Shown: one piece after another, positions 1-48,577 of the stretch
Position numbering within the stretch: the stretch's first letter is position 1
Layout: every line of letters starts with the position of its first letter
Assembly (NCBI RefSeq): GCF_000964465.1
Contig: NZ_BANH01000007.1
Coordinates: 1 to 48,577, forward strand
Direction of reading: 5' to 3'
From: Gluconobacter thailandicus F149-1 = NBRC 100600
Lineage (GTDB): Bacteria > Pseudomonadota > Alphaproteobacteria > Acetobacterales > Acetobacteraceae
DNA: 48,577 nucleotides
Program-made: the position numbers and the translations under genes
Notes under the pieces: generated by a model
The model's database searches: none
What the model was told of the DNA's origin: nothing
What the model saw: the letters and a program-made list of their open reading frames with translations, nothing else

Positions 1-105
1 AGGCAGTTCGAATGCACCCGCCTGATCACCGGAACCCAGGTCATCCACACGCTCAAACGCCTCATCCACGATAAGGGATTGCCGCTTATGGAAGCGCCTG
101 CCTGA
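1..105 (+). CDS. C-terminal fragment of an unidentified protein
   Basis: Frame 1 is open from the window edge to a TGA at 103-105 and gives 34 residues ending LPLMEAPA. The start lies outside the window. The pattern (aromatic residue, short helix, G-x-x-V-I-H, basic residues) faintly recalls the tail of some IS transposases, but this is too short to name. I see no inverted repeat just downstream that would mark an IS end. Confidence 0.4.
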   Translation, partial: RQFECTRLITGTQVIHTLKRLIHDKGLPLMEAPA

Positions 106-205
106 GCGAGACCATCAGGAGTTTTCTGGAATTGAAGGCGGGAGCCTGATATTGGCGGGGCGTGTTATCACCTGATCGTGGGTCTGCCTGCGGTCGCAGA
201 GCTGG

Positions 206-1150
206 ATGGTCGCCCCTGTGTCTGATGTCCTTCCGCCGATCCGTATCGTCGCGCTTTATAATTTTACGCCGTTCGAAGATGTTGCCGCTCTGCGGGAGCC
301 TTTGCAGCAGGTGTGCGAACAGGAAGGGATCAAGGGTATCCTTCTGCTGGCTCCGGAAGGCATTAACGGCACCATTGCGGGCACTGACGAAAGCATGGAG
401 CGCGTGCTGGAGCATATCCGCGCTCTGCCGGGTTGTGAGGAACTGGAGATCAAGGAATCCCGGGCGCCGGAACTGCCATTCCGGCGCATGAAGGTGCGGC
501 TCAAGAAAGAGATCGTCACCATGGGGCAGCCTAATATCGATCCTCGCAAGGACGTGGGGCAGTATCTTGATCCCGCTGAATGGAATGCGTTGATCTCCGA
601 TCCGGAGACAATCGTTATTGACACCCGTAATGACTACGAGGTGGCGATCGGGACGTTCAAGGGAGCAGAAGATCCCAAGACACGGTCATTCCGTGAGTTT
701 CCCGAGTGGTTCCGCAACCGTCGCAAAGAGCTTGAGGCAAAGGGCAAGGTGCCGAAGATTGCCATGTTCTGCACGGGCGGTATTCGCTGTGAGAAGTCTA
801 CGTCTTTTGTAAAAGGCGAAGGGCTGGAGGAGGTTTATCATCTTAAGGGCGGTATTCTGAAGTATCTGGAGACCGTTCCTGAAGAAGAAAGCCTTTGGGA
901 AGGCGAATGCTTCGTGTTCGACCAGCGTGTCTCGGTGAAGCATGGTCTGGAAATTGGCAGTTACGATGTCTGTCATGCTTGCCGTCGTCCTGTCAGCGAA
1001 AAGGACAAGGCGTCTCCGTTGTTCGTACAGGGCGTGTCCTGCCCGCATTGTCATAATGAGCGTACGGAAGAGCAACGCCAGCGCTATGCTTCACGCGAGC
1101 ATCAGGAAATGCTGGCGCGCAAGCGTGGAAAAGAGCATCTGGGCTCCTGA
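206..1150 (+). CDS. trhO: tRNA uridine(34) hydroxylase, rhodanese-like (TrhO/YceA family)
   Basis: This is a 314-residue protein of the UPF0176/TrhO family, which hydroxylates uridine 34 of certain tRNAs on the way to 5-carboxymethoxyuridine. An N-terminal acylphosphatase-like region (about 10-100, with LAPEGINGT) is followed by a rhodanese domain (about 120-220). That domain carries VIDTRNDYE and the active-site loop [12 protein letters not shown], whose cysteine is the expected catalytic one. The C-terminal part has several Cys pairs (CHACRRP, CPHC) that may bind zinc. Length is normal for alphaproteobacterial members. ATG 206 is the first start that includes the conserved VALYNF strand. 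The next gene is 118 bases away and unrelated. Confidence 0.93.
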
Positions 1151-1267
1151 TGCCATTACGAAGATGACAAACCGTCAGAGTTGCGAAGAGGACGGCTGAA
1201 CGACTTGACCTGTCTACGCTTCTGTTGATTTTTCTGAGGTCGTAATGAAAGCGACTGAGGCGGTGTG

Positions 1268-2341
1268 ATGGTAAAGATGTTCCGTTGGGCTGGACTGGTA
1301 TGCGCCGGGATGATGGCGCTTCCGGCCGTGGCATTTGCACAGAAGCCCTGGCCTGTCCGGGTTGTGGTTGTGACGACCTTCGAGAAGGGTGCGGACACCG
1401 GCGATCAGCCAGGGGAGCTTCAGCTCTGGGCCGAGCGGGAGCATCTGACGGAGCATGTGTCGTTTCCGGGTGGTGTACACGACATCCTGACCAATCTGGA
1501 GCATACCGAAATCGCGATTGTGACGGGGATGACGCTGGTGAATGCCGGGCCGTCCATCATGGCACTGGGGACTGACCCGCGATTTGATCTGACAAAAGCT
1601 TATTGGCTGGTGGCTGGTATTGCCGGGGCTGATCCGCAGGTCATGTCTGTCGGGTCGGCGGCGTGGGCGCGGTATGTTGTGAATGATGTTGCCCAGTCCA
1701 TTGATATGCGTGAAGTGCCGAAAGACTGGCCTTATGGGGTTTATGCGGCGAGTGCGGTGCGACCCGGAACGCTTGAGGGGTCGGATCAGAAGCATGGTGC
1801 AGATGCCGGATACCCGATTGTCTTTTCGCTGAATGCAGGGCTTTCGCATTGGGCGTGGGAGCAGACGCGGGCGGTTAAGCTTATGGATACGCCGGAGATG
1901 CGGGCTTATTCCAAGGGATGGGCCAAATATCCAGCTGCGTTGAAAGCGCCATCCGTCATTCAGGGAGATAGTTTTGCGTCTGATCTCTACTGGCATGGTC
2001 ATTACCTGAACCAGTATGCGCGGGACTGGGTGAAGATGTTCACGAACGCCCAGGGCGTGTTTGCCATGAGTAATATGGAAGACTCCGCGATTGCATCGGC
2101 CATGGTTCGTCTGGACCGGATGAAGAAAGCAGATTTCCAGCGGCTCATGGTTCTACGGACCGCTTCCAACTACACGCTGCCGCCAAAGGGTCGGAAGGCG
2201 TATGAGACAGTGTCGGAAGAGTATTCCGGCGATGGGCTGCCAGCTTACGAAGCGGCGTGGCGTGTGGGAAGTGTTGTCGTGCATGAACTGACGAAACACT
2301 GGTCCGTCTATGAAGACCATGTTCCGGATCAAGTCCTTTGA
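1268..2341 (+). CDS. Purine nucleoside permease (NUP family), exported
   Basis: This 357-residue protein matches the NUP family of purine nucleoside permeases, recognised by VVVVTTFEKGADTGDQPGE near the mature N-terminus, the TEIAIVTGMTLVNAGPSIMAL block and the conserved WLVAGIAGADPQ. A signal peptide is clear: basic start, hydrophobic core, cleavage expected after AFA near residue 24. ATG 1268 is preferred over GTG 1265 because GAGG at 1257-1260 sits 7 bases upstream. Known members take part in purine nucleoside uptake, and the fold resembles nucleoside phosphorylases, so a periplasmic hydrolytic or binding role is possible. Its stop overlaps the next start (TGATG), so the two are probably co-translated. 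Confidence 0.85.
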   Translation: MVKMFRWAGLVCAGMMALPAVAFAQKPWPVRVVVVTTFEKGADTGDQPGELQLWAEREHLTEHVSFPGGVHDILTNLEHTEIAIVTGMTLVNAGPSIMALGTDPRFDLTKAYWLVAGIAGADPQVMSVGSAAWARYVVNDVAQSIDMREVPKDWPYGVYAASAVRPGTLEGSDQKHGADAGYPIVFSLNAGLSHWAWEQTRAVKLMDTPEMRAYSKGWAKYPAALKAPSVIQGDSFASDLYWHGHYLNQYARDWVKMFTNAQGVFAMSNMEDSAIASAMVRLDRMKKADFQRLMVLRTASNYTLPPKGRKAYETVSEEYSGDGLPAYEAAWRVGSVVVHELTKHWSVYEDHVPDQVL

Positions 2342-2886
2342 TGCAGGACGGGGGTGTGCAGGGAGTCAGGAAGGCGCCCTTTCCGGTAAGCGGCAGGATT
2401 GCACTACGCTATGCCGTGATCAATCTCGGCATTTCTTTTCCTTTGCATGGGCTGATCATCTGGGCGGGTTGGCAGCCCGAAGATCATGACTCTCATCTTA
2501 ATCCAGTCGCTCTGTTTCTGGCAGGCATTTTGCTGGCGCCTGTTCTCGAGACCTTTCTGAACTTCTGGATTCCCATTTGGATTGTAGACAAACTGTTTGG
2601 TGGGAAAGCTTTTGCGCATGGTTTAGCGTGGATTGCGTGCGTCGCGCCCTTTGTATGGGTTCATTACGGCGGAGATTATTTTCATCGAAGTTTTCTGACC
2701 GCGCTTTGTACGGGCGTGGTCGGTGGAACCTGTTTTTATCTCTGCTACCGGCGGGCAGAGGCTTCAGAAGGTGTGAGTGCGTTCTGGACCACGGCGCTCT
2801 GTCATGGCCTCTTTAATGGGCTTGTTGCTTTGGTGGCTGGACTACTGGTGGTGCTTACGAGGGCATTTCCGGCTCTCTCCTTTTGA
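2341..2886 (+). CDS. CPBP-like intramembrane protein with altered first motif
   Basis: The 181-residue protein is strongly hydrophobic with about five membrane segments. The arrangement resembles CPBP (Abi/CAAX-type) intramembrane proteases. APVLETFLNF sits where the catalytic E-E-x-x-x-R motif is expected, VWVHYG supplies a possible second-motif histidine, and CHGLFNGLVAL fits the H-x-x-x-N motif. The first motif has only one glutamate and no arginine, so activity is doubtful and the assignment rests on layout. ATG 2341 shares a base with the permease stop, so the pair forms a coupled unit. A 15-bp hairpin overlaps its 3' end. Confidence 0.6.
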   Translation: MQDGGVQGVRKAPFPVSGRIALRYAVINLGISFPLHGLIIWAGWQPEDHDSHLNPVALFLAGILLAPVLETFLNFWIPIWIVDKLFGGKAFAHGLAWIACVAPFVWVHYGGDYFHRSFLTALCTGVVGGTCFYLCYRRAEASEGVSAFWTTALCHGLFNGLVALVAGLLVVLTRAFPALSF

Positions 2887-2903
2887 AAAGAGCCGGAAAT
2901 GCC
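2862..2903. terminator. Bidirectional hairpin between convergent genes
   Basis: A perfect 15-bp inverted repeat has arms 2862-2876 and 2889-2903 (core CCGGCTCT / AGAGCCGG) and a 12-base loop. It lies across the stop of the membrane protein and just outside the uvrA stop. There is no strong T tract on either side, so it may act as a transcript end stabiliser rather than a classical intrinsic terminator. Confidence 0.6.
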
Positions 2904-2908
2904 TTACG

Positions 2909-5902
2909 TCAGGCGGGAGTTTTCATCTTTTTAGGACGACCGCGGGTTGGCTTCTCGGATGCCGGTTTGGTTTTGGCTTTTCGGGGCGGCAAGGTGTCGA
3001 TGAGGTTTTGGGGTGTGCCAATCACGGTTGTTTCCCTCCGCTGACGAACGCCCGGCGCGTTAAGAAGGGGAGCGAGGAAACGCCCGGTGTGACTGGCCTT
3101 GCAGGCCGCGATATCTTCCGGTGTTCCAGCGGCAACGATACTGCCGCCACCGTCTCCGCCTTCTGGCCCGATGTCGATCAGCCAGTCTGCCGTTTTAATG
3201 ACTTCCAGATTGTGTTCGATGACCAGAACAGTGTTGCCCTGATCGACCAGCGCATGGAGTACTTCAAGCAGCTTGCGAACGTCTTCCGTGTGCAGACCAG
3301 TGGTTGGTTCATCCAGAATATAGAGCGTGCGGCCTGTGGCGCGTTTGGCCAGTTCCTTCGATAGCTTGACGCGCTGGGCTTCACCGCCTGAAAGCGTGGT
3401 CGCCTGTTGGCCAAGGGCGACGTAACCTAGGCCGACCTGCTGAAGAATGGCGAGACGGTCACGGATTTTCGGTACGGCATGGAAGAAGGGCAGGGCTTCG
3501 TCCACGGTCATGGCCAGGACATCTGCGATGGAGTTTCCGCGGAACTTCACTTCCAGCGTTTCACGGTTGTAGCGCGCGCCCTTGCAGGTGTCGCAGGTAA
3601 CGAACACGTCTGGCAGGAAGTGCATCTCGATTTTTAGGACGCCATCGCCCTGACAGGCTTCGCATCGGCCCCCCTTCACGTTGAAGGAGAAGCGGCCTGG
3701 TTTGTAGCCGCGTGCTTTGGATTCCGGCAGTTCAGCGAACCAGTCCCGGATGGGGGCAAACAGGTCCGTATAGGTGGCGGGGTTGGAGCGCGGTGTACGC
3801 CCGATAGGGGACTGATCGATCTCGATGATCTTGTCGAGATTGTCCACGCCTTCCAGTCGGTCATAGGGCAACGGAGACTGGCTTGATTTCATGAGCTGGC
3901 GGGACAGGGCCTTATAGAGCGTATCCACAACTAGTGTAGATTTTCCGCCGCCTGATACGCCTGTTACGGCAATGAAGGTACCCAGCGGAAAATCGACAGT
4001 CAGGTCTTTGAGGTTGTTTCCCTTGGCCCCGACGAGTGTGAGGGTCTTGTCAGAGGTGCGACGGTTCTCGGGTACGGGGATGAACTTCCGACCGGAGAGA
4101 TAGGCGCCTGTCAGACTGTCCTTGTTCTTGGCGACTTCTGCCGGAGAGCCGATGGCGATGACGTTTCCGCCGCGTGTACCGGCACCGGGACCCATGTCGA
4201 TCAGATAGTCGGCAGCCCGGATGGCGTCTTCGTCATGTTCCACGACGATAACGGTGTTCCCGAGGCGCTTGAGGCGCTCCAGCGTACCGAGAAGGCGCTC
4301 GTTATCGCGTTGGTGCAGGCCGATAGAAGGCTCGTCCAGCACATACAGGACTCCGGTCAGGCCGGAGCCGATCTGGGAGGCGAGACGGATGCGCTGGCTT
4401 TCACCGCCGGACAGCGTAGCTGATCCTCGGGAGAGCGTGAGGTAATCCAGTCCCACATCGTCGAGGAAGTGCAGGCGGTCTGTGATTTCACGCAGGATGC
4501 GGCGGGCGATTTCGGCCCGTTGGGGCGTCAGGGTTGCTTCGACGCCAGAGAACCAGTCAAGCGCCTTGCGGATCTGCATGTCCGAAGCTTCGGCGATGTT
4601 CAGGTCATTGACCTTCACGCAGAGGGCTTCCGGTTTCAGGCGTGCGCCATGGCAGACGTGACAGGGTTTCTCGGACTGGTAGCGCGACAGTTCTTCTCGC
4701 ACCCACATGCTGTCGGTCTGGGCCATGCGGCGACGCAGGTTTTTCAGCACGCCTTCGAAAGGCTTGGTCACAGTGTGGACTTTGCTGCCATCGCGGTAGG
4801 GAATGGCAATCGCTTCCCTGGAGCCGTTGAGGATCAGGTCGCGTGTTTCAGTTTTCAGGTCGCCCCATGGTGCATTCATGGTGTCGCCGCAATGACGGGC
4901 CAGTGCGGCAAGGGTTTGGTCGTACCAGTCCGTGCTGGCGCCTTTCCATGGGGCAATGGCGCCTTCGGCTAACGTCAGGCTGTCATCCGGGACGATCAGG
5001 TTGGCATCGAAATGCGTTTCCGTGCCGATACCGTCACAGGTCGGACACGCACCCATTGGCGCGTTGAAGGAGAAGAGACGCGGCTCGATCTCTTCAATCG
5101 TAAAGCCTGAAACTGGGCAGGCGAAGCGGGACGAGAAAACGATGTGGGCCGGAGTGGCCTTGTCGTCAGCGCGTTTGACTTCTTCGGCGTAAGCGAGGCC
5201 ATCGGAAAGTTCGAGGGCGGTTTCGAAGCTGTCTGCCAGACGGGATTCGAGGTCGGGTTTGACGACGATCCGGTCTATAACCACTTCCACGTTGTGGCGG
5301 GTCTTGCGGTTCAGTTCCGGGGCTTCGGCGATTTCGTAAAGCTCACCGTCGATTTTGACGCGGGTGAAGCCCTTGCGGGACAGTTCTGCGAGTTCGCGCT
5401 TGCAGTCGCCTTTCCGGTCACGGACGACTGGAGCGAGGAGCATCAGGCGCATGCCCTCCGGGAGCGCCATGACCCGGTCCACCATCTGACTGACGGTCTG
5501 TGCTTCGATAGGAAGGCCGGTGGCGGGAGAATAGGGAATGCCCACGCGCGCCCAGAGCAGACGCATGTAGTCGTGAATTTCCGTGATGGTGCCGACGGTC
5601 GAGCGGGGGTTTTTGGAGGTGGTTTTCTGCTCGATCGAGATGGCGGGGGAGAGGCCCTCGATAGAGTCTACATCTGGCTTACCCATCAGTTCCAGGAACT
5701 GGCGGGCATAGGCCGAAAGACTCTCTACATAACGGCGCTGGCCTTCTGCATAGATTGTATCGAAGGCGAGCGAAGACTTTCCCGAGCCGGACAGGCCCGT
5801 GATGATCGTGAGCGAGTCACGGGGAATTGTGACATCGATATTCTTAAGGTTGTGGGCGCGTGCGCCACGGACACGGATCGAATGATTGTCTGGAAAGCTC
5901 AC
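2909..5902 (-). CDS. uvrA: UvrABC excinuclease subunit A
   Basis: This is a full-length 997-residue UvrA, the damage-sensing ATPase of nucleotide excision repair that loads UvrB. The two ABC modules are visible. The first Walker A is [14 protein letters not shown] (about residue 36), and the second is [14 protein letters not shown] (about 650). Both ABC signatures ([12 protein letters not shown] and [11 protein letters not shown]) and both Walker B/D-loop regions ([25 protein letters not shown]) are present. Zinc-binding cysteines appear in CPTCDG, CHVCHG and CEACQGDG...CDTCKG. The C-terminus carries an extra Lys/Pro/Arg-rich tail of about 40 residues, common in alphaproteobacteria. It is divergent from ssb, the same arrangement as in E. 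coli. Confidence 0.98.
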
Positions 5903-5950
5903 GAAAACCCCGGGATGTACAGAAAAGGCAATTGTGTTCGCAACGCGCCT

Positions 5951-6015
5951 GAACGGTGCTAGATCACTTTATAGATGGGTTTTCACGGCCTATATGAAAA
6001 GAACAATTCAAGAAA
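5951..6015. promoter_or_regulatory. Degenerate LexA-type (SOS) boxes between uvrA and ssb
   Basis: The alphaproteobacterial LexA box is a direct repeat, GAAC-N7-GAAC or its complement GTTC-N7-GTTC. Here GAAC-N7-GATC occurs at 5951-5965 and GAAC-N7-GAAA at 6001-6015, each one base off consensus. Both lie in the shared uvrA/ssb promoter region, the second 15 bases before the ssb start. Position supports SOS control of these genes, but a one-mismatch match to an 8-base pattern is weak evidence. Confidence 0.3.
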
Positions 6016-6030
6016 ATTGGTTGGTACGGA

Positions 6031-6612
6031 ATGGCAGGCAGCGTCAACAAGGTGATTCTGGTCGGGAATCTGGGCAAAGACCCGGAAGTCCGGAATACGC
6101 AATCAGGCTCGAAAATCGTCAATCTGACGGTTGCGACGTCCGAAACATGGAACGATCGTCAAAGCGGTGAGCGCAAGGAGCGTACCGAATGGCATCGTGT
6201 CGTGATCTTCAACGATCGTCTGGGCGATGTGGCAGAACGGTTCCTGCGTAAGGGCCGTAAGGTCTATCTGGAAGGCGAATTGCGGACCCGCAAATGGACC
6301 GACCAGTCCGGGCAGGAGCGCTACACGACAGAAGTGACGATTGATCGTTTCCGCGGTGAGCTGGTGTTGCTGGATAGCAACCGCAGTGGCGGCGGCGATG
6401 AGGGTGGCTTCGACGGAAGCGGCTCGTCTTATGGCGGTGGAAGCAGCAACGGCGGCGGCTTTGGTGGCGGCAACCGGGGTGGTGGCTTCGGCGGCGGTAA
6501 TGATGGCGGCCGTTCAGGTGGCTCGTCGGGCGGGTCGTCTGGTGGGGGCAACCGTGGCGGTGGCTGGGATGCGCCGCCGGATAACGATCTGGATGACGAA
6601 ATCCCGTTCTGA
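6031..6612 (+). CDS. ssb: Single-stranded DNA-binding protein
   Basis: The 193-residue protein starts [18 protein letters not shown] and has a complete OB fold to about residue 115. This is followed by a long Gly/Ser/Asn-rich linker (about 118-180) and the acidic tip DLDDEIPF, the protein-interaction tail of bacterial SSB. It coats single-stranded DNA in replication, repair and recombination. The linker DNA (6380-6570) is a run of GGC/GGT-rich imperfect repeats, prone to length change between strains. ATG 6031 begins the conserved domain, although the ribosome binding site is weak (ACGGA). A strong terminator follows. Confidence 0.97.
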
Positions 6613-6626
6613 AGGATGCGTTTGGA

Positions 6627-6657
6627 ACCGGGCTGGCAATGTCAGTCCGGTTTTTTT
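6627..6657 (+). terminator. Intrinsic terminator after ssb
   Basis: Arms ACCGGGCTG (6627-6635) and CAGTCCGGT (6643-6651) pair with one G-U. A run of seven T (6651-6657) follows directly. It lies 15 bases past the ssb stop. Confidence 0.9.
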
Positions 6658-6674
6658 ATGTCCGGCGTGGGCGT

Positions 6675-7142
6675 TCAGAGGGTCAGATGGAAGAAATGGC
6701 TGAATTCCGAAGCCTGATAGTCACCGAAGGCTTCGCCCGGTTGGAAGCCCCGGGTTTGATAGAGTGCCAGAGCAGGTTCGAAGGAAGCTCCGCGTCCTGT
6801 TTCAAGGCTGAGTGTCTTCATGCCCACAGAACGGGCTCTGTGAATAAGGTGATCCAGAAGGGCGCTGGCCACACCCTGTCTCAGAAAGTCAGGATGCGTG
6901 CGCATGGATTTGAGCTCTCCTTCCTGATCGTTCAGGCGTTTGAGCGCGCCGATTCCGGCTATGCGATCCAGTTGATGGACGGTCCAGACTTCGATTTCAG
7001 GTGCCATAAGGCCGGATAAATCGAGAGCGAAGACGTGACCGGCTGGGGTGTTGTCATGCATCCCGGCAAGATGAAGGGCAAGAAGGTCGCGTGTCTGCGG
7101 GTTGGAAAAATCAGCAGGATGGATGGTGAATATCGGGCTCAT
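6675..7142 (-). CDS. GNAT-family N-acetyltransferase
   Basis: The 155-residue protein has the GNAT core. LKSMRTHPDFLRQGVASALLDHLI (written across about residues 75-98) contains the acetyl-CoA-binding R/Q-x-x-G-x-A loop, followed by a typical LSLETGRGASFEPALALYQTRGF strand-helix. This resembles PhnO/YhbS-like acetyltransferases acting on small molecules, and the substrate cannot be told. Its ATG overlaps the stop of the upstream regulator by four bases, so the two are translationally coupled. The regulator may control the acetyltransferase and the divergent methyltransferase. Confidence 0.85.
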   Translation of the reverse strand: MSPIFTIHPADFSNPQTRDLLALHLAGMHDNTPAGHVFALDLSGLMAPEIEVWTVHQLDRIAGIGALKRLNDQEGELKSMRTHPDFLRQGVASALLDHLIHRARSVGMKTLSLETGRGASFEPALALYQTRGFQPGEAFGDYQASEFSHFFHLTL

Positions 7143-7936
7143 GAGGGGCTGTTCTGCTCAACTGCGTTCGGCGTCAGGATAACAAGTTTATACCCTCCGT
7201 GTTCTGCGGGGGTGAGTGTTATCTGTTCATAGTTCAACACCCCACGGACTGGATGCTGGAAGCTGCGTTGGCCGCCTTCTCTGGGCAGAACACGCTGGTC
7301 TTGCCAGAAATGGAGAAACTCTTGGCTTTCAGCTTGAAGAGCAGAGGTCAGGGTCTGAAACGCTGGGGTTCTGGCAAGATGGGCTGTGTCGGCCCGGAAT
7401 TCTGCGAGCAGTCGTCTTGAGCGGTCAGGCCAGTCCGTCAGAAAGACTCTGGCTTCAGGGTTCAGAAAAACGTATCGGAGCTGGTTGGACTCTGGGCTGT
7501 GCATCCATCCTGTGAACAGTGCTCGGGCAGGATCGTTGGCACTCAGAACATTCCATAGCGGGTCAAGCAGATAAGCGGGGCTTTTGATTTGTCCCGGCAG
7601 ACTCAGCAATGCGTCTGGTGTTGCAGATGAAGAAGCGATCTGCTGCGGGTCGCGGAGTTCAGCCAACGTGAAAAGATAGCGCCTTTCTGTGGCGGACATT
7701 TTCAGAGCTGTGGCGATGCGGGACAGAGTAGACGGAGAGCAGGTGACGTCGCGGCCCTGTTCCAGCCATGTGTACCAGGTTGTGCTGATGCCGCAGAGTT
7801 GGGCGGCTTCTTCACGTCGCAGTCCGGGTGTGCGCCTGCGGTGAGGAACAACGAGAAGTCCTGCCTGTGATGGCGAGAGCTTTTCCCGTTGTGTGCGAAG
7901 AAACTGACCAAGGGTCTGGCGGCGATCTGTTGGCAT
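7139..7936 (-). CDS. XRE-family regulator with MmyB-like ligand-binding domain
   Basis: This is a 265-residue transcription regulator. Residues about 8-80 form a helix-turn-helix of the XRE type (RREEAAQLCGISTTWYTWLEQGRD is the characteristic stretch). The rest matches the MmyB-like ligand-binding domain (MLTR_LBD type) with LDPLWNVLSANDPARALF and the terminal LTPAEHGGYKLVILTPN. Members usually sit next to, and control, a divergent oxidoreductase or methyltransferase gene. Here a methyltransferase starts 82 bases away on the other strand, and a GNAT gene overlaps its 3' end. Confidence 0.9.
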   Translation of the reverse strand: MPTDRRQTLGQFLRTQREKLSPSQAGLLVVPHRRRTPGLRREEAAQLCGISTTWYTWLEQGRDVTCSPSTLSRIATALKMSATERRYLFTLAELRDPQQIASSSATPDALLSLPGQIKSPAYLLDPLWNVLSANDPARALFTGWMHSPESNQLRYVFLNPEARVFLTDWPDRSRRLLAEFRADTAHLARTPAFQTLTSALQAESQEFLHFWQDQRVLPREGGQRSFQHPVRGVLNYEQITLTPAEHGGYKLVILTPNAVEQNSPS

Positions 7937-7944
7937 AGTACAAT

Positions 7945-7975
7945 TTATACCACGATAAATTAGGATCTTATACCA
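7945..7975. promoter_or_regulatory. Direct repeats TTATACCA, possible regulator operator
   Basis: TTATACCA occurs at 7945-7952 and again at 7968-7975, a 23-base period close to two helical turns. Both copies lie in the short gap between the XRE regulator start and the methyltransferase. The position fits an operator used by the regulator, but no protein-DNA motif is known to me for it. Confidence 0.4.
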
Positions 7976-8018
7976 AGTTTGAGGTGTTGGAATGCTGGTT
8001 TCAGAAGGAGAGCATTCA

Positions 8019-8783
8019 ATGACGAAACAGGCTGGTCAATTCGCTGCAGGGCACTACGAGGCACGCGCCTCGGCGTATGTGGAGAGTGCGGTCCACAGTC
8101 AGGGTTCTGATCTGGAAGCCATTGTTCAGGCGGTAAAGGGACGGGGTTTTGGGCGTGTTCTGGATCTCGGGTGCGGGGGCGGTCATGTAAGTTATGCTGT
8201 GGCGCCTCATGTCGGACAGATTGTCGCCTGCGACATTACGCCGGGCATGTTGACGGCTGTTCAGGATGAGGCATCCAGGCGTGAGCTGAGCAATATTGAG
8301 GTTCGGCAGGCTTCAGCGGAAAACCTGCCGTTTGAAGACGCTGCCTTTGATGCGGTGCTCTGTCGTTTTACGGCTCATCACTGGGATGACTTCGAAGCAG
8401 GCCTGCGTGAGGCCAGACGGGTTCTGAAGCCCGGCGGTCTGGCTGTATTTGTTGATGTGACGGCACCTGAAGATGCTGTTTCCGATAGCTGGATTCAGGC
8501 GCTGGAACTCATGCGGGATATTTCGCATGTGCGGGATTATTCCATTTGGGAGTGGGTGAGCGCGCTGGGGCGGTCCGGATTTTCGGTGGAGGGCCTGACG
8601 CGCGGTCGTCTGAGGATGGATTTTGAAAGCTGGGTGGCGCGAACGCAGACGCCGGTAGAACGTGTGGAAGGGATCCGTTCGCTTCAGCGTGGTGCACCGG
8701 CCGTGGTCAAGGAAAGGCTGGGGTTGGAAGAAGACGGCAGTTTCCTGCTGGACGTGACCGTTTTCACGGCAAGCAGGCCGTAA
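8019..8783 (+). CDS. Class I SAM-dependent methyltransferase (UbiE/type-11)
   Basis: The 254-residue protein has a Rossmann methyltransferase core: VLDLGCGGGHVSYAVAPH (motif I, about residue 45), the acidic residue of motif II in IVACDITPGML, the ENLPFEDAAFDAVLCRFTAHHW region, and LKPGGLAVFVDV. It resembles the YcgJ/UbiE-like type-11 family, and the substrate is unknown. The ATG at 8019 is chosen over 7992 because AAGGAG at 8005-8010 lies 8 bases upstream and the earlier start adds nine unconserved residues. It is divergent from the XRE regulator, which probably controls it. Confidence 0.87.
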   Translation: MTKQAGQFAAGHYEARASAYVESAVHSQGSDLEAIVQAVKGRGFGRVLDLGCGGGHVSYAVAPHVGQIVACDITPGMLTAVQDEASRRELSNIEVRQASAENLPFEDAAFDAVLCRFTAHHWDDFEAGLREARRVLKPGGLAVFVDVTAPEDAVSDSWIQALELMRDISHVRDYSIWEWVSALGRSGFSVEGLTRGRLRMDFESWVARTQTPVERVEGIRSLQRGAPAVVKERLGLEEDGSFLLDVTVFTASRP

Positions 8784-8856
8784 TGGGGTAGGTGTGGCAT
8801 GTGGGCGGCGCATGGGCTATGCTGTGCGGACTGTATTTTAGCGTGGTGGACCTGTC

Positions 8857-11697
8857 TTGACCGAGCTGAACGAGCCGACTGATATTGTACCTTCCGATCG
8901 TCTTCCGGTGACGATCGAGGAGGAGATGCGCTCCTCCTATCTGGCCTATGCGATGTCGGTGATCGTCTCGCGCGCCCTGCCGGATGTGCGTGATGGTCTG
9001 AAACCTGTCCATCGTCGCATCCTGTATGCGATGCGCGAGAGTGGCTTTACGTCTGACAAGCCATACCGCAAGTCTGCTCGTGCGGTCGGTGATGTGATGG
9101 GTAAATACCATCCGCACGGTGACAGCTCGATTTACGATGCCATGGTCCGTATGGCGCAGCATTGGTCGATGCGCGTCAAGCTGATTGATGGGCAGGGTAA
9201 CTTCGGTTCGGTCGATGGCGATAGCCCGGCCGCCATGCGTTACACCGAAGCCCGTCTGGCCAAGTCTGCATCGTTCCTGCTGGATGATATTGAGCGGGAT
9301 ACGGTTGATTTTCAGCCAAACTACGACGAAAGCGAGCATGAACCTAAGGTTCTGCCAGCGACGTTCCCGAATCTTCTGGTGAATGGCGCTTCGGGTATCG
9401 CGGTCGGCATGGCTACGAACATCCCGACGCATAACCCTGGCGAAGTCATTGATGCCACGCTGGCGATGATTGCCAATCCGGCGATTGAGCTGGATGATCT
9501 GATGCAGATCATCCCTGGTCCAGATTTCCCGACCGGCGGCATTATCATGGGCCGCAGTGGTATCCGCAAGGCGTTCGAAACGGGGCGTGGGTCTGTACCG
9601 GTTCGTGCCCGTGCTGAGATCGAGGAGATCCGTAAGGATCGTCAGGCGATCATCATCACGGAAATCCCGTATCAGGTGAACAAGGCAACGCTTCAGGAGA
9701 AGATTGCCGATCTCGTTCGCGCCAAGGAAATCGAAGGTATTTCCGATATACGCGATGAGAGTGACCGTTCGGGGATGCGCGTTGTCATCGAGCTGAAGCG
9801 CGATGCGACACCGGAAGTTGTGCTGAACCAGCTCTATCGCTTCACGCAGCTTCAGACGTCCTTCAGTGTCAACATGCTGGCGCTCGATGAGGGCAAGCCG
9901 CGCACGATGGGGCTGATGGACGTTCTGCAGGCGTTCATTCGTTTCCGCGAAGACGTCATTCTGCGTCGTGCCCGCTTCGATCTGAACAAGGTTCGTGATC
10001 GTGGGCATCTGCTGGTTGGCCTTGTGCTGGCTGTTGCCAATATTGATGAAGTCATCGCACTGATCCGTTCTGCCCCGGATGCGGCGACGGCGCGCGAACT
10101 TCTCATGGCGCGCGAGTGGGATGCCAGCGAGGTTGTGCCTCTGCTGGAGCTGATCCAGGACGAAGGCAATATCATCTTTGATGGCAAGGTTCGCCTTACG
10201 GAAGCTCAGGCCCGTGGTATTCTGGAACTGCGTCTGCAGCGCCTGACCGGTTTGGAACGTGAGAAGATCCAAGGCGAGTTGAGCGAAGTTGCTGCCAAGA
10301 TTGGTGAGCTGCTTGAGATCATCGGTAGCCATATCCGTCGCATGGAAGTCATGCGCGATGAACTTCTGGCGGCGCGGGCAGAAATTGCGACCCCACGGAT
10401 GTCGGAAATTTCCGATGCTCTGGGCGACCAGTCCGATGAAAGCCTGATCGAGCCGGGTCAGATGGTTGTCACCATCACGCGTGACGGCTTTATCAAGCGG
10501 ACGCCGCTTGAGATGTTCCGCTCACAGAACCGCGGTGGCCGTGGTCGTACGGCTTCCGGCCGTCGTGGTGATGACGTCATTATCCGCAGCTTCAATGCTC
10601 ATACCCATCAGTGGGTCCTATTCTTCTCTTCGGGCGGTAAGGCGTATCGCACCAAGGTTTGGCACTTGCCGGAAGCATCTCCGACATCCAAGGGCCGTGC
10701 ATTGGTGAACCTGTTGCCGGAACTGGGCTCGGACGCCATTACGGCAGTTCTGCCGCTGCCGCAGGATGAGGAGCTGTGGGAAGATCTGCACCTCACTTTT
10801 GCGACGGCCAGCGGTAATGTTCGTCGTAACCGTCTGAATGATTTCCGGAATATCCGGGCGTCAGGTCTGATTGCGATGAAGCTGGATGAGGGCGATTCCC
10901 TTATCGGGGTGGCGACGTGTCGTGAAGGTCAGGATGTGTTCCTGGCAACGAAGAACGCACGTTGCATTCGTTTCCAGATCACGGATGACACGCTACGTGT
11001 GTTTGCCGGCCGTGGCAGTTCGGGTGTGCGCGGTATTCGTCTGGGGGACGGGGATGCAGTGATCTCACTGTGTATCCTCAACCATGTGGATGCCAGCGTT
11101 GAAGAGCGGGCTGCGTATCTGCGGATGGCCAATGCGAAGCGCCGTGCTGAGAATGTTGCGTTGGCCGAGGGTGCCGAAGAAGAGGTGGTGTCCGGTGATG
11201 AAGACACTGTAGAGATCGCTGGCGATCTGACGCAGGAGCGTTTCGAGGAACTGGAACAGCAGGAAGAAATTCTTCTGACCGTGACGGATGGCGGGTTTGG
11301 CCGTCGTTCTTCTGCCTATGATTATCGTGTGTCGGGCCGTGGCGGTCAGGGCATCACGAACATGACCTTCTCGGCTAATCGTCGCGGCAAGGAAGTGGTT
11401 GGAACGCTTCCGACGCTGGATGGCACGGATGTCATGCTCGTGACGGATACGGGCCGTCTGATCCGTCTGCCGGTGTCTCAGGTGCGTGTCATGGCGCGTC
11501 AGGCCAGTGGCGTGACGCTGTTCCGTCTGAATGACAGTGAAACTGTCATCTGCGTCTTTCCGGTTGTGGAAGATGACGGGGAAGAGGGAGACCTGATCGA
11601 AGGGGATGTCGTGGCTACACCGGAAGGTGCAGCGCCTGCTGAAGGCACTTCGACAGACGGTGAGGCTTCTGAGGGTGACGTAGCCCCTGATGCCTGA
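8857..11697 (+). CDS. gyrA: DNA gyrase subunit A
   Basis: This is a 946-residue GyrA, the cleavage-rejoining subunit of gyrase. The N-terminal domain has the catalytic tyrosine in [10 protein letters not shown] (Tyr129). The quinolone-determining region reads [10 protein letters not shown] with Ser90 and Asp94, the usual sensitive residues. The GyrA box QNRGGRGR marks the C-terminal beta-pinwheel (about 545 onward). As in many alphaproteobacteria there is an acidic insertion (about 770-800) and an acidic, low-complexity tail. The start is TTG at 8857 with GGTGGA about 10 bases upstream. The gene overlaps coaD by eight bases. Confidence 0.98.
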
Positions 11698-12208
11698 GGG
11701 GCAGACTGATCCGCGTGTCGGGTTTTATCCCGGCACGTTTGATCCGGTGACGTTTGGTCATCTGGATATTATTGACCGTGCGTCTGCTCTTTTTGATCGC
11801 CTGCTGGTTGGTGTGGCGGTCAATGAGGGCAAGCATCCGCTTCTGACGCTTGAAGAGCGTCTGGAGATGATGCGGCAGGAGGTCTCCAAACTGCCTCATG
11901 CTAACCGGATTGAAGTTCTGGGGTTTGATACTCTGCTGGTCGATGCAGTGCGCAAGGCTGGCGCAGGAACGGTTGTGCGTGGTCTTCGCTCTGGGGGGGA
12001 TTTCGACTTTGAGAGTCAGCTTTCTGGTGCGTTGCGTCGTCTAGCCCCTGAAATTGAAACGGTTTTTCTGCTGTCTTCTGAAGGGCATCGCACGACGGCC
12101 AGCCGGATCGTGAAAGAAATTGCCCGGCTTGATGGCGATATTTCCTCCTTTGTCAGTGAAGATGTTGCAAGTCTCGTCTTGTCGAAACTGGGTCGAAGGG
12201 CGACATAG
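11690..12208 (+). CDS. coaD: Phosphopantetheine adenylyltransferase
   Basis: CoaD (172 residues) catalyses the fourth step of coenzyme A synthesis, adenylating 4'-phosphopantetheine. The nucleotidyltransferase signature is clear: [21 protein letters not shown] carries the T/H-x-G-H motif. [14 protein letters not shown] and the [25 protein letters not shown] block, where the family's ISSTxVRE strand lies, follow. About seven residues precede the usual start, because the ATG lies inside the gyrA 3' end. The overlap argues for coupled translation with gyrA. Confidence 0.96.
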
Positions 12209-12236
12209 GAACCTTCATTGATTTCTGGAAGGTTCC
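12208..12236 (+). promoter_or_regulatory. Hairpin covering the ppi ribosome binding site
   Basis: A perfect 9-bp inverted repeat, GGAACCTTC (12208-12216) and GAAGGTTCC (12228-12236), has an 11-base loop. The 3' arm contains the GGAAGG (12227-12232) that serves the ATG at 12240, while the 5' arm begins at the last base of the coaD stop. No T run follows, so it is not a terminator. Ribosomes finishing coaD would open it, which suggests translational coupling. Confidence 0.55.
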
Positions 12237-12239
12237 AAG

Positions 12240-12725
12240 ATGTCTGAGACCGCAGTACCCGACGGCAACAAGCTTGTTTTCGAACTCAAGAACGGCAAGG
12301 TCGTCATTGAGCTGCGCCCTGATCTGGCGCCGCTGGCTGTGGAGCGTCTGAAGCTTCTGGCAAGCGAAGGTTTTTATGATGGTGTGAAGTTCCATCGTGT
12401 CATCGAAGGCTTCATGGCACAGGGTGGCGATCCGACCGGCACTGGCACGAGCGGCAGTAACTATCCAGACCTGAAGGCTGAGTTCACGGATAAGGCGAAG
12501 TTTGAGCGTGGTACGCTGGGAATGGCCCGAACGATGGCCCCGCACTCTGCAAACAGCCAGTTTTTCATCATGTTCCAGGATGTTCCGTCCCTGAACGGTC
12601 AGTACACGATTGCTGGCAAGGTTATTGAGGGCATGGAATACGTGGATCAGATCAAGCGTGGCGCTGGTTCGTCAGGCATGGTCAAGGATCCGGACACCAT
12701 TGTTAAGGCCTACGTCGAGGCCTGA
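12240..12725 (+). CDS. ppiB: Peptidyl-prolyl cis-trans isomerase, cyclophilin type
   Basis: This is a 161-residue cytoplasmic cyclophilin with no signal peptide. Characteristic blocks are FYDGVKFHRVIEGFMAQGGDPTGTGTSG (FHRVI with the catalytic arginine, then the QGGDPTGTG loop) and GMARTMAPHSANSQFFIMF. It assists protein folding by isomerising proline bonds. It follows coaD by 31 bases, which are mostly occupied by a hairpin that buries the Shine-Dalgarno. The symbol is by family, and other cyclophilin paralogues may exist elsewhere in the genome. Confidence 0.93.
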   Translation: MSETAVPDGNKLVFELKNGKVVIELRPDLAPLAVERLKLLASEGFYDGVKFHRVIEGFMAQGGDPTGTGTSGSNYPDLKAEFTDKAKFERGTLGMARTMAPHSANSQFFIMFQDVPSLNGQYTIAGKVIEGMEYVDQIKRGAGSSGMVKDPDTIVKAYVEA

Positions 12726-12733
12726 GGTTTACT

Positions 12734-12768
12734 AGCCTGTCTGTGCGTTCCTGACGCTCAGGCAGGCT
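12734..12768. terminator. Bidirectional terminator hairpin between ppiB and convergent gene
   Basis: AGCCTGTCTG (12734-12743) pairs with CAGGCAGGCT (12759-12768) with one G-U. The right arm overlaps the last codons of the convergent minus-strand gene. T runs are poor on both sides. Confidence 0.6.
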
Positions 12769-13138
12769 GGTACCTGTCTTCCGGCGTCCGGAGGACAGTC
12801 GCTTTGGCGGCATCGTGTGGATAAGGCGTCCCACACTGGGCGGTGTAGCGCTCGGAGAAAGCCTGACGCTCAAGGCGCTCGCAGTAATCCAGATATTTAA
12901 TTAATGCTCGTTCAGCGCGCGGGGTACGACCGTAAATGCGCTTGTAGTGTTTCCAAAGCATCAGGGCGTTGACGGACCATGCGTCGTAGACGTGTTCATT
13001 CAGGCGTTTGCGAATTGAGGCCGGAAGCTGATCGAAGGCTTCCCATTCGTCCCCCTCAAAACGCTTCCAGATTTCGTTTCGGACAGTGCGGTCGTTGAAT
13101 GGCTGTCGGTTGGTGCGGAGTTGGGTTTCTGCGGGCAT
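12758..13138 (-). CDS. DUF6525-like small protein
   Basis: The 126-residue protein is rich in charged and aromatic residues, with no signal peptide or membrane segment. The pattern of an acidic stretch followed by FDQLPASIRKRLNEHVYDAWSVNALMLW resembles the short DUF6525 proteins of alphaproteobacteria (the D-x-LP-x-x-x-R-x-x-L...W-S...L-W layout). I do not know of an assigned function. ATG 13138 is the only good start. The region upstream is AT-rich and contains a perfect 14-base palindrome. It stands alone between ppiB (convergent) and a tRNA-Lys gene. Confidence 0.7.
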   Translation of the reverse strand: MPAETQLRTNRQPFNDRTVRNEIWKRFEGDEWEAFDQLPASIRKRLNEHVYDAWSVNALMLWKHYKRIYGRTPRAERALIKYLDYCERLERQAFSERYTAQCGTPYPHDAAKATVLRTPEDRYQPA

Positions 13139-13173
13139 ATGTTGTTTTCAGGCTTTGAAACGACAGAATTTAT

Positions 13174-13187
13174 ATATGTTATAACAT
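13174..13187. promoter_or_regulatory. Perfect palindrome TATGTTATAACATA
   Basis: This 14-base perfect palindrome lies in an AT-rich patch (13165-13200), 36 bases upstream of the DUF6525-like gene on the minus strand and 80 bases before tRNA-Lys. It could be an operator or simply part of an AT-rich promoter, and no regulator is adjacent. Confidence 0.35.
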
Positions 13188-13269
13188 AACTATAAAATTC
13201 GTCAGTGTTGTTTTCCTGTCTCTGGAGGTTGACCTCCATGGGGATTGTGGGGTAGCCATCCGCTCGGAT

Positions 13270-13345
13270 GAACCGGTAGCTCAGTTGGTAGAGCATTCGA
13301 CTTTTAATCGAATGGTCCTGGGTTCGAGTCCCAGCCGGTTCACCA
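13270..13345 (+). tRNA. tRNA-Lys (anticodon UUU)
   Basis: The 76-base cloverleaf includes an encoded CCA end. The acceptor GAACCGG pairs with CCGGTTC, the D arm is GCTCAGTTGGTAGAGC, and the anticodon stem TTCGA/TCGAA encloses the loop CTTTTAA (anticodon TTT). The T arm GGTTCGAGTCC is canonical. A helicase gene follows 128 bases on, but I see no integrase or duplicated tRNA 3' end. Confidence 0.97.
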
Positions 13346-13473
13346 ACTCTTCCAAAATGCAAAAAATAATATAGCTGGCGCTTCTCTTAAGCCGTGTGCT
13401 CAGGAGATGTTTCTGCCTGTCTTGGCCATTGTTCTGGTGGTGCGCCTGGTCAGAGTGTGGGAAGGAGTGAGGT

Positions 13474-14784
13474 ATGGTGACGCTTACTCTTTCCCAGAAA
13501 ACTGCACTCGACGAAATCATCAAGGCGCACGCTGAGGGGCGCCCAACGCATTTGCTGACTGGTTATGCAGGTAGCGGAAAAACGACATTGATGCAGGAAG
13601 TGGCGCGGCATTTCCTGCGGTTGAAAGTCGTGACGGTCATTACTGCTCCAACCCATAAGGCGACCGCTGTTTTGCGGGCCAAGGTGGACAAGGATGTTGA
13701 ATGCCGGACTATCCAGAGTCATCTGGGTTTGCAGCCTTCGACACAAGGTGGGCAGACAACGCTTGTGAGGGCCAAGCGGCCACAGACCATTCCTGATGGT
13801 GTGGTGATTGTGGATGAATGTTCCATGATTTCACGGGAACTCATGGGATGGATCCGGGATCTTCTGAAATACTGTTTTGTCCTGTTTGTAGGCGATCCGG
13901 CGCAGCTTCCGCCGGTGGGGGAAGAGGCGTCTCCCTCCTTCTCTGTTCCGTCCAGATCGCATCTTGAGACGGTTGTTCGACAGGCGGCAGGCAACCCCAT
14001 TCTTGCGGCAGCGACTGTCATTCGCCAGAGCCAGGGTGGCTCTGTGGACTGGAGTTGGGTGCAGGACGCACGCCGCGACTCATCCGGCCTGTTCATCCCG
14101 AAGGATGTGGAAAGCTGGCTGCGCAAGGCGTTTACGTCCGATGCTTTTGACGCGGATAACGATAGTTTCCGGTATCTTTGCTGGACGAATCATCGGGTGC
14201 ATCAGGTTAATCAGATGGTTCGGCGGTGGCGATATGGAGACCATATCGAAATGCCGTTCATGCCAGGGGAGCGCGCCGTCGCGCGGGCACCGTTCAGTCG
14301 GCAGAATGAAGATAAAAATCGTCAGCAGATTGCGACGAATGAAGAAGTGCTGGTGATGGATATTCAGGCGTCTCGCCTGTCGTACCGGTTTGAAGCCTGC
14401 GGGTCTGTGGCGGTCTGGTCTACGGATATTCCATCCTGGGAGCTGACTGTGCTGACGATGGCTGGAGAAGAAATTACGGCTCATCTGGTTCAGGATGAGC
14501 GGCAACTTCAGGCTGTAGAGCGTCGGCTGGTTCAGGAAGCGAAGCAGGAGCGTAAGCGATGGCAGCATCGGTTTGCGTTCCAGAGTGCACTGCTGAACCT
14601 TCAGGCTATTTATGCCATGACCGTGCATACGTCTCAGGGCAGTACGTTCAGGAACGTCTTTGTTGATCTGGGTGATATTCGGCGCAGGTCAGGAGGAAAT
14701 CCTCTTGAAACGCAGCAGCTTTGCTATGTGGCGCTGACGCGGGCGACGGATATGGTTTTTCTGGTCAATGTCGGAACGGCGTGA
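13474..14784 (+). CDS. SF1 DNA helicase, Dda/RecD2-like
   Basis: The 436-residue protein has an AAA/SF1B helicase layout. Walker A is GYAGSGKTTLM (about 30-40), motif Ib lies in APTHKATAVL, Walker B is VVIVDECSMIS (about 110), and motif III is FVGDPAQLPPVGE. The C-terminal UvrD-like end is AMTVHTSQGSTF (motif V) with YVALTRATDMVFLV (motif VI). This combination is typical of Dda of phage T4 and short RecD2 proteins, which unwind DNA 5' to 3'. Its role here, DNA repair or phage-derived, cannot be told from context. ATG 13474 is preceded by GGAAGGAGTGAGGT, a strong binding site. Confidence 0.9.
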   Translation: MVTLTLSQKTALDEIIKAHAEGRPTHLLTGYAGSGKTTLMQEVARHFLRLKVVTVITAPTHKATAVLRAKVDKDVECRTIQSHLGLQPSTQGGQTTLVRAKRPQTIPDGVVIVDECSMISRELMGWIRDLLKYCFVLFVGDPAQLPPVGEEASPSFSVPSRSHLETVVRQAAGNPILAAATVIRQSQGGSVDWSWVQDARRDSSGLFIPKDVESWLRKAFTSDAFDADNDSFRYLCWTNHRVHQVNQMVRRWRYGDHIEMPFMPGERAVARAPFSRQNEDKNRQQIATNEEVLVMDIQASRLSYRFEACGSVAVWSTDIPSWELTVLTMAGEEITAHLVQDERQLQAVERRLVQEAKQERKRWQHRFAFQSALLNLQAIYAMTVHTSQGSTFRNVFVDLGDIRRRSGGNPLETQQLCYVALTRATDMVFLVNVGTA

Positions 14785-14834
14785 GGCGTAAAACAGATAT
14801 GTTCCTGAATGGTTGTTCGGGAAAGAGGAATGAA

Positions 14835-14996
14835 ATGATGCGCTTTAAAGTCAGTCTGGCGCTAGCTGCCCTTATGGCGCTTGCTGCCTGTGGCCCTGAT
14901 TATGGTGGTCAGGGCTCACGGCAGTTCCGGGGCGATGGGTATGGAAATACCGGATCGGGTCGTAGCAGTTTTGGATATCAGGGCGGCCCAACCTGA
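14835..14996 (+). CDS. Small lipoprotein, Gly-rich
   Basis: This short ORF encodes 53 residues (or 52 from ATG 14838). It has a lipoprotein signal peptide of about 18 residues ending in the lipobox LAAC, then a short mature part rich in Gly, Ser, Asn and Gln (GPDYGGQGSRQFRG and so on). AGAGGA at 14824-14829 lies at the right distance for ATG 14835. Function is unknown. Such tiny lipoproteins are common outer-membrane or periplasmic surface components. It ends convergent with sucA. Confidence 0.7.
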   Translation: MMRFKVSLALAALMALAACGPDYGGQGSRQFRGDGYGNTGSGRSSFGYQGGPT

Positions 14997-15017
14997 AGAC
15001 ACGGCACTGGCCTGTTG

Positions 15018-17666
15018 TCAGGCCAGTGCGTCTCGAATCAGTTTTTCCTGTTGGGCGGTGTGCGCACCCGGTAGGCCTGTTGCGGGTGAAGCGGCGCTTT
15101 CGCGGCCTACATACTGCGGGCGCTGAACTGTGTGTCCACATTCCTGTAGAGCGCGTTCGATGCGTCGGTCCACAAAAATCCAGGCACCGTTGTTCTGGGG
15201 TTCTTCCTGACACCAGATGATCTGTTCAGCGTCCGGGTACAATTCCAGTTGCTGGATCAGCGCGTGGTGCGGGAAGGGATAAAGTTGTTCCAGACGGATG
15301 ATGGCGACGTCTGTGCGGTTCTGTCGGGCCCGCTCGGCGGTTAGGTCGTAGAAAACCTTGCCTGAGCACAGGATGATCTTTCTGGCGTGTGTAATCTGCT
15401 GTGAATCTGCCAGAACGGGCTGGAAGCGCGTGTGTGGCCCCATTTCAGTGAGGGGAGAGGTCGCTTCCTTATGTCTCAGCAGAGACTTGGGTGTGAAGAT
15501 GACCAGTGGCTTGCGGCAACGTCGTGCAATCTGGCGGCGCAGGGCATGAAAATAGTTTGCCGGGCTGGTGATGTTACAGACACGCAGATTGTTTTCTGCG
15601 CAGAGCTGGAGAATACGCTCTGGTCTGGCTGACGAGTGCTCAGGGCCACCGCCCTCGTAGCCGTGTGGCAGCAGGAGCGTCAGGCCGGATGTTCGAAGCC
15701 ATTTCGTTTCGCCGGAAGCAATGAACTGGTCGAGAATGACCTGTGCACCGTTTGCGAAGTCGCCAAATTGAGCCTCCCACAGAACCAGCGCATCCGGATC
15801 ACCGAGTGAATAGCCGTATTCGAAGCCGAGGACGGCAAATTCAGAGAGCGGAGAGTTCCAGAGATGGAGAGGGGCCTGATGGGGAGCGATATGGGCCAGA
15901 AGGGTCTCTTCCCGGCCGGTGTTCTGATCGAACAGGACGGCGTGACGCTGGCTGAATGTTCCGCGGCGACTGTCCTGACCTGACAGACGGACGGGGTGCC
16001 CGTCCATTGACAGGGTTCCGAAAGCAAGAGCTTCGGCTGTGGCCCAGTCCAGCGGGCCGCCATTAGCCACAGCCTTGCCGCGGGCAATGATCTGACGTGC
16101 GAGGCGCGGGTGTACGTTCAGGCCCTGGGGGATGGTGCCGATGGCTTCACCAACCATCCGAAGACGATCGAGGGGGACGCCGGTCATGGGCTGGATGCGT
16201 TCCGGCTCATCCTGAAGGCGCGTGGAGTCCTGCGGGCCGTCCAGCCAATCTGTTGCGTTCGGGAGGTAGTGTTCAGAGGCAGCGTATTGCTCTTCCAGTC
16301 TGCGCTGGAAGTGTTGCCACATGTCTTCTACCTGCTCGGCTGTCAGGAGACCTTTGCGGATCAGATGGTTGGCGTAGAGGCGGCGGGTGGTTGGTCGGGA
16401 CTGGATGGCGTGAACCATGGCTGGCTGGGTGAAAGCCGGTTCATCGGTTTCATTGTGCCCGTGGCGGCGATAGCAGACGACGTCGAGAACGACATCTGAA
16501 TGGAAATCGCGGCGCCATTCATGGGCCAGAAGAGCGGCCCGGGCGACGGCATCAGGATCGTCACCATTCACATGCAGGATGGGGGCCTGAATGGATTTGG
16601 CGATGTCCGTGTTGTGGATACCGGAATGTGCGTCTGACTGGACGGTGGTGAAGCCAATCTGGTTGTTGATGATGACGTGCACCGTGCCGCCAGTGCGGTA
16701 GCCTTCGAGCTTGGAGAGTGCGAGGGTTTCGTACACGACACCCTGCCCAGCGAAGGCAGCGTCACCGTGAACGAGAATGCCTAGATGGCGGTCGCGGTCC
16801 TTGTCCTTTTCGCGGTCCTGATCGGCGCGGACGCGTCCGAGGACGACGGGATCGACGGCTTCCAGATGGGATGGGTTGGGCAGCAGGGAGATGCGCAGGG
16901 TATGACCTGCGTGTTCCATCGTAGTGGCTGTGCCGAGATGGTATTTGACGTCTCCGGAGCCCTGAATGTCGTCAGGCTTGAAGGACGCGCCTGCAAATTC
17001 GCTGAAAATGGCCGCGAAGGGTTTGCGCAGGATGTTGGCCATGACGTTCAGGCGGCCACGATGTGGCATGCCGAGCGAGACTGACTTTGCGCCGTCCCGC
17101 GCGGCGGCGTCGATCAGGGTGCGGAGGGCGACTATAACGCTTTCTCCCCCTTCCAGACCGAAGCGGCGCATTCCCATGAAGCGTTTTTGGCAGAAGCCTT
17201 CGAATCCTTCGGCGCGTGTCAGGGCGAGCAGAATGCGTTCCGGTTCCATGGCGACGACGGGCGCGGTGTTCTCGAGGCGATCAATCCACCACTGCCGTTG
17301 AGTCACGTCCTGAATGTGCATGAATTCTGCGGTCAGGGTGCCGGAATAGGCGCGACGCAAACGGAGCAGGAGATCGCGGTCGGCATCAGGGGGATTAAGT
17401 TCTGGGAGCGTCGGCGTTGGGGCCAGACCCAGCGGATCAAGTTTGGCCAGGGAGTGGCCGCGCAGACGGTAGGCATTTTTCAGGGCTTCGGCGCTGCTAT
17501 TCGAGGCTTCCGTCGTTGAGGGGCGATCGGCGCCGAGTGTTTCGAAAAGAGCGGCGAAAGCTGGATCAACGGAGGCGGGGTCGTCCTGCCAGCGAGCATG
17601 AAGCTCGGCCAGATAGACGGTGTTGGCGCCGTTGATGGCATCGCGGTCGTCGCGGTGATCGCCCAT
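15018..17666 (-). CDS. sucA: 2-oxoglutarate dehydrogenase E1 component
   Basis: This is an 882-residue thiamine-diphosphate-dependent E1. GMPHRGRLNVMANIL, GDVKYHLG, HGDAAFAGQGVVYETL and NNQIGFTT are the conserved substrate and ThDP/metal-binding segments (about 210-350). GHNETDEPAFTQP and LLLPHGYEGGGPEHSSARPERILQL lie in the C-terminal half. It decarboxylates 2-oxoglutarate in the TCA cycle. The sequence is shorter at the N-terminus than many E1 proteins but keeps the E2-contact helix (VYLAELHARWQDDP). No sucB or lpd follows: the next gene downstream is a convergent lipoprotein. Separate sucA and sucB is known in Gluconobacter, which lacks a complete TCA cycle. Confidence 0.96.
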   Translation of the reverse strand: MGDHRDDRDAINGANTVYLAELHARWQDDPASVDPAFAALFETLGADRPSTTEASNSSAEALKNAYRLRGHSLAKLDPLGLAPTPTLPELNPPDADRDLLLRLRRAYSGTLTAEFMHIQDVTQRQWWIDRLENTAPVVAMEPERILLALTRAEGFEGFCQKRFMGMRRFGLEGGESVIVALRTLIDAAARDGAKSVSLGMPHRGRLNVMANILRKPFAAIFSEFAGASFKPDDIQGSGDVKYHLGTATTMEHAGHTLRISLLPNPSHLEAVDPVVLGRVRADQDREKDKDRDRHLGILVHGDAAFAGQGVVYETLALSKLEGYRTGGTVHVIINNQIGFTTVQSDAHSGIHNTDIAKSIQAPILHVNGDDPDAVARAALLAHEWRRDFHSDVVLDVVCYRRHGHNETDEPAFTQPAMVHAIQSRPTTRRLYANHLIRKGLLTAEQVEDMWQHFQRRLEEQYAASEHYLPNATDWLDGPQDSTRLQDEPERIQPMTGVPLDRLRMVGEAIGTIPQGLNVHPRLARQIIARGKAVANGGPLDWATAEALAFGTLSMDGHPVRLSGQDSRRGTFSQRHAVLFDQNTGREETLLAHIAPHQAPLHLWNSPLSEFAVLGFEYGYSLGDPDALVLWEAQFGDFANGAQVILDQFIASGETKWLRTSGLTLLLPHGYEGGGPEHSSARPERILQLCAENNLRVCNITSPANYFHALRRQIARRCRKPLVIFTPKSLLRHKEATSPLTEMGPHTRFQPVLADSQQITHARKIILCSGKVFYDLTAERARQNRTDVAIIRLEQLYPFPHHALIQQLELYPDAEQIIWCQEEPQNNGAWIFVDRRIERALQECGHTVQRPQYVGRESAASPATGLPGAHTAQQEKLIRDALA

Positions 17667-17750
17667 GAAAATTGGTCTCCAGTCCCAGGGGGCACGAACT
17701 TTAGCCCATCACGGGAAAGTGGGGAACGCATTTGGATAAAGCATTCCGTG

Positions 17751-18725
17751 TCAATCATCAGATGGGGAGAAGAAACGCTTCATGGAAGTGATGCGTCGTT
17801 CAAGCGTCTGTTTTGCGATAGGGGCGCCGGTGACGTCAAAGGCGTGGTACGCACCGGGGACAACATCCAGTTCCACGAAGACGCCGCTTCTGATGAGGCG
17901 CTGGGCATAGAGCAGGTCTTCTTCAAGGAAAAGGTCGAGAGCACCTACGGTCATGATGGTTGGAGGAAGGCCGGACAGATCTGTGGCGCGGGCTGGGGCA
18001 GCATATTGGGAAATGTCTTCAGCACCGGGGCGCGAAGGAGCCAGAAAAATTTCCCATGCGTAGGTATTGCTGGTGCGCGTCCAGACAAACTCTCCAGCGG
18101 TGGGTGACGGATTGGGGGCGTCATTAAGGGTGCGGTCATCCAGCATGGGGTAGATCAGGTTCTGGAACAGGATGGAGGGTCCATTCCTGTCTCTGGCAAG
18201 CAGGCAGAGGGCAGCGGCGAGGTTCCTGCCTGCGCTTTCGCCGGTGACGCCAATCTGGTCGCGTCGGATGTTGAGGGTCTCGGCGTTGTCGTGGATCCAG
18301 CAAAGGGTGGTGTAAGCATCCTCAATGCCGCCGGGGAATGGGGTCTCAGGGGTCAGGCGATAGTCCGGGGAAATGACCAGACAGTTCAGCTCCTGTGCGA
18401 AACGGCAGAGGTCACCGGTATTCTGTTCGGGACGACCTGCGCAGTGTCCGCCACCATGAAGGTGAAGCAGGACAGGCCTGGAAGTTGAGGCGGTTTGCAT
18501 TGGGCGGATCGTGAGAAGACGGAGAGTTCTCTCGTCATCGATGCCTGCCGGAATGTGGCGTTGTTCGACTGTAACGCGGAAGTCTTCGGCGGTCTGGAAA
18601 GCTTGAGCTGCCCTGTCTTCGAGCGCGTTTCTGAGTGCAGGAAGGGTTTCCGCACTGAGATCGGCAGAGGGGAAAGTGTCGAGGGCTGGGCGAAGTTCAG
18701 GAAGGACGAGAGGCAGAGTGTTCAT
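17751..18725 (-). CDS. Alpha/beta hydrolase, hormone-sensitive-lipase (family IV) esterase
   Basis: The 324-residue esterase carries the family IV signature HGGG in LHLHGGGHCAGRPEQ (oxyanion hole), the nucleophile elbow GVTGESAGRNLAAALCLLARD, an acid in ALDLFLEED and the histidine in PGAYHAFDVTG. It should hydrolyse short-chain esters in the cytoplasm. The reading frame is open further upstream, but I choose the ATG at 18725, which has GAGGAA seven bases upstream. The longer version begins with a non-conserved stretch. sucA starts 84 bases downstream on the same strand, and read-through is possible. Confidence 0.88.
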   Translation of the reverse strand: MNTLPLVLPELRPALDTFPSADLSAETLPALRNALEDRAAQAFQTAEDFRVTVEQRHIPAGIDDERTLRLLTIRPMQTASTSRPVLLHLHGGGHCAGRPEQNTGDLCRFAQELNCLVISPDYRLTPETPFPGGIEDAYTTLCWIHDNAETLNIRRDQIGVTGESAGRNLAAALCLLARDRNGPSILFQNLIYPMLDDRTLNDAPNPSPTAGEFVWTRTSNTYAWEIFLAPSRPGAEDISQYAAPARATDLSGLPPTIMTVGALDLFLEEDLLYAQRLIRSGVFVELDVVPGAYHAFDVTGAPIAKQTLERRITSMKRFFSPSDD

Positions 18726-18925
18726 CGGGGTTCCTCGAGGCAGCGTGAAGACAATGGAGTATTTTACGAACGTTTGTTGAGAACGGCGGTTTGGAGGGCA
18801 GAATTCAGCGATAGGTAAAGTTTGCCACAAAAATGCCGCAACTTTTCTGGTTTGAGAGTCGTCATAGAAGCAGTGCCTGCTGGCCATTTCCGAAAATCGC
18901 CGTGGGCGTGTGGGGAGTTCTGCTC

Positions 18926-19243
18926 ATGCGTGCTCTATCTGTCTTCTATGCTCTGATCGTTCTTGGGATGGGTCTGCCGGCTGCGCAGGCCCAGTCGGCG
19001 TCGCCTGACACACGGAGCGCGCAGAGCCGCCTTGTTGAAGATGCGGGAATGTCGGGTGTGGATCGGCGGCTGATTGTCTGTCGGATCAATCCCAAGCTGT
19101 TGCATACAGCCTGGGTTGGAGAGGTGAAGGATACTCCGCATCCGCAGGTCTGCACCGGAGGGGCAAACCGGCTGGGGGCAGGATATGTCCGTTATCTGGC
19201 GACCAGCAGGGTTTCCAAGGTCTACAAGCCGCTCAGAGGGTAA
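18926..19243 (+). CDS. Small secreted protein of unknown function
   Basis: ATG 18926, with GGGGAG eight bases upstream, gives 105 residues. The first 22 or so form a signal peptide ending AQAQS. The mature part has two cysteines (IVCRINP and PQVCTGG), possibly a disulfide. The frame is open upstream to 18833, but that extension lacks a binding site. I recognise no family. It stands between the divergent esterase and a 2OG oxygenase. Confidence 0.6.
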   Translation: MRALSVFYALIVLGMGLPAAQAQSASPDTRSAQSRLVEDAGMSGVDRRLIVCRINPKLLHTAWVGEVKDTPHPQVCTGGANRLGAGYVRYLATSRVSKVYKPLRG

Positions 19244-19323
19244 GATTATGTCGTCTGGGAGAAAGCTGGCATGTGTGGAATAGGCCTTGCCGGGTTTGTG
19301 GGGCGGGGCTAGCCTCAGGTGCT

Positions 19324-19962
19324 ATGTCCAACATTTCTCTCGATTATGATGCCCTGACGCAGACACCGGTTGCGGAGAAGCCTTTCCCGCATGTCGTGGT
19401 GCCGCATTTCATCAGCAATGATGATCTCAAGGCCGTTGTGGCTGATTTGCCGGAAATGAAATCCGGGGGGTCTTTTCCGCCTGAGGCGTTGAAGCTGACG
19501 CCGCGTGTGGCGGGCATGATTGAGGAATTGCAGGGGCCTCGGCTCAAGGCCCTGATTGCGGAGAAATTCGGTCTGGATCTGGCGAATGCGCCGACGATGC
19601 TGACGGTGCGTGGTCGAACGCGTGAAAAAGATGGACGTATCCATCGGGATTCTGATGCCAAATTGGTGACGATCCTGCTGTATCTGAATCCGCGGGGAGA
19701 AGACTGGGCTTCTCGGGATGGTTGTTTGCGCCTGCTGAATGGTCCGGATGATGTTGAGGATTACGATGTTGAGGTGACTCCGGCGGAGGGGACGCTTCTG
19801 GTGTTCCCGAACGGGCCGACGACCTGGCATGGGCATCGGCAGTTTGTCGGGACGCGGTATGCCATCCAGCTCAATTATATGGCGACGGGTCAGAAGGCCC
19901 GGTACGAATTGCGGCGGCATCGTCTTTCGGCGCTGGTCAAGCGTCTGCCTTTCTTAGGCTGA
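19324..19962 (+). CDS. 2-oxoglutarate/Fe(II)-dependent oxygenase family protein
   Basis: The 212-residue protein has the double-stranded beta-helix metal motif H-x-D in GRIHRDSDAKLVTILLYLN (about 100), a distal histidine in TTWHGHRQFVGTRYAIQLNYM, and an arginine that would bind 2-oxoglutarate in GTRYAIQ. It resembles small prolyl-hydroxylase-like oxygenases often found near polysaccharide or lipid A genes. The substrate is unknown. The start at ATG 19324 is chosen by homology to the family N-terminus (PFPHVVVPHFI). It lies 24 bases upstream of asd and is probably co-transcribed with it. Confidence 0.8.
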   Translation: MSNISLDYDALTQTPVAEKPFPHVVVPHFISNDDLKAVVADLPEMKSGGSFPPEALKLTPRVAGMIEELQGPRLKALIAEKFGLDLANAPTMLTVRGRTREKDGRIHRDSDAKLVTILLYLNPRGEDWASRDGCLRLLNGPDDVEDYDVEVTPAEGTLLVFPNGPTTWHGHRQFVGTRYAIQLNYMATGQKARYELRRHRLSALVKRLPFLG

Positions 19963-19986
19963 TTTTAAAGGGAACGGGAAAAGATC

Positions 19987-21030
19987 ATGGGTTATCGGGT
20001 TGCGGTTGCGGGCGCCACGGGAGCGGTGGGGCGCGAACTGCTGCGCATTCTGGCGGAACGGAATTTCCCTGTGGACGAGGTGGTGGCGCTGGCGTCTCCG
20101 CGTTCCGTTGGAAAAGAGATTTCCTTTGGGGACAAGAAGGTTCTCAAGGTTCAGAATCTTGAGACGTTTGACTTCAAGGGCTGGGATGTTGCGCTCTTCT
20201 CGCCGGGCGGTGAAGTTTCGGCTGTCTATGCGCCGAAGGCTGCGGCTGCGGGTTGTGTTGTGATCGACAATACGTCCCATTTCCGGATGGAGCCGGGTAT
20301 TCCACTGGTCGTGCCGGAAGTGAACGCTGCTGCCCTCAAGAAGGCGCGTCGTGGCATCATCGCAAACCCGAACTGTTCCACCGCGCAGATGTTGGTGGCT
20401 CTGAAGCCGCTGCATGATCTGTTCAAGATCAAGCGCATCGTGGTCTCGACGTATCAGGCGGTGTCTGGTGCGGGTAAAGACGGCATGGACGAACTGTTTG
20501 GTCAGACCAAGGGGACGTTCGTGAACGATCCGCCGACGGTTGCACAGTTTACCAAGCAGATCGCCTTTAACGTTATTCCACACATTGATCGCTTCATGGA
20601 TGATGGTGCGACCAAAGAAGAGTGGAAGATGGCGGTTGAAACCCGCAAGATCCTGGACCCGGATATTCAGGTGCTGGCGACTTGCGTGCGGGTTCCGGTC
20701 TTTATTGGACATTCCGAGGCCATCAGCATCGAGTGTGAGAAGCCTGTTGATCTGAAGAAGGCTCGTGAGGCGCTTCGCAAGGCTCCAGGCGTGATTCTAC
20801 GCGACGAACGCGAAGATGGTGGCTACGTGACTCCGATTGAATGCGTCGGGGAAGATGCGACATATGTGTCGCGGCTGCGAATTGATCCGACTGTAGAAAA
20901 TGGTCTGGCGCTGTGGTGTGTGTCCGACAATCTTCGCAAGGGTGCTGCGTTGAATGCGGTGCAGATTGCGGAGAGCCTGGTTGAGCAGGGTCTGCTGAAG
21001 AATGGCGCGTTGTTTCCTGTAAAGGAATAA
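19987..21030 (+). CDS. asd: Aspartate-semialdehyde dehydrogenase
   Basis: Asd (347 residues) reduces aspartyl phosphate to aspartate semialdehyde, the branch point to lysine/diaminopimelate, threonine and methionine. The NADP-binding GATGAVGRELLRIL, the catalytic cysteine in ANPNCSTAQM (about residue 130) and the substrate-binding RVPVFIGHSEA are all present. Length is normal. GGGAACGGGAAAAGATC precedes ATG 19987. A strong terminator follows at 21049-21084. dapB, a downstream pathway step, is elsewhere in this window (36413-37159). Confidence 0.97.
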   Translation: MGYRVAVAGATGAVGRELLRILAERNFPVDEVVALASPRSVGKEISFGDKKVLKVQNLETFDFKGWDVALFSPGGEVSAVYAPKAAAAGCVVIDNTSHFRMEPGIPLVVPEVNAAALKKARRGIIANPNCSTAQMLVALKPLHDLFKIKRIVVSTYQAVSGAGKDGMDELFGQTKGTFVNDPPTVAQFTKQIAFNVIPHIDRFMDDGATKEEWKMAVETRKILDPDIQVLATCVRVPVFIGHSEAISIECEKPVDLKKAREALRKAPGVILRDEREDGGYVTPIECVGEDATYVSRLRIDPTVENGLALWCVSDNLRKGAALNAVQIAESLVEQGLLKNGALFPVKE

Positions 21031-21048
21031 GCTGTTTTCTGAAGCCCG

Positions 21049-21084
21049 AATGTGCCCGAGGGGAAACCTTCCGGCACATTTTTT
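21049..21084 (+). terminator. Intrinsic terminator after asd
   Basis: AATGTGCC (21049-21056) pairs with GGCACATT (21073-21080), followed by a T run to 21084. The next coding start (murQ) lies 24 bases downstream of the T run. Confidence 0.85.
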
Positions 21085-21108
21085 ATGTCGCGACGAAGAG
21101 GATTATTT

Positions 21109-21996
21109 GTGACGGTTCCACGCACCGAGACAGTTCTGGAGGCCAACCAGACGATTGAGCTTCTTCCTCTGGATGCTCTGCTGGGGCGATTGCTGGACTC
21201 ACAGAAAGCGGCACTCGATCGGGTCGGGGAAGCATTGCCTTCAATCGAACGGGCTGTGGAGGCGGCTGTACCGCGTCTGCAGAACGGTGGCCGTCTGATT
21301 TACGCGGGAGCGGGGACGTCTGGCCGGATTGGTGTACAGGATGGTGTTGAACTGACACCGACTTTCGGGCTCGCACCGGAACGTCTGGTGTTGCTGCTCG
21401 CGGGTGGAGCGGGAGCCGGGACGCAGGCTGTTGAGGGTGCGGAGGATCGGGAAGATCAGGCACGTCTTGACCTGAGCGAGCATGTTCCGACTGCGAATGA
21501 TGTGGTGATCGGGGTCGCGGCCAGTGGAAACACGCCTTACACCTGCGCCATGGTGCGGGCAGGCCGGGACGCGGGAGCGTTGACGATCGGGGTTAGTGGC
21601 AATTCGGATGGACGTTTGCTTCAGGGCGCTGAGATAGGGATTTCTATTCCGACGGGAGCAGAGGTTCTGGCTGGATCAACGCGGATGGCCGCAGGGACGG
21701 CGCAGAAGGTTGTGCTGAACCTGTTCTCTACGGCTCTCATGACGCGGCTTGGGCATGTGTATCGTGGCCGCATGGTTGATATGCGGATTAGCAACGACAA
21801 GCTCCAGAAGCGTGCTGAACGCATGGTGTCTGAACTGGCCGGAGGGACGGAGGAAGAAGTGCGTGACGCTCTTGCTCTGGTCGGGGGGAATGTGAAGCGG
21901 GCGGTTCTGATCCGACACGGGGTGGCGGCCGAGCAGGTTGAAGTGCTTCTTCAGCAGCACAAAGGAAACTTGCATGCCGTATTGGCGGCCCTGTGA
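21109..21996 (+). CDS. murQ: N-acetylmuramic acid 6-phosphate etherase
   Basis: MurQ (295 residues from GTG 21109) cleaves the lactyl ether of MurNAc-6-phosphate, giving GlcNAc-6-phosphate and lactate in cell-wall recycling. The SIS fold is visible: GRLIYAGAGTSGRIGVQDGVELTPTFG contains the sugar-phosphate site and the catalytic glutamate in the DGVELTPTFG loop. GVAASGNTPYTCAMVRAGRDAGA and GSTRMAAGTAQKVVLN follow. GTG 21109 is preferred since AAGAGGA lies six bases upstream. ATG 21085 abuts the terminator T run and has no binding site. It overlaps anmK, its pathway partner. Confidence 0.93.
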   Translation: MTVPRTETVLEANQTIELLPLDALLGRLLDSQKAALDRVGEALPSIERAVEAAVPRLQNGGRLIYAGAGTSGRIGVQDGVELTPTFGLAPERLVLLLAGGAGAGTQAVEGAEDREDQARLDLSEHVPTANDVVIGVAASGNTPYTCAMVRAGRDAGALTIGVSGNSDGRLLQGAEIGISIPTGAEVLAGSTRMAAGTAQKVVLNLFSTALMTRLGHVYRGRMVDMRISNDKLQKRAERMVSELAGGTEEEVRDALALVGGNVKRAVLIRHGVAAEQVEVLLQQHKGNLHAVLAAL

Positions 21997-23105
21997 TGGC
22001 TGATCCGGGATCGGGCGATCTGCGCTGGGCCATTGGCTTGATGAGTGGCACGTCGCTTGATGGTGTGGATGCGGCGCTTGTTCTTACGGATGGGGAACGC
22101 ATTGCAGAGTACGGGCCGGCTTTGACGCTTCCGTATGATCAGATGTTACGGGATCGGCTGCGGTTGATTCTGGATCATGCTGCTGAACTTTCCGGAAGTG
22201 AGGTTGATCTGAAGGATGTCGAGCGGGAGGTAACACTCAGGCATGTTGAGGCTGTAACAGCGCTTCGGAACATGGTGCCGGAAATTGTGCCGGAAATCAT
22301 TGGTTTTCATGGGCAGACTATTCTGCATCAGCCGGAAAAGGGACGAAGCTGGCAGATTGGCGATGGCACTTTGCTTCAGGAGCAGTGTGGCATTCCTGTC
22401 ATCTATGATTTCCGGGCAAGGGATCTGGAGCATGGGGGGGAAGGAGCACCGCTGGTTCCAGTCCTTCATGCGGCCCTTCTGGAGCGGGATGAGCGGTCTG
22501 TTGCTGTATTGAATATCGGGGGGGTGGCTAACGTCACTTTGCTGGGGCCAGTGCGGGGTGGGATTCGCCAAATCTGGGCCTGTGATACGGGACCGGGCAA
22601 TGCTTTGCTGGATGATTGGGCGGAACGTCATACAGGAGTGGCGTGCGATACTGATGGTGCACTGGCGAGTAAGGGAACAGTGAACCCGGATGTATTGGAG
22701 CGCTTGCTGGATAGCCCGTATTTCAAGCGTCCCATGCCGAAATCCCTGGACCGGTTGAGTTTTCATGGGCCTGCTATGGAGGCTGTGCAGGGACTTTCCG
22801 CTGAAGACGGCGCGGCAACGCTGGTTGCATTCACGGTGGAGGCGATTGCTCGGACACCGATGGATGTCATGCCGGATAAGTGGTTGGTTGCGGGCGGAGG
22901 ACGACACAATCCGGTACTGATGGAGCGATTGCGTTTGCGCCTTGGAAATGTAGCGTCTGTTGACGTTCTGGGGTGGGATGGTGATGCGTTGGAGGCGCAG
23001 TGTTTTGCGCTTCTGGCTGTGCGTTATCTTCGGCAGTTGCCTTCTTCATGGCCTCAGACCACTGGAACACGTCAAGCCTGCGTGGCAGGCCGCGCCATTG
23101 TATGA
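21996..23105 (+). CDS. anmK: Anhydro-N-acetylmuramic acid kinase
   Basis: AnmK (369 residues) uses ATP to convert 1,6-anhydro-MurNAc to MurNAc-6-phosphate, the substrate of MurQ. Motifs are GLMSGTSLDGVDAALV (N-terminal phosphate loop), GFHGQTILH, LNIGGVANVTLL and the acidic catalytic region in WACDTGPGNALLDDW. The ATG shares a base with the murQ stop (TGATG), so murQ and anmK are translated together: a minimal peptidoglycan recycling unit. The extreme C-terminus (after about 345) is unlike other AnmK proteins and probably variable. Confidence 0.95.
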   Translation: MADPGSGDLRWAIGLMSGTSLDGVDAALVLTDGERIAEYGPALTLPYDQMLRDRLRLILDHAAELSGSEVDLKDVEREVTLRHVEAVTALRNMVPEIVPEIIGFHGQTILHQPEKGRSWQIGDGTLLQEQCGIPVIYDFRARDLEHGGEGAPLVPVLHAALLERDERSVAVLNIGGVANVTLLGPVRGGIRQIWACDTGPGNALLDDWAERHTGVACDTDGALASKGTVNPDVLERLLDSPYFKRPMPKSLDRLSFHGPAMEAVQGLSAEDGAATLVAFTVEAIARTPMDVMPDKWLVAGGGRHNPVLMERLRLRLGNVASVDVLGWDGDALEAQCFALLAVRYLRQLPSSWPQTTGTRQACVAGRAIV

Positions 23106-23123
23106 CGCCGCCTGCTCCCTGAT

Positions 23124-23546
23124 TTAGACAGAGGCGAGTTCAGGCCACCCGGTTTCAGGGCGATCAAGATGCTTGAGCAGGTCATGATCGCTGGTGTTTG
23201 TCAGATCCTTTGTCAGGGTCTTGAACAGTTTCTTGGCTGTTGGTTTGTCGAGATGCTCACGGATGTCGTGGAGCGCCTGCGCCGGGGCAACGAGGAAAAT
23301 GCCTTCGATATCGGAGTCCTGTGCGACTTTATTGATGTGTGTCGCCAGATCTTTCGTAAAATGGGTTTTGAGCTGCTCTTTGGGGTTTGTGTGCGCTGCC
23401 TTGATGGACCCGACGTCTTTGGCTGCGTCCGAGCCTTTATGCAGGTCAAAATTCTCAATGGTGCGAAGCTGGGTTCCTTCCAGACGAAGAAATCGACCTT
23501 TTTCGCCGTCAGCGATGACGTAGATGACTGGATCTTGAGTCGCCAT
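23124..23546 (-). CDS. Host attachment family protein (baeRF-like)
   Basis: The 140-residue protein resembles the family annotated as proteins required for attachment to host cells (PF18856/PF10116-like baeRF fold, related to eRF1 domain 1). IYVIADGEKGRFLRLEGTQL is the typical first strand pair, GIFLVAPAQALHDIREHL the later strand-helix, and TSDHDLLKHL the end. The ATG at 23546 is chosen over the earlier start since GGAAGGA sits upstream at a good distance. The host-attachment name is historical and the true role is not established; a ribosome- or RNA-related role is an inference from the fold. Confidence 0.8.
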   Translation of the reverse strand: MATQDPVIYVIADGEKGRFLRLEGTQLRTIENFDLHKGSDAAKDVGSIKAAHTNPKEQLKTHFTKDLATHINKVAQDSDIEGIFLVAPAQALHDIREHLDKPTAKKLFKTLTKDLTNTSDHDLLKHLDRPETGWPELASV

Positions 23547-23714
23547 TCTAGTGGTCCTTCCGAACAATCATATGTGTCGGTAGTTCAACGGGCATAAGGG
23601 TGGGGAGTTGCGTGCTCGTAGGGTTTTTGGTCGATTGCTGAAATGTTAAACCGATGAAAAATAAAGATTATTCCGTGCGGAGATAAAATTTTTGCGGGGC
23701 ATATGAATTTTTTT

Positions 23715-23744
23715 CTTGAAACACGACGGCGATATGACCAATCT
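23715..23744 (+). promoter_or_regulatory. Sigma-32-like heat-shock promoter
   Basis: CTTGAA (23715-23720) is followed after 17 bases by CCAATCT (23738-23744), six of seven bases matching the alphaproteobacterial sigma-32 consensus CTTGAA-N17/18-CYTATNT. The ten bases CTTGAAACAC are shared with the putative sigma-32 promoter of dnaK in this window. It would start a short leader ahead of a 43-codon ORF. Confidence 0.5.
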
Positions 23745-23793
23745 CAATATTGAGCCCACGGAAAACTTTCCCAGAGGGTTCAAGGAGGCGAAT

Positions 23794-23925
23794 ATGGCTC
23801 TGATGAATACTTTCATGCCGTATATCGGATCAATCGGCGCTGTCATGGCGGTCGTTGTTTACAATGCTTCCCTAAGGGCTGAGCGACCCAGTCTCTCCTA
23901 TGCGCGGGTAAGGCACCGACGATAG
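23794..23925 (+). CDS. Putative 43-residue membrane peptide
   Basis: The ORF begins at ATG 23794 with a near-perfect Shine-Dalgarno (AAGGAGG at 23782-23788) five bases before the ATG. It encodes 43 residues: a short polar start, one hydrophobic segment (YIGSIGAVMAVVVYNASL, about 10-27) and a basic tail rich in Arg ending RVRHRR. The positive-inside rule puts the C-terminus in the cytoplasm. The unit is monocistronic: sigma-32-like promoter upstream, terminator immediately after the stop. No family is recognised. The in-frame region upstream to 23716 is probably leader, not coding. Confidence 0.55.
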   Translation: MALMNTFMPYIGSIGAVMAVVVYNASLRAERPSLSYARVRHRR

Positions 23926-23968
23926 CGTCCCGAAAGGGACGCGTATCCTGATATTAGATACGTTTTTT
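23925..23968 (+). terminator. Tandem hairpins with terminator before hemH
   Basis: GCGTCCC-GAAA-GGGACGC (23925-23942) is a perfect 7-bp hairpin with a stable GNRA tetraloop. It shares a base with a second hairpin, CGTATC (23942-23947) with GATACG (23957-23962), followed by six T (23963-23968). The second is an intrinsic terminator, and the first may stabilise the transcript end. Confidence 0.85.
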
Positions 23969-24010
23969 CTCTTTCGCCGTTGTTAGCCCTGTTCCAGACT
24001 GAAGGGCGCT

Positions 24011-25042
24011 ATGGCCTTTTTTTTCAAAAAACCACGGAATGCTTCTCCTCCTCAGGGGCGGACGGGCGTTCTTCTTCTCAACTTGGGTACGCCTGACGAT
24101 ACCGGCTATTTTGCGGTGCGTCGTTATCTGAGTGAGTTTCTTTCCGATCGGCGCGTGATTGAAAGTCCGCCGTTGATCTGGCAGCCCATTTTGCAGGGCA
24201 TCATCCTCACAAAACGTCCGTTTGCCAGTGGTGCGAATTACGCACGCATCTGGGATCGCGAAGAGAATGCTTCGCCGTTGAGGGTTTATACCCAGCGACA
24301 GGCTGAGAAGCTCGCTCTGCGTCTGAAGTCCGACGGTGTACCTGTTGAATGGGGAATGCGCTACGGGCAGCCCTCCGTTGCACAAGGCGTTGAAAGGCTG
24401 ATGGATCAGGGGTGTGATCGGATCATCAGTATTCCGCTTTATCCGCAGTATTCAGCGACGACGACTGCGACAGCCAATGATCATCTTTTCCGTGCACTCA
24501 TGAAGCTACGCCGTCAGCCAGCCGTGCTGACGATGCCGTCTTTTCCGGATCATCCGTTGTTTATCCGGGCATTGGAGCAGTCTGTTCGTCAAACGCTGGA
24601 TGGATTGTCCTTCAAGCCACAGGCGGTTGTTGCATCCTTTCATGGGTTGCCGAAAACCTGTGTTGAAAAAGGCGATTCCTATCAGGAAGAGTGTCAGCGC
24701 ACGATTGTAGCATTGCGGAAAGCGCTGGGATTTACCGACGAGCAGATGCCGCTCACCTTCCAGTCCCGATTTGGGCCTCTGGAATGGATTCAGCCCTATA
24801 CGGCACCTTACGTCACTGCTCTTCCCAAGCAGGGAGTTACCAAAATTGCAGTGATCATGCCTGGGTTCATGTCGGATTGCATTGAAACACTGGATGAGAT
24901 TGGCAATGAGCTGCGTGAGGAATTCATGCATGCTGGTGGCGAAGAATTCGCCATGATTCCCTGTCTTAACGATACGGACGAAGCTATTGACCTTTTAGAG
25001 GGGCTCTCTCGTTCTGCGCTCAAGGGTTTTCAGTTTTCCTGA
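24011..25042 (+). CDS. hemH: Ferrochelatase
   Basis: HemH (343 residues) inserts iron into protoporphyrin IX, the last step of haem synthesis. Conserved parts include GVLLLNLGTPD near the start, YPQYSATTTA (about 145), the active-site histidine in VVASFHGLPKTCVEKGDSY (about 210), and the C-terminal VIMPGFMSDCIETLDEIGNE. There is no Fe-S cysteine cluster at the C-terminus. It is likely membrane associated or soluble. It stands as its own unit between two terminators, with GAAGGG eight bases before ATG 24011. Confidence 0.96.
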   Translation: MAFFFKKPRNASPPQGRTGVLLLNLGTPDDTGYFAVRRYLSEFLSDRRVIESPPLIWQPILQGIILTKRPFASGANYARIWDREENASPLRVYTQRQAEKLALRLKSDGVPVEWGMRYGQPSVAQGVERLMDQGCDRIISIPLYPQYSATTTATANDHLFRALMKLRRQPAVLTMPSFPDHPLFIRALEQSVRQTLDGLSFKPQAVVASFHGLPKTCVEKGDSYQEECQRTIVALRKALGFTDEQMPLTFQSRFGPLEWIQPYTAPYVTALPKQGVTKIAVIMPGFMSDCIETLDEIGNELREEFMHAGGEEFAMIPCLNDTDEAIDLLEGLSRSALKGFQFS

Positions 25043-25062
25043 CGGGTCGTTGAGAGCTTTTG

Positions 25063-25105
25063 GAAAACAGAAACGCCCGGCTTCAAGCCGGGCGTTTCTG
25101 TTTTC
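25063..25105. terminator. Strong bidirectional terminator
   Basis: A perfect 19-bp inverted repeat (25063-25081 and 25087-25105) has core CGCCCGGC/GCCGGGCG, loop TTCAA, and A-rich and T-rich ends. It serves hemH on one side and the convergent secreted-protein gene on the other, whose stop codon it touches. Confidence 0.92.
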
Positions 25106-25484
25106 AGAAGTGTTGGTTTGGCTGAGGCGCTGGCGCCGGTGTATTCGGGCCTGGCTCAGGATGTTCGGCGTCATACCATTCTGCTTTCTGTTTGGTGGAA
25201 GCAGCATCATGATGGCGCTGCCACCAGCTGGCATTTGGATCAGCAGGATGTTCCTTGTCCCAAAGGGCTGCCTTTTCGCGGAGATCCTTGCGGTACAGAT
25301 GACGGCGATACATGCCGGCGGCACATCCGCCCATAGCACCGACGACGGCGTGATGATTTGCGAAATGGCCACCGACGGCTCCGGCTGCGCCGTATTTGAT
25401 GCAGCCGCCAGGTTCGGCAAGGGCAGGAGTGGCGGTCAGAAGGGCTGCAAGAGCCAGTGCGGATCGCGTTAAGCGGATCGTCAT
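25104..25484 (-). CDS. Secreted glycine-zipper-like protein
   Basis: The 126-residue protein has a signal peptide ending ALA before EPGG. Residues about 25-60 are a Gly/Ala-rich hydrophobic stretch with two cysteines (GGCIKYGAAGAVGG and GAMGGCAAGM), like a glycine-zipper 2TM domain. The rest is charged and ends in a Pro-rich tail (PGPNTPAPAPQPNQ). Proteins of this kind are often periplasmic or outer-membrane associated. No function is known. ATG 25484 is the natural start. Confidence 0.75.
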   Translation of the reverse strand: MTIRLTRSALALAALLTATPALAEPGGCIKYGAAGAVGGHFANHHAVVGAMGGCAAGMYRRHLYRKDLREKAALWDKEHPADPNASWWQRHHDAASTKQKAEWYDAEHPEPGPNTPAPAPQPNQHF

Positions 25485-25600
25485 GGTGGGTTTGGTCTCT
25501 CGTAAGTGTCTCTCTGGGGAAAAGAGACTTTCTAAGTGTCAAAATTAGGTCCAGGCAGGGAAGGTTTCAACTCTTCTCCTCCCGGTCTGGCATTTAAAGC

Positions 25601-25629
25601 TTGAACTGCATCCGGGTTTTTCATATAAC
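25601..25629 (+). promoter_or_regulatory. Sigma-70-like promoter of the accessory cluster
   Basis: TTGAAC (25601-25606), a 17-base spacer, and TATAAC (25624-25629) form a good vegetative promoter. It would start transcription about 75 bases before the coding region of the small membrane protein that precedes levansucrase. Confidence 0.55.
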
Positions 25630-25698
25630 TGTGGCATTGAGCCATAAATAATTTAACGCATGGCTCGATAATTCATTTTGAAAATAATGATTTTGAAG

Positions 25699-25731
25699 GA
25701 GGCTCATCCGGATGGATGCGGCCTCTTTTTT
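25699..25731 (+). promoter_or_regulatory. Terminator-like hairpin with T run in a leader (possible attenuator)
   Basis: GAGGC (25699-25703) pairs with GCCTC (25721-25725), with additional internal CATCC/GGATG pairing, and six T follow (25726-25731). It lies inside the leader or start region of the small membrane protein gene. The 5' arm overlaps an AAGGAGG at 25696-25702. It could end transcription early or hide the ribosome binding site. Confidence 0.4.
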
Positions 25732-26061
25732 ATGCGCCAAGCAGGATTTCAGAGTGTGGATATTTCCGGTTTTGACCTTTCGGGTCTGCTAGCTGACATC
25801 CCGGCCCGATATGAGCTTTGGGTGGCTCTGCTGATTATTGGATGCAAACTGGTTACGGTCTTTTTGCCTCCCCCACAGAATACATCACGATTGAACGGAA
25901 TTTACCGTTTGGTGGCCCTTCTGGGGCTGAACATTGGCTGGGCTGCCAATCGTCTTGAACGGCAGGTCAGCAAGAAGGTCGTTGTTCCGAAAGACGGAGA
26001 GGGCGTGAAAGCAGACGCTGCTCCGGAAGCAACGGGTACTTCTCCTGGCAAGGCGCCGTAA
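25732..26061 (+). CDS. Small membrane protein of unknown function, start uncertain
   Basis: From ATG 25732 this encodes 109 residues: an N-terminal amphipathic part, a membrane segment (WVALLIIGCKLVTVFL, about 30-45), a second weaker one (IYRLVALLGLNIGWAANRL), and a Lys/Ala/Pro-rich hydrophilic tail. The frame is open upstream to TTG 25678 and includes ATG 25687. The only strong Shine-Dalgarno (AAGGAGG, 25696-25702) instead serves ATG 25712, in another frame. That frame meets a T-TTT-TTA run (25726-25732) that could return to this one by a -1 shift. No family is recognised. It is 54 bases upstream of the levansucrase gene. Confidence 0.6.
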   Translation: MRQAGFQSVDISGFDLSGLLADIPARYELWVALLIIGCKLVTVFLPPPQNTSRLNGIYRLVALLGLNIGWAANRLERQVSKKVVVPKDGEGVKADAAPEATGTSPGKAP

Positions 26062-26115
26062 CAGAGCGCCTGACAGGGTTATTTTCAAACACTATTCAAT
26101 ACGGATCATGAAAAT

Positions 26116-27453
26116 ATGAATGCTATTTCCAGCCGAATCCTGGAGCAGAACGCGGCCGTTCGTCGTGTGCTTCCGAAGTATCGCTCGTCCCGTTGGACGA
26201 TTGCGGATGCGCTGAAGGTTCGTACTGACGATCCGACGACGACAATGCCGGTGATTGACTACAATTTCCCGGCTATGTCCAACGATGTGATGATCTGGGA
26301 CAGTGGTACCCTTCGTGACATGCATATGCGCACTGTTACGTATAAGGGCTGGTTTGTGCTCTGGTCCCTTGCTGTGGACAAGATCGATAAGACCAATGCC
26401 AAGATTTATGATGAATGGCATTCCCGCAATGACCGCGCCTATATCGGCTATTGGTACAGCGCTGATGGTGTTGAGTGGACGTGGGGTGGTCGCCTGTTTC
26501 AGACGTCTGCTGATCTGCGCCCGTGGGAGTGGTCTGGTTCTCTGGTGATGCGTGAAGGCACCGAGAACACAGTGGACATGTTCTATACGTCCGTTGGTGC
26601 ACCAGATGGCAATTCTGTTCCGGCTGTCTGTTCTGGCACCATTCATGCAGATGAAAAGGGTGTCTGGTTTGAGGGCTTCTCGGCCAGCACGGAAATGTTC
26701 AAGGCTGATGGCGTTCATTACGCCAACGCCTCTGAAGATGCGTATTTCGACTTTCGTGATCCGCAGCCGTTCATCAATCCGGGCGATGGCGAGCTTTATA
26801 CGCTGTTTGAAGGCAATGTTCCCGGAATGCGGGGGCAGTTTGTCGTCGGTTCTGACGAGATGGGTCATGTTCCGCCGGGTTATGTGGTGGATGCTGGTGC
26901 GAAGTATGGCGCTGCGGCGATTGGAATTGCCCGTTGTGTGTCCAACTGGCGCAAAGGTAATTACTCACGCTGGGAACTGATGCCTGCTCTGGTAACGGCT
27001 CTGGGTGTGAATGATCAGACGGAGCGTCCGCATTTCGTCTTCAAGGATGGTCTGACCTATCTGTTCACCATCAGCCATCATTCCACCTATACGGGCAAGA
27101 GCACGGGCCCTGATGGTGTCTATGGTTTCGTATCCGAGAAGGGGATTTTCGGTCCCTACAAACCTCTGAACAGTTCGGGCCTGGTGCTTGGTAACCCGTC
27201 TTCGCAGCCGTATTCGACGTATTCGCATTTTGTGGATGCGCAGGGCTACGTTCAGTCGTTTATCGATACGATTCCGGCGGCCGGTCAGGATGCGGAAAGT
27301 CCGGAGACCTACCGCATTGGCGGAACGCTCGCTCCGACTGTACGGCTGGTTCTGGATGGGGATCGGACGTTCCTGACGGAAGTTCATGATTATGCGCAGG
27401 TTTTCGCGCAGGCCGCTTGGCCGGCTTCTCTGGCCTATGACGTTCGCACCTGA
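26116..27453 (+). CDS. sacB: Levansucrase, glycoside hydrolase family 68
   Basis: This 445-residue GH68 enzyme splits sucrose and builds beta-2,6-fructan (levan). The catalytic triad is seen: the nucleophile Asp62 in MIWDSG, the transition-state stabiliser Asp215 in FDFRDPQPF, and the acid/base Glu303 in DQTERPHF. The EWSGSLV sucrose-binding motif is at about 138. There is no N-terminal signal peptide, as in Zymomonas levansucrases, which leave the cell without a classical signal. The binding site is weak (GGAT), and a three-codon minicistron (26108-26119) overlaps the start. It is followed by a strong terminator. The symbol follows common use; levS or lsdA are also used. Confidence 0.95.
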   Translation: MNAISSRILEQNAAVRRVLPKYRSSRWTIADALKVRTDDPTTTMPVIDYNFPAMSNDVMIWDSGTLRDMHMRTVTYKGWFVLWSLAVDKIDKTNAKIYDEWHSRNDRAYIGYWYSADGVEWTWGGRLFQTSADLRPWEWSGSLVMREGTENTVDMFYTSVGAPDGNSVPAVCSGTIHADEKGVWFEGFSASTEMFKADGVHYANASEDAYFDFRDPQPFINPGDGELYTLFEGNVPGMRGQFVVGSDEMGHVPPGYVVDAGAKYGAAAIGIARCVSNWRKGNYSRWELMPALVTALGVNDQTERPHFVFKDGLTYLFTISHHSTYTGKSTGPDGVYGFVSEKGIFGPYKPLNSSGLVLGNPSSQPYSTYSHFVDAQGYVQSFIDTIPAAGQDAESPETYRIGGTLAPTVRLVLDGDRTFLTEVHDYAQVFAQAAWPASLAYDVRT

Positions 27454-27508
27454 TTTCCCGTAAGGGCAGCGTTCGTTCTGCCTGAAAATCAGGAGTGAAA
27501 CATTGTGG

Positions 27509-27545
27509 AAGCCATCCCCTGCATGGGGATGGCTTTTCATTTTTC
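27509..27545 (+). terminator. Intrinsic terminator after levansucrase
   Basis: AAGCCATCCCC (27509-27519) pairs perfectly with GGGGATGGCTT (27525-27535) with a five-base loop, followed by TTTCATTTTT. It separates levansucrase from the papain-like gene. Confidence 0.9.
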
Positions 27546-27559
27546 TGGAGCGTTGAGTG

Positions 27560-28312
27560 ATGATAGAACGCAGGCTCGGGAAGCTGCCACCCCGGTATGA
27601 TGCGCGAACCTATCGGTTCTCGCCTGTTCTGGCAGCGCGTGTTCCAGAGGTTCCGGACAGTCAGGACTGGTCGGAAGGTGTGCCTTATCAGATGTGGGGC
27701 AATGACCGGTTTGGTTGCTGCGCGTTTGCGGCGCATGCAGCTCTCACGGCGACCTGGACCAAGGCGGCTCAGGGGCTGGTTGTTCTATCCAGCGAGCAGG
27801 TCTTGCAGAATTATAGTGCAGTTACGGGGTTTGATCCGCTAACGGGCCAGAACGATAATGGCACTATTCTGCTGGAACAACTGGGGCACTGGAAAAGTAG
27901 AGGGTTTGTTCGGCCTGGTCAGACCAAAGATTATCTGACGGCCTATGGGGTCATTGATTCCCATTCCGTCAACGGGATCAAGCGGGGTATTTCTTATCTT
28001 GGGGGCGTTCTTGCGGGAGTGCAGGTTCCTCGTGGGTTTATGGATCTCCCGGCAGGTGCAAGCTGGGACTGGAATGCCATTCAGGATCATGCCTTTGTCG
28101 GTGGGCATGCCATTGCACTGACGGGTTACATGCCTGAAGGCGTATTTTTCAATACATGGGGCCGCCGGACATTCATGCCCTGGGATACATTGCTGCGGAT
28201 TTGTGATGAGGCTTACGGGCTGGTTAGTCGGCAGAACTGGCTGACAGTGCGCGGTGTTTCGCCCAAGGCGGAAGACATACACGGGCTTGTTGCGGAAATG
28301 AGTGCCGCATGA
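27560..28312 (+). CDS. Papain-like (C1 family) cysteine peptidase, bacterial type
   Basis: The 250-residue protein has the papain fold in short form. NDRFGCCAFAAHAAL holds Cys54 as nucleophile, with Asn48 six residues before it in place of the usual oxyanion Gln. GGHAIALTGY holds the catalytic His183, and FFNTWGR holds Asn198. A related N-D-x-x-G-x-C pattern occurs in many bacterial and phage proteins of unknown substrate. There is no signal peptide or propeptide, so it seems to be cytoplasmic or exported in another way. GTG 27557 is an alternative start (GGAG at 27547-27550). Its stop overlaps the next ATG by ATGA, so it is coupled to the lipoprotein gene. Confidence 0.8.
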   Translation: MIERRLGKLPPRYDARTYRFSPVLAARVPEVPDSQDWSEGVPYQMWGNDRFGCCAFAAHAALTATWTKAAQGLVVLSSEQVLQNYSAVTGFDPLTGQNDNGTILLEQLGHWKSRGFVRPGQTKDYLTAYGVIDSHSVNGIKRGISYLGGVLAGVQVPRGFMDLPAGASWDWNAIQDHAFVGGHAIALTGYMPEGVFFNTWGRRTFMPWDTLLRICDEAYGLVSRQNWLTVRGVSPKAEDIHGLVAEMSAA

Positions 28313-28920
28313 GGCCGTTCCATATCTTGCCCGTATGGCTGTTGCTATCGGGCTGTGTCTTTACCGGTGGTGCGCAGACTTCAATCGATGCGGCGTTGGG
28401 TGGTGTTCAGAAAGATCTGACGAGAACTGGTGTTGTGAGTGCTTCAGATGTGCAGGACTGGTCTGAAGAGCAGGCAAACCGCTTTGATGCCAATGTTCGT
28501 GCGCTGCAATGTGCGCAGCGGAATGTTGATCCTGTTGTCGCCCTTGTTTCCGGGCCTGTGGCGATACAGCTGAATGGCAGTCTGACCCAGTCTGGTTCTT
28601 TCTCGGTTTCTGCTCTGACAAGTGTTCCTGTTTTGGGAATTACGGCGGATGCCAGCCGTTCAACAACACAGCAGCTCAGTTTGCCCGTCCAGTTTGTGCC
28701 TTTGTCTGCGCTGCCGGATGCGGAAATGCAGCGTGAGGTTGAGTATGCAGGAGCTTTGCTAAGCCAGCCCGATACTATCCGCGACGAGGAAGGAGAAAGA
28801 ATTCTGAGTTCCCGGCGGACTTTGGCCATGCATATTCTTGATCTTCAGACGCCTGATGCCTTGAAGTTATGCAAAGCCGATCAGCCAGTTCGCCCATTTG
28901 TGGGAGTAAAAGGGCGCTGA
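28309..28920 (+). CDS. Lipoprotein coupled to the papain-like peptidase
   Basis: The 203-residue lipoprotein has signal peptide and lipobox LLLSGC (Cys16). The mature part has two cysteines (LQCAQR and LKLCKAD) and a central beta-rich segment (SGSFSVSALTSVPVLGITAD, then STTQQLSLPVQFVPL) that recalls the small beta domains found next to bacterial proteases. That resemblance is only an impression. The ATG overlaps the peptidase stop (ATGA). Being anchored in a membrane, it could be partner, substrate or inhibitor of the peptidase. No named family is recognised. Confidence 0.7.
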   Translation: MRPFHILPVWLLLSGCVFTGGAQTSIDAALGGVQKDLTRTGVVSASDVQDWSEEQANRFDANVRALQCAQRNVDPVVALVSGPVAIQLNGSLTQSGSFSVSALTSVPVLGITADASRSTTQQLSLPVQFVPLSALPDAEMQREVEYAGALLSQPDTIRDEEGERILSSRRTLAMHILDLQTPDALKLCKADQPVRPFVGVKGR

Positions 28921-29020
28921 TAATCAGGGTGCGCAAGTTCGGAGTAGTATTTGAAAATGCGCACGGAAGAGCAGTCTTGATTTTGCTCTGATCAGATTTT
29001 CTGATTATCCGTTTATCGGC

Positions 29021-29097
29021 TGGTCGGAGTGAGAGGATTCGAACCTCCGGCCCCTGCGTCCCGAACACAGTGCTCTACCAGGCTGAGCTACACTCCG
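29021..29097 (-). tRNA. tRNA-Pro (anticodon CGG)
   Basis: The 77-base gene on the minus strand includes an encoded CCA. The acceptor CGGAGTG pairs with CACTCCG. The anticodon stem CTGTG/CGCAG has one G-U, and the loop TTCGGGA gives anticodon CGG. The T arm reads GGTTCGAATCC. CGG reads CCG proline codons. Confidence 0.96.
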
Positions 29098-29157
29098 TGC
29101 CGACGGCGCTTCTCCTACCGGGGATTTGTAAACCGCGCAAGAGGGTGTGCCTGAAAA

Positions 29158-29859
29158 TCAGACGGAGAGCAGCAATCTTTTGAGGTTTCGCCATGAGAAT
29201 AGCACTGTGACGGCCTTTCCCTGAAGGTTCCAGACTGGCAGGAGGCCGACGCCGCCATCTTTGGCTGGGACGCGCGAGTCCGCAGAGTCATCGCGGTTAT
29301 CGCCCATGACGAAAAGCTGGCCTGCTGGAACTGTAAAAGTGGAAACGGTGTCGAGCGTTCCTGCTGTTGTCAGTTTAAGAATGTCATGGTGTGTTCCGTC
29401 GGGGAGTGTTTCTTCATACCGTCTGGCAGGTGTGAATGTTCCCGGGGTAAGTTCGGCCTGCTCCAGGCCTTTGTCGTGCCAGGGAAGGGCCTTCCCATTT
29501 AAAAAGACATGGCCGTTGGACAAAGCAACTCTGTCTCCCGGCAGACCGATAACACGTTTGACCCATGTTTCATTCAGATTGGCAGGTGCGCGGAAAACAA
29601 CCACATCTCCACGGTGCGGCAGGCGGGTGAAAATCCGGAGATGCGGAAGGGCAGGAATTTGTGCTGCAAAAGGAAGATTGGCTGTTCCCCATCCGTAAGA
29701 TGGTACGACAGCTATGATCTCATCCCCGATTTCAAGTGTCGGTTCCATTGAAGCTGACGGCACGACATAGCCAGCGCCCAGTGCGCTGTGAATGAAAGAT
29801 GCGCCAACCAATAGGGGGAGCGCGGGAAGGGTTTTCTGAAGGATTTGTCGCAGGTTCAT
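29158..29859 (-). CDS. lepB: Signal peptidase I
   Basis: LepB (233 residues) removes signal peptides from exported proteins at the inner membrane. One N-terminal membrane anchor (about 8-28) precedes the catalytic serine in VVPSASMEPTLEIGDEI (box B) and the general-base lysine in WVKRVIGLPGDRV (box D). Box E appears as FVMGDNRDDSADSR. Length is normal for a single-span alphaproteobacterial enzyme. Downstream genes do not suggest an operon. Confidence 0.95.
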   Translation of the reverse strand: MNLRQILQKTLPALPLLVGASFIHSALGAGYVVPSASMEPTLEIGDEIIAVVPSYGWGTANLPFAAQIPALPHLRIFTRLPHRGDVVVFRAPANLNETWVKRVIGLPGDRVALSNGHVFLNGKALPWHDKGLEQAELTPGTFTPARRYEETLPDGTHHDILKLTTAGTLDTVSTFTVPAGQLFVMGDNRDDSADSRVPAKDGGVGLLPVWNLQGKAVTVLFSWRNLKRLLLSV

Positions 29860-29936
29860 CGTGTGTCTCCGTTGGGAGACAGGATGTCACACGGGAGCCG
29901 GTCTGCAACTTAAGTTCTGGACACGTAATGTCATGC

Positions 29937-29969
29937 AAAAAGCAGGCGATCCGTCATAGATCGCCTGCT
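29937..29969 (-). terminator. Intrinsic terminator after etfA
   Basis: AGCAGGCGATC (29941-29951) and GATCGCCTGCT (29959-29969) form an 11-bp stem with a seven-base loop. On the minus strand a T run follows (complement of A 29937-29940). It closes the etf transcription unit. Confidence 0.88.
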
Positions 29970-29977
29970 GAAAAGGC

Positions 29978-30883
29978 TCAGAGTGCCTTTTCGAGTGCGG
30001 GGAGAATCTCGAAGAGGTCGCCCACGATACCGTAATCGGCGACGCGGAAGATCGGAGCTTCCGGGTCCGTATTGATCGCCACGATGACGCGGCTGTCTTT
30101 CATGCCGGCCAGATGCTGGATTGCACCAGACAGACCAACAGCGATGTAGAGTTCCGGAGCTACGATCTTGCCGGTCTGGCCAACCTGCATTTCGTTCGGG
30201 GCAAAGCCGGAGTCCACAGCTGCGCGGGATGCGCCGATAGCGGCATTCAGCTTGTCGGCAATGGGTTCGAGCAGCTTGAAATTTGCTGCGTCCTTCATGC
30301 CTTTGCCGCCGGAGATGACCACGCGGGCTGCTTCAAGTTCCGGGCGATCGGAGGCAGAGAGTTCCACCTTCACGAAAACGGACTTTTCGCTGGCTGGTGC
30401 GTCCAGTGTTTCAACTGGAGCAGAGCCGCCGTCTTTCGGAGCGGGATCAAAGCTGGAACCCCGAACCGTCAGAATCTTGATGGCGTCTGAAGACCGGACG
30501 GTGGCCAGTGCATTGCCTGCGTAGATCGGACGAACGAACGTTTCGGCATCCTTGATTTCGACCACATCCGGGATGGGTTGAACGTCAAGCAGGCCCGCCA
30601 GACGCGGCAGAATGTTCTTTCCGCTGGCAGAGGCAGACGCCACAATGTGGCTGTAGTCCTTTGCGATGGATGCCAGCAGATCGGCGGCAGGTTCGGCCAG
30701 ATCCGTGGCTAGACCAGGCACCGAAAGAACCCGCTTGACGCCAGGGAGCGCTGCGGCGGCGCTGGCACCTTCACCAAAAACGATGGCGTCTACATCGCCA
30801 AAGCGTGCGGCGGCTGTCAGGGCTGAACGTGACGCCTGACGAACTTCACCATTCTCGACTTCGAGCAGAACAAGAGCGGTCAT
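29978..30883 (-). CDS. etfA: Electron transfer flavoprotein, alpha subunit
   Basis: EtfA (301 residues) is the FAD-binding half of ETF, which collects electrons from acyl-CoA and related dehydrogenases. The C-terminal FAD domain is clear: the [16 protein letters not shown] loop, [45 protein letters not shown] and [25 protein letters not shown]. The N-terminal domain is the usual alpha/beta fold. It overlaps etfB by ATGA and is the last gene of the unit, ahead of a terminator. Confidence 0.97.
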
Positions 30884-31632
30884 CAGATCACCTTCGCTTC
30901 TGTCTTGAGCTTTTCGACCAGTTCGGCCGCACTGCCCAGCTTGATACCTTCCTTGCGTTCTGCCGGCTCTGCGACAGAAACGATAGTCAGGCGGGAGGCA
31001 AGATCAACACCGAGATCGGCAGCCTCAAGCATTTCAAGTGGCTTTTTGCGTGCCTTCATGATGTTCGGGAGGGACGCATAGCGCGGCTCGTTGAGACGTA
31101 GATCGGCTGTCACCACGGCGGGAAGAGCCAGAGAAACAATTTCCGTACCACCGTCGATTTCACGGGCGACTTCAATTCGACCGTCCGCAACAGTGACTGC
31201 GCTGGCGAACGTGCCCTGTGGCCATCCAAGCTTGGCAGCCAGGATCTGGCCGGTGGCGTTCATGTCGTCATCAATGGCCTGTTTGCCCATGCAGACAAGA
31301 CCCGGCTGTTCGCGTTCGACAATGGCTTTCAGCGCATTGGCGACGGCGCGGGGCTCAAGCGTATCGTCTGTTTTGACCAGAATGGCCCGGTCTGCGCCCA
31401 TGGCCATGGACGTGCGCAGGATATCCTGCGCAGCCTGGACACCGATGGTCACCACGACCACTTCGGTTGCCACGCCTTTTTCGCGCAGGCGGATGGCTTC
31501 TTCCACCGCAATTTCATCGAACGGATTCAGGGACATTTTCAGGCCCTGCGTTTCGACACCACTACCATCGGCCGCTACACGCACCTTGACGTTGTAATCG
31601 ACCACCCTTTTGACTGGGACCAGAATTTTCAT
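30883..31632 (-). CDS. etfB: Electron transfer flavoprotein, beta subunit
   Basis: EtfB (249 residues) binds AMP and pairs with Etf[20 protein letters not shown] at the start, [17 protein letters not shown], the ETF-beta signature region with [24 protein letters not shown], and the recognition loop [29 protein letters not shown] are all present. The gene is coupled to etfA by overlap. The quinone oxidoreductase that oxidises ETF is encoded just upstream, which completes the route to ubiquinone. Confidence 0.97.
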
Positions 31633-31738
31633 CGTGATCTTTCGCTGCTGACGCCGCTGGAAAAACGGGCGCCACCGTAGCGGAAATGGATCAGGAAGTC
31701 ACATTCCGGTCAGAAAGCGGCCCGTCTGTTTGAAAGAA

Positions 31739-33379
31739 TTACATCCCGACAGGGTAGTTCGGACCGCCGCTGCCTTCTGGCGTGCACCATTCGATATTCT
31801 GCGTCGGGTCCTTGATATCGCAGGTTTTGCAATGGACGCAGTTCTGCGCATTGATGCGTAGCGACCAGCCATTGTCTGCGCTTTTTTCCTGCTCATACAC
31901 ACCTGCCGGGCAATAACGGCTTTCTGGCGCGTCAAACACATCATGATTGACGGTACGCCAGAGGGATTCGTTACGCAGCTTCAAGTGGACGGGCTGGTTT
32001 TCCTCGTGGTTGGTGGCGCTGAGGAAAACGGAACTGACGCGATCGAAGGTCAGGACATTGTCTGGCTTCGGATAATCGATCTGCTCGCACAGCGCCGCTG
32101 GACGTAACGTCTCATTGTCAGCATGCGGATGATGGAGCGTCCATGGGGCGCGACCACGCAGGATCATGCTGTCGATGCCAGCGTAAAGCGCTCCAGCCTT
32201 CATGCCCCATTTGGCAAAAGCCGGACGGATATTGCGGACATCGCGCAGCTCGGACCAGAGCCAGGAGTTGCGGACGCGTTCCGTCAGGCTTGATGCTTCG
32301 GTCCGCTCGGTCTGGAGCGCTTCGGCTACAGCTTCGGCGGCCAACATGCCGGATTTCATGGCTGTATGCGTTCCCTTGATCTTGGGAACGTTCAGGAATC
32401 CTGCCGAGTCACCTGCCAGAACGCCGCCGGGGAATGTCAGGCGAGGAATGGACTGAAGGCCACCTTCGGACAGTGCACGTGCGCCATAGATCAGGCGTTT
32501 GCCGCCCTCGAAGTGTTCGCGGAAAGCCGGGTGCAGCTTTGTGCGCTGCATTTCCTCGAAGGGTGAAAGGTAGGTGTTGCTGTAGTCGAGGCCGGTCACG
32601 AAGCCATAGCTGACCAGATTTTCCCCGAAATGATAGAGCCATGCGCCACCATAGGTGTGGTCATCCAGCGGCCAGCCAAAACTATGCTGAACGAGTCCGG
32701 GGCGATGCTTCTCCTTGGGGATCTCCCAGACTTCCTTGATGCCAAGGCCGTAAGTCTGGGTATCGACACCCTTGCGTAGACCGAAACGCTTCATGGCATG
32801 GGCGCTCAGGGAGCCGCGTGCCCCTTCGGTCAGGATTGTCTGCTTGGCACGAAGGATCATGCCGGGCGTGAAGTTGGGACCATGCGTGCCGTCACGCTCT
32901 ATGCCCATATCGCCCGTAATGACGCCAGCAACGCGATTATTTTCGATGAACAGTTCAGCGCCTGCAAAGCCGGGATAGATCTCGACACCGAGTGCTTCGG
33001 CCTGTTCACCCAGCCAGCGACAAACTTCTCCGAGAGACACCACATAATTTCCGTGGTTCGCCATATGGGGCATGACGCGATCCAGATAAGGAATCTGAAT
33101 GGCGCGCTTTTCAGTCAGGAAAAGCATGCGCTCTTCCGTGACTTCCGTGTTCAGCGGCGCACCAAGAGAGCGCCAGTCTGGCAGGAGTTCCTCAAGCGAA
33201 CGCGGCTCGATGACGGCACCCGAAACGATGTGCGCACCGATTTCGCTACCCTTTTCGATCAGGCATACCGACGCGTCCGGCGCAATCTGTCGCAAGCGGA
33301 TCGCCGCGGACAGACCGGCGGGGCCACCACCGACCACCACGACATCAAATTCCATTTCTTCGCGTTCGATCTGGGTCAT
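31739..33379 (-). CDS. etfD: Electron transfer flavoprotein-ubiquinone oxidoreductase
   Basis: The 546-residue membrane-associated enzyme passes electrons from ETF to ubiquinone. The FAD-binding site is VVVVGGGPAGLSAAIRLRQ (about 14-32). LAGDSAGFLNVPKIKGTHTAMKSG is the second FAD contact. The C-terminus holds the 4Fe-4S ferredoxin-like cysteines in INAQNCVHCKTCDIKDPTQNIEWCTPEGSGGPNY. ETF-QO is the usual product name and symbols differ (etfQO, fixC-like). trmB lies 41 bases upstream on the same strand, and etfB follows after 106 bases. Confidence 0.96.
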   Translation of the reverse strand: MTQIEREEMEFDVVVVGGGPAGLSAAIRLRQIAPDASVCLIEKGSEIGAHIVSGAVIEPRSLEELLPDWRSLGAPLNTEVTEERMLFLTEKRAIQIPYLDRVMPHMANHGNYVVSLGEVCRWLGEQAEALGVEIYPGFAGAELFIENNRVAGVITGDMGIERDGTHGPNFTPGMILRAKQTILTEGARGSLSAHAMKRFGLRKGVDTQTYGLGIKEVWEIPKEKHRPGLVQHSFGWPLDDHTYGGAWLYHFGENLVSYGFVTGLDYSNTYLSPFEEMQRTKLHPAFREHFEGGKRLIYGARALSEGGLQSIPRLTFPGGVLAGDSAGFLNVPKIKGTHTAMKSGMLAAEAVAEALQTERTEASSLTERVRNSWLWSELRDVRNIRPAFAKWGMKAGALYAGIDSMILRGRAPWTLHHPHADNETLRPAALCEQIDYPKPDNVLTFDRVSSVFLSATNHEENQPVHLKLRNESLWRTVNHDVFDAPESRYCPAGVYEQEKSADNGWSLRINAQNCVHCKTCDIKDPTQNIEWCTPEGSGGPNYPVGM

Positions 33380-33420
33380 GATGTCAGGAACTCACTGTAA
33401 TCAGATAAAGGGAGGGCGCC

Positions 33421-34116
33421 TCAAGGGCGCCGGGTAAATGTCCAGTAGAAGGGCTGTCTGCCTTCCCGGAAGGCTTTTGCCTCATATCGGGTTGGAGACC
33501 ATCCTTCGGGACGTTCCGTCTCCGGAGGGGGAGCGTCAAACAGATTCTGCTTGCCCATCACTTCGATCACCCAGTCCTGGTAAACAGGATGATCGCTTGC
33601 CACGCGCCAGATAGCACCAGGCTTGAGAACGCGATGAAGTTCCCGAAGGTTTTCCGGATGCACAAAGCGACGCTTTGCATGGCGTGATTTTGGCCATGGG
33701 TCTGGAAACATCAGATAGGCGCGGTCAAGGCAACCATCGGGCATATCCTTAAGCAGAAGACGGGCGTCTTCTGGCCAGATGCGGAAATGCTCGGGTGGCT
33801 GGGCTGTATCTTCCTGACCGTCTGGCACAAGGCGTGACATCAGGGAGCACAGGCCGTTCTCGAAGACCTCTGAGGCAATGTACCCGACATCCGGGTTCAT
33901 TTCAGACTGGGCCGCAGCATGTTCACCGCCGCCAAATCCGATTTCGAGAAAGACGCGCGAAACCGGCGAGGAAAACCCGGCAGTTGGGTTTTCCGCAGAT
34001 GCAAAAGTAAAGCGCGGCAGCGTTTCTTCAAGAAGATGCTGCTGCCTTGCCCGGAGCGGGTGGCCGCGCTGGCGGCCGTAGAGCCGCTCCGGCTGGGGTT
34101 TGAGAGACTGTGTCAG
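33421..34116 (-). CDS. trmB: tRNA (guanine-N7-)-methyltransferase, apparently CTG start
   Basis: TrmB methylates G46 of tRNA. Conserved parts are LEIGFGGGEH (SAM motif I), MFPDPWPKSRHAKRRFV (the family's signature) and HPVYQDWV. From the first in-frame ATG (33900) only 159 residues would be made and SAM motif I would be lost. The frame stays open upstream through LYGRQRGHPLRARQQHLLEE, a typical TrmB N-terminus, to a TGA at 34129-34131. Only five codons separate that stop from the conserved region, and the sole near-start is CTG at 34116-34114, giving 231 residues, the normal family length. The CTG lies four bases after the metK stop, so translation by coupling or re-initiation is likely. A sequencing or mutational change of ATG to CTG is the alternative. 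Confidence 0.85.
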   Translation of the reverse strand: MTQSLKPQPERLYGRQRGHPLRARQQHLLEETLPRFTFASAENPTAGFSSPVSRVFLEIGFGGGEHAAAQSEMNPDVGYIASEVFENGLCSLMSRLVPDGQEDTAQPPEHFRIWPEDARLLLKDMPDGCLDRAYLMFPDPWPKSRHAKRRFVHPENLRELHRVLKPGAIWRVASDHPVYQDWVIEVMGKQNLFDAPPPETERPEGWSPTRYEAKAFREGRQPFYWTFTRRP

Positions 34117-34120
34117 GGTC

Positions 34121-35305
34121 TTACCTGTTCAGTGCGTTGCGGAGGGTGTCAACCAGATCCGTCTGTTCCCAGGTGAAGTTGTCCAGAGCAGCATTCGGCA
34201 CGCGGCCGAAGTGACCATAGGCGGACGTCGGAACATAGATCGGGCGGTTCAGGCGCAGATGCTTGCGGATGCCGCGAGGCGACAGGTCCACAACTTCGTT
34301 AAGGAGCAGGCCGAGGCGTGCCTCGTCGATGTCCTTCCCTGTGCCGTCGAGGTCTACATAGACCGAAAGCGGCTTGGAAACGCCAATTGCGTAGCTGAGC
34401 TGGATCGTGCAGCGATCTGCAAGGCCAGCAGCAACAACGTTCTTGGCAAGGTAACGCGCAGCGTATGCAGCCGAGCGGTCAACCTTCGTGGGGTCCTTGC
34501 CGGAGAATGCGCCGCCGCCATGAGGGGCTGCACCGCCGTATGTGTCCACGATGATCTTACGACCTGTCAGACCAGCGTCACCATCCGGGCCACCAATGAC
34601 GAAGTTGCCGGTCGGGTTCACATAGAACTCGTCTTCCGGGCAGCTCCAGCCATTTGGCAGAACGTCATTGACGACACCGCGAAGCGTTTCGCGGATCGTG
34701 TTCTGGCTCATGCCTTCAGCGTGCTGCGTGGAAATCACGACAGACGTCACGCCAACCGGCTTGCCATCCACATAACGCAGTGTGACCTGGCTCTTCGCGT
34801 CCGGAAGAAGGCCTGCGCCGCGGGCGTCACCATTCTTGCGGTAGTCGCGGATACGCTCAAGAATCGTCTGGGCGTAGAATAGCGGAGCCGGCATCAGGTT
34901 TTCGGTTTCGCGTGTTGCGAAGCCGAACATGATGCCCTGATCGCCGGCGCCTTCGTCCTTGTCGCTGCCGCTGTCCACACCCTGGGCGATGTCAGCGGAC
35001 TGTGCGTGGAGGTAAGACGTGATCTCGGCATTCTTCCAGGAGAAACCTTCCTGGTCGTAGCCAATGTCCTTGATGGCCTCGCGTGCGCGGTCGATCAGCG
35101 TGTCTTCGACAGCCTTCGGGCCACGGACTTCACCGGCCAGGATGACACGGTTCGTCGTGACCAGCGTTTCACAGGCAACGCGGGCTTCTGGATCGGCTTC
35201 AAGATAAGCGTCCAGGACGGTGTCGGAGATACGGTCTGCCACCTTGTCGGGATGGCCCTCGGAAACAGATTCAGAGGTGAACAGGAAATCGCCGTGATTG
35301 CGCAC
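34121..35305 (-). CDS. metK: S-adenosylmethionine synthetase
   Basis: MetK (394 residues) makes SAM from methionine and [23 protein letters not shown] at the start, the ATP motif [13 protein letters not shown] and the P-loop-like [22 protein letters not shown] are complete. Usual family length. It heads the minus-strand unit metK-trmB, with trmB beginning four bases past its stop. Both enzymes belong to methyl transfer: SAM supply and tRNA methylation. The 5' region contains repeats described separately, and I do not recognise a known SAM riboswitch there. Confidence 0.98.
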
Positions 35306-35339
35306 TCAGGGACCTCGCAGGGAATGAGTGGTGAAAAGG

Positions 35340-35370
35340 GCTGCAGGCGCCATGACGGATGGGCTGCAGC
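35340..35370 (-). repeat. Inverted/direct repeat in the metK leader
   Basis: GCTGCAG (35340-35346) and CTGCAGC (35364-35370) can pair as a 7-bp stem; read as direct repeats they are GGGCTGCAG twice. They lie 35 bases upstream of the metK start, in the probable leader. I tried to match SAM-II and SAH riboswitch cores and could not. Confidence 0.35.
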
Positions 35371-35590
35371 ATTCAGGAAGGCACGGCTTGGCGGAATTGA
35401 ACGCAGGGGTCAAGTGTCTAGGGGGGAGTTGGTTGTTTTTTCTGCTCGATATCCGTATAAGTGTCTGTAAATAATGTATAAAATCAGAATATATCCACGG
35501 TGTATAATGGTGCAAAGAAGGGGCAGACAATCAGACCATATGCCGATATGTATGTGAAAGGCGAAAGCGCCGCATCTCGATGAGGTACAA

Positions 35591-36389
35591 ATGGCATACG
35601 TGGTAAGTTCCTTTAGCGGTAAATCCTGTCTCGTGACGGGTGCAGGAGGCAATATCGGCCTCGCAACCGCGCTACGTCTCGCAGAAATTGGGGACGGACA
35701 TCGCTCTTCTGGACATGAATCCGGAAGCGTTGGCGAAAGCAGAAGCCGCTGTCCGCGAGAAAGGGGTGAAGGCAGAATCGTATGTCTGTGACGTGACGTC
35801 TGAAACATCCGTGAATGATGTCGTCAGTCAGGTTGTCGCAGATTTTGGGAAAATCGATTTCCTGTTCAATAATGCCGGCTATCAGGGCGCATTTGCTCCA
35901 GTCCAGGATTATCCGGCTGAAGATTTTCCGAAGGTTCTGAACATCAACGTCACGGGTGCTTTCCATGTCCTGAAAGCAGTCTCCCGGCACATGATTGCAA
36001 ACGGCTTTGGGCGGATCGTGAATACGGCCAGCATGGCAGGCGTAAAAGGCCCGCCAAACATGGCCGCTTATGGCGCTTCAAAAGGCGCAATCATTGCGCT
36101 GACTGAAACGGCAGCTCTCGACCTTGCGCCTTACAACATCCGCGTTAATGCAATCAGCCCTGGATATATGGGGCCGGGCTTCATGTGGGACCGGCAGGTT
36201 GAACTGCAGGCCAAGGCCAACACGCAGTATTTCTCAACCAACCCGGAAGAAGTCTCCAAGCAGATGATCGGCAGTGTTCCGATGCGTCGTTATGGAGATA
36301 TCAATGAAATTCCGGGCGTCGTAGCCTTCCTTCTCGGAGACGATTCCAGCTTCATGACAGGTGTGAATCTGGAAATCTCCGGAGGCTGA
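35591..36389 (+). pseudogene. xdh: NAD-dependent xylitol dehydrogenase (SDR), frameshifted
   Basis: Reading 35591 onward gives the SDR start with SGKSCLVTGAGGNIGLATALRLAEIG, then the frame is lost. It continues one base out from about 35694 as TDIALLDMNPEALAKAEAAV to the natural end at 36389. Joined, the protein has about 265 residues and the catalytic Y-G-A-S-K motif. It strongly resembles the Gluconobacter NAD-dependent xylitol dehydrogenase (short-chain type). One extra G in the GGGG at 35690-35693 explains the break. This is either a recent pseudogene or a sequencing error in a homopolymer, since everything else is intact, including GAGG before ATG. A possible promoter is TTGTTT (35433-35438), 17 bases, TATAAG (35456-35461). 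Confidence 0.88.
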
Positions 36390-36399
36390 AGAGCCCGTT

Positions 36400-36430
36400 C
36401 TTCGTCGGACGATCAAACCGTCCGGCGAAG
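36400..36430. terminator. Hairpin between convergent xdh and dapB
   Basis: CTTCGTCGGACG (36400-36411) pairs with CGTCCGGCGAAG (36419-36430) with one G-U and a seven-base loop. It overlaps the last codons of dapB. T runs are absent, so termination strength is uncertain. Confidence 0.6.
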
Positions 36431-37159
36431 CACGTCTGCCATGCCGTACAAACCCGGTGGCTGCTGTGCGAGCCACCGGGCTGCCATGACGGCACCTCTG
36501 GCAAAGACCCTGCGATCGAGTGCACGATGTGACAGCGTGATCTGCTCGTCCGCAGCCATGAACATCAGATCGTGTTCTCCCACGATCTGGCCACCCCGCA
36601 GGGAAGCAAAGCCAATCGCTCCATCCGGTCGGACGCCATTCTGATCGAGACGCATGACGTCCTCGAGAGCCACGTTTCGCCCTTCAGCGACAGCCCGCCC
36701 AATCGCAAGGGCTGTGCCAGATGGAGCATCAACCTTCTGGCGATGGTGCACTTCCACAATTTCCGCGTCATATCCCGGCAGACCCGCACCAAGCTGTCTG
36801 GCAAGTTCCAGAAAGAGCGTCAGGGCTGGGGAGAAATTTGCGGCCTGTAGCACCGGGATATGTTTTGCGGCCTCATTTACGGCAGCCTGATCTTCCGGAT
36901 TAAGGCCTGTCGTTCCGAGAACCCATGGACATCCTGCTGTCGCAAAAGCCCTGGCATGGGCCTGCACAGTCGAAGCGTGACTGACGTCAATCACGACGTC
37001 GCAGTTTCTGGCGAGGTCGACAGGGCTGGTCGTGATGTTGCGGCTTTCATCGGAGTGCCGGGAAAGCCCCCCTGCAAGAGATAGGCCCGCTTCCTCAGCA
37101 CAAAGCGAACCTAGCCGGCCTGTAATGCCAGCAATACCGATGCGGGGAGAAGTCGTCAT
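36413..37159 (-). CDS. dapB: 4-hydroxy-tetrahydrodipicolinate reductase
   Basis: DapB (248 residues from ATG 37159) reduces the dihydrodipicolinate intermediate in the diaminopimelate/lysine pathway. RIGIAGITGRLGSLCAEEA is the nucleotide-binding start, VVIDVSHAS and LGTTGLNPE follow, and EVHHRQKVDAPSGTALAIG carries the substrate-binding histidines and lysine. The frame extends 12 codons further up, but MTTSPRIGIAG is the natural N-terminus. asd, an earlier pathway step, is at 19987-21030, so the genes are not clustered. Confidence 0.93.
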   Translation of the reverse strand: MTTSPRIGIAGITGRLGSLCAEEAGLSLAGGLSRHSDESRNITTSPVDLARNCDVVIDVSHASTVQAHARAFATAGCPWVLGTTGLNPEDQAAVNEAAKHIPVLQAANFSPALTLFLELARQLGAGLPGYDAEIVEVHHRQKVDAPSGTALAIGRAVAEGRNVALEDVMRLDQNGVRPDGAIGFASLRGGQIVGEHDLMFMAADEQITLSHRALDRRVFARGAVMAARWLAQQPPGLYGMADVLRRTV

Positions 37160-37204
37160 AATCCATGCCTGACCGTCAGAAACTGTTGCCCGCAACGTAG
37201 GGGA

Positions 37205-37585
37205 TTATTGGCGGCCGTCAAAACGGCGGCGCGCGTTTTCGATCTGATCCCGATGCGTGACGGCCCATCGTCCGAAGGCTTCAGTAATACTTTGCAGGGA
37301 CCGCCCTAAATCCGTCAGGGCATAATCCACACGAGGCGGAGTGGTAGGGGTGACGGTTCGTTCAACCAGCCCATCCCGCTCCAGATTCCGCAGCGTCAGT
37401 GTCAGCATGCGTTGGGAAATCCCCTCTATGGATCGGCGCAGTTCGCTGAAACGCATGGATCCATCTCCCAGCATCCGGACGATCAGAATGCTCCATTTGT
37501 CTCCCACGCGCGCCAGAATGGCGCGGACAACAGCGCATGTATCGCTCTCGTGGGTTACGGGAGGAGGAAGGGTACTAACATCCAT
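37205..37585 (-). CDS. HxlR-family transcriptional regulator
   Basis: This 126-residue winged-helix regulator of the HxlR type is recognised by [23 protein letters not shown] with the family's N-terminal cysteine, followed by [35 protein letters not shown] and [12 protein letters not shown]. It is divergent from an azoreductase gene 92 bases away. Many HxlR regulators sense electrophiles or redox change through that cysteine and control such flavoenzymes, so it probably regulates its neighbour. Confidence 0.93.
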
Positions 37586-37677
37586 GTGCCTATGATCCCT
37601 GAATGTGCCGTCTTGCGAAGGTGCGAGAAAGGTTTCTTATCTTGTGCTGGTTACGATCAGGAACCGGAAGAGAAAAA

Positions 37678-38283
37678 ATGAAACTGCTTCATATCGACTC
37701 CAGCATTCTCGGCGGTTTTTCCGCCACCCGTCAGCTCAGTGTGGCGATTGTCGATCGCTATCGCCAGAAACATCCGGATCTGGACGTGACGTCCCTTGAT
37801 CTCGCCGCTGAACCGCTTCCGCATCTGGATGGCGAGTCGCTGTCCTTTCTGGGCAAAGAACTGACAGGGGATGCCGCGTCCAACCCCGTGCTCGTAGCAG
37901 GGGCAAAAGCACTGGCCGACTTCAAGGCAGCTGACGTCCTCGTGCTTGGCGTGCCGATGTACAACTTTGGCATCCCCAGCCAGCTCAAATCCTGGATCGA
38001 TCGTATTACGATCGCCGGTCAGACGTTCCGTTATGGTGCAAACGGTGTTGAAGGGCTTGCCGGTGGCAAGACGGTCGTGATTGCTGGTGCCCGTGGCGGC
38101 GTCTATTCGGAAGGAACGCCGCAGGCCGCTTTCGAACACCAGGTGAACTACATCAAGGCCGTTCTCGGTTTTCTTGGGATTACGGATATCAAGGTGATCG
38201 AGGCCGAAGGTCTTGCCGCAAATGGTGGCAATGATCGCCCTCGCATCCTTGCTGAAGCAGAGAGCGCCATCGCCGCTCTTTGA
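37678..38283 (+). CDS. azoR: FMN-dependent NADH-azoreductase
   Basis: The 201-residue flavodoxin-fold protein of the AzoR family begins MKLLHIDSSILGGFSATRQLS (FMN phosphate loop). PMYNFGIPSQLKSWIDRI and GGKTVVIAGARGGVY are the other FMN contacts. It reduces azo compounds and quinones with NADH, and in the cell it probably protects against quinones and electrophiles. The ATG at 37678 follows GGAAGAGAAAAA. Control by the divergent HxlR regulator is likely. Confidence 0.93.
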   Translation: MKLLHIDSSILGGFSATRQLSVAIVDRYRQKHPDLDVTSLDLAAEPLPHLDGESLSFLGKELTGDAASNPVLVAGAKALADFKAADVLVLGVPMYNFGIPSQLKSWIDRITIAGQTFRYGANGVEGLAGGKTVVIAGARGGVYSEGTPQAAFEHQVNYIKAVLGFLGITDIKVIEAEGLAANGGNDRPRILAEAESAIAAL

Positions 38284-38285
38284 CA

Positions 38286-39461
38286 TTAGTCCGTTACGCC
38301 GGTGTCCGGTCCGAACGTCTCGTAACGCAGACGTTCTGCCGGAATGCCGGCTTTCGGGAGAGACTGTACCATTTCCCGCATGAAGCCGGTGGGACCGCAC
38401 AGATAACAGGCTGCATTCTTTGGAAGATGAGACGTAATCCAGCCCGCATCTGGCCGACCGTCTATGGACGTCAGGCGGGTGTGCAGGGTGATGTTTCCTG
38501 AGGCATCTGTAAGCTCACTCAGTTTCTTGGCAAACGGCGCTGCCTCCTTAGAGTGCGCAATCTGAATGACGCTGACCGGTGTTGTATTTGTCCGTGCAGA
38601 CAGGGATGCGATCATGCCGATCATGGGCGTGATCCCGATTCCCGCGCAGATGAATGCAACGGGCGTTTCAATCTTCTCCGGGAGAACGAACTCGCCCGCC
38701 GGTGGTGACAGGCGGATCTCATGCCCCACACTGTCCGCGCTGTTGAGCCACGCTGAGGCGACACCGTTTGGCACATGCCGAACACTGATGGTGTAGCCGT
38801 CGTGACCCGGCTTTGACGTGATGCTGTAATTGCGCCGCGTCTGGCCATGGTCCGGGATATCCAGATCCACGCCCAGATACTGGCCGGGAACAGCCCGAAT
38901 AACGCTCTTGCCATCCACCGGCTTGAGTTCGAGCGTTGTCACGTTCTCACATTCCCGATGGGCCTGAGTGATCTTGAACGAGCGCCATCCCGTCCAGCCG
39001 CCTTCGGCTTGCGTACTTGTATCGTAAAGCTGATGTTCGCGACCGATCAGAATATCCGCGAGAGCCCAGTAAGCCCGGCCCCAGGCATCGAGAATTTCTG
39101 GTGTCGCGGCGTTACCCAGAACATGCTGGATTGCGCCGATAAGCGCCGTTGCAACGTGCGGATAGTGCTCGGGCAGGATTTCCAGACTGACGTGTTTCTG
39201 GGCAATGCGCTCTACAGCACCTCCCAGAACGCCAAGATTATCGATGTTCTTCGCATACGCCAGAACGGCCATGGCCAGAGCGCGGGGTTGCGTTCCCTTG
39301 GACTGATGGGTCGGGTCAAACATTTCCGCAATGGCAGGGTCTGCAAGCAGACGACGATACATCTCGGTCGTGATGTCGAGTCCGTGCGCCTCCAGTGCCG
39401 GGATCGTCGCCTTGATGATGGCGATGACGTCTGGAGTAAGGCTGCGGTCTGAAGAGGACAT
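38286..39461 (-). CDS. hmp: Flavohaemoprotein, nitric oxide dioxygenase
   Basis: Hmp (391 residues) oxidises NO to nitrate using O2 and NAD(P)H. The N-terminal globin (about 1-140) has the proximal haem histidine in VERIAQKHVSLEILPEHYPHVATALIGAI. The FAD domain contains YSITSKPGHDGYTISVRH, and the NAD domain has FICAGIGITPMIGMIASL and CYLCGPTGFMREM. It is divergent from nsrR with an NsrR-type palindrome 15 bases upstream of its start, so it should be repressed by NsrR and induced by NO. Confidence 0.96.
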   Translation of the reverse strand: MSSSDRSLTPDVIAIIKATIPALEAHGLDITTEMYRRLLADPAIAEMFDPTHQSKGTQPRALAMAVLAYAKNIDNLGVLGGAVERIAQKHVSLEILPEHYPHVATALIGAIQHVLGNAATPEILDAWGRAYWALADILIGREHQLYDTSTQAEGGWTGWRSFKITQAHRECENVTTLELKPVDGKSVIRAVPGQYLGVDLDIPDHGQTRRNYSITSKPGHDGYTISVRHVPNGVASAWLNSADSVGHEIRLSPPAGEFVLPEKIETPVAFICAGIGITPMIGMIASLSARTNTTPVSVIQIAHSKEAAPFAKKLSELTDASGNITLHTRLTSIDGRPDAGWITSHLPKNAACYLCGPTGFMREMVQSLPKAGIPAERLRYETFGPDTGVTD

Positions 39462-39472
39462 GATAGGTCTTC

Positions 39473-39501
39473 TTAAAGGTGTATAATAAATACATCTTTA
39501 A
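39473..39501. promoter_or_regulatory. NsrR-type operator between hmp and nsrR
   Basis: The core 39476-39498 consists of AAGGTGTAT, spacer AATAA, and ATACATCTT: an inverted repeat with one mismatch, 23 bases long. It closely fits the known NsrR consensus (half-sites AAGATGYAT and ATRCATCTT around a five-base spacer). Flanks extend the symmetry to 29 bases (TTA...TAA). It lies between the starts of hmp and nsrR and probably overlaps both promoters. Confidence 0.85.
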
Positions 39502-39540
39502 GCACGTGACTTCGCTCCGTCAATCTGTCAGAGGACTCGT

Positions 39541-40011
39541 ATGCGTCTGACCCTTCACACTGATTATGCTCTGCGGACCCTGCTTTATCTGGGGGGACGG
39601 CCCTCCGTGCGTGTTTCCATCCGTGACATTGCGCACGCTTATGGGATTTCAGAGAATCATCTCGTGAAGGTGGTCCATCGTCTGGGGCAGGGGCAGTTCA
39701 TCACAACCACACGTGGCCGCGGCGGTGGTCTCACGTTGGGGCGTCCGGCGCAGGAGATTGGAATAGGAGAGGTCGTCCGATATACGGAGGACGACATGAT
39801 GCTCGTAGACTGTGAGGGCCGCGCTGCTGGAAACCGCGCCTGCATCCTGTCTCCATCCTGTCATCTGCGCGGAGTACTGGGTGAGGCGCTCGGTGCATTT
39901 CTGAAAGTCCTCGACCGCTATACGCTCGCAGACCTGTTGCGGCCTGCTGATCTGGAGCTGCTGTTTCCGGACCTCACACAGCCTTTGTCTAGTGATTCTG
40001 AAAAAGACTGA
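39541..40011 (+). CDS. nsrR: Rrf2-family NO-sensing regulator
   Basis: The 156-residue Rrf2-type protein begins MRLTLHTDYALRTLLYLG, the usual NsrR start, with a winged helix (SIRDIAHAYGISENHLVKVVHRLGQGQFI). The three Fe-S cysteines lie in VDCEGRAAGNRACILSPSCHLRG, spaced as in NsrR. The 2Fe-2S or 4Fe-4S cluster is nitrosylated by NO, which releases repression. Its neighbour is hmp, and the shared operator supports the assignment. AGAGGA precedes ATG. Confidence 0.93.
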   Translation: MRLTLHTDYALRTLLYLGGRPSVRVSIRDIAHAYGISENHLVKVVHRLGQGQFITTTRGRGGGLTLGRPAQEIGIGEVVRYTEDDMMLVDCEGRAAGNRACILSPSCHLRGVLGEALGAFLKVLDRYTLADLLRPADLELLFPDLTQPLSSDSEKD

Positions 40012-40146
40012 CTTCGCTTTTGGTCCGTCTCAACCGACGTCCGTCATGTCTGTAATCCGTGCAATGTGATTGGAAGAGTTCGAGATCTCGCGCGAAGGTC
40101 AACCGTTACTTCTGGTCATCAGACTGAAGAAAAGGATGTGACGTTC

Positions 40147-41043
40147 ATGCCTGATGCAACAATGGCTGAGCAGGTCTCGAAGAAGCCTGGTTTTATTGCC
40201 GCGCTCGATCAGAGCGGTGGATCAACCCCCAAAGCCCTTGCGCAATACGGTATCGGCCCCGATGCCTATTCCAATGACGCAGACATGTTCCGACTGATGC
40301 ATGAAATGCGGGTCCGGATCATCACGTCTCCGGCCTTTCAGAGCCACGAGGTTCTGGCCGCGATCCTGTTTGAAAAGACCATGGATGGTACGGTCGAAAA
40401 TGTGCCTGTTCCCACCTATCTTTGGGAAAACTGCGGCATTGTCCCGTTTCTGAAGATCGACAAGGGTCTGGAAGAGGAAAAGGATGGCGTCCAGTTGATG
40501 AAGCCCATTCCCGGTCTGGATGCTCTTCTGGAGCGTGCGGCAAAACTGGGCGTATACGGAACCAAGGAACGATCAGTGATCCGGCTGGCCAATCCCGGAG
40601 CCATCAAGACGATTGTTCAGCAGCAGTACGATATTGCCGCTCAGGTTGCGTCTCACGGACTGGTGCCCATCATGGAGCCTGAAGTTCTCGTAAAAAGTCC
40701 CGAGAAAGCGGAGGCTGAAGCCATCCTCGCCAAGGAACTGGCCCTTGGTCTGGATGCGTTGCCCGGTGATTATCCGATCATGTTGAAGGTCACGATCCCT
40801 GAAAAGGTGGACCTGTATGCAGATCTGATGAAGCATCCCCGGATGCAGCGCGTCGTCGCCCTGTCTGGAGGGTATCCGCTGGGCGAGGCCTGTCAGAAGC
40901 TCAAAGCCAATCACGGCATGATTGCCAGCTTCTCCCGTGCCCTCGTGGATGATCTGCGCGTGTCCCAGTCCGATCAGGAGTTCAATACGATCCTGAGCAA
41001 AGTGGTGGACCGGATTTACGACGCCTCGGTCAACAAGGTCTGA
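40147..41043 (+). CDS. fda: Fructose-bisphosphate aldolase class I
   Basis: The 298-residue protein starts with ATMAEQVSKKPGFIAALDQSG and belongs to the small bacterial class I aldolases (Staphylococcus FdaB type). GFIAALDQSGGSTPKALAQYG is the typical start, LWENCGIVPFLKIDKGLEEEKDGVQLMKP is central, and MLKVTIPEKVDLY contains the lysine that forms the Schiff base. VALSGGYPLGEACQKL binds phosphate. It cleaves fructose-1,6-bisphosphate. ATG 40147 is chosen since AAGGA lies about ten bases upstream and the earlier in-frame start adds unconserved sequence. Confidence 0.93.
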   Translation: MPDATMAEQVSKKPGFIAALDQSGGSTPKALAQYGIGPDAYSNDADMFRLMHEMRVRIITSPAFQSHEVLAAILFEKTMDGTVENVPVPTYLWENCGIVPFLKIDKGLEEEKDGVQLMKPIPGLDALLERAAKLGVYGTKERSVIRLANPGAIKTIVQQQYDIAAQVASHGLVPIMEPEVLVKSPEKAEAEAILAKELALGLDALPGDYPIMLKVTIPEKVDLYADLMKHPRMQRVVALSGGYPLGEACQKLKANHGMIASFSRALVDDLRVSQSDQEFNTILSKVVDRIYDASVNKV

Positions 41044-41050
41044 GGTGCCT

Positions 41051-41083
41051 GAGGCCTGTGATGACACAGGCCTCTTTCGTTTT
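41051..41083 (+). terminator. Intrinsic terminator after aldolase
   Basis: GAGGCCTGTG (41051-41060), loop ATGA, and CACAGGCCTC (41065-41074) form a perfect 10-bp stem followed by TTTCGTTTT. Confidence 0.88.
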
Positions 41084-41108
41084 CCGAAACGCCTGAAGGA
41101 TACGGGAT

Positions 41109-41675
41109 ATGAACACGCCCACGCTCTGGCTCATCCGGCATGGCGAAACGGACTGGAGCATCAGCGGCCAGCACACAGGCCGCACAGATATTCCCCTTAC
41201 GGAAAACGGTCGGGAACAGGCACGTGCTCTGACATCGCGTCTCGCGGGCCAGGCATTCGATCAGGTGCTGTGCAGTCCTCTTCAACGTGCCCGTGAAACC
41301 TGTGAGCTGTCCGGGTTGGGTGCTCAGGCCCAGATGGAGCCTGACCTCATGGAATGGGACTACGGCATTTATGAAGGGCGAACCTCCGCTGAGATTCTTA
41401 AGGCTGAACCGGACTGGTCCTTATGGACATCCGAGGTTGAGGGAGGAGAAAACGCGAAACAGGTTCGAGAAAGGGTTGGCCGTCTGCTTGATCGCCTTCT
41501 GGCGCAGCAGGGTACAATTGCTCTTTTTGCGCATGGTCACATCCTGCGCAGCCTCATCAGTATGTGGATGAGCAATGACGTTCGTCTGGGCGAGAATATT
41601 CTTCTTGATACAGCATCCGTCTCGGTCCTGGGATTTCAGCGTAAGGTCCGGGTACTGCACAAACTGAATACCTGA
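41109..41675 (+). CDS. Histidine phosphatase family protein
   Basis: The 188-residue phosphoglycerate-mutase-like phosphatase has the phosphohistidine motif LIRHGETDWS near the start, the second arginine in CSPLQRARETCELSG, a glutamate in MEWDYGIYEGRT, and the second histidine in IALFAHGHILRSL. It may be a phosphatase for sugar phosphates, but the substrate is unknown. It is separated from the aldolase by a strong terminator. It could be transcribed from its own promoter or by read-through. Confidence 0.9.
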   Translation: MNTPTLWLIRHGETDWSISGQHTGRTDIPLTENGREQARALTSRLAGQAFDQVLCSPLQRARETCELSGLGAQAQMEPDLMEWDYGIYEGRTSAEILKAEPDWSLWTSEVEGGENAKQVRERVGRLLDRLLAQQGTIALFAHGHILRSLISMWMSNDVRLGENILLDTASVSVLGFQRKVRVLHKLNT

Positions 41676-41819
41676 AAACCCATCTGAAATTTTTTATGCT
41701 CCCTGTGCGGATGGCGTTTCGCGTCTTAGTGTCAGGGCGCAGGATCGTTTCTTGGTTGGAATTGGACAGACTGGCAGTCTTCCCGCCATCAAGAGCAGTC
41801 AATGATGGTGGAGGCGTTA

Positions 41820-42971
41820 ATGATTATTTCTTCCGCAACGGATTACAGAGAAGCAGCCCGCCGTCGATTGCCTCCTTTTCTGTTCCAGTACATTGATGGC
41901 GGTTCCTACGCAGAACAGACAATGCGCCGGAACATTTCTGATCTGGCCGATATTGCCTTGCGGCAGCGTATTCTGAAGAACGTTTCCGCTCTCAATACAA
42001 GTACGGAACTGTTCGGACGTAAACTCAATATTCCTGCCGCTCTCGCACCCGTTGGGCTGACAGGCATGTATGCACGTCGCGGAGAGGTTCAGGCTGCCCG
42101 GGCCGCCGCCCGGAAAGGTATTCCCTTCACACTGTCGACTGTTTCGGTCTGTCCGATTGAAGAAGTGCAGGGACGTAGCCCCGTTCCCATCTGGTTTCAG
42201 CTTTACGTGCTGAAAGACCGCGGCTTCATGAAAAACGCATTGGAGCGCGCCAAGGCCGCAGGTATTACCACCCTAGTCTTTACGGTAGACATGCCAACGC
42301 CGGGCGCCCGTTACCGTGATGCCCACTCAGGAATGTCCGGCCCGAACGCCGCGATCCGGCGCTATTTGCAGGCCATGACGCATCCCATCTGGGCTTGGGA
42401 CGTCGGCGTGCGTGGCAAACCGCATGATCTGGGCAATATTTCCCGCTATCGGGGTAACCCCACAAAGCTGGAAGACTATATCGGCTGGCTTGCCAATAAT
42501 TTCGATCCGTCCATCAGTTGGAAAGATCTGGAGTGGATCCGCGATTACTGGGACGGTCCCATGATCATCAAAGGGGTTCTCGACCCGGAAGACGCAAAAG
42601 ATGCCGTCCGGTTTGGGGCGGATGGGATTGTCGTTTCCAATCATGGTGGCCGGCAGCTTGATGGTGTTCTCTCGAGTGCCCGCGCACTTTCGCCAATAGT
42701 GGATGCGGTCAGGGGAGGGCTGAAGATTCTGGCAGATTCCGGTGTCAGATCGGGGCTGGATATCGCTCGAATGGTCGCAATGGGAGCAGATGCCGTTCTG
42801 CTCGGTCGTGCCTTTGTCTACGCCCTCGCTGCGGGTGGGCAGAAGGGCGTGGAGAACCTGCTCGACATTATGGAAAAAGAACTTCGCGTTGCCATGACCC
42901 TTACGGGTGCGAGTGCTATTTCGGACCTGACGTCAGAAAGCCTTGCGCGGCTGGCTCCAGAGTTTGGTTAA
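41820..42971 (+). CDS. lldD: L-lactate dehydrogenase (FMN, quinone- or cytochrome-linked)
   Basis: LldD (383 residues) oxidises L-lactate to pyruvate at the membrane and passes electrons to the quinone pool. It starts [28 protein letters not shown], the same N-terminus as E. coli LldD. The active-site signature [10 protein letters not shown] is complete with the catalytic histidine, and [29 protein letters not shown] holds the FMN phosphate. ATG 41820 is preferred, as GTGGAGG lies just upstream at 41808-41814. It stands alone, without lldP or lldR nearby. Confidence 0.95.
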
Positions 42972-42984
42972 TAAGTGCCACATA

Positions 42985-43590
42985 GACGGCGGCGATACTT
43001 TTCTGTTCTATATGCAGTGAAATTAATATTACAAAATACGTTATGTGATAATTATGGAATGTATAATTAAAATATTTAGAAAAATATATATAATATATTT
43101 ACTGTTTTGTCAGATTATAATTCTGTAAAGAGCGATAATAATTCGTTTTTATTTATTAAAAAAATAAATAATATTTCTTTTGACGATAAGATAAATCTAG
43201 AGAAAGTATCGAGAATTTTTGATGTGCATCTTCAATGTAGAGAAAATTCTTGTGGTGTAAAAATATATAGGAACAAAAATATTCCGGTTTCTAATGTTAA
43301 TTTTAGATTTGGGAATACATCATATATTTTAATTTTGGATGTATTAAAGGGGGTGTACATATCCCCTGATATGCTAAGGGGCCAGTTTGGGCATGGAAAA
43401 TTATCATTAGGTTGTACGGACGGAGTATTTTGTCCGTATGTTTCATTTGAAGGGCGTTGGCGACATATAGCGTTTCCTATGCCTGACCAAGATCACGACC
43501 AAAATTGTGTGAAAAAAATTATAATCAATAGTAATCTTTGAAAAATATATTCCAGTAAATAGTAGATTTATAGATATGAAATACTAAGGG
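42985..43590. other. AT-rich island, likely acquired
   Basis: This stretch between lldD and dnaJ differs sharply in base composition from both neighbours: for example 9 G+C of 60 in 43141-43200 and 19 of 60 in 43201-43260, while flanking genes are well above half. Only one ORF is seen. I see no transposase, integrase or tRNA at its borders. Horizontal transfer is the simplest explanation. Confidence 0.75.
43107..43541 (+). CDS. Orphan ORF in AT-rich island
   Basis: From a TTG at 43107 the frame gives 144 residues. The N-terminal half is Lys/Asn/Ile-rich, reflecting base composition. The second half has a more protein-like sequence (GQFGHGKLSLGCTDGVFCPYVSFEGRW...HIAFPMPDQ) with Cys, Gly and aromatic residues. 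No good Shine-Dalgarno is seen, and the start is uncertain. I recognise no family. Codon use is unlike all neighbours. It could be an immunity or toxin-related protein, but that would be a guess. Confidence 0.5.
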   Translation: MSDYNSVKSDNNSFLFIKKINNISFDDKINLEKVSRIFDVHLQCRENSCGVKIYRNKNIPVSNVNFRFGNTSYILILDVLKGVYISPDMLRGQFGHGKLSLGCTDGVFCPYVSFEGRWRHIAFPMPDQDHDQNCVKKIIINSNL

Positions 43591-43597
43591 ATGTAGG

Positions 43598-43625
43598 AAT
43601 ACCCCTCCGTTTCGGGAGGGGTATT
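43598..43625. terminator. Hairpin terminator between AT-rich island and dnaJ
   Basis: AATACCCCTCC (43598-43608) and GGAGGGGTATT (43615-43625) make a perfect 11-bp stem with a six-base loop just outside the dnaJ stop. It probably serves dnaK-dnaJ transcripts and perhaps the opposite strand. Confidence 0.8.
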
Positions 43626-43632
43626 TCTGTCA

Positions 43633-44772
43633 TCAGCGACCTTCGAAAAAGTCACGGACCTTGGCGAAGAACCCGCTGTTTTCGGGGCTGGCCTTGGTGT
43701 GGTCATCACCGGCTTCTTTCTCGAATTCCTCAAGAAGTTCGCGCTGGCGCTTGGTCAGGTGATGCGGTGTTTCTACCGAGACCTGAATGTACATGTCTCC
43801 ACGGGCTGAAGACCGCAGTACGGAAAAGCCTTTTCCACGAAGGCGGAAAGTCTCGCCCGTCTGCGTTCCAGCTGGAATGCGCACGCGGCTACGGCTGCCA
43901 TCAATAACCGGGACTTCCACTTCAGTCCCAAGTGCAGCCTGGGTCATGCGGAGCGGAACGCGGCAGTAGATGTTTGCGCCGTCACGCTGGAAGATGTCAT
44001 GCGACAGAACCGCGACATGCACATACAGATCGCCGGGCTGTACGCCTTCGCCACCGGCCTCGCCGCGACCCGCCATGCGGATACGTGTACCGTCTTCGAC
44101 GCCAGCCGGGATCTCGATTTTGAGCGTCTCGGTCTTGGCCTGCGTGCCGGAACCCTGACAGGACTTGCATGGATTGCGAACTGTGCGGCCAGAGCCATTA
44201 CAGGTCGGGCAGGGGCGTTCCACAAGGAAGAAGCCCTGCTGAGCCCGAACCTTGCCCGCACCATGACAGGTTGCACAGGTCGTGCTGCCACCGCCCGCAT
44301 CTGCTGAGCCTGACCCATGGCAGGACTCACACGCAACACGCGTCCGGACTTCAACATCCTTGGTCACGCCGGAGAAGGCTTCGGTCAGGCTGATCTCGAC
44401 CTGAACCTGAACGTCAGCACCTGTGCGGCGTCCACCGCCACGGCGGCCGCCCATCATGTCGCCGAACATCTGATCGAAGATGTCGCCCAGTCCGCCAGCA
44501 CCAAAGCCGCCGAAACCGCCGCCACCCATTCCGCCCATACCACCATCAAAAGCGGCATGACCATATTGGTCATAGGCTGCGCGCTTCTGATCGTCCTTCA
44601 GGACTTCGTAGGCTTCGTTGATTTCCTTGAATTTCAGCTCGGCTGTTTCATCCCCCGGATTGCGGTCCGGGTGATAGCGCATGGCCTGCTTGCGGAAAGC
44701 CTTTTTCAGCTCATCCGCAGACGCCGTGCGCGAAACTTCGAGACTTTCGTAGTAGTCGATCTTCGTGGCCAT
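43633..44772 (-). CDS. dnaJ: Chaperone protein DnaJ
   Basis: DnaJ (379 residues from ATG 44772) is the Hsp40 co-chaperone of DnaK. J domain 1-70 has the HPD motif in [10 protein letters not shown] Gly/Phe-rich linker follows, then the zinc domain with four C-x-x-C-x-G-x-G repeats ([32 protein letters not shown]), and the C-terminal substrate domain. The frame is open 10 codons further up, but AAGGA precedes [11 protein letters not shown]. It is the second gene of the dnaK-dnaJ operon, 118 bases after dnaK. Confidence 0.98.
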
Positions 44773-44806
44773 GATCGGTCCTTGTCTGAGGGCCGGAAAC
44801 AAGAAC

Positions 44807-44836
44807 GGCGCCCACCCCCTTACGGGAACGGGCGCC
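44807..44836 (-). other. Hairpin in the dnaK-dnaJ intergenic region
   Basis: GGCGCCC (44807-44813) and GGGCGCC (44830-44836) form a 7-bp GC-only stem between dnaK and dnaJ. No T run is seen. Such structures often stabilise the dnaK message or lower dnaJ expression by attenuation. Confidence 0.55.
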
Positions 44837-44890
44837 CTTCGGAAAACAGGTCAGGCAGGGCGGGAAGCCCCACCTGGGGAAGTCACCCGA

Positions 44891-46792
44891 TCAGTGCTTC
44901 TTGCTGTCGTCGACATCTTCGAAGTCGGCGTCAACAACGTTTTCGTCCTTGGCTTCCGCACCGGCAGCTTCACCACCCTGCTGGGCCTGCTCTGCCTGAT
45001 ACAGGGCCTGACCAACCTTCATGGCTGCCTGTGTCAGACGCTCGCTTGCGCTCTTCAGAGTCTCGGCATTGTCGCCACCCAGAGCTTCACGGGCTGCAGC
45101 GATTGCGGCTTCAGCTTCAGTCTTGTCAGCCGCCGGAACCTTGTCGCCACCTTCCGTGAGAGACTTCTCGGTCTGGTGGATCATGCTCTCGGTGCTGTTG
45201 CGCAGCTCAACCAGTTCACGCTTGGCCTTGTCGGCAGAAGCGTTGGCTTCAGCTTCCTTGACCATACGATCGATGTCACCATCGGACAGACCGCCCGAAG
45301 CCTGGATCTTGATCTGCTGTTCCTTGTTCGTCGCCTTGTCTTTTGCGGACACGTTGACGATACCGTTGGCATCGATGTCGAACGTGACTTCGATCTGCGG
45401 AACGCCACGCGGTGCCGGAGCAATGCCCTGCAGGTCGAAGTTGCCAAGCAGCTTGTTATCGGCTGCCATCTCACGTTCGCCCTGATAGACCTTGATGGTC
45501 ACAGCGTTCTGGTTGTCTTCAGCCGTAGAGAAGGTCTGGCTCTTCTTGGTCGGGATCGTCGTGTTGCGGTCGATCAGACGGGTGAACACACCACCAAGCG
45601 TTTCGATACCCAGCGACAGCGGCGTCACGTCGAGGAGCAGAACGTCCTTCACGTCACCCTTCAGGACAGCGCCCTGAACGGCTGCACCGATAGCGACCAC
45701 TTCGTCAGGGTTGACGTTGCGAGCCGGATCCTTGCCGAAGAATTCCTTAACCGTCTCAATGACCTTCGGCATACGGGTCATGCCGCCAACGAGAATGACT
45801 TCGTCAATCTCGCTCGTGGACACGCCGGCATCCTTGATGGCCGAACGGCACGGGCCAAGCGTACGCTGAACCAGATCATCAACCAGGCTTTCCAGCTTTG
45901 CGCGGGACAGCTTGACGACAAGGTGCTTCGGACCGGATGCATCAGCCGTGATGAACGGCAGGTTGATCTCTGTCTCCTTGGAGGAAGACAGTTCGATCTT
46001 GGCCTTCTCAGCAGCTTCCTTCAGGCGCTGCAGGGCGAGCTTGTCACCACGCAGGTCAATGCCCTGATCCTTCTTGAACTCGTCAGCCAGGAAGTCGATG
46101 ATGCGGTTATCGAAGTCTTCACCGCCCAGGAACGTATCACCGTTCGTGGACTTCACTTCGATCACGCCGTCGGAGATTTCGAGGATGGAGACGTCGAACG
46201 TACCACCACCAAGGTCATACACGGCGACCGTGCCGGAATCGCGCTTGCCAAGGCCGTAAGCCAGAGCAGCAGCGGTCGGCTCGTTGATGATACGCAGGAC
46301 TTCGAGGCCAGCGATCTTGCCGGCGTCACGCGTTGCCTGACGCTGTGCATCGTTGAAGTAGGCCGGAACCGTGATGACAGCCTGCGTAACCGTCTCGCCG
46401 AGGTAAGCCTCAGCCGTTTCCTTCATCTTGCCGAGAACGAATGCGGAAATCTGGGACGGGGCGTAGTTTTCGCCACGGGCGCGAACCCATGCGTCACCAT
46501 TGTCACCCTTGACGATCTCGTAAGGGACCATGCCCTTGTCCTTGGCGACGGTCGGATCATCGTAACGACGGCCGATCAGGCGCTTGACGGCATACAGGGT
46601 GTTGGTTGGATTCGTAACGGCCTGACGCTTTGCAGCCTGTCCGACGAGGCGCTCACCGTTTTCTGTGAATGCGACCATGGACGGCGTCGTGCGTGCGCCT
46701 TCGCTGTTTTCAATAACGCGGGTTTCGTCGCCTTCACGCACTGCAACGCAGGAGTTGGTCGTGCCGAGGTCAATACCGATGACTTTACTCAT
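44891..46792 (-). CDS. dnaK: Chaperone protein DnaK (Hsp70)
   Basis: DnaK (633 residues) begins with the nucleotide-binding domain ([56 protein letters not shown]). Next comes the substrate-binding domain ([40 protein letters not shown]) and a helical lid ending in the acidic tail [13 protein letters not shown]. It folds and protects proteins with DnaJ and GrpE. A sigma-32-like promoter lies 106 bases upstream. dnaJ follows on the same strand. Confidence 0.99.
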
Positions 46793-46897
46793 GTACTCTT
46801 TGTCCTTTCAGCGGTTTGCCTCGGCCCTCTCAGGCACCGGGGCGAACCCTTGTGACGTCAAATCCGGACCCTCACAGGTCCGTGTTTCCGTGTTCAA

Positions 46898-46926
46898 ATC
46901 TAGGCAGGGCTGCAAAGTGTTTCAAG
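46898..46926 (-). promoter_or_regulatory. Sigma-32-like promoter of dnaK-dnaJ
   Basis: On the minus strand CTTGAA (46926-46921) is followed after 16 bases by CCTAGAT (46904-46898), six of seven bases of CYTATNT. The -35 and next bases CTTGAAACAC are also found upstream of the small ORF at 23794. The spacing is one base short of the usual 17-18, so the -10 hexamer could be offset. Confidence 0.6.
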
Positions 46927-47028
46927 GCCTTGAGAGCAACATCTTTCATGAAAAATCCGCGTCCGTGGCACGAGGCGTACGGATGTGGCTTCCGCTAACG
47001 CGCGGAATGGTTCAGTTTGCGTGCAGTC

Positions 47029-48156
47029 ATGCAAATTCATCTGACACCCCGAGCCGCGATACTGGCTGCACTCACCTGTCTTTCCGCCTGCGGACCGATA
47101 GGGCCATCCAGGCTCCAGCGGGACGAACTTGAATACTCGCGGGCGCTCGGTGAGTCGCAGAAGCACGAGATGCTTCTGAATATCGTCCGGTTACGTTACG
47201 CCGATCCGCCAACATTCCTTGATACGACGCAGGTCATTGCCGGTTACAGCGTCTCAAAGAGTGTGAGCGGGGGTTTCTATGCCTATCCCGCCACGGCTGT
47301 TGGCAATTACCTTTTTGGTACCGGGACCATGACGGCCGGTGAAAGCCCGACTTTCACATATCAGCCTGTTACCGGCCAGCAGTACGCAGAGAACATTGTC
47401 CGCCCGATCTCTCCAACTGTCATCATGCCGCTCAGCCTTGGTGGCCTCCCGATTGACACGCTTCTGCGCCTGACAGCGCAATCCATTGACGGACTTTCGA
47501 ATGTTCGAGGGATCGGTGCGGGGCCATTCGGGGGAGGGTCCGTCCGGTTCTATCTTCTGCTGCACGATCTTCGACAGCTTCAGATTGCTGGCGCCATGAC
47601 CATTCGTATCACGACTGATGCCCCGCCGCCGCCAACTGATGATTCGGCAAAGAAGAATGGTTCCAAGTCTGAAACGGCGAACGGGCAGGAACATTCCTAT
47701 CTGGTGCTGTCCTCGACATCAGACAGCAATCTGCTTTCCATTCAGGGTGAGGTCCGGCGCCTGCTGCATCTCGACCCTCATGCTGAAGAGGCAGAAATTG
47801 TCTACGGCCCATACCCGAAGCATCCCGGGCAGATTGCGATCCTGACGCGGTCCATGCTCGCTATGTTGACCCAGCTTGCCTATGAAGTCGAAGTTCCAGA
47901 AGAAGATATCAAGGTGGGGCGTACACCTCCGACAATTGGCCAGGTTGGTATTGAAAACCGCCCGGAAGTGGTCATTCATTCAAGTCACAAAGCTCCGGAA
48001 CGTCGTTATGCGGCGGTCGAATACAATGACATGTGGTTCTGGATTGATGAAAAAGACTTTCAGAGCAAACTCGCATTTACAATGGTGCAGGTATTGAGTG
48101 CTTTGGCGGCCACAAATCATACTGGCGGCGCTGTAGTGACAATTCCGGCGGGTTAA
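47029..48156 (+). CDS. Conserved lipoprotein of unknown function
   Basis: The 375-residue protein begins with a lipoprotein signal peptide and lipobox LSAC (Cys21). The next part, LEYSRALGESQKHEMLLNIVRLRYADPPTFLDTTQVI, is a pattern I recall from widespread uncharacterised proteobacterial proteins. The C-terminal part is mixed alpha/beta with AAVEYNDMWFWIDEKDFQSK. A Pro/Lys/Ser-rich linker lies at about 195-225. ATG 47029 is chosen because the earlier TTG at 47017 adds nothing to the signal peptide. It is divergent from dnaK with 236 bases between, and 146 bases upstream of sldB on the same strand. Confidence 0.8.
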   Translation: MQIHLTPRAAILAALTCLSACGPIGPSRLQRDELEYSRALGESQKHEMLLNIVRLRYADPPTFLDTTQVIAGYSVSKSVSGGFYAYPATAVGNYLFGTGTMTAGESPTFTYQPVTGQQYAENIVRPISPTVIMPLSLGGLPIDTLLRLTAQSIDGLSNVRGIGAGPFGGGSVRFYLLLHDLRQLQIAGAMTIRITTDAPPPPTDDSAKKNGSKSETANGQEHSYLVLSSTSDSNLLSIQGEVRRLLHLDPHAEEAEIVYGPYPKHPGQIAILTRSMLAMLTQLAYEVEVPEEDIKVGRTPPTIGQVGIENRPEVVIHSSHKAPERRYAAVEYNDMWFWIDEKDFQSKLAFTMVQVLSALAATNHTGGAVVTIPAG

Positions 48157-48184
48157 AGAGAATATTTTTTTGGTGACAGGCCAC

Positions 48185-48219
48185 AACAAATTTTTGTTAC
48201 CTCAAACACAGTTTTGTTA
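48185..48219. promoter_or_regulatory. Palindrome and 20-base spaced repeats upstream of sldB
   Basis: AACAAA-TT-TTTGTT (48185-48198) is a near-palindrome. The eight bases TTTTGTTA occur at 48192-48199 and again at 48212-48219, a spacing of exactly 20. They lie 83-118 bases upstream of the sldB start in the only intergenic gap, so they may be binding sites for a regulator of polyol dehydrogenase expression. Confidence 0.4.
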
Positions 48220-48302
48220 GAGCATTTGAAAACGAAGTCCGATGGACCTGAACTGAATATGGATTTACCGTCCGGAGGATTCAGTTTGGGAGGCATTCGG
48301 TT

Positions 48303-48577
48303 ATGCCAAATCTTCAAGGTAATAGGACTCTGACGGAGTGGCTGACGCTGCTTCTCGGGGTCATCGTCCTTCTTGTGGGCCTGTTCTTCGTCATTGGGGG
48401 TGCTGACCTCGCGATGCTGGGCGGCTCTACCTACTATGTTCTCTGTGGCATCCTCCTGGTTGCTAGCGGCGTATTCATGCTCATGGGCCGCACGCTTGGT
48501 GCCTTCCTGTATCTGGGTGCCCTGGCCTACACGTGGGTCTGGTCCTTCTGGGAAGTCGGTTTCAGCCCCATCGATCT
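48303..48577 (+). CDS. sldB: PQQ-dependent polyol (sorbitol/glycerol/arabitol) dehydrogenase, small subunit SldB, N-terminal part
   Basis: The start MPNLQGNRTLTEWLTLLLGV followed by several membrane segments matches, to my recollection, the roughly 126-residue SldB of Gluconobacter, which anchors the quinoprotein subunit SldA in the inner membrane. The same fold forms the N-terminal anchor of membrane glucose dehydrogenase, but this sequence is closest to SldB. 91 residues are visible before the window ends, with three hydrophobic stretches (about 13-32, 37-57, 61-83). sldA is expected just beyond. GGGAGG (48288-48293) is the ribosome binding site. The SldAB enzyme oxidises polyols in the periplasm and feeds ubiquinone. 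Confidence 0.9.
   Translation, partial: MPNLQGNRTLTEWLTLLLGVIVLLVGLFFVIGGADLAMLGGSTYYVLCGILLVASGVFMLMGRTLGAFLYLGALAYTWVWSFWEVGFSPID

Follow-up and report, generated by a model that had tools for sequence, protein, structure and literature searches.

The metK–trmB locus raises the question of where translation of a housekeeping gene begins when its reading frame offers no usual start codon ahead of its cofactor-binding motif. In the window, by which we mean the whole 48,577-nt stretch of Gluconobacter thailandicus DNA that was analysed, both genes lie on the minus strand, with metK (methionine adenosyltransferase, 34121–35305) ending in a TAA stop at 34123–34121. The metK start given in the ORF listing is a GTG at 35303–35305. 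The trmB frame, encoding a tRNA (guanine-46-N7)-methyltransferase, is closed upstream by an in-frame TGA (34129–34131), and between this TGA and the SAM-binding motif I, LEIGFGGGEH (33919–33948), it contains no ATG, GTG, or TTG. The first in-frame ATG, codon 73 at 33898–33900, lies beyond the motif, and an ORF listing restricted to ATG, GTG, and TTG begins trmB there, at a length of only 159 amino acids. A sequence-only reading of this DNA had proposed that trmB starts at a CTG (34114–34116), four bases behind metK, and the geometry it described is borne out: the metK TAA is followed by a 4-nt spacer, GACC (34117–34120), and then by the CTG, from which the frame runs through 231 codons plus stop to 33421 (CDS 33421–34116). 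The TGA at 34131–34129 and the CTG at 34116–34114 are present as that reading had reported, no standard start intervenes before the conserved region, and a start at ATG 33900 would indeed cost the protein LEIGFGGGEH. The CTG had also been called the single near-cognate codon available; it stands as a plausible start but not as the single near-cognate codon, since an AAG at 34122–34120 is likewise one base removed from ATG. This AAG is missing from G. oxydans-type and Neokomagataea loci, in which the CTG is present, and CTG 34116–34114 is the only plausible trmB start after the in-frame TGA.

Comparison with known families was used to identify the two products. The trmB product matches Pfam PF02390 (Methyltransf_4) with 115.1 bits against a cut-off of 24 (E 3.1e-33), and it is similar to a solved TrmB structure, PDB 3dxx, which we take to be an E. 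coli-type enzyme, with the LEIGFG of motif I included in the alignment (E 3.2e-15). With the NCBIfam equivalog TIGR00091 it scores 79.7 bits, under the cut-off of 112.65, and the four NCBIfam models that it matches, all describing TrmB or PrmC/TrmB, are each matched below their own cut-offs. The metK product scores 479.3 bits with NCBIfam TIGR01034 (cut-off 309.4). In an alignment of TrmB proteins from 12 relatives, the motif I residues L57, E58, G60–E65, and H66 are invariant, and an N-terminal block, PERLYGRQRGHPLR, which precedes codon 73, is nearly so.

Other Gluconobacter loci had been named as the place where an ATG might be found at this codon; none carries one. trmB was found in all 26 genus genomes searched (the genus as coded in the genome collection seems to include Neokomagataea-like genomes), and in every one of them a CTG stands 12 codons ahead of YGR. 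In 24 of the 26 a stop closes the frame within 30 codons, while the remaining two loci (L020 and L022) have a GTG or TTG 35 codons before YGR, inside metK. In one genus genome (G022:C1; L026 and L027) trmB occupies two overlapping frames, broken or misread, and the CTG is still there. The same codon recurs in neighbouring genera. Among the named loci, which were drawn from a scan retaining the best 80 of 491 relatives, CTG is present in 30 of 30, representing five genera: it lies 12 codons before YGR in 19 Gluconobacter and 3 Neokomagataea loci, and 13 or 14 codons before YGR in 6 Asaia, 1 Swaminathania, and 1 Brytella. In 27 of these 30 the frame is closed and lacks ATG, GTG, or TTG within 40 codons. 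The others, G. morbifer, Swaminathania, and Brytella, have a frame that is open into metK, with an ATG, GTG, or TTG 23 to 35 codons before YGR, as do G015 (L022) and g26; Swaminathania and Brytella also contain a second CTG. Because these open frames hold standard starts, CTG is not the sole candidate in G. morbifer, G015, Swaminathania, Brytella, or g26.

How much the conservation of one leucine codon can say was gauged from the other invariant leucines of the two proteins. In the 24 loci of Gluconobacter and Neokomagataea that were compared, CTG fills the start column without exception, whereas none of the 14 other invariant-leucine codons of trmB, and 2 of the 27 in metK, are CTG throughout. 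As two metK codons behave in the same way, codon conservation alone is modest to moderate evidence, and it is the position that counts. At this position, the sister lineage of Bombella, Saccharibacter, and Parasaccharibacter has TTG in 12 of 14 named loci and GTG in the other 2, located 104–121 nt behind metK and in some cases with an extra GTG or ATG just upstream. Thus, the column behaves as a start-codon column. In a sample of the 28 best-matching loci from other families of the class, in which the anchor was absent or wrong for L206, L207, L217, and L218, all 24 validly anchored loci have an ATG, GTG, or TTG within 40 codons upstream.

These comparisons also bear on the other ways in which the locus might be read. 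Translation could begin at ATG 33900, the first standard start in the frame, in which case the true protein would have 159 residues; such a product lacks both motif I and the nearly invariant block that precedes codon 73. Moreover, over 34 loci the place of the next ATG, GTG, or TTG in trmB varies by species between codon 23 and codon 125, and none is shared. Codon 73, aligned by number, is ATG in just 6 of the 34 lineage loci, and in G. oxydans (L068) the first trmB ATG is codon 125. The ORF is under purifying selection from codon 2 onward: between the window and G. frateurii there are 32 synonymous codon differences and 1 non-synonymous difference in 230 codons, and dN/dS against the window is 0.01–0.09 in seven of nine comparisons, the other two having given no computable dS. 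This low ratio over the whole ORF argues against the downstream ATG, and we reject that start, which is not shared and loses the conserved N-terminal region, as highly improbable. A MetK–TrmB fusion, made through frameshifting or stop readthrough, is suggested by the abutting genes and by frames that coincide in the G. oxydans and Asaia types. However, the spacers between the metK stop and the CTG in the 30 named loci measure 4, 5, 6, 8, 9, 10, 15, 17, 28, or 29 nt, the trmB frame takes all three values relative to metK among close relatives, the metK stop is TAA in some relatives and TGA in others, and the codons between metK and the CTG are unconserved. A single base separates the spacer of N. 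thailandica from that of N. anthophila, and the CTG is kept in both. The variable spacer and frame, with the unconserved codons, argue against a fusion, which we reject as equally improbable, and also against a start upstream of the CTG. The window comes from a single draft assembly of 191 contigs, so an ATG misread as CTG, or a decaying gene, might be considered; given the CTG in all 26 genus genomes and an intact trmB ORF with low dN/dS, this is the least credible of the readings. Collectively, the invariance across the genus, the CTG in related genera, the column of CTG, TTG, and GTG, the variable spacer, and the lack of a shared downstream start strongly support the CTG start that the sequence-only reading had put forward.

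A more serious competitor accepts the CTG but dispenses with metK, having 30S subunits bind independently at the trmB start. We consider this a genuine possibility, though the less favoured one. It draws on a GAGGT located 6 nt before the CTG in Asaia, on a weakly Shine-Dalgarno-like AGG (34124–34126, within the metK end) 7 nt before the CTG in the window, on the spacers of two species, which reach 29 nt, and on a locus (L148, not included in the tree described below) with a possible CTG start 118 nt from metK. CUG initiation complexes are, in addition, able to form, though weakly (PMC11497404). Against it stand the weak Shine-Dalgarno match in Gluconobacter and the uniformly short spacers of the 35 CTG rows considered below. 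In the window, the stretch upstream of the CTG gives a duplex energy of −4.6 kcal/mol, which 42% of shuffled sequences attain; shuffles equal the match in 42–52% of cases for window-type loci and in 91–94% for G. oxydans-type loci. Of the loci tested, those of Asaia and g23 alone have a clear GAGGT, which 1–3% of shuffles equal. A Shine-Dalgarno sequence as the whole explanation is therefore unsupported for Gluconobacter. As to spacing, in a quick MetK plus TrmB tree of 70 rows the spacer is at most 29 nt in 35 of 35 CTG rows and at most 30 nt in 16 of 31 rows with standard starts, the starts having been picked by our own rule and L148 standing outside this count. Counting kinship, which leaves 3 independent pairs in the 70-row tree, the association between CTG and short spacers is not significant. 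With four rows that have no clear start excluded from the count of changes, the tree implies at least eight changes between CTG and a standard start. The Gluconobacter-type CTG rows, g34 excepted, fall within one supported group of 31 rows, in which TTG, GTG, and ATG rows are interspersed.

We conclude with high confidence that Gluconobacter trmB is read from the CTG just behind metK. In this explanation metK and trmB would presumably share one transcript, and the initiator tRNA, which can pair weakly with CUG, would read the codon and insert formyl-methionine to give a 231-residue enzyme. Because CUG is a weak initiator, trmB expression is probably low, and it would be aided by ribosomes finishing metK nearby. 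Translational coupling to metK is plausible. The 4-nt spacer of the window is consistent with coupling, for which an overlap or a spacing of less than about 20 nt is expected, and termination-reinitiation, which the sequence-only reading had suggested, is compatible with the mostly short spacers. The spacers of G. cadivus and G. aidae, at 28 and 29 nt, do not fit; these are 2 of the 19 named Gluconobacter loci and 2 of the 30 named loci overall. Coupling has been described as strongest at overlaps, with a steep drop by about 20 nt in Haloferax gene pairs and by 14–38 nt in E. coli, so the 28–29-nt spacers exceed the range where coupling is nearly lost in other species (PMC10666635). The CTG does not appear to be a recent mutation; it is probably the ancestral start of the Gluconobacter–Neokomagataea–Asaia–Swaminathania–Brytella group, retained as the spacer changed.

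The initiator tRNA offers little that is particular to the genus. An anticodon arm, TCAGGCTCATAACCTGA, with an A29–U41 pair was found in 14 of the 26 genus genomes (L193–L198 and others), and the pattern had no match in the genome of the window itself and 11 other genus genomes, perhaps because these drafts lack rRNA operons. ARAGORN called a tRNA-Met in two of the three loci tried. In a survey of the class, 54 of 96 genomes were matched and 42 gave no match; every listed copy in the matched genomes is of the A form, save one extra GGG/CCC copy, whose genome carries an A form as well. The idea that A29–U41 is a Gluconobacter specialty is therefore rejected, as it is spread over the class, and at best this pair is a permissive background for CUG.

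A wider sampling of the family gives further candidates. From a set of 140 distinct family loci, which omits five whose anchor was not found (L153, L161, L165, L170, and L177) as well as L026 and L028, 50 have no ATG, GTG, or TTG over a span of 40 codons, and a CTG lies in that span in 49 of them. The exception, L149, was anchored wrongly and does have an ATG; in L164 (g21) the CTG that was counted falls inside metK. In 22 family loci the two genes overlap as CTGA, with a CTG in the trmB frame over the metK TGA, and 19 of the 22, including the Swaminathania-type loci L033 and L073, have no ATG, GTG, or TTG after the overlap and before the core. CTGA overlaps in other Acetobacteraceae genera may be trmB starts. 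However, 21 of the 22 have a metK that ends in CGC TGA, and because of this ending the CTG at the overlap arises automatically. L175 alone among the CTGA loci has a frame closed within 30 codons, and judged on its sequence the CTG there is the only good start candidate; in the remaining overlaps the trmB frame continues open into metK. The g34 loci (L126, L143, and L187, the first two apparently from one genome) likewise have a closed frame with CTG as the sole good candidate, here without an overlap. One could go further and suppose that trmB has started at CUG since early in the history of the Acetobacteraceae, that this start arose where trmB overlapped the end of metK as CTGA, and that it was kept since ribosomes finishing metK can initiate at CUG, which would link a methyltransferase to the enzyme supplying its cofactor. 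The A29–U41 pair that the initiator tRNA of Alphaproteobacteria has in its anticodon stem in place of G–C might also aid CUG relative to E. coli. We regard this extension as speculative and rather doubtful.

Several loci fall outside a simple rule, namely L148, L110, Acidomonas, and the g89 and g21 loci. The frame of L148 (G039:C103) is closed and has no ATG, GTG, or TTG, leaving only ACG or CTG, 118 nt from metK, and its genome (G039) is listed with 7% contamination. In Acidomonas (L095 and L050) there is no ATG, GTG, TTG, or CTG from the metK stop to the TrmB core, and one has to go back to a GTG within the last part of metK for the closest standard start. The trmB frame of L145, L158, and L188 reads GTA across the overlapped metK TAA stop, has no usual start after the overlap, and offers only a GTG, 24 codons before YGR and inside metK. 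L110 (Gluconacetobacter tumulisoli) has a CTG 23 codons before YGR, a separate possible CTG start, with ATG or GTG nearby in its relatives.

CTG starts as such are already known. In G. oxydans 621H, which belongs to the same genus as the organism of the window, CTG starts were counted in 22 of 973 protein-coding transcripts (2%) with leaders of at least 20 nt; these counts accompany a map of transcript starts, trmB and metK are absent from the main text, and the parts covered do not treat start conservation (PMC5756330). Ribosome profiling in Caulobacter crescentus, also an Alphaproteobacterium, assigned CTG to 0.7% of mapped starts, measured in one species and, in the parts covered, with nothing on the conservation of a single CTG across genera (PMC4117421). 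CUG accounts for 0.024% of bacterial start codons and, in earlier E. coli work cited by the same source, for 0.86% of AUG expression (PMC11497404). Reconstructed ancestral switches to CUG are similarly scarce, with 2 from 61,358 AUG, 1 from 5,080 GUG, and 1 from 2,468 UUG codons, or 4 of about 69,000 (PMC5622118). Because CTG starts have been counted before and switches to CUG are very rare, the trmB CUG is unusual yet of a known kind. What is new is a CTG start that is kept across genera, and apparently obligatory, in a housekeeping gene; among the matches listed in our literature search there was no report on the trmB start codon. A housekeeping gene retaining CUG across several genera shows that bacteria can stably favour this codon, or at least tolerate it, and trmB provides a natural case for testing whether CUG is made usable by coupling or by an initiator tRNA variant. 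There is also a practical consequence, seen in the ORF listing, in that gene finding confined to ATG, GTG, and TTG shortens trmB past its cofactor motif; gene callers may likewise truncate it, as the sequence-only reading had expected.

Conserved non-standard starts are familiar from infC and pcnB of E. coli, and, as in trmB, a rare start is kept there in a housekeeping gene. The rare start codon of infC serves control by IF3, and we know of no comparable IF3-like start-codon control for trmB. infC uses a rare start elsewhere, and it may also do so in L192 (G000:C173, positions 1465–1482), where GGAG is followed at a distance of 6 nt by an in-frame ATA and, five codons further on, by an ATG. 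Also comparable are NTGA stop–start overlaps and termination-reinitiation, which likewise concern co-directed genes at short or negative spacing (PMC12548453 and PMC10666635). Other Acetobacteraceae carry CTGA at the metK–trmB junction; in Gluconobacter, in contrast, the genes do not overlap, and the initiator would be CTG instead of ATG, GTG, or TTG.
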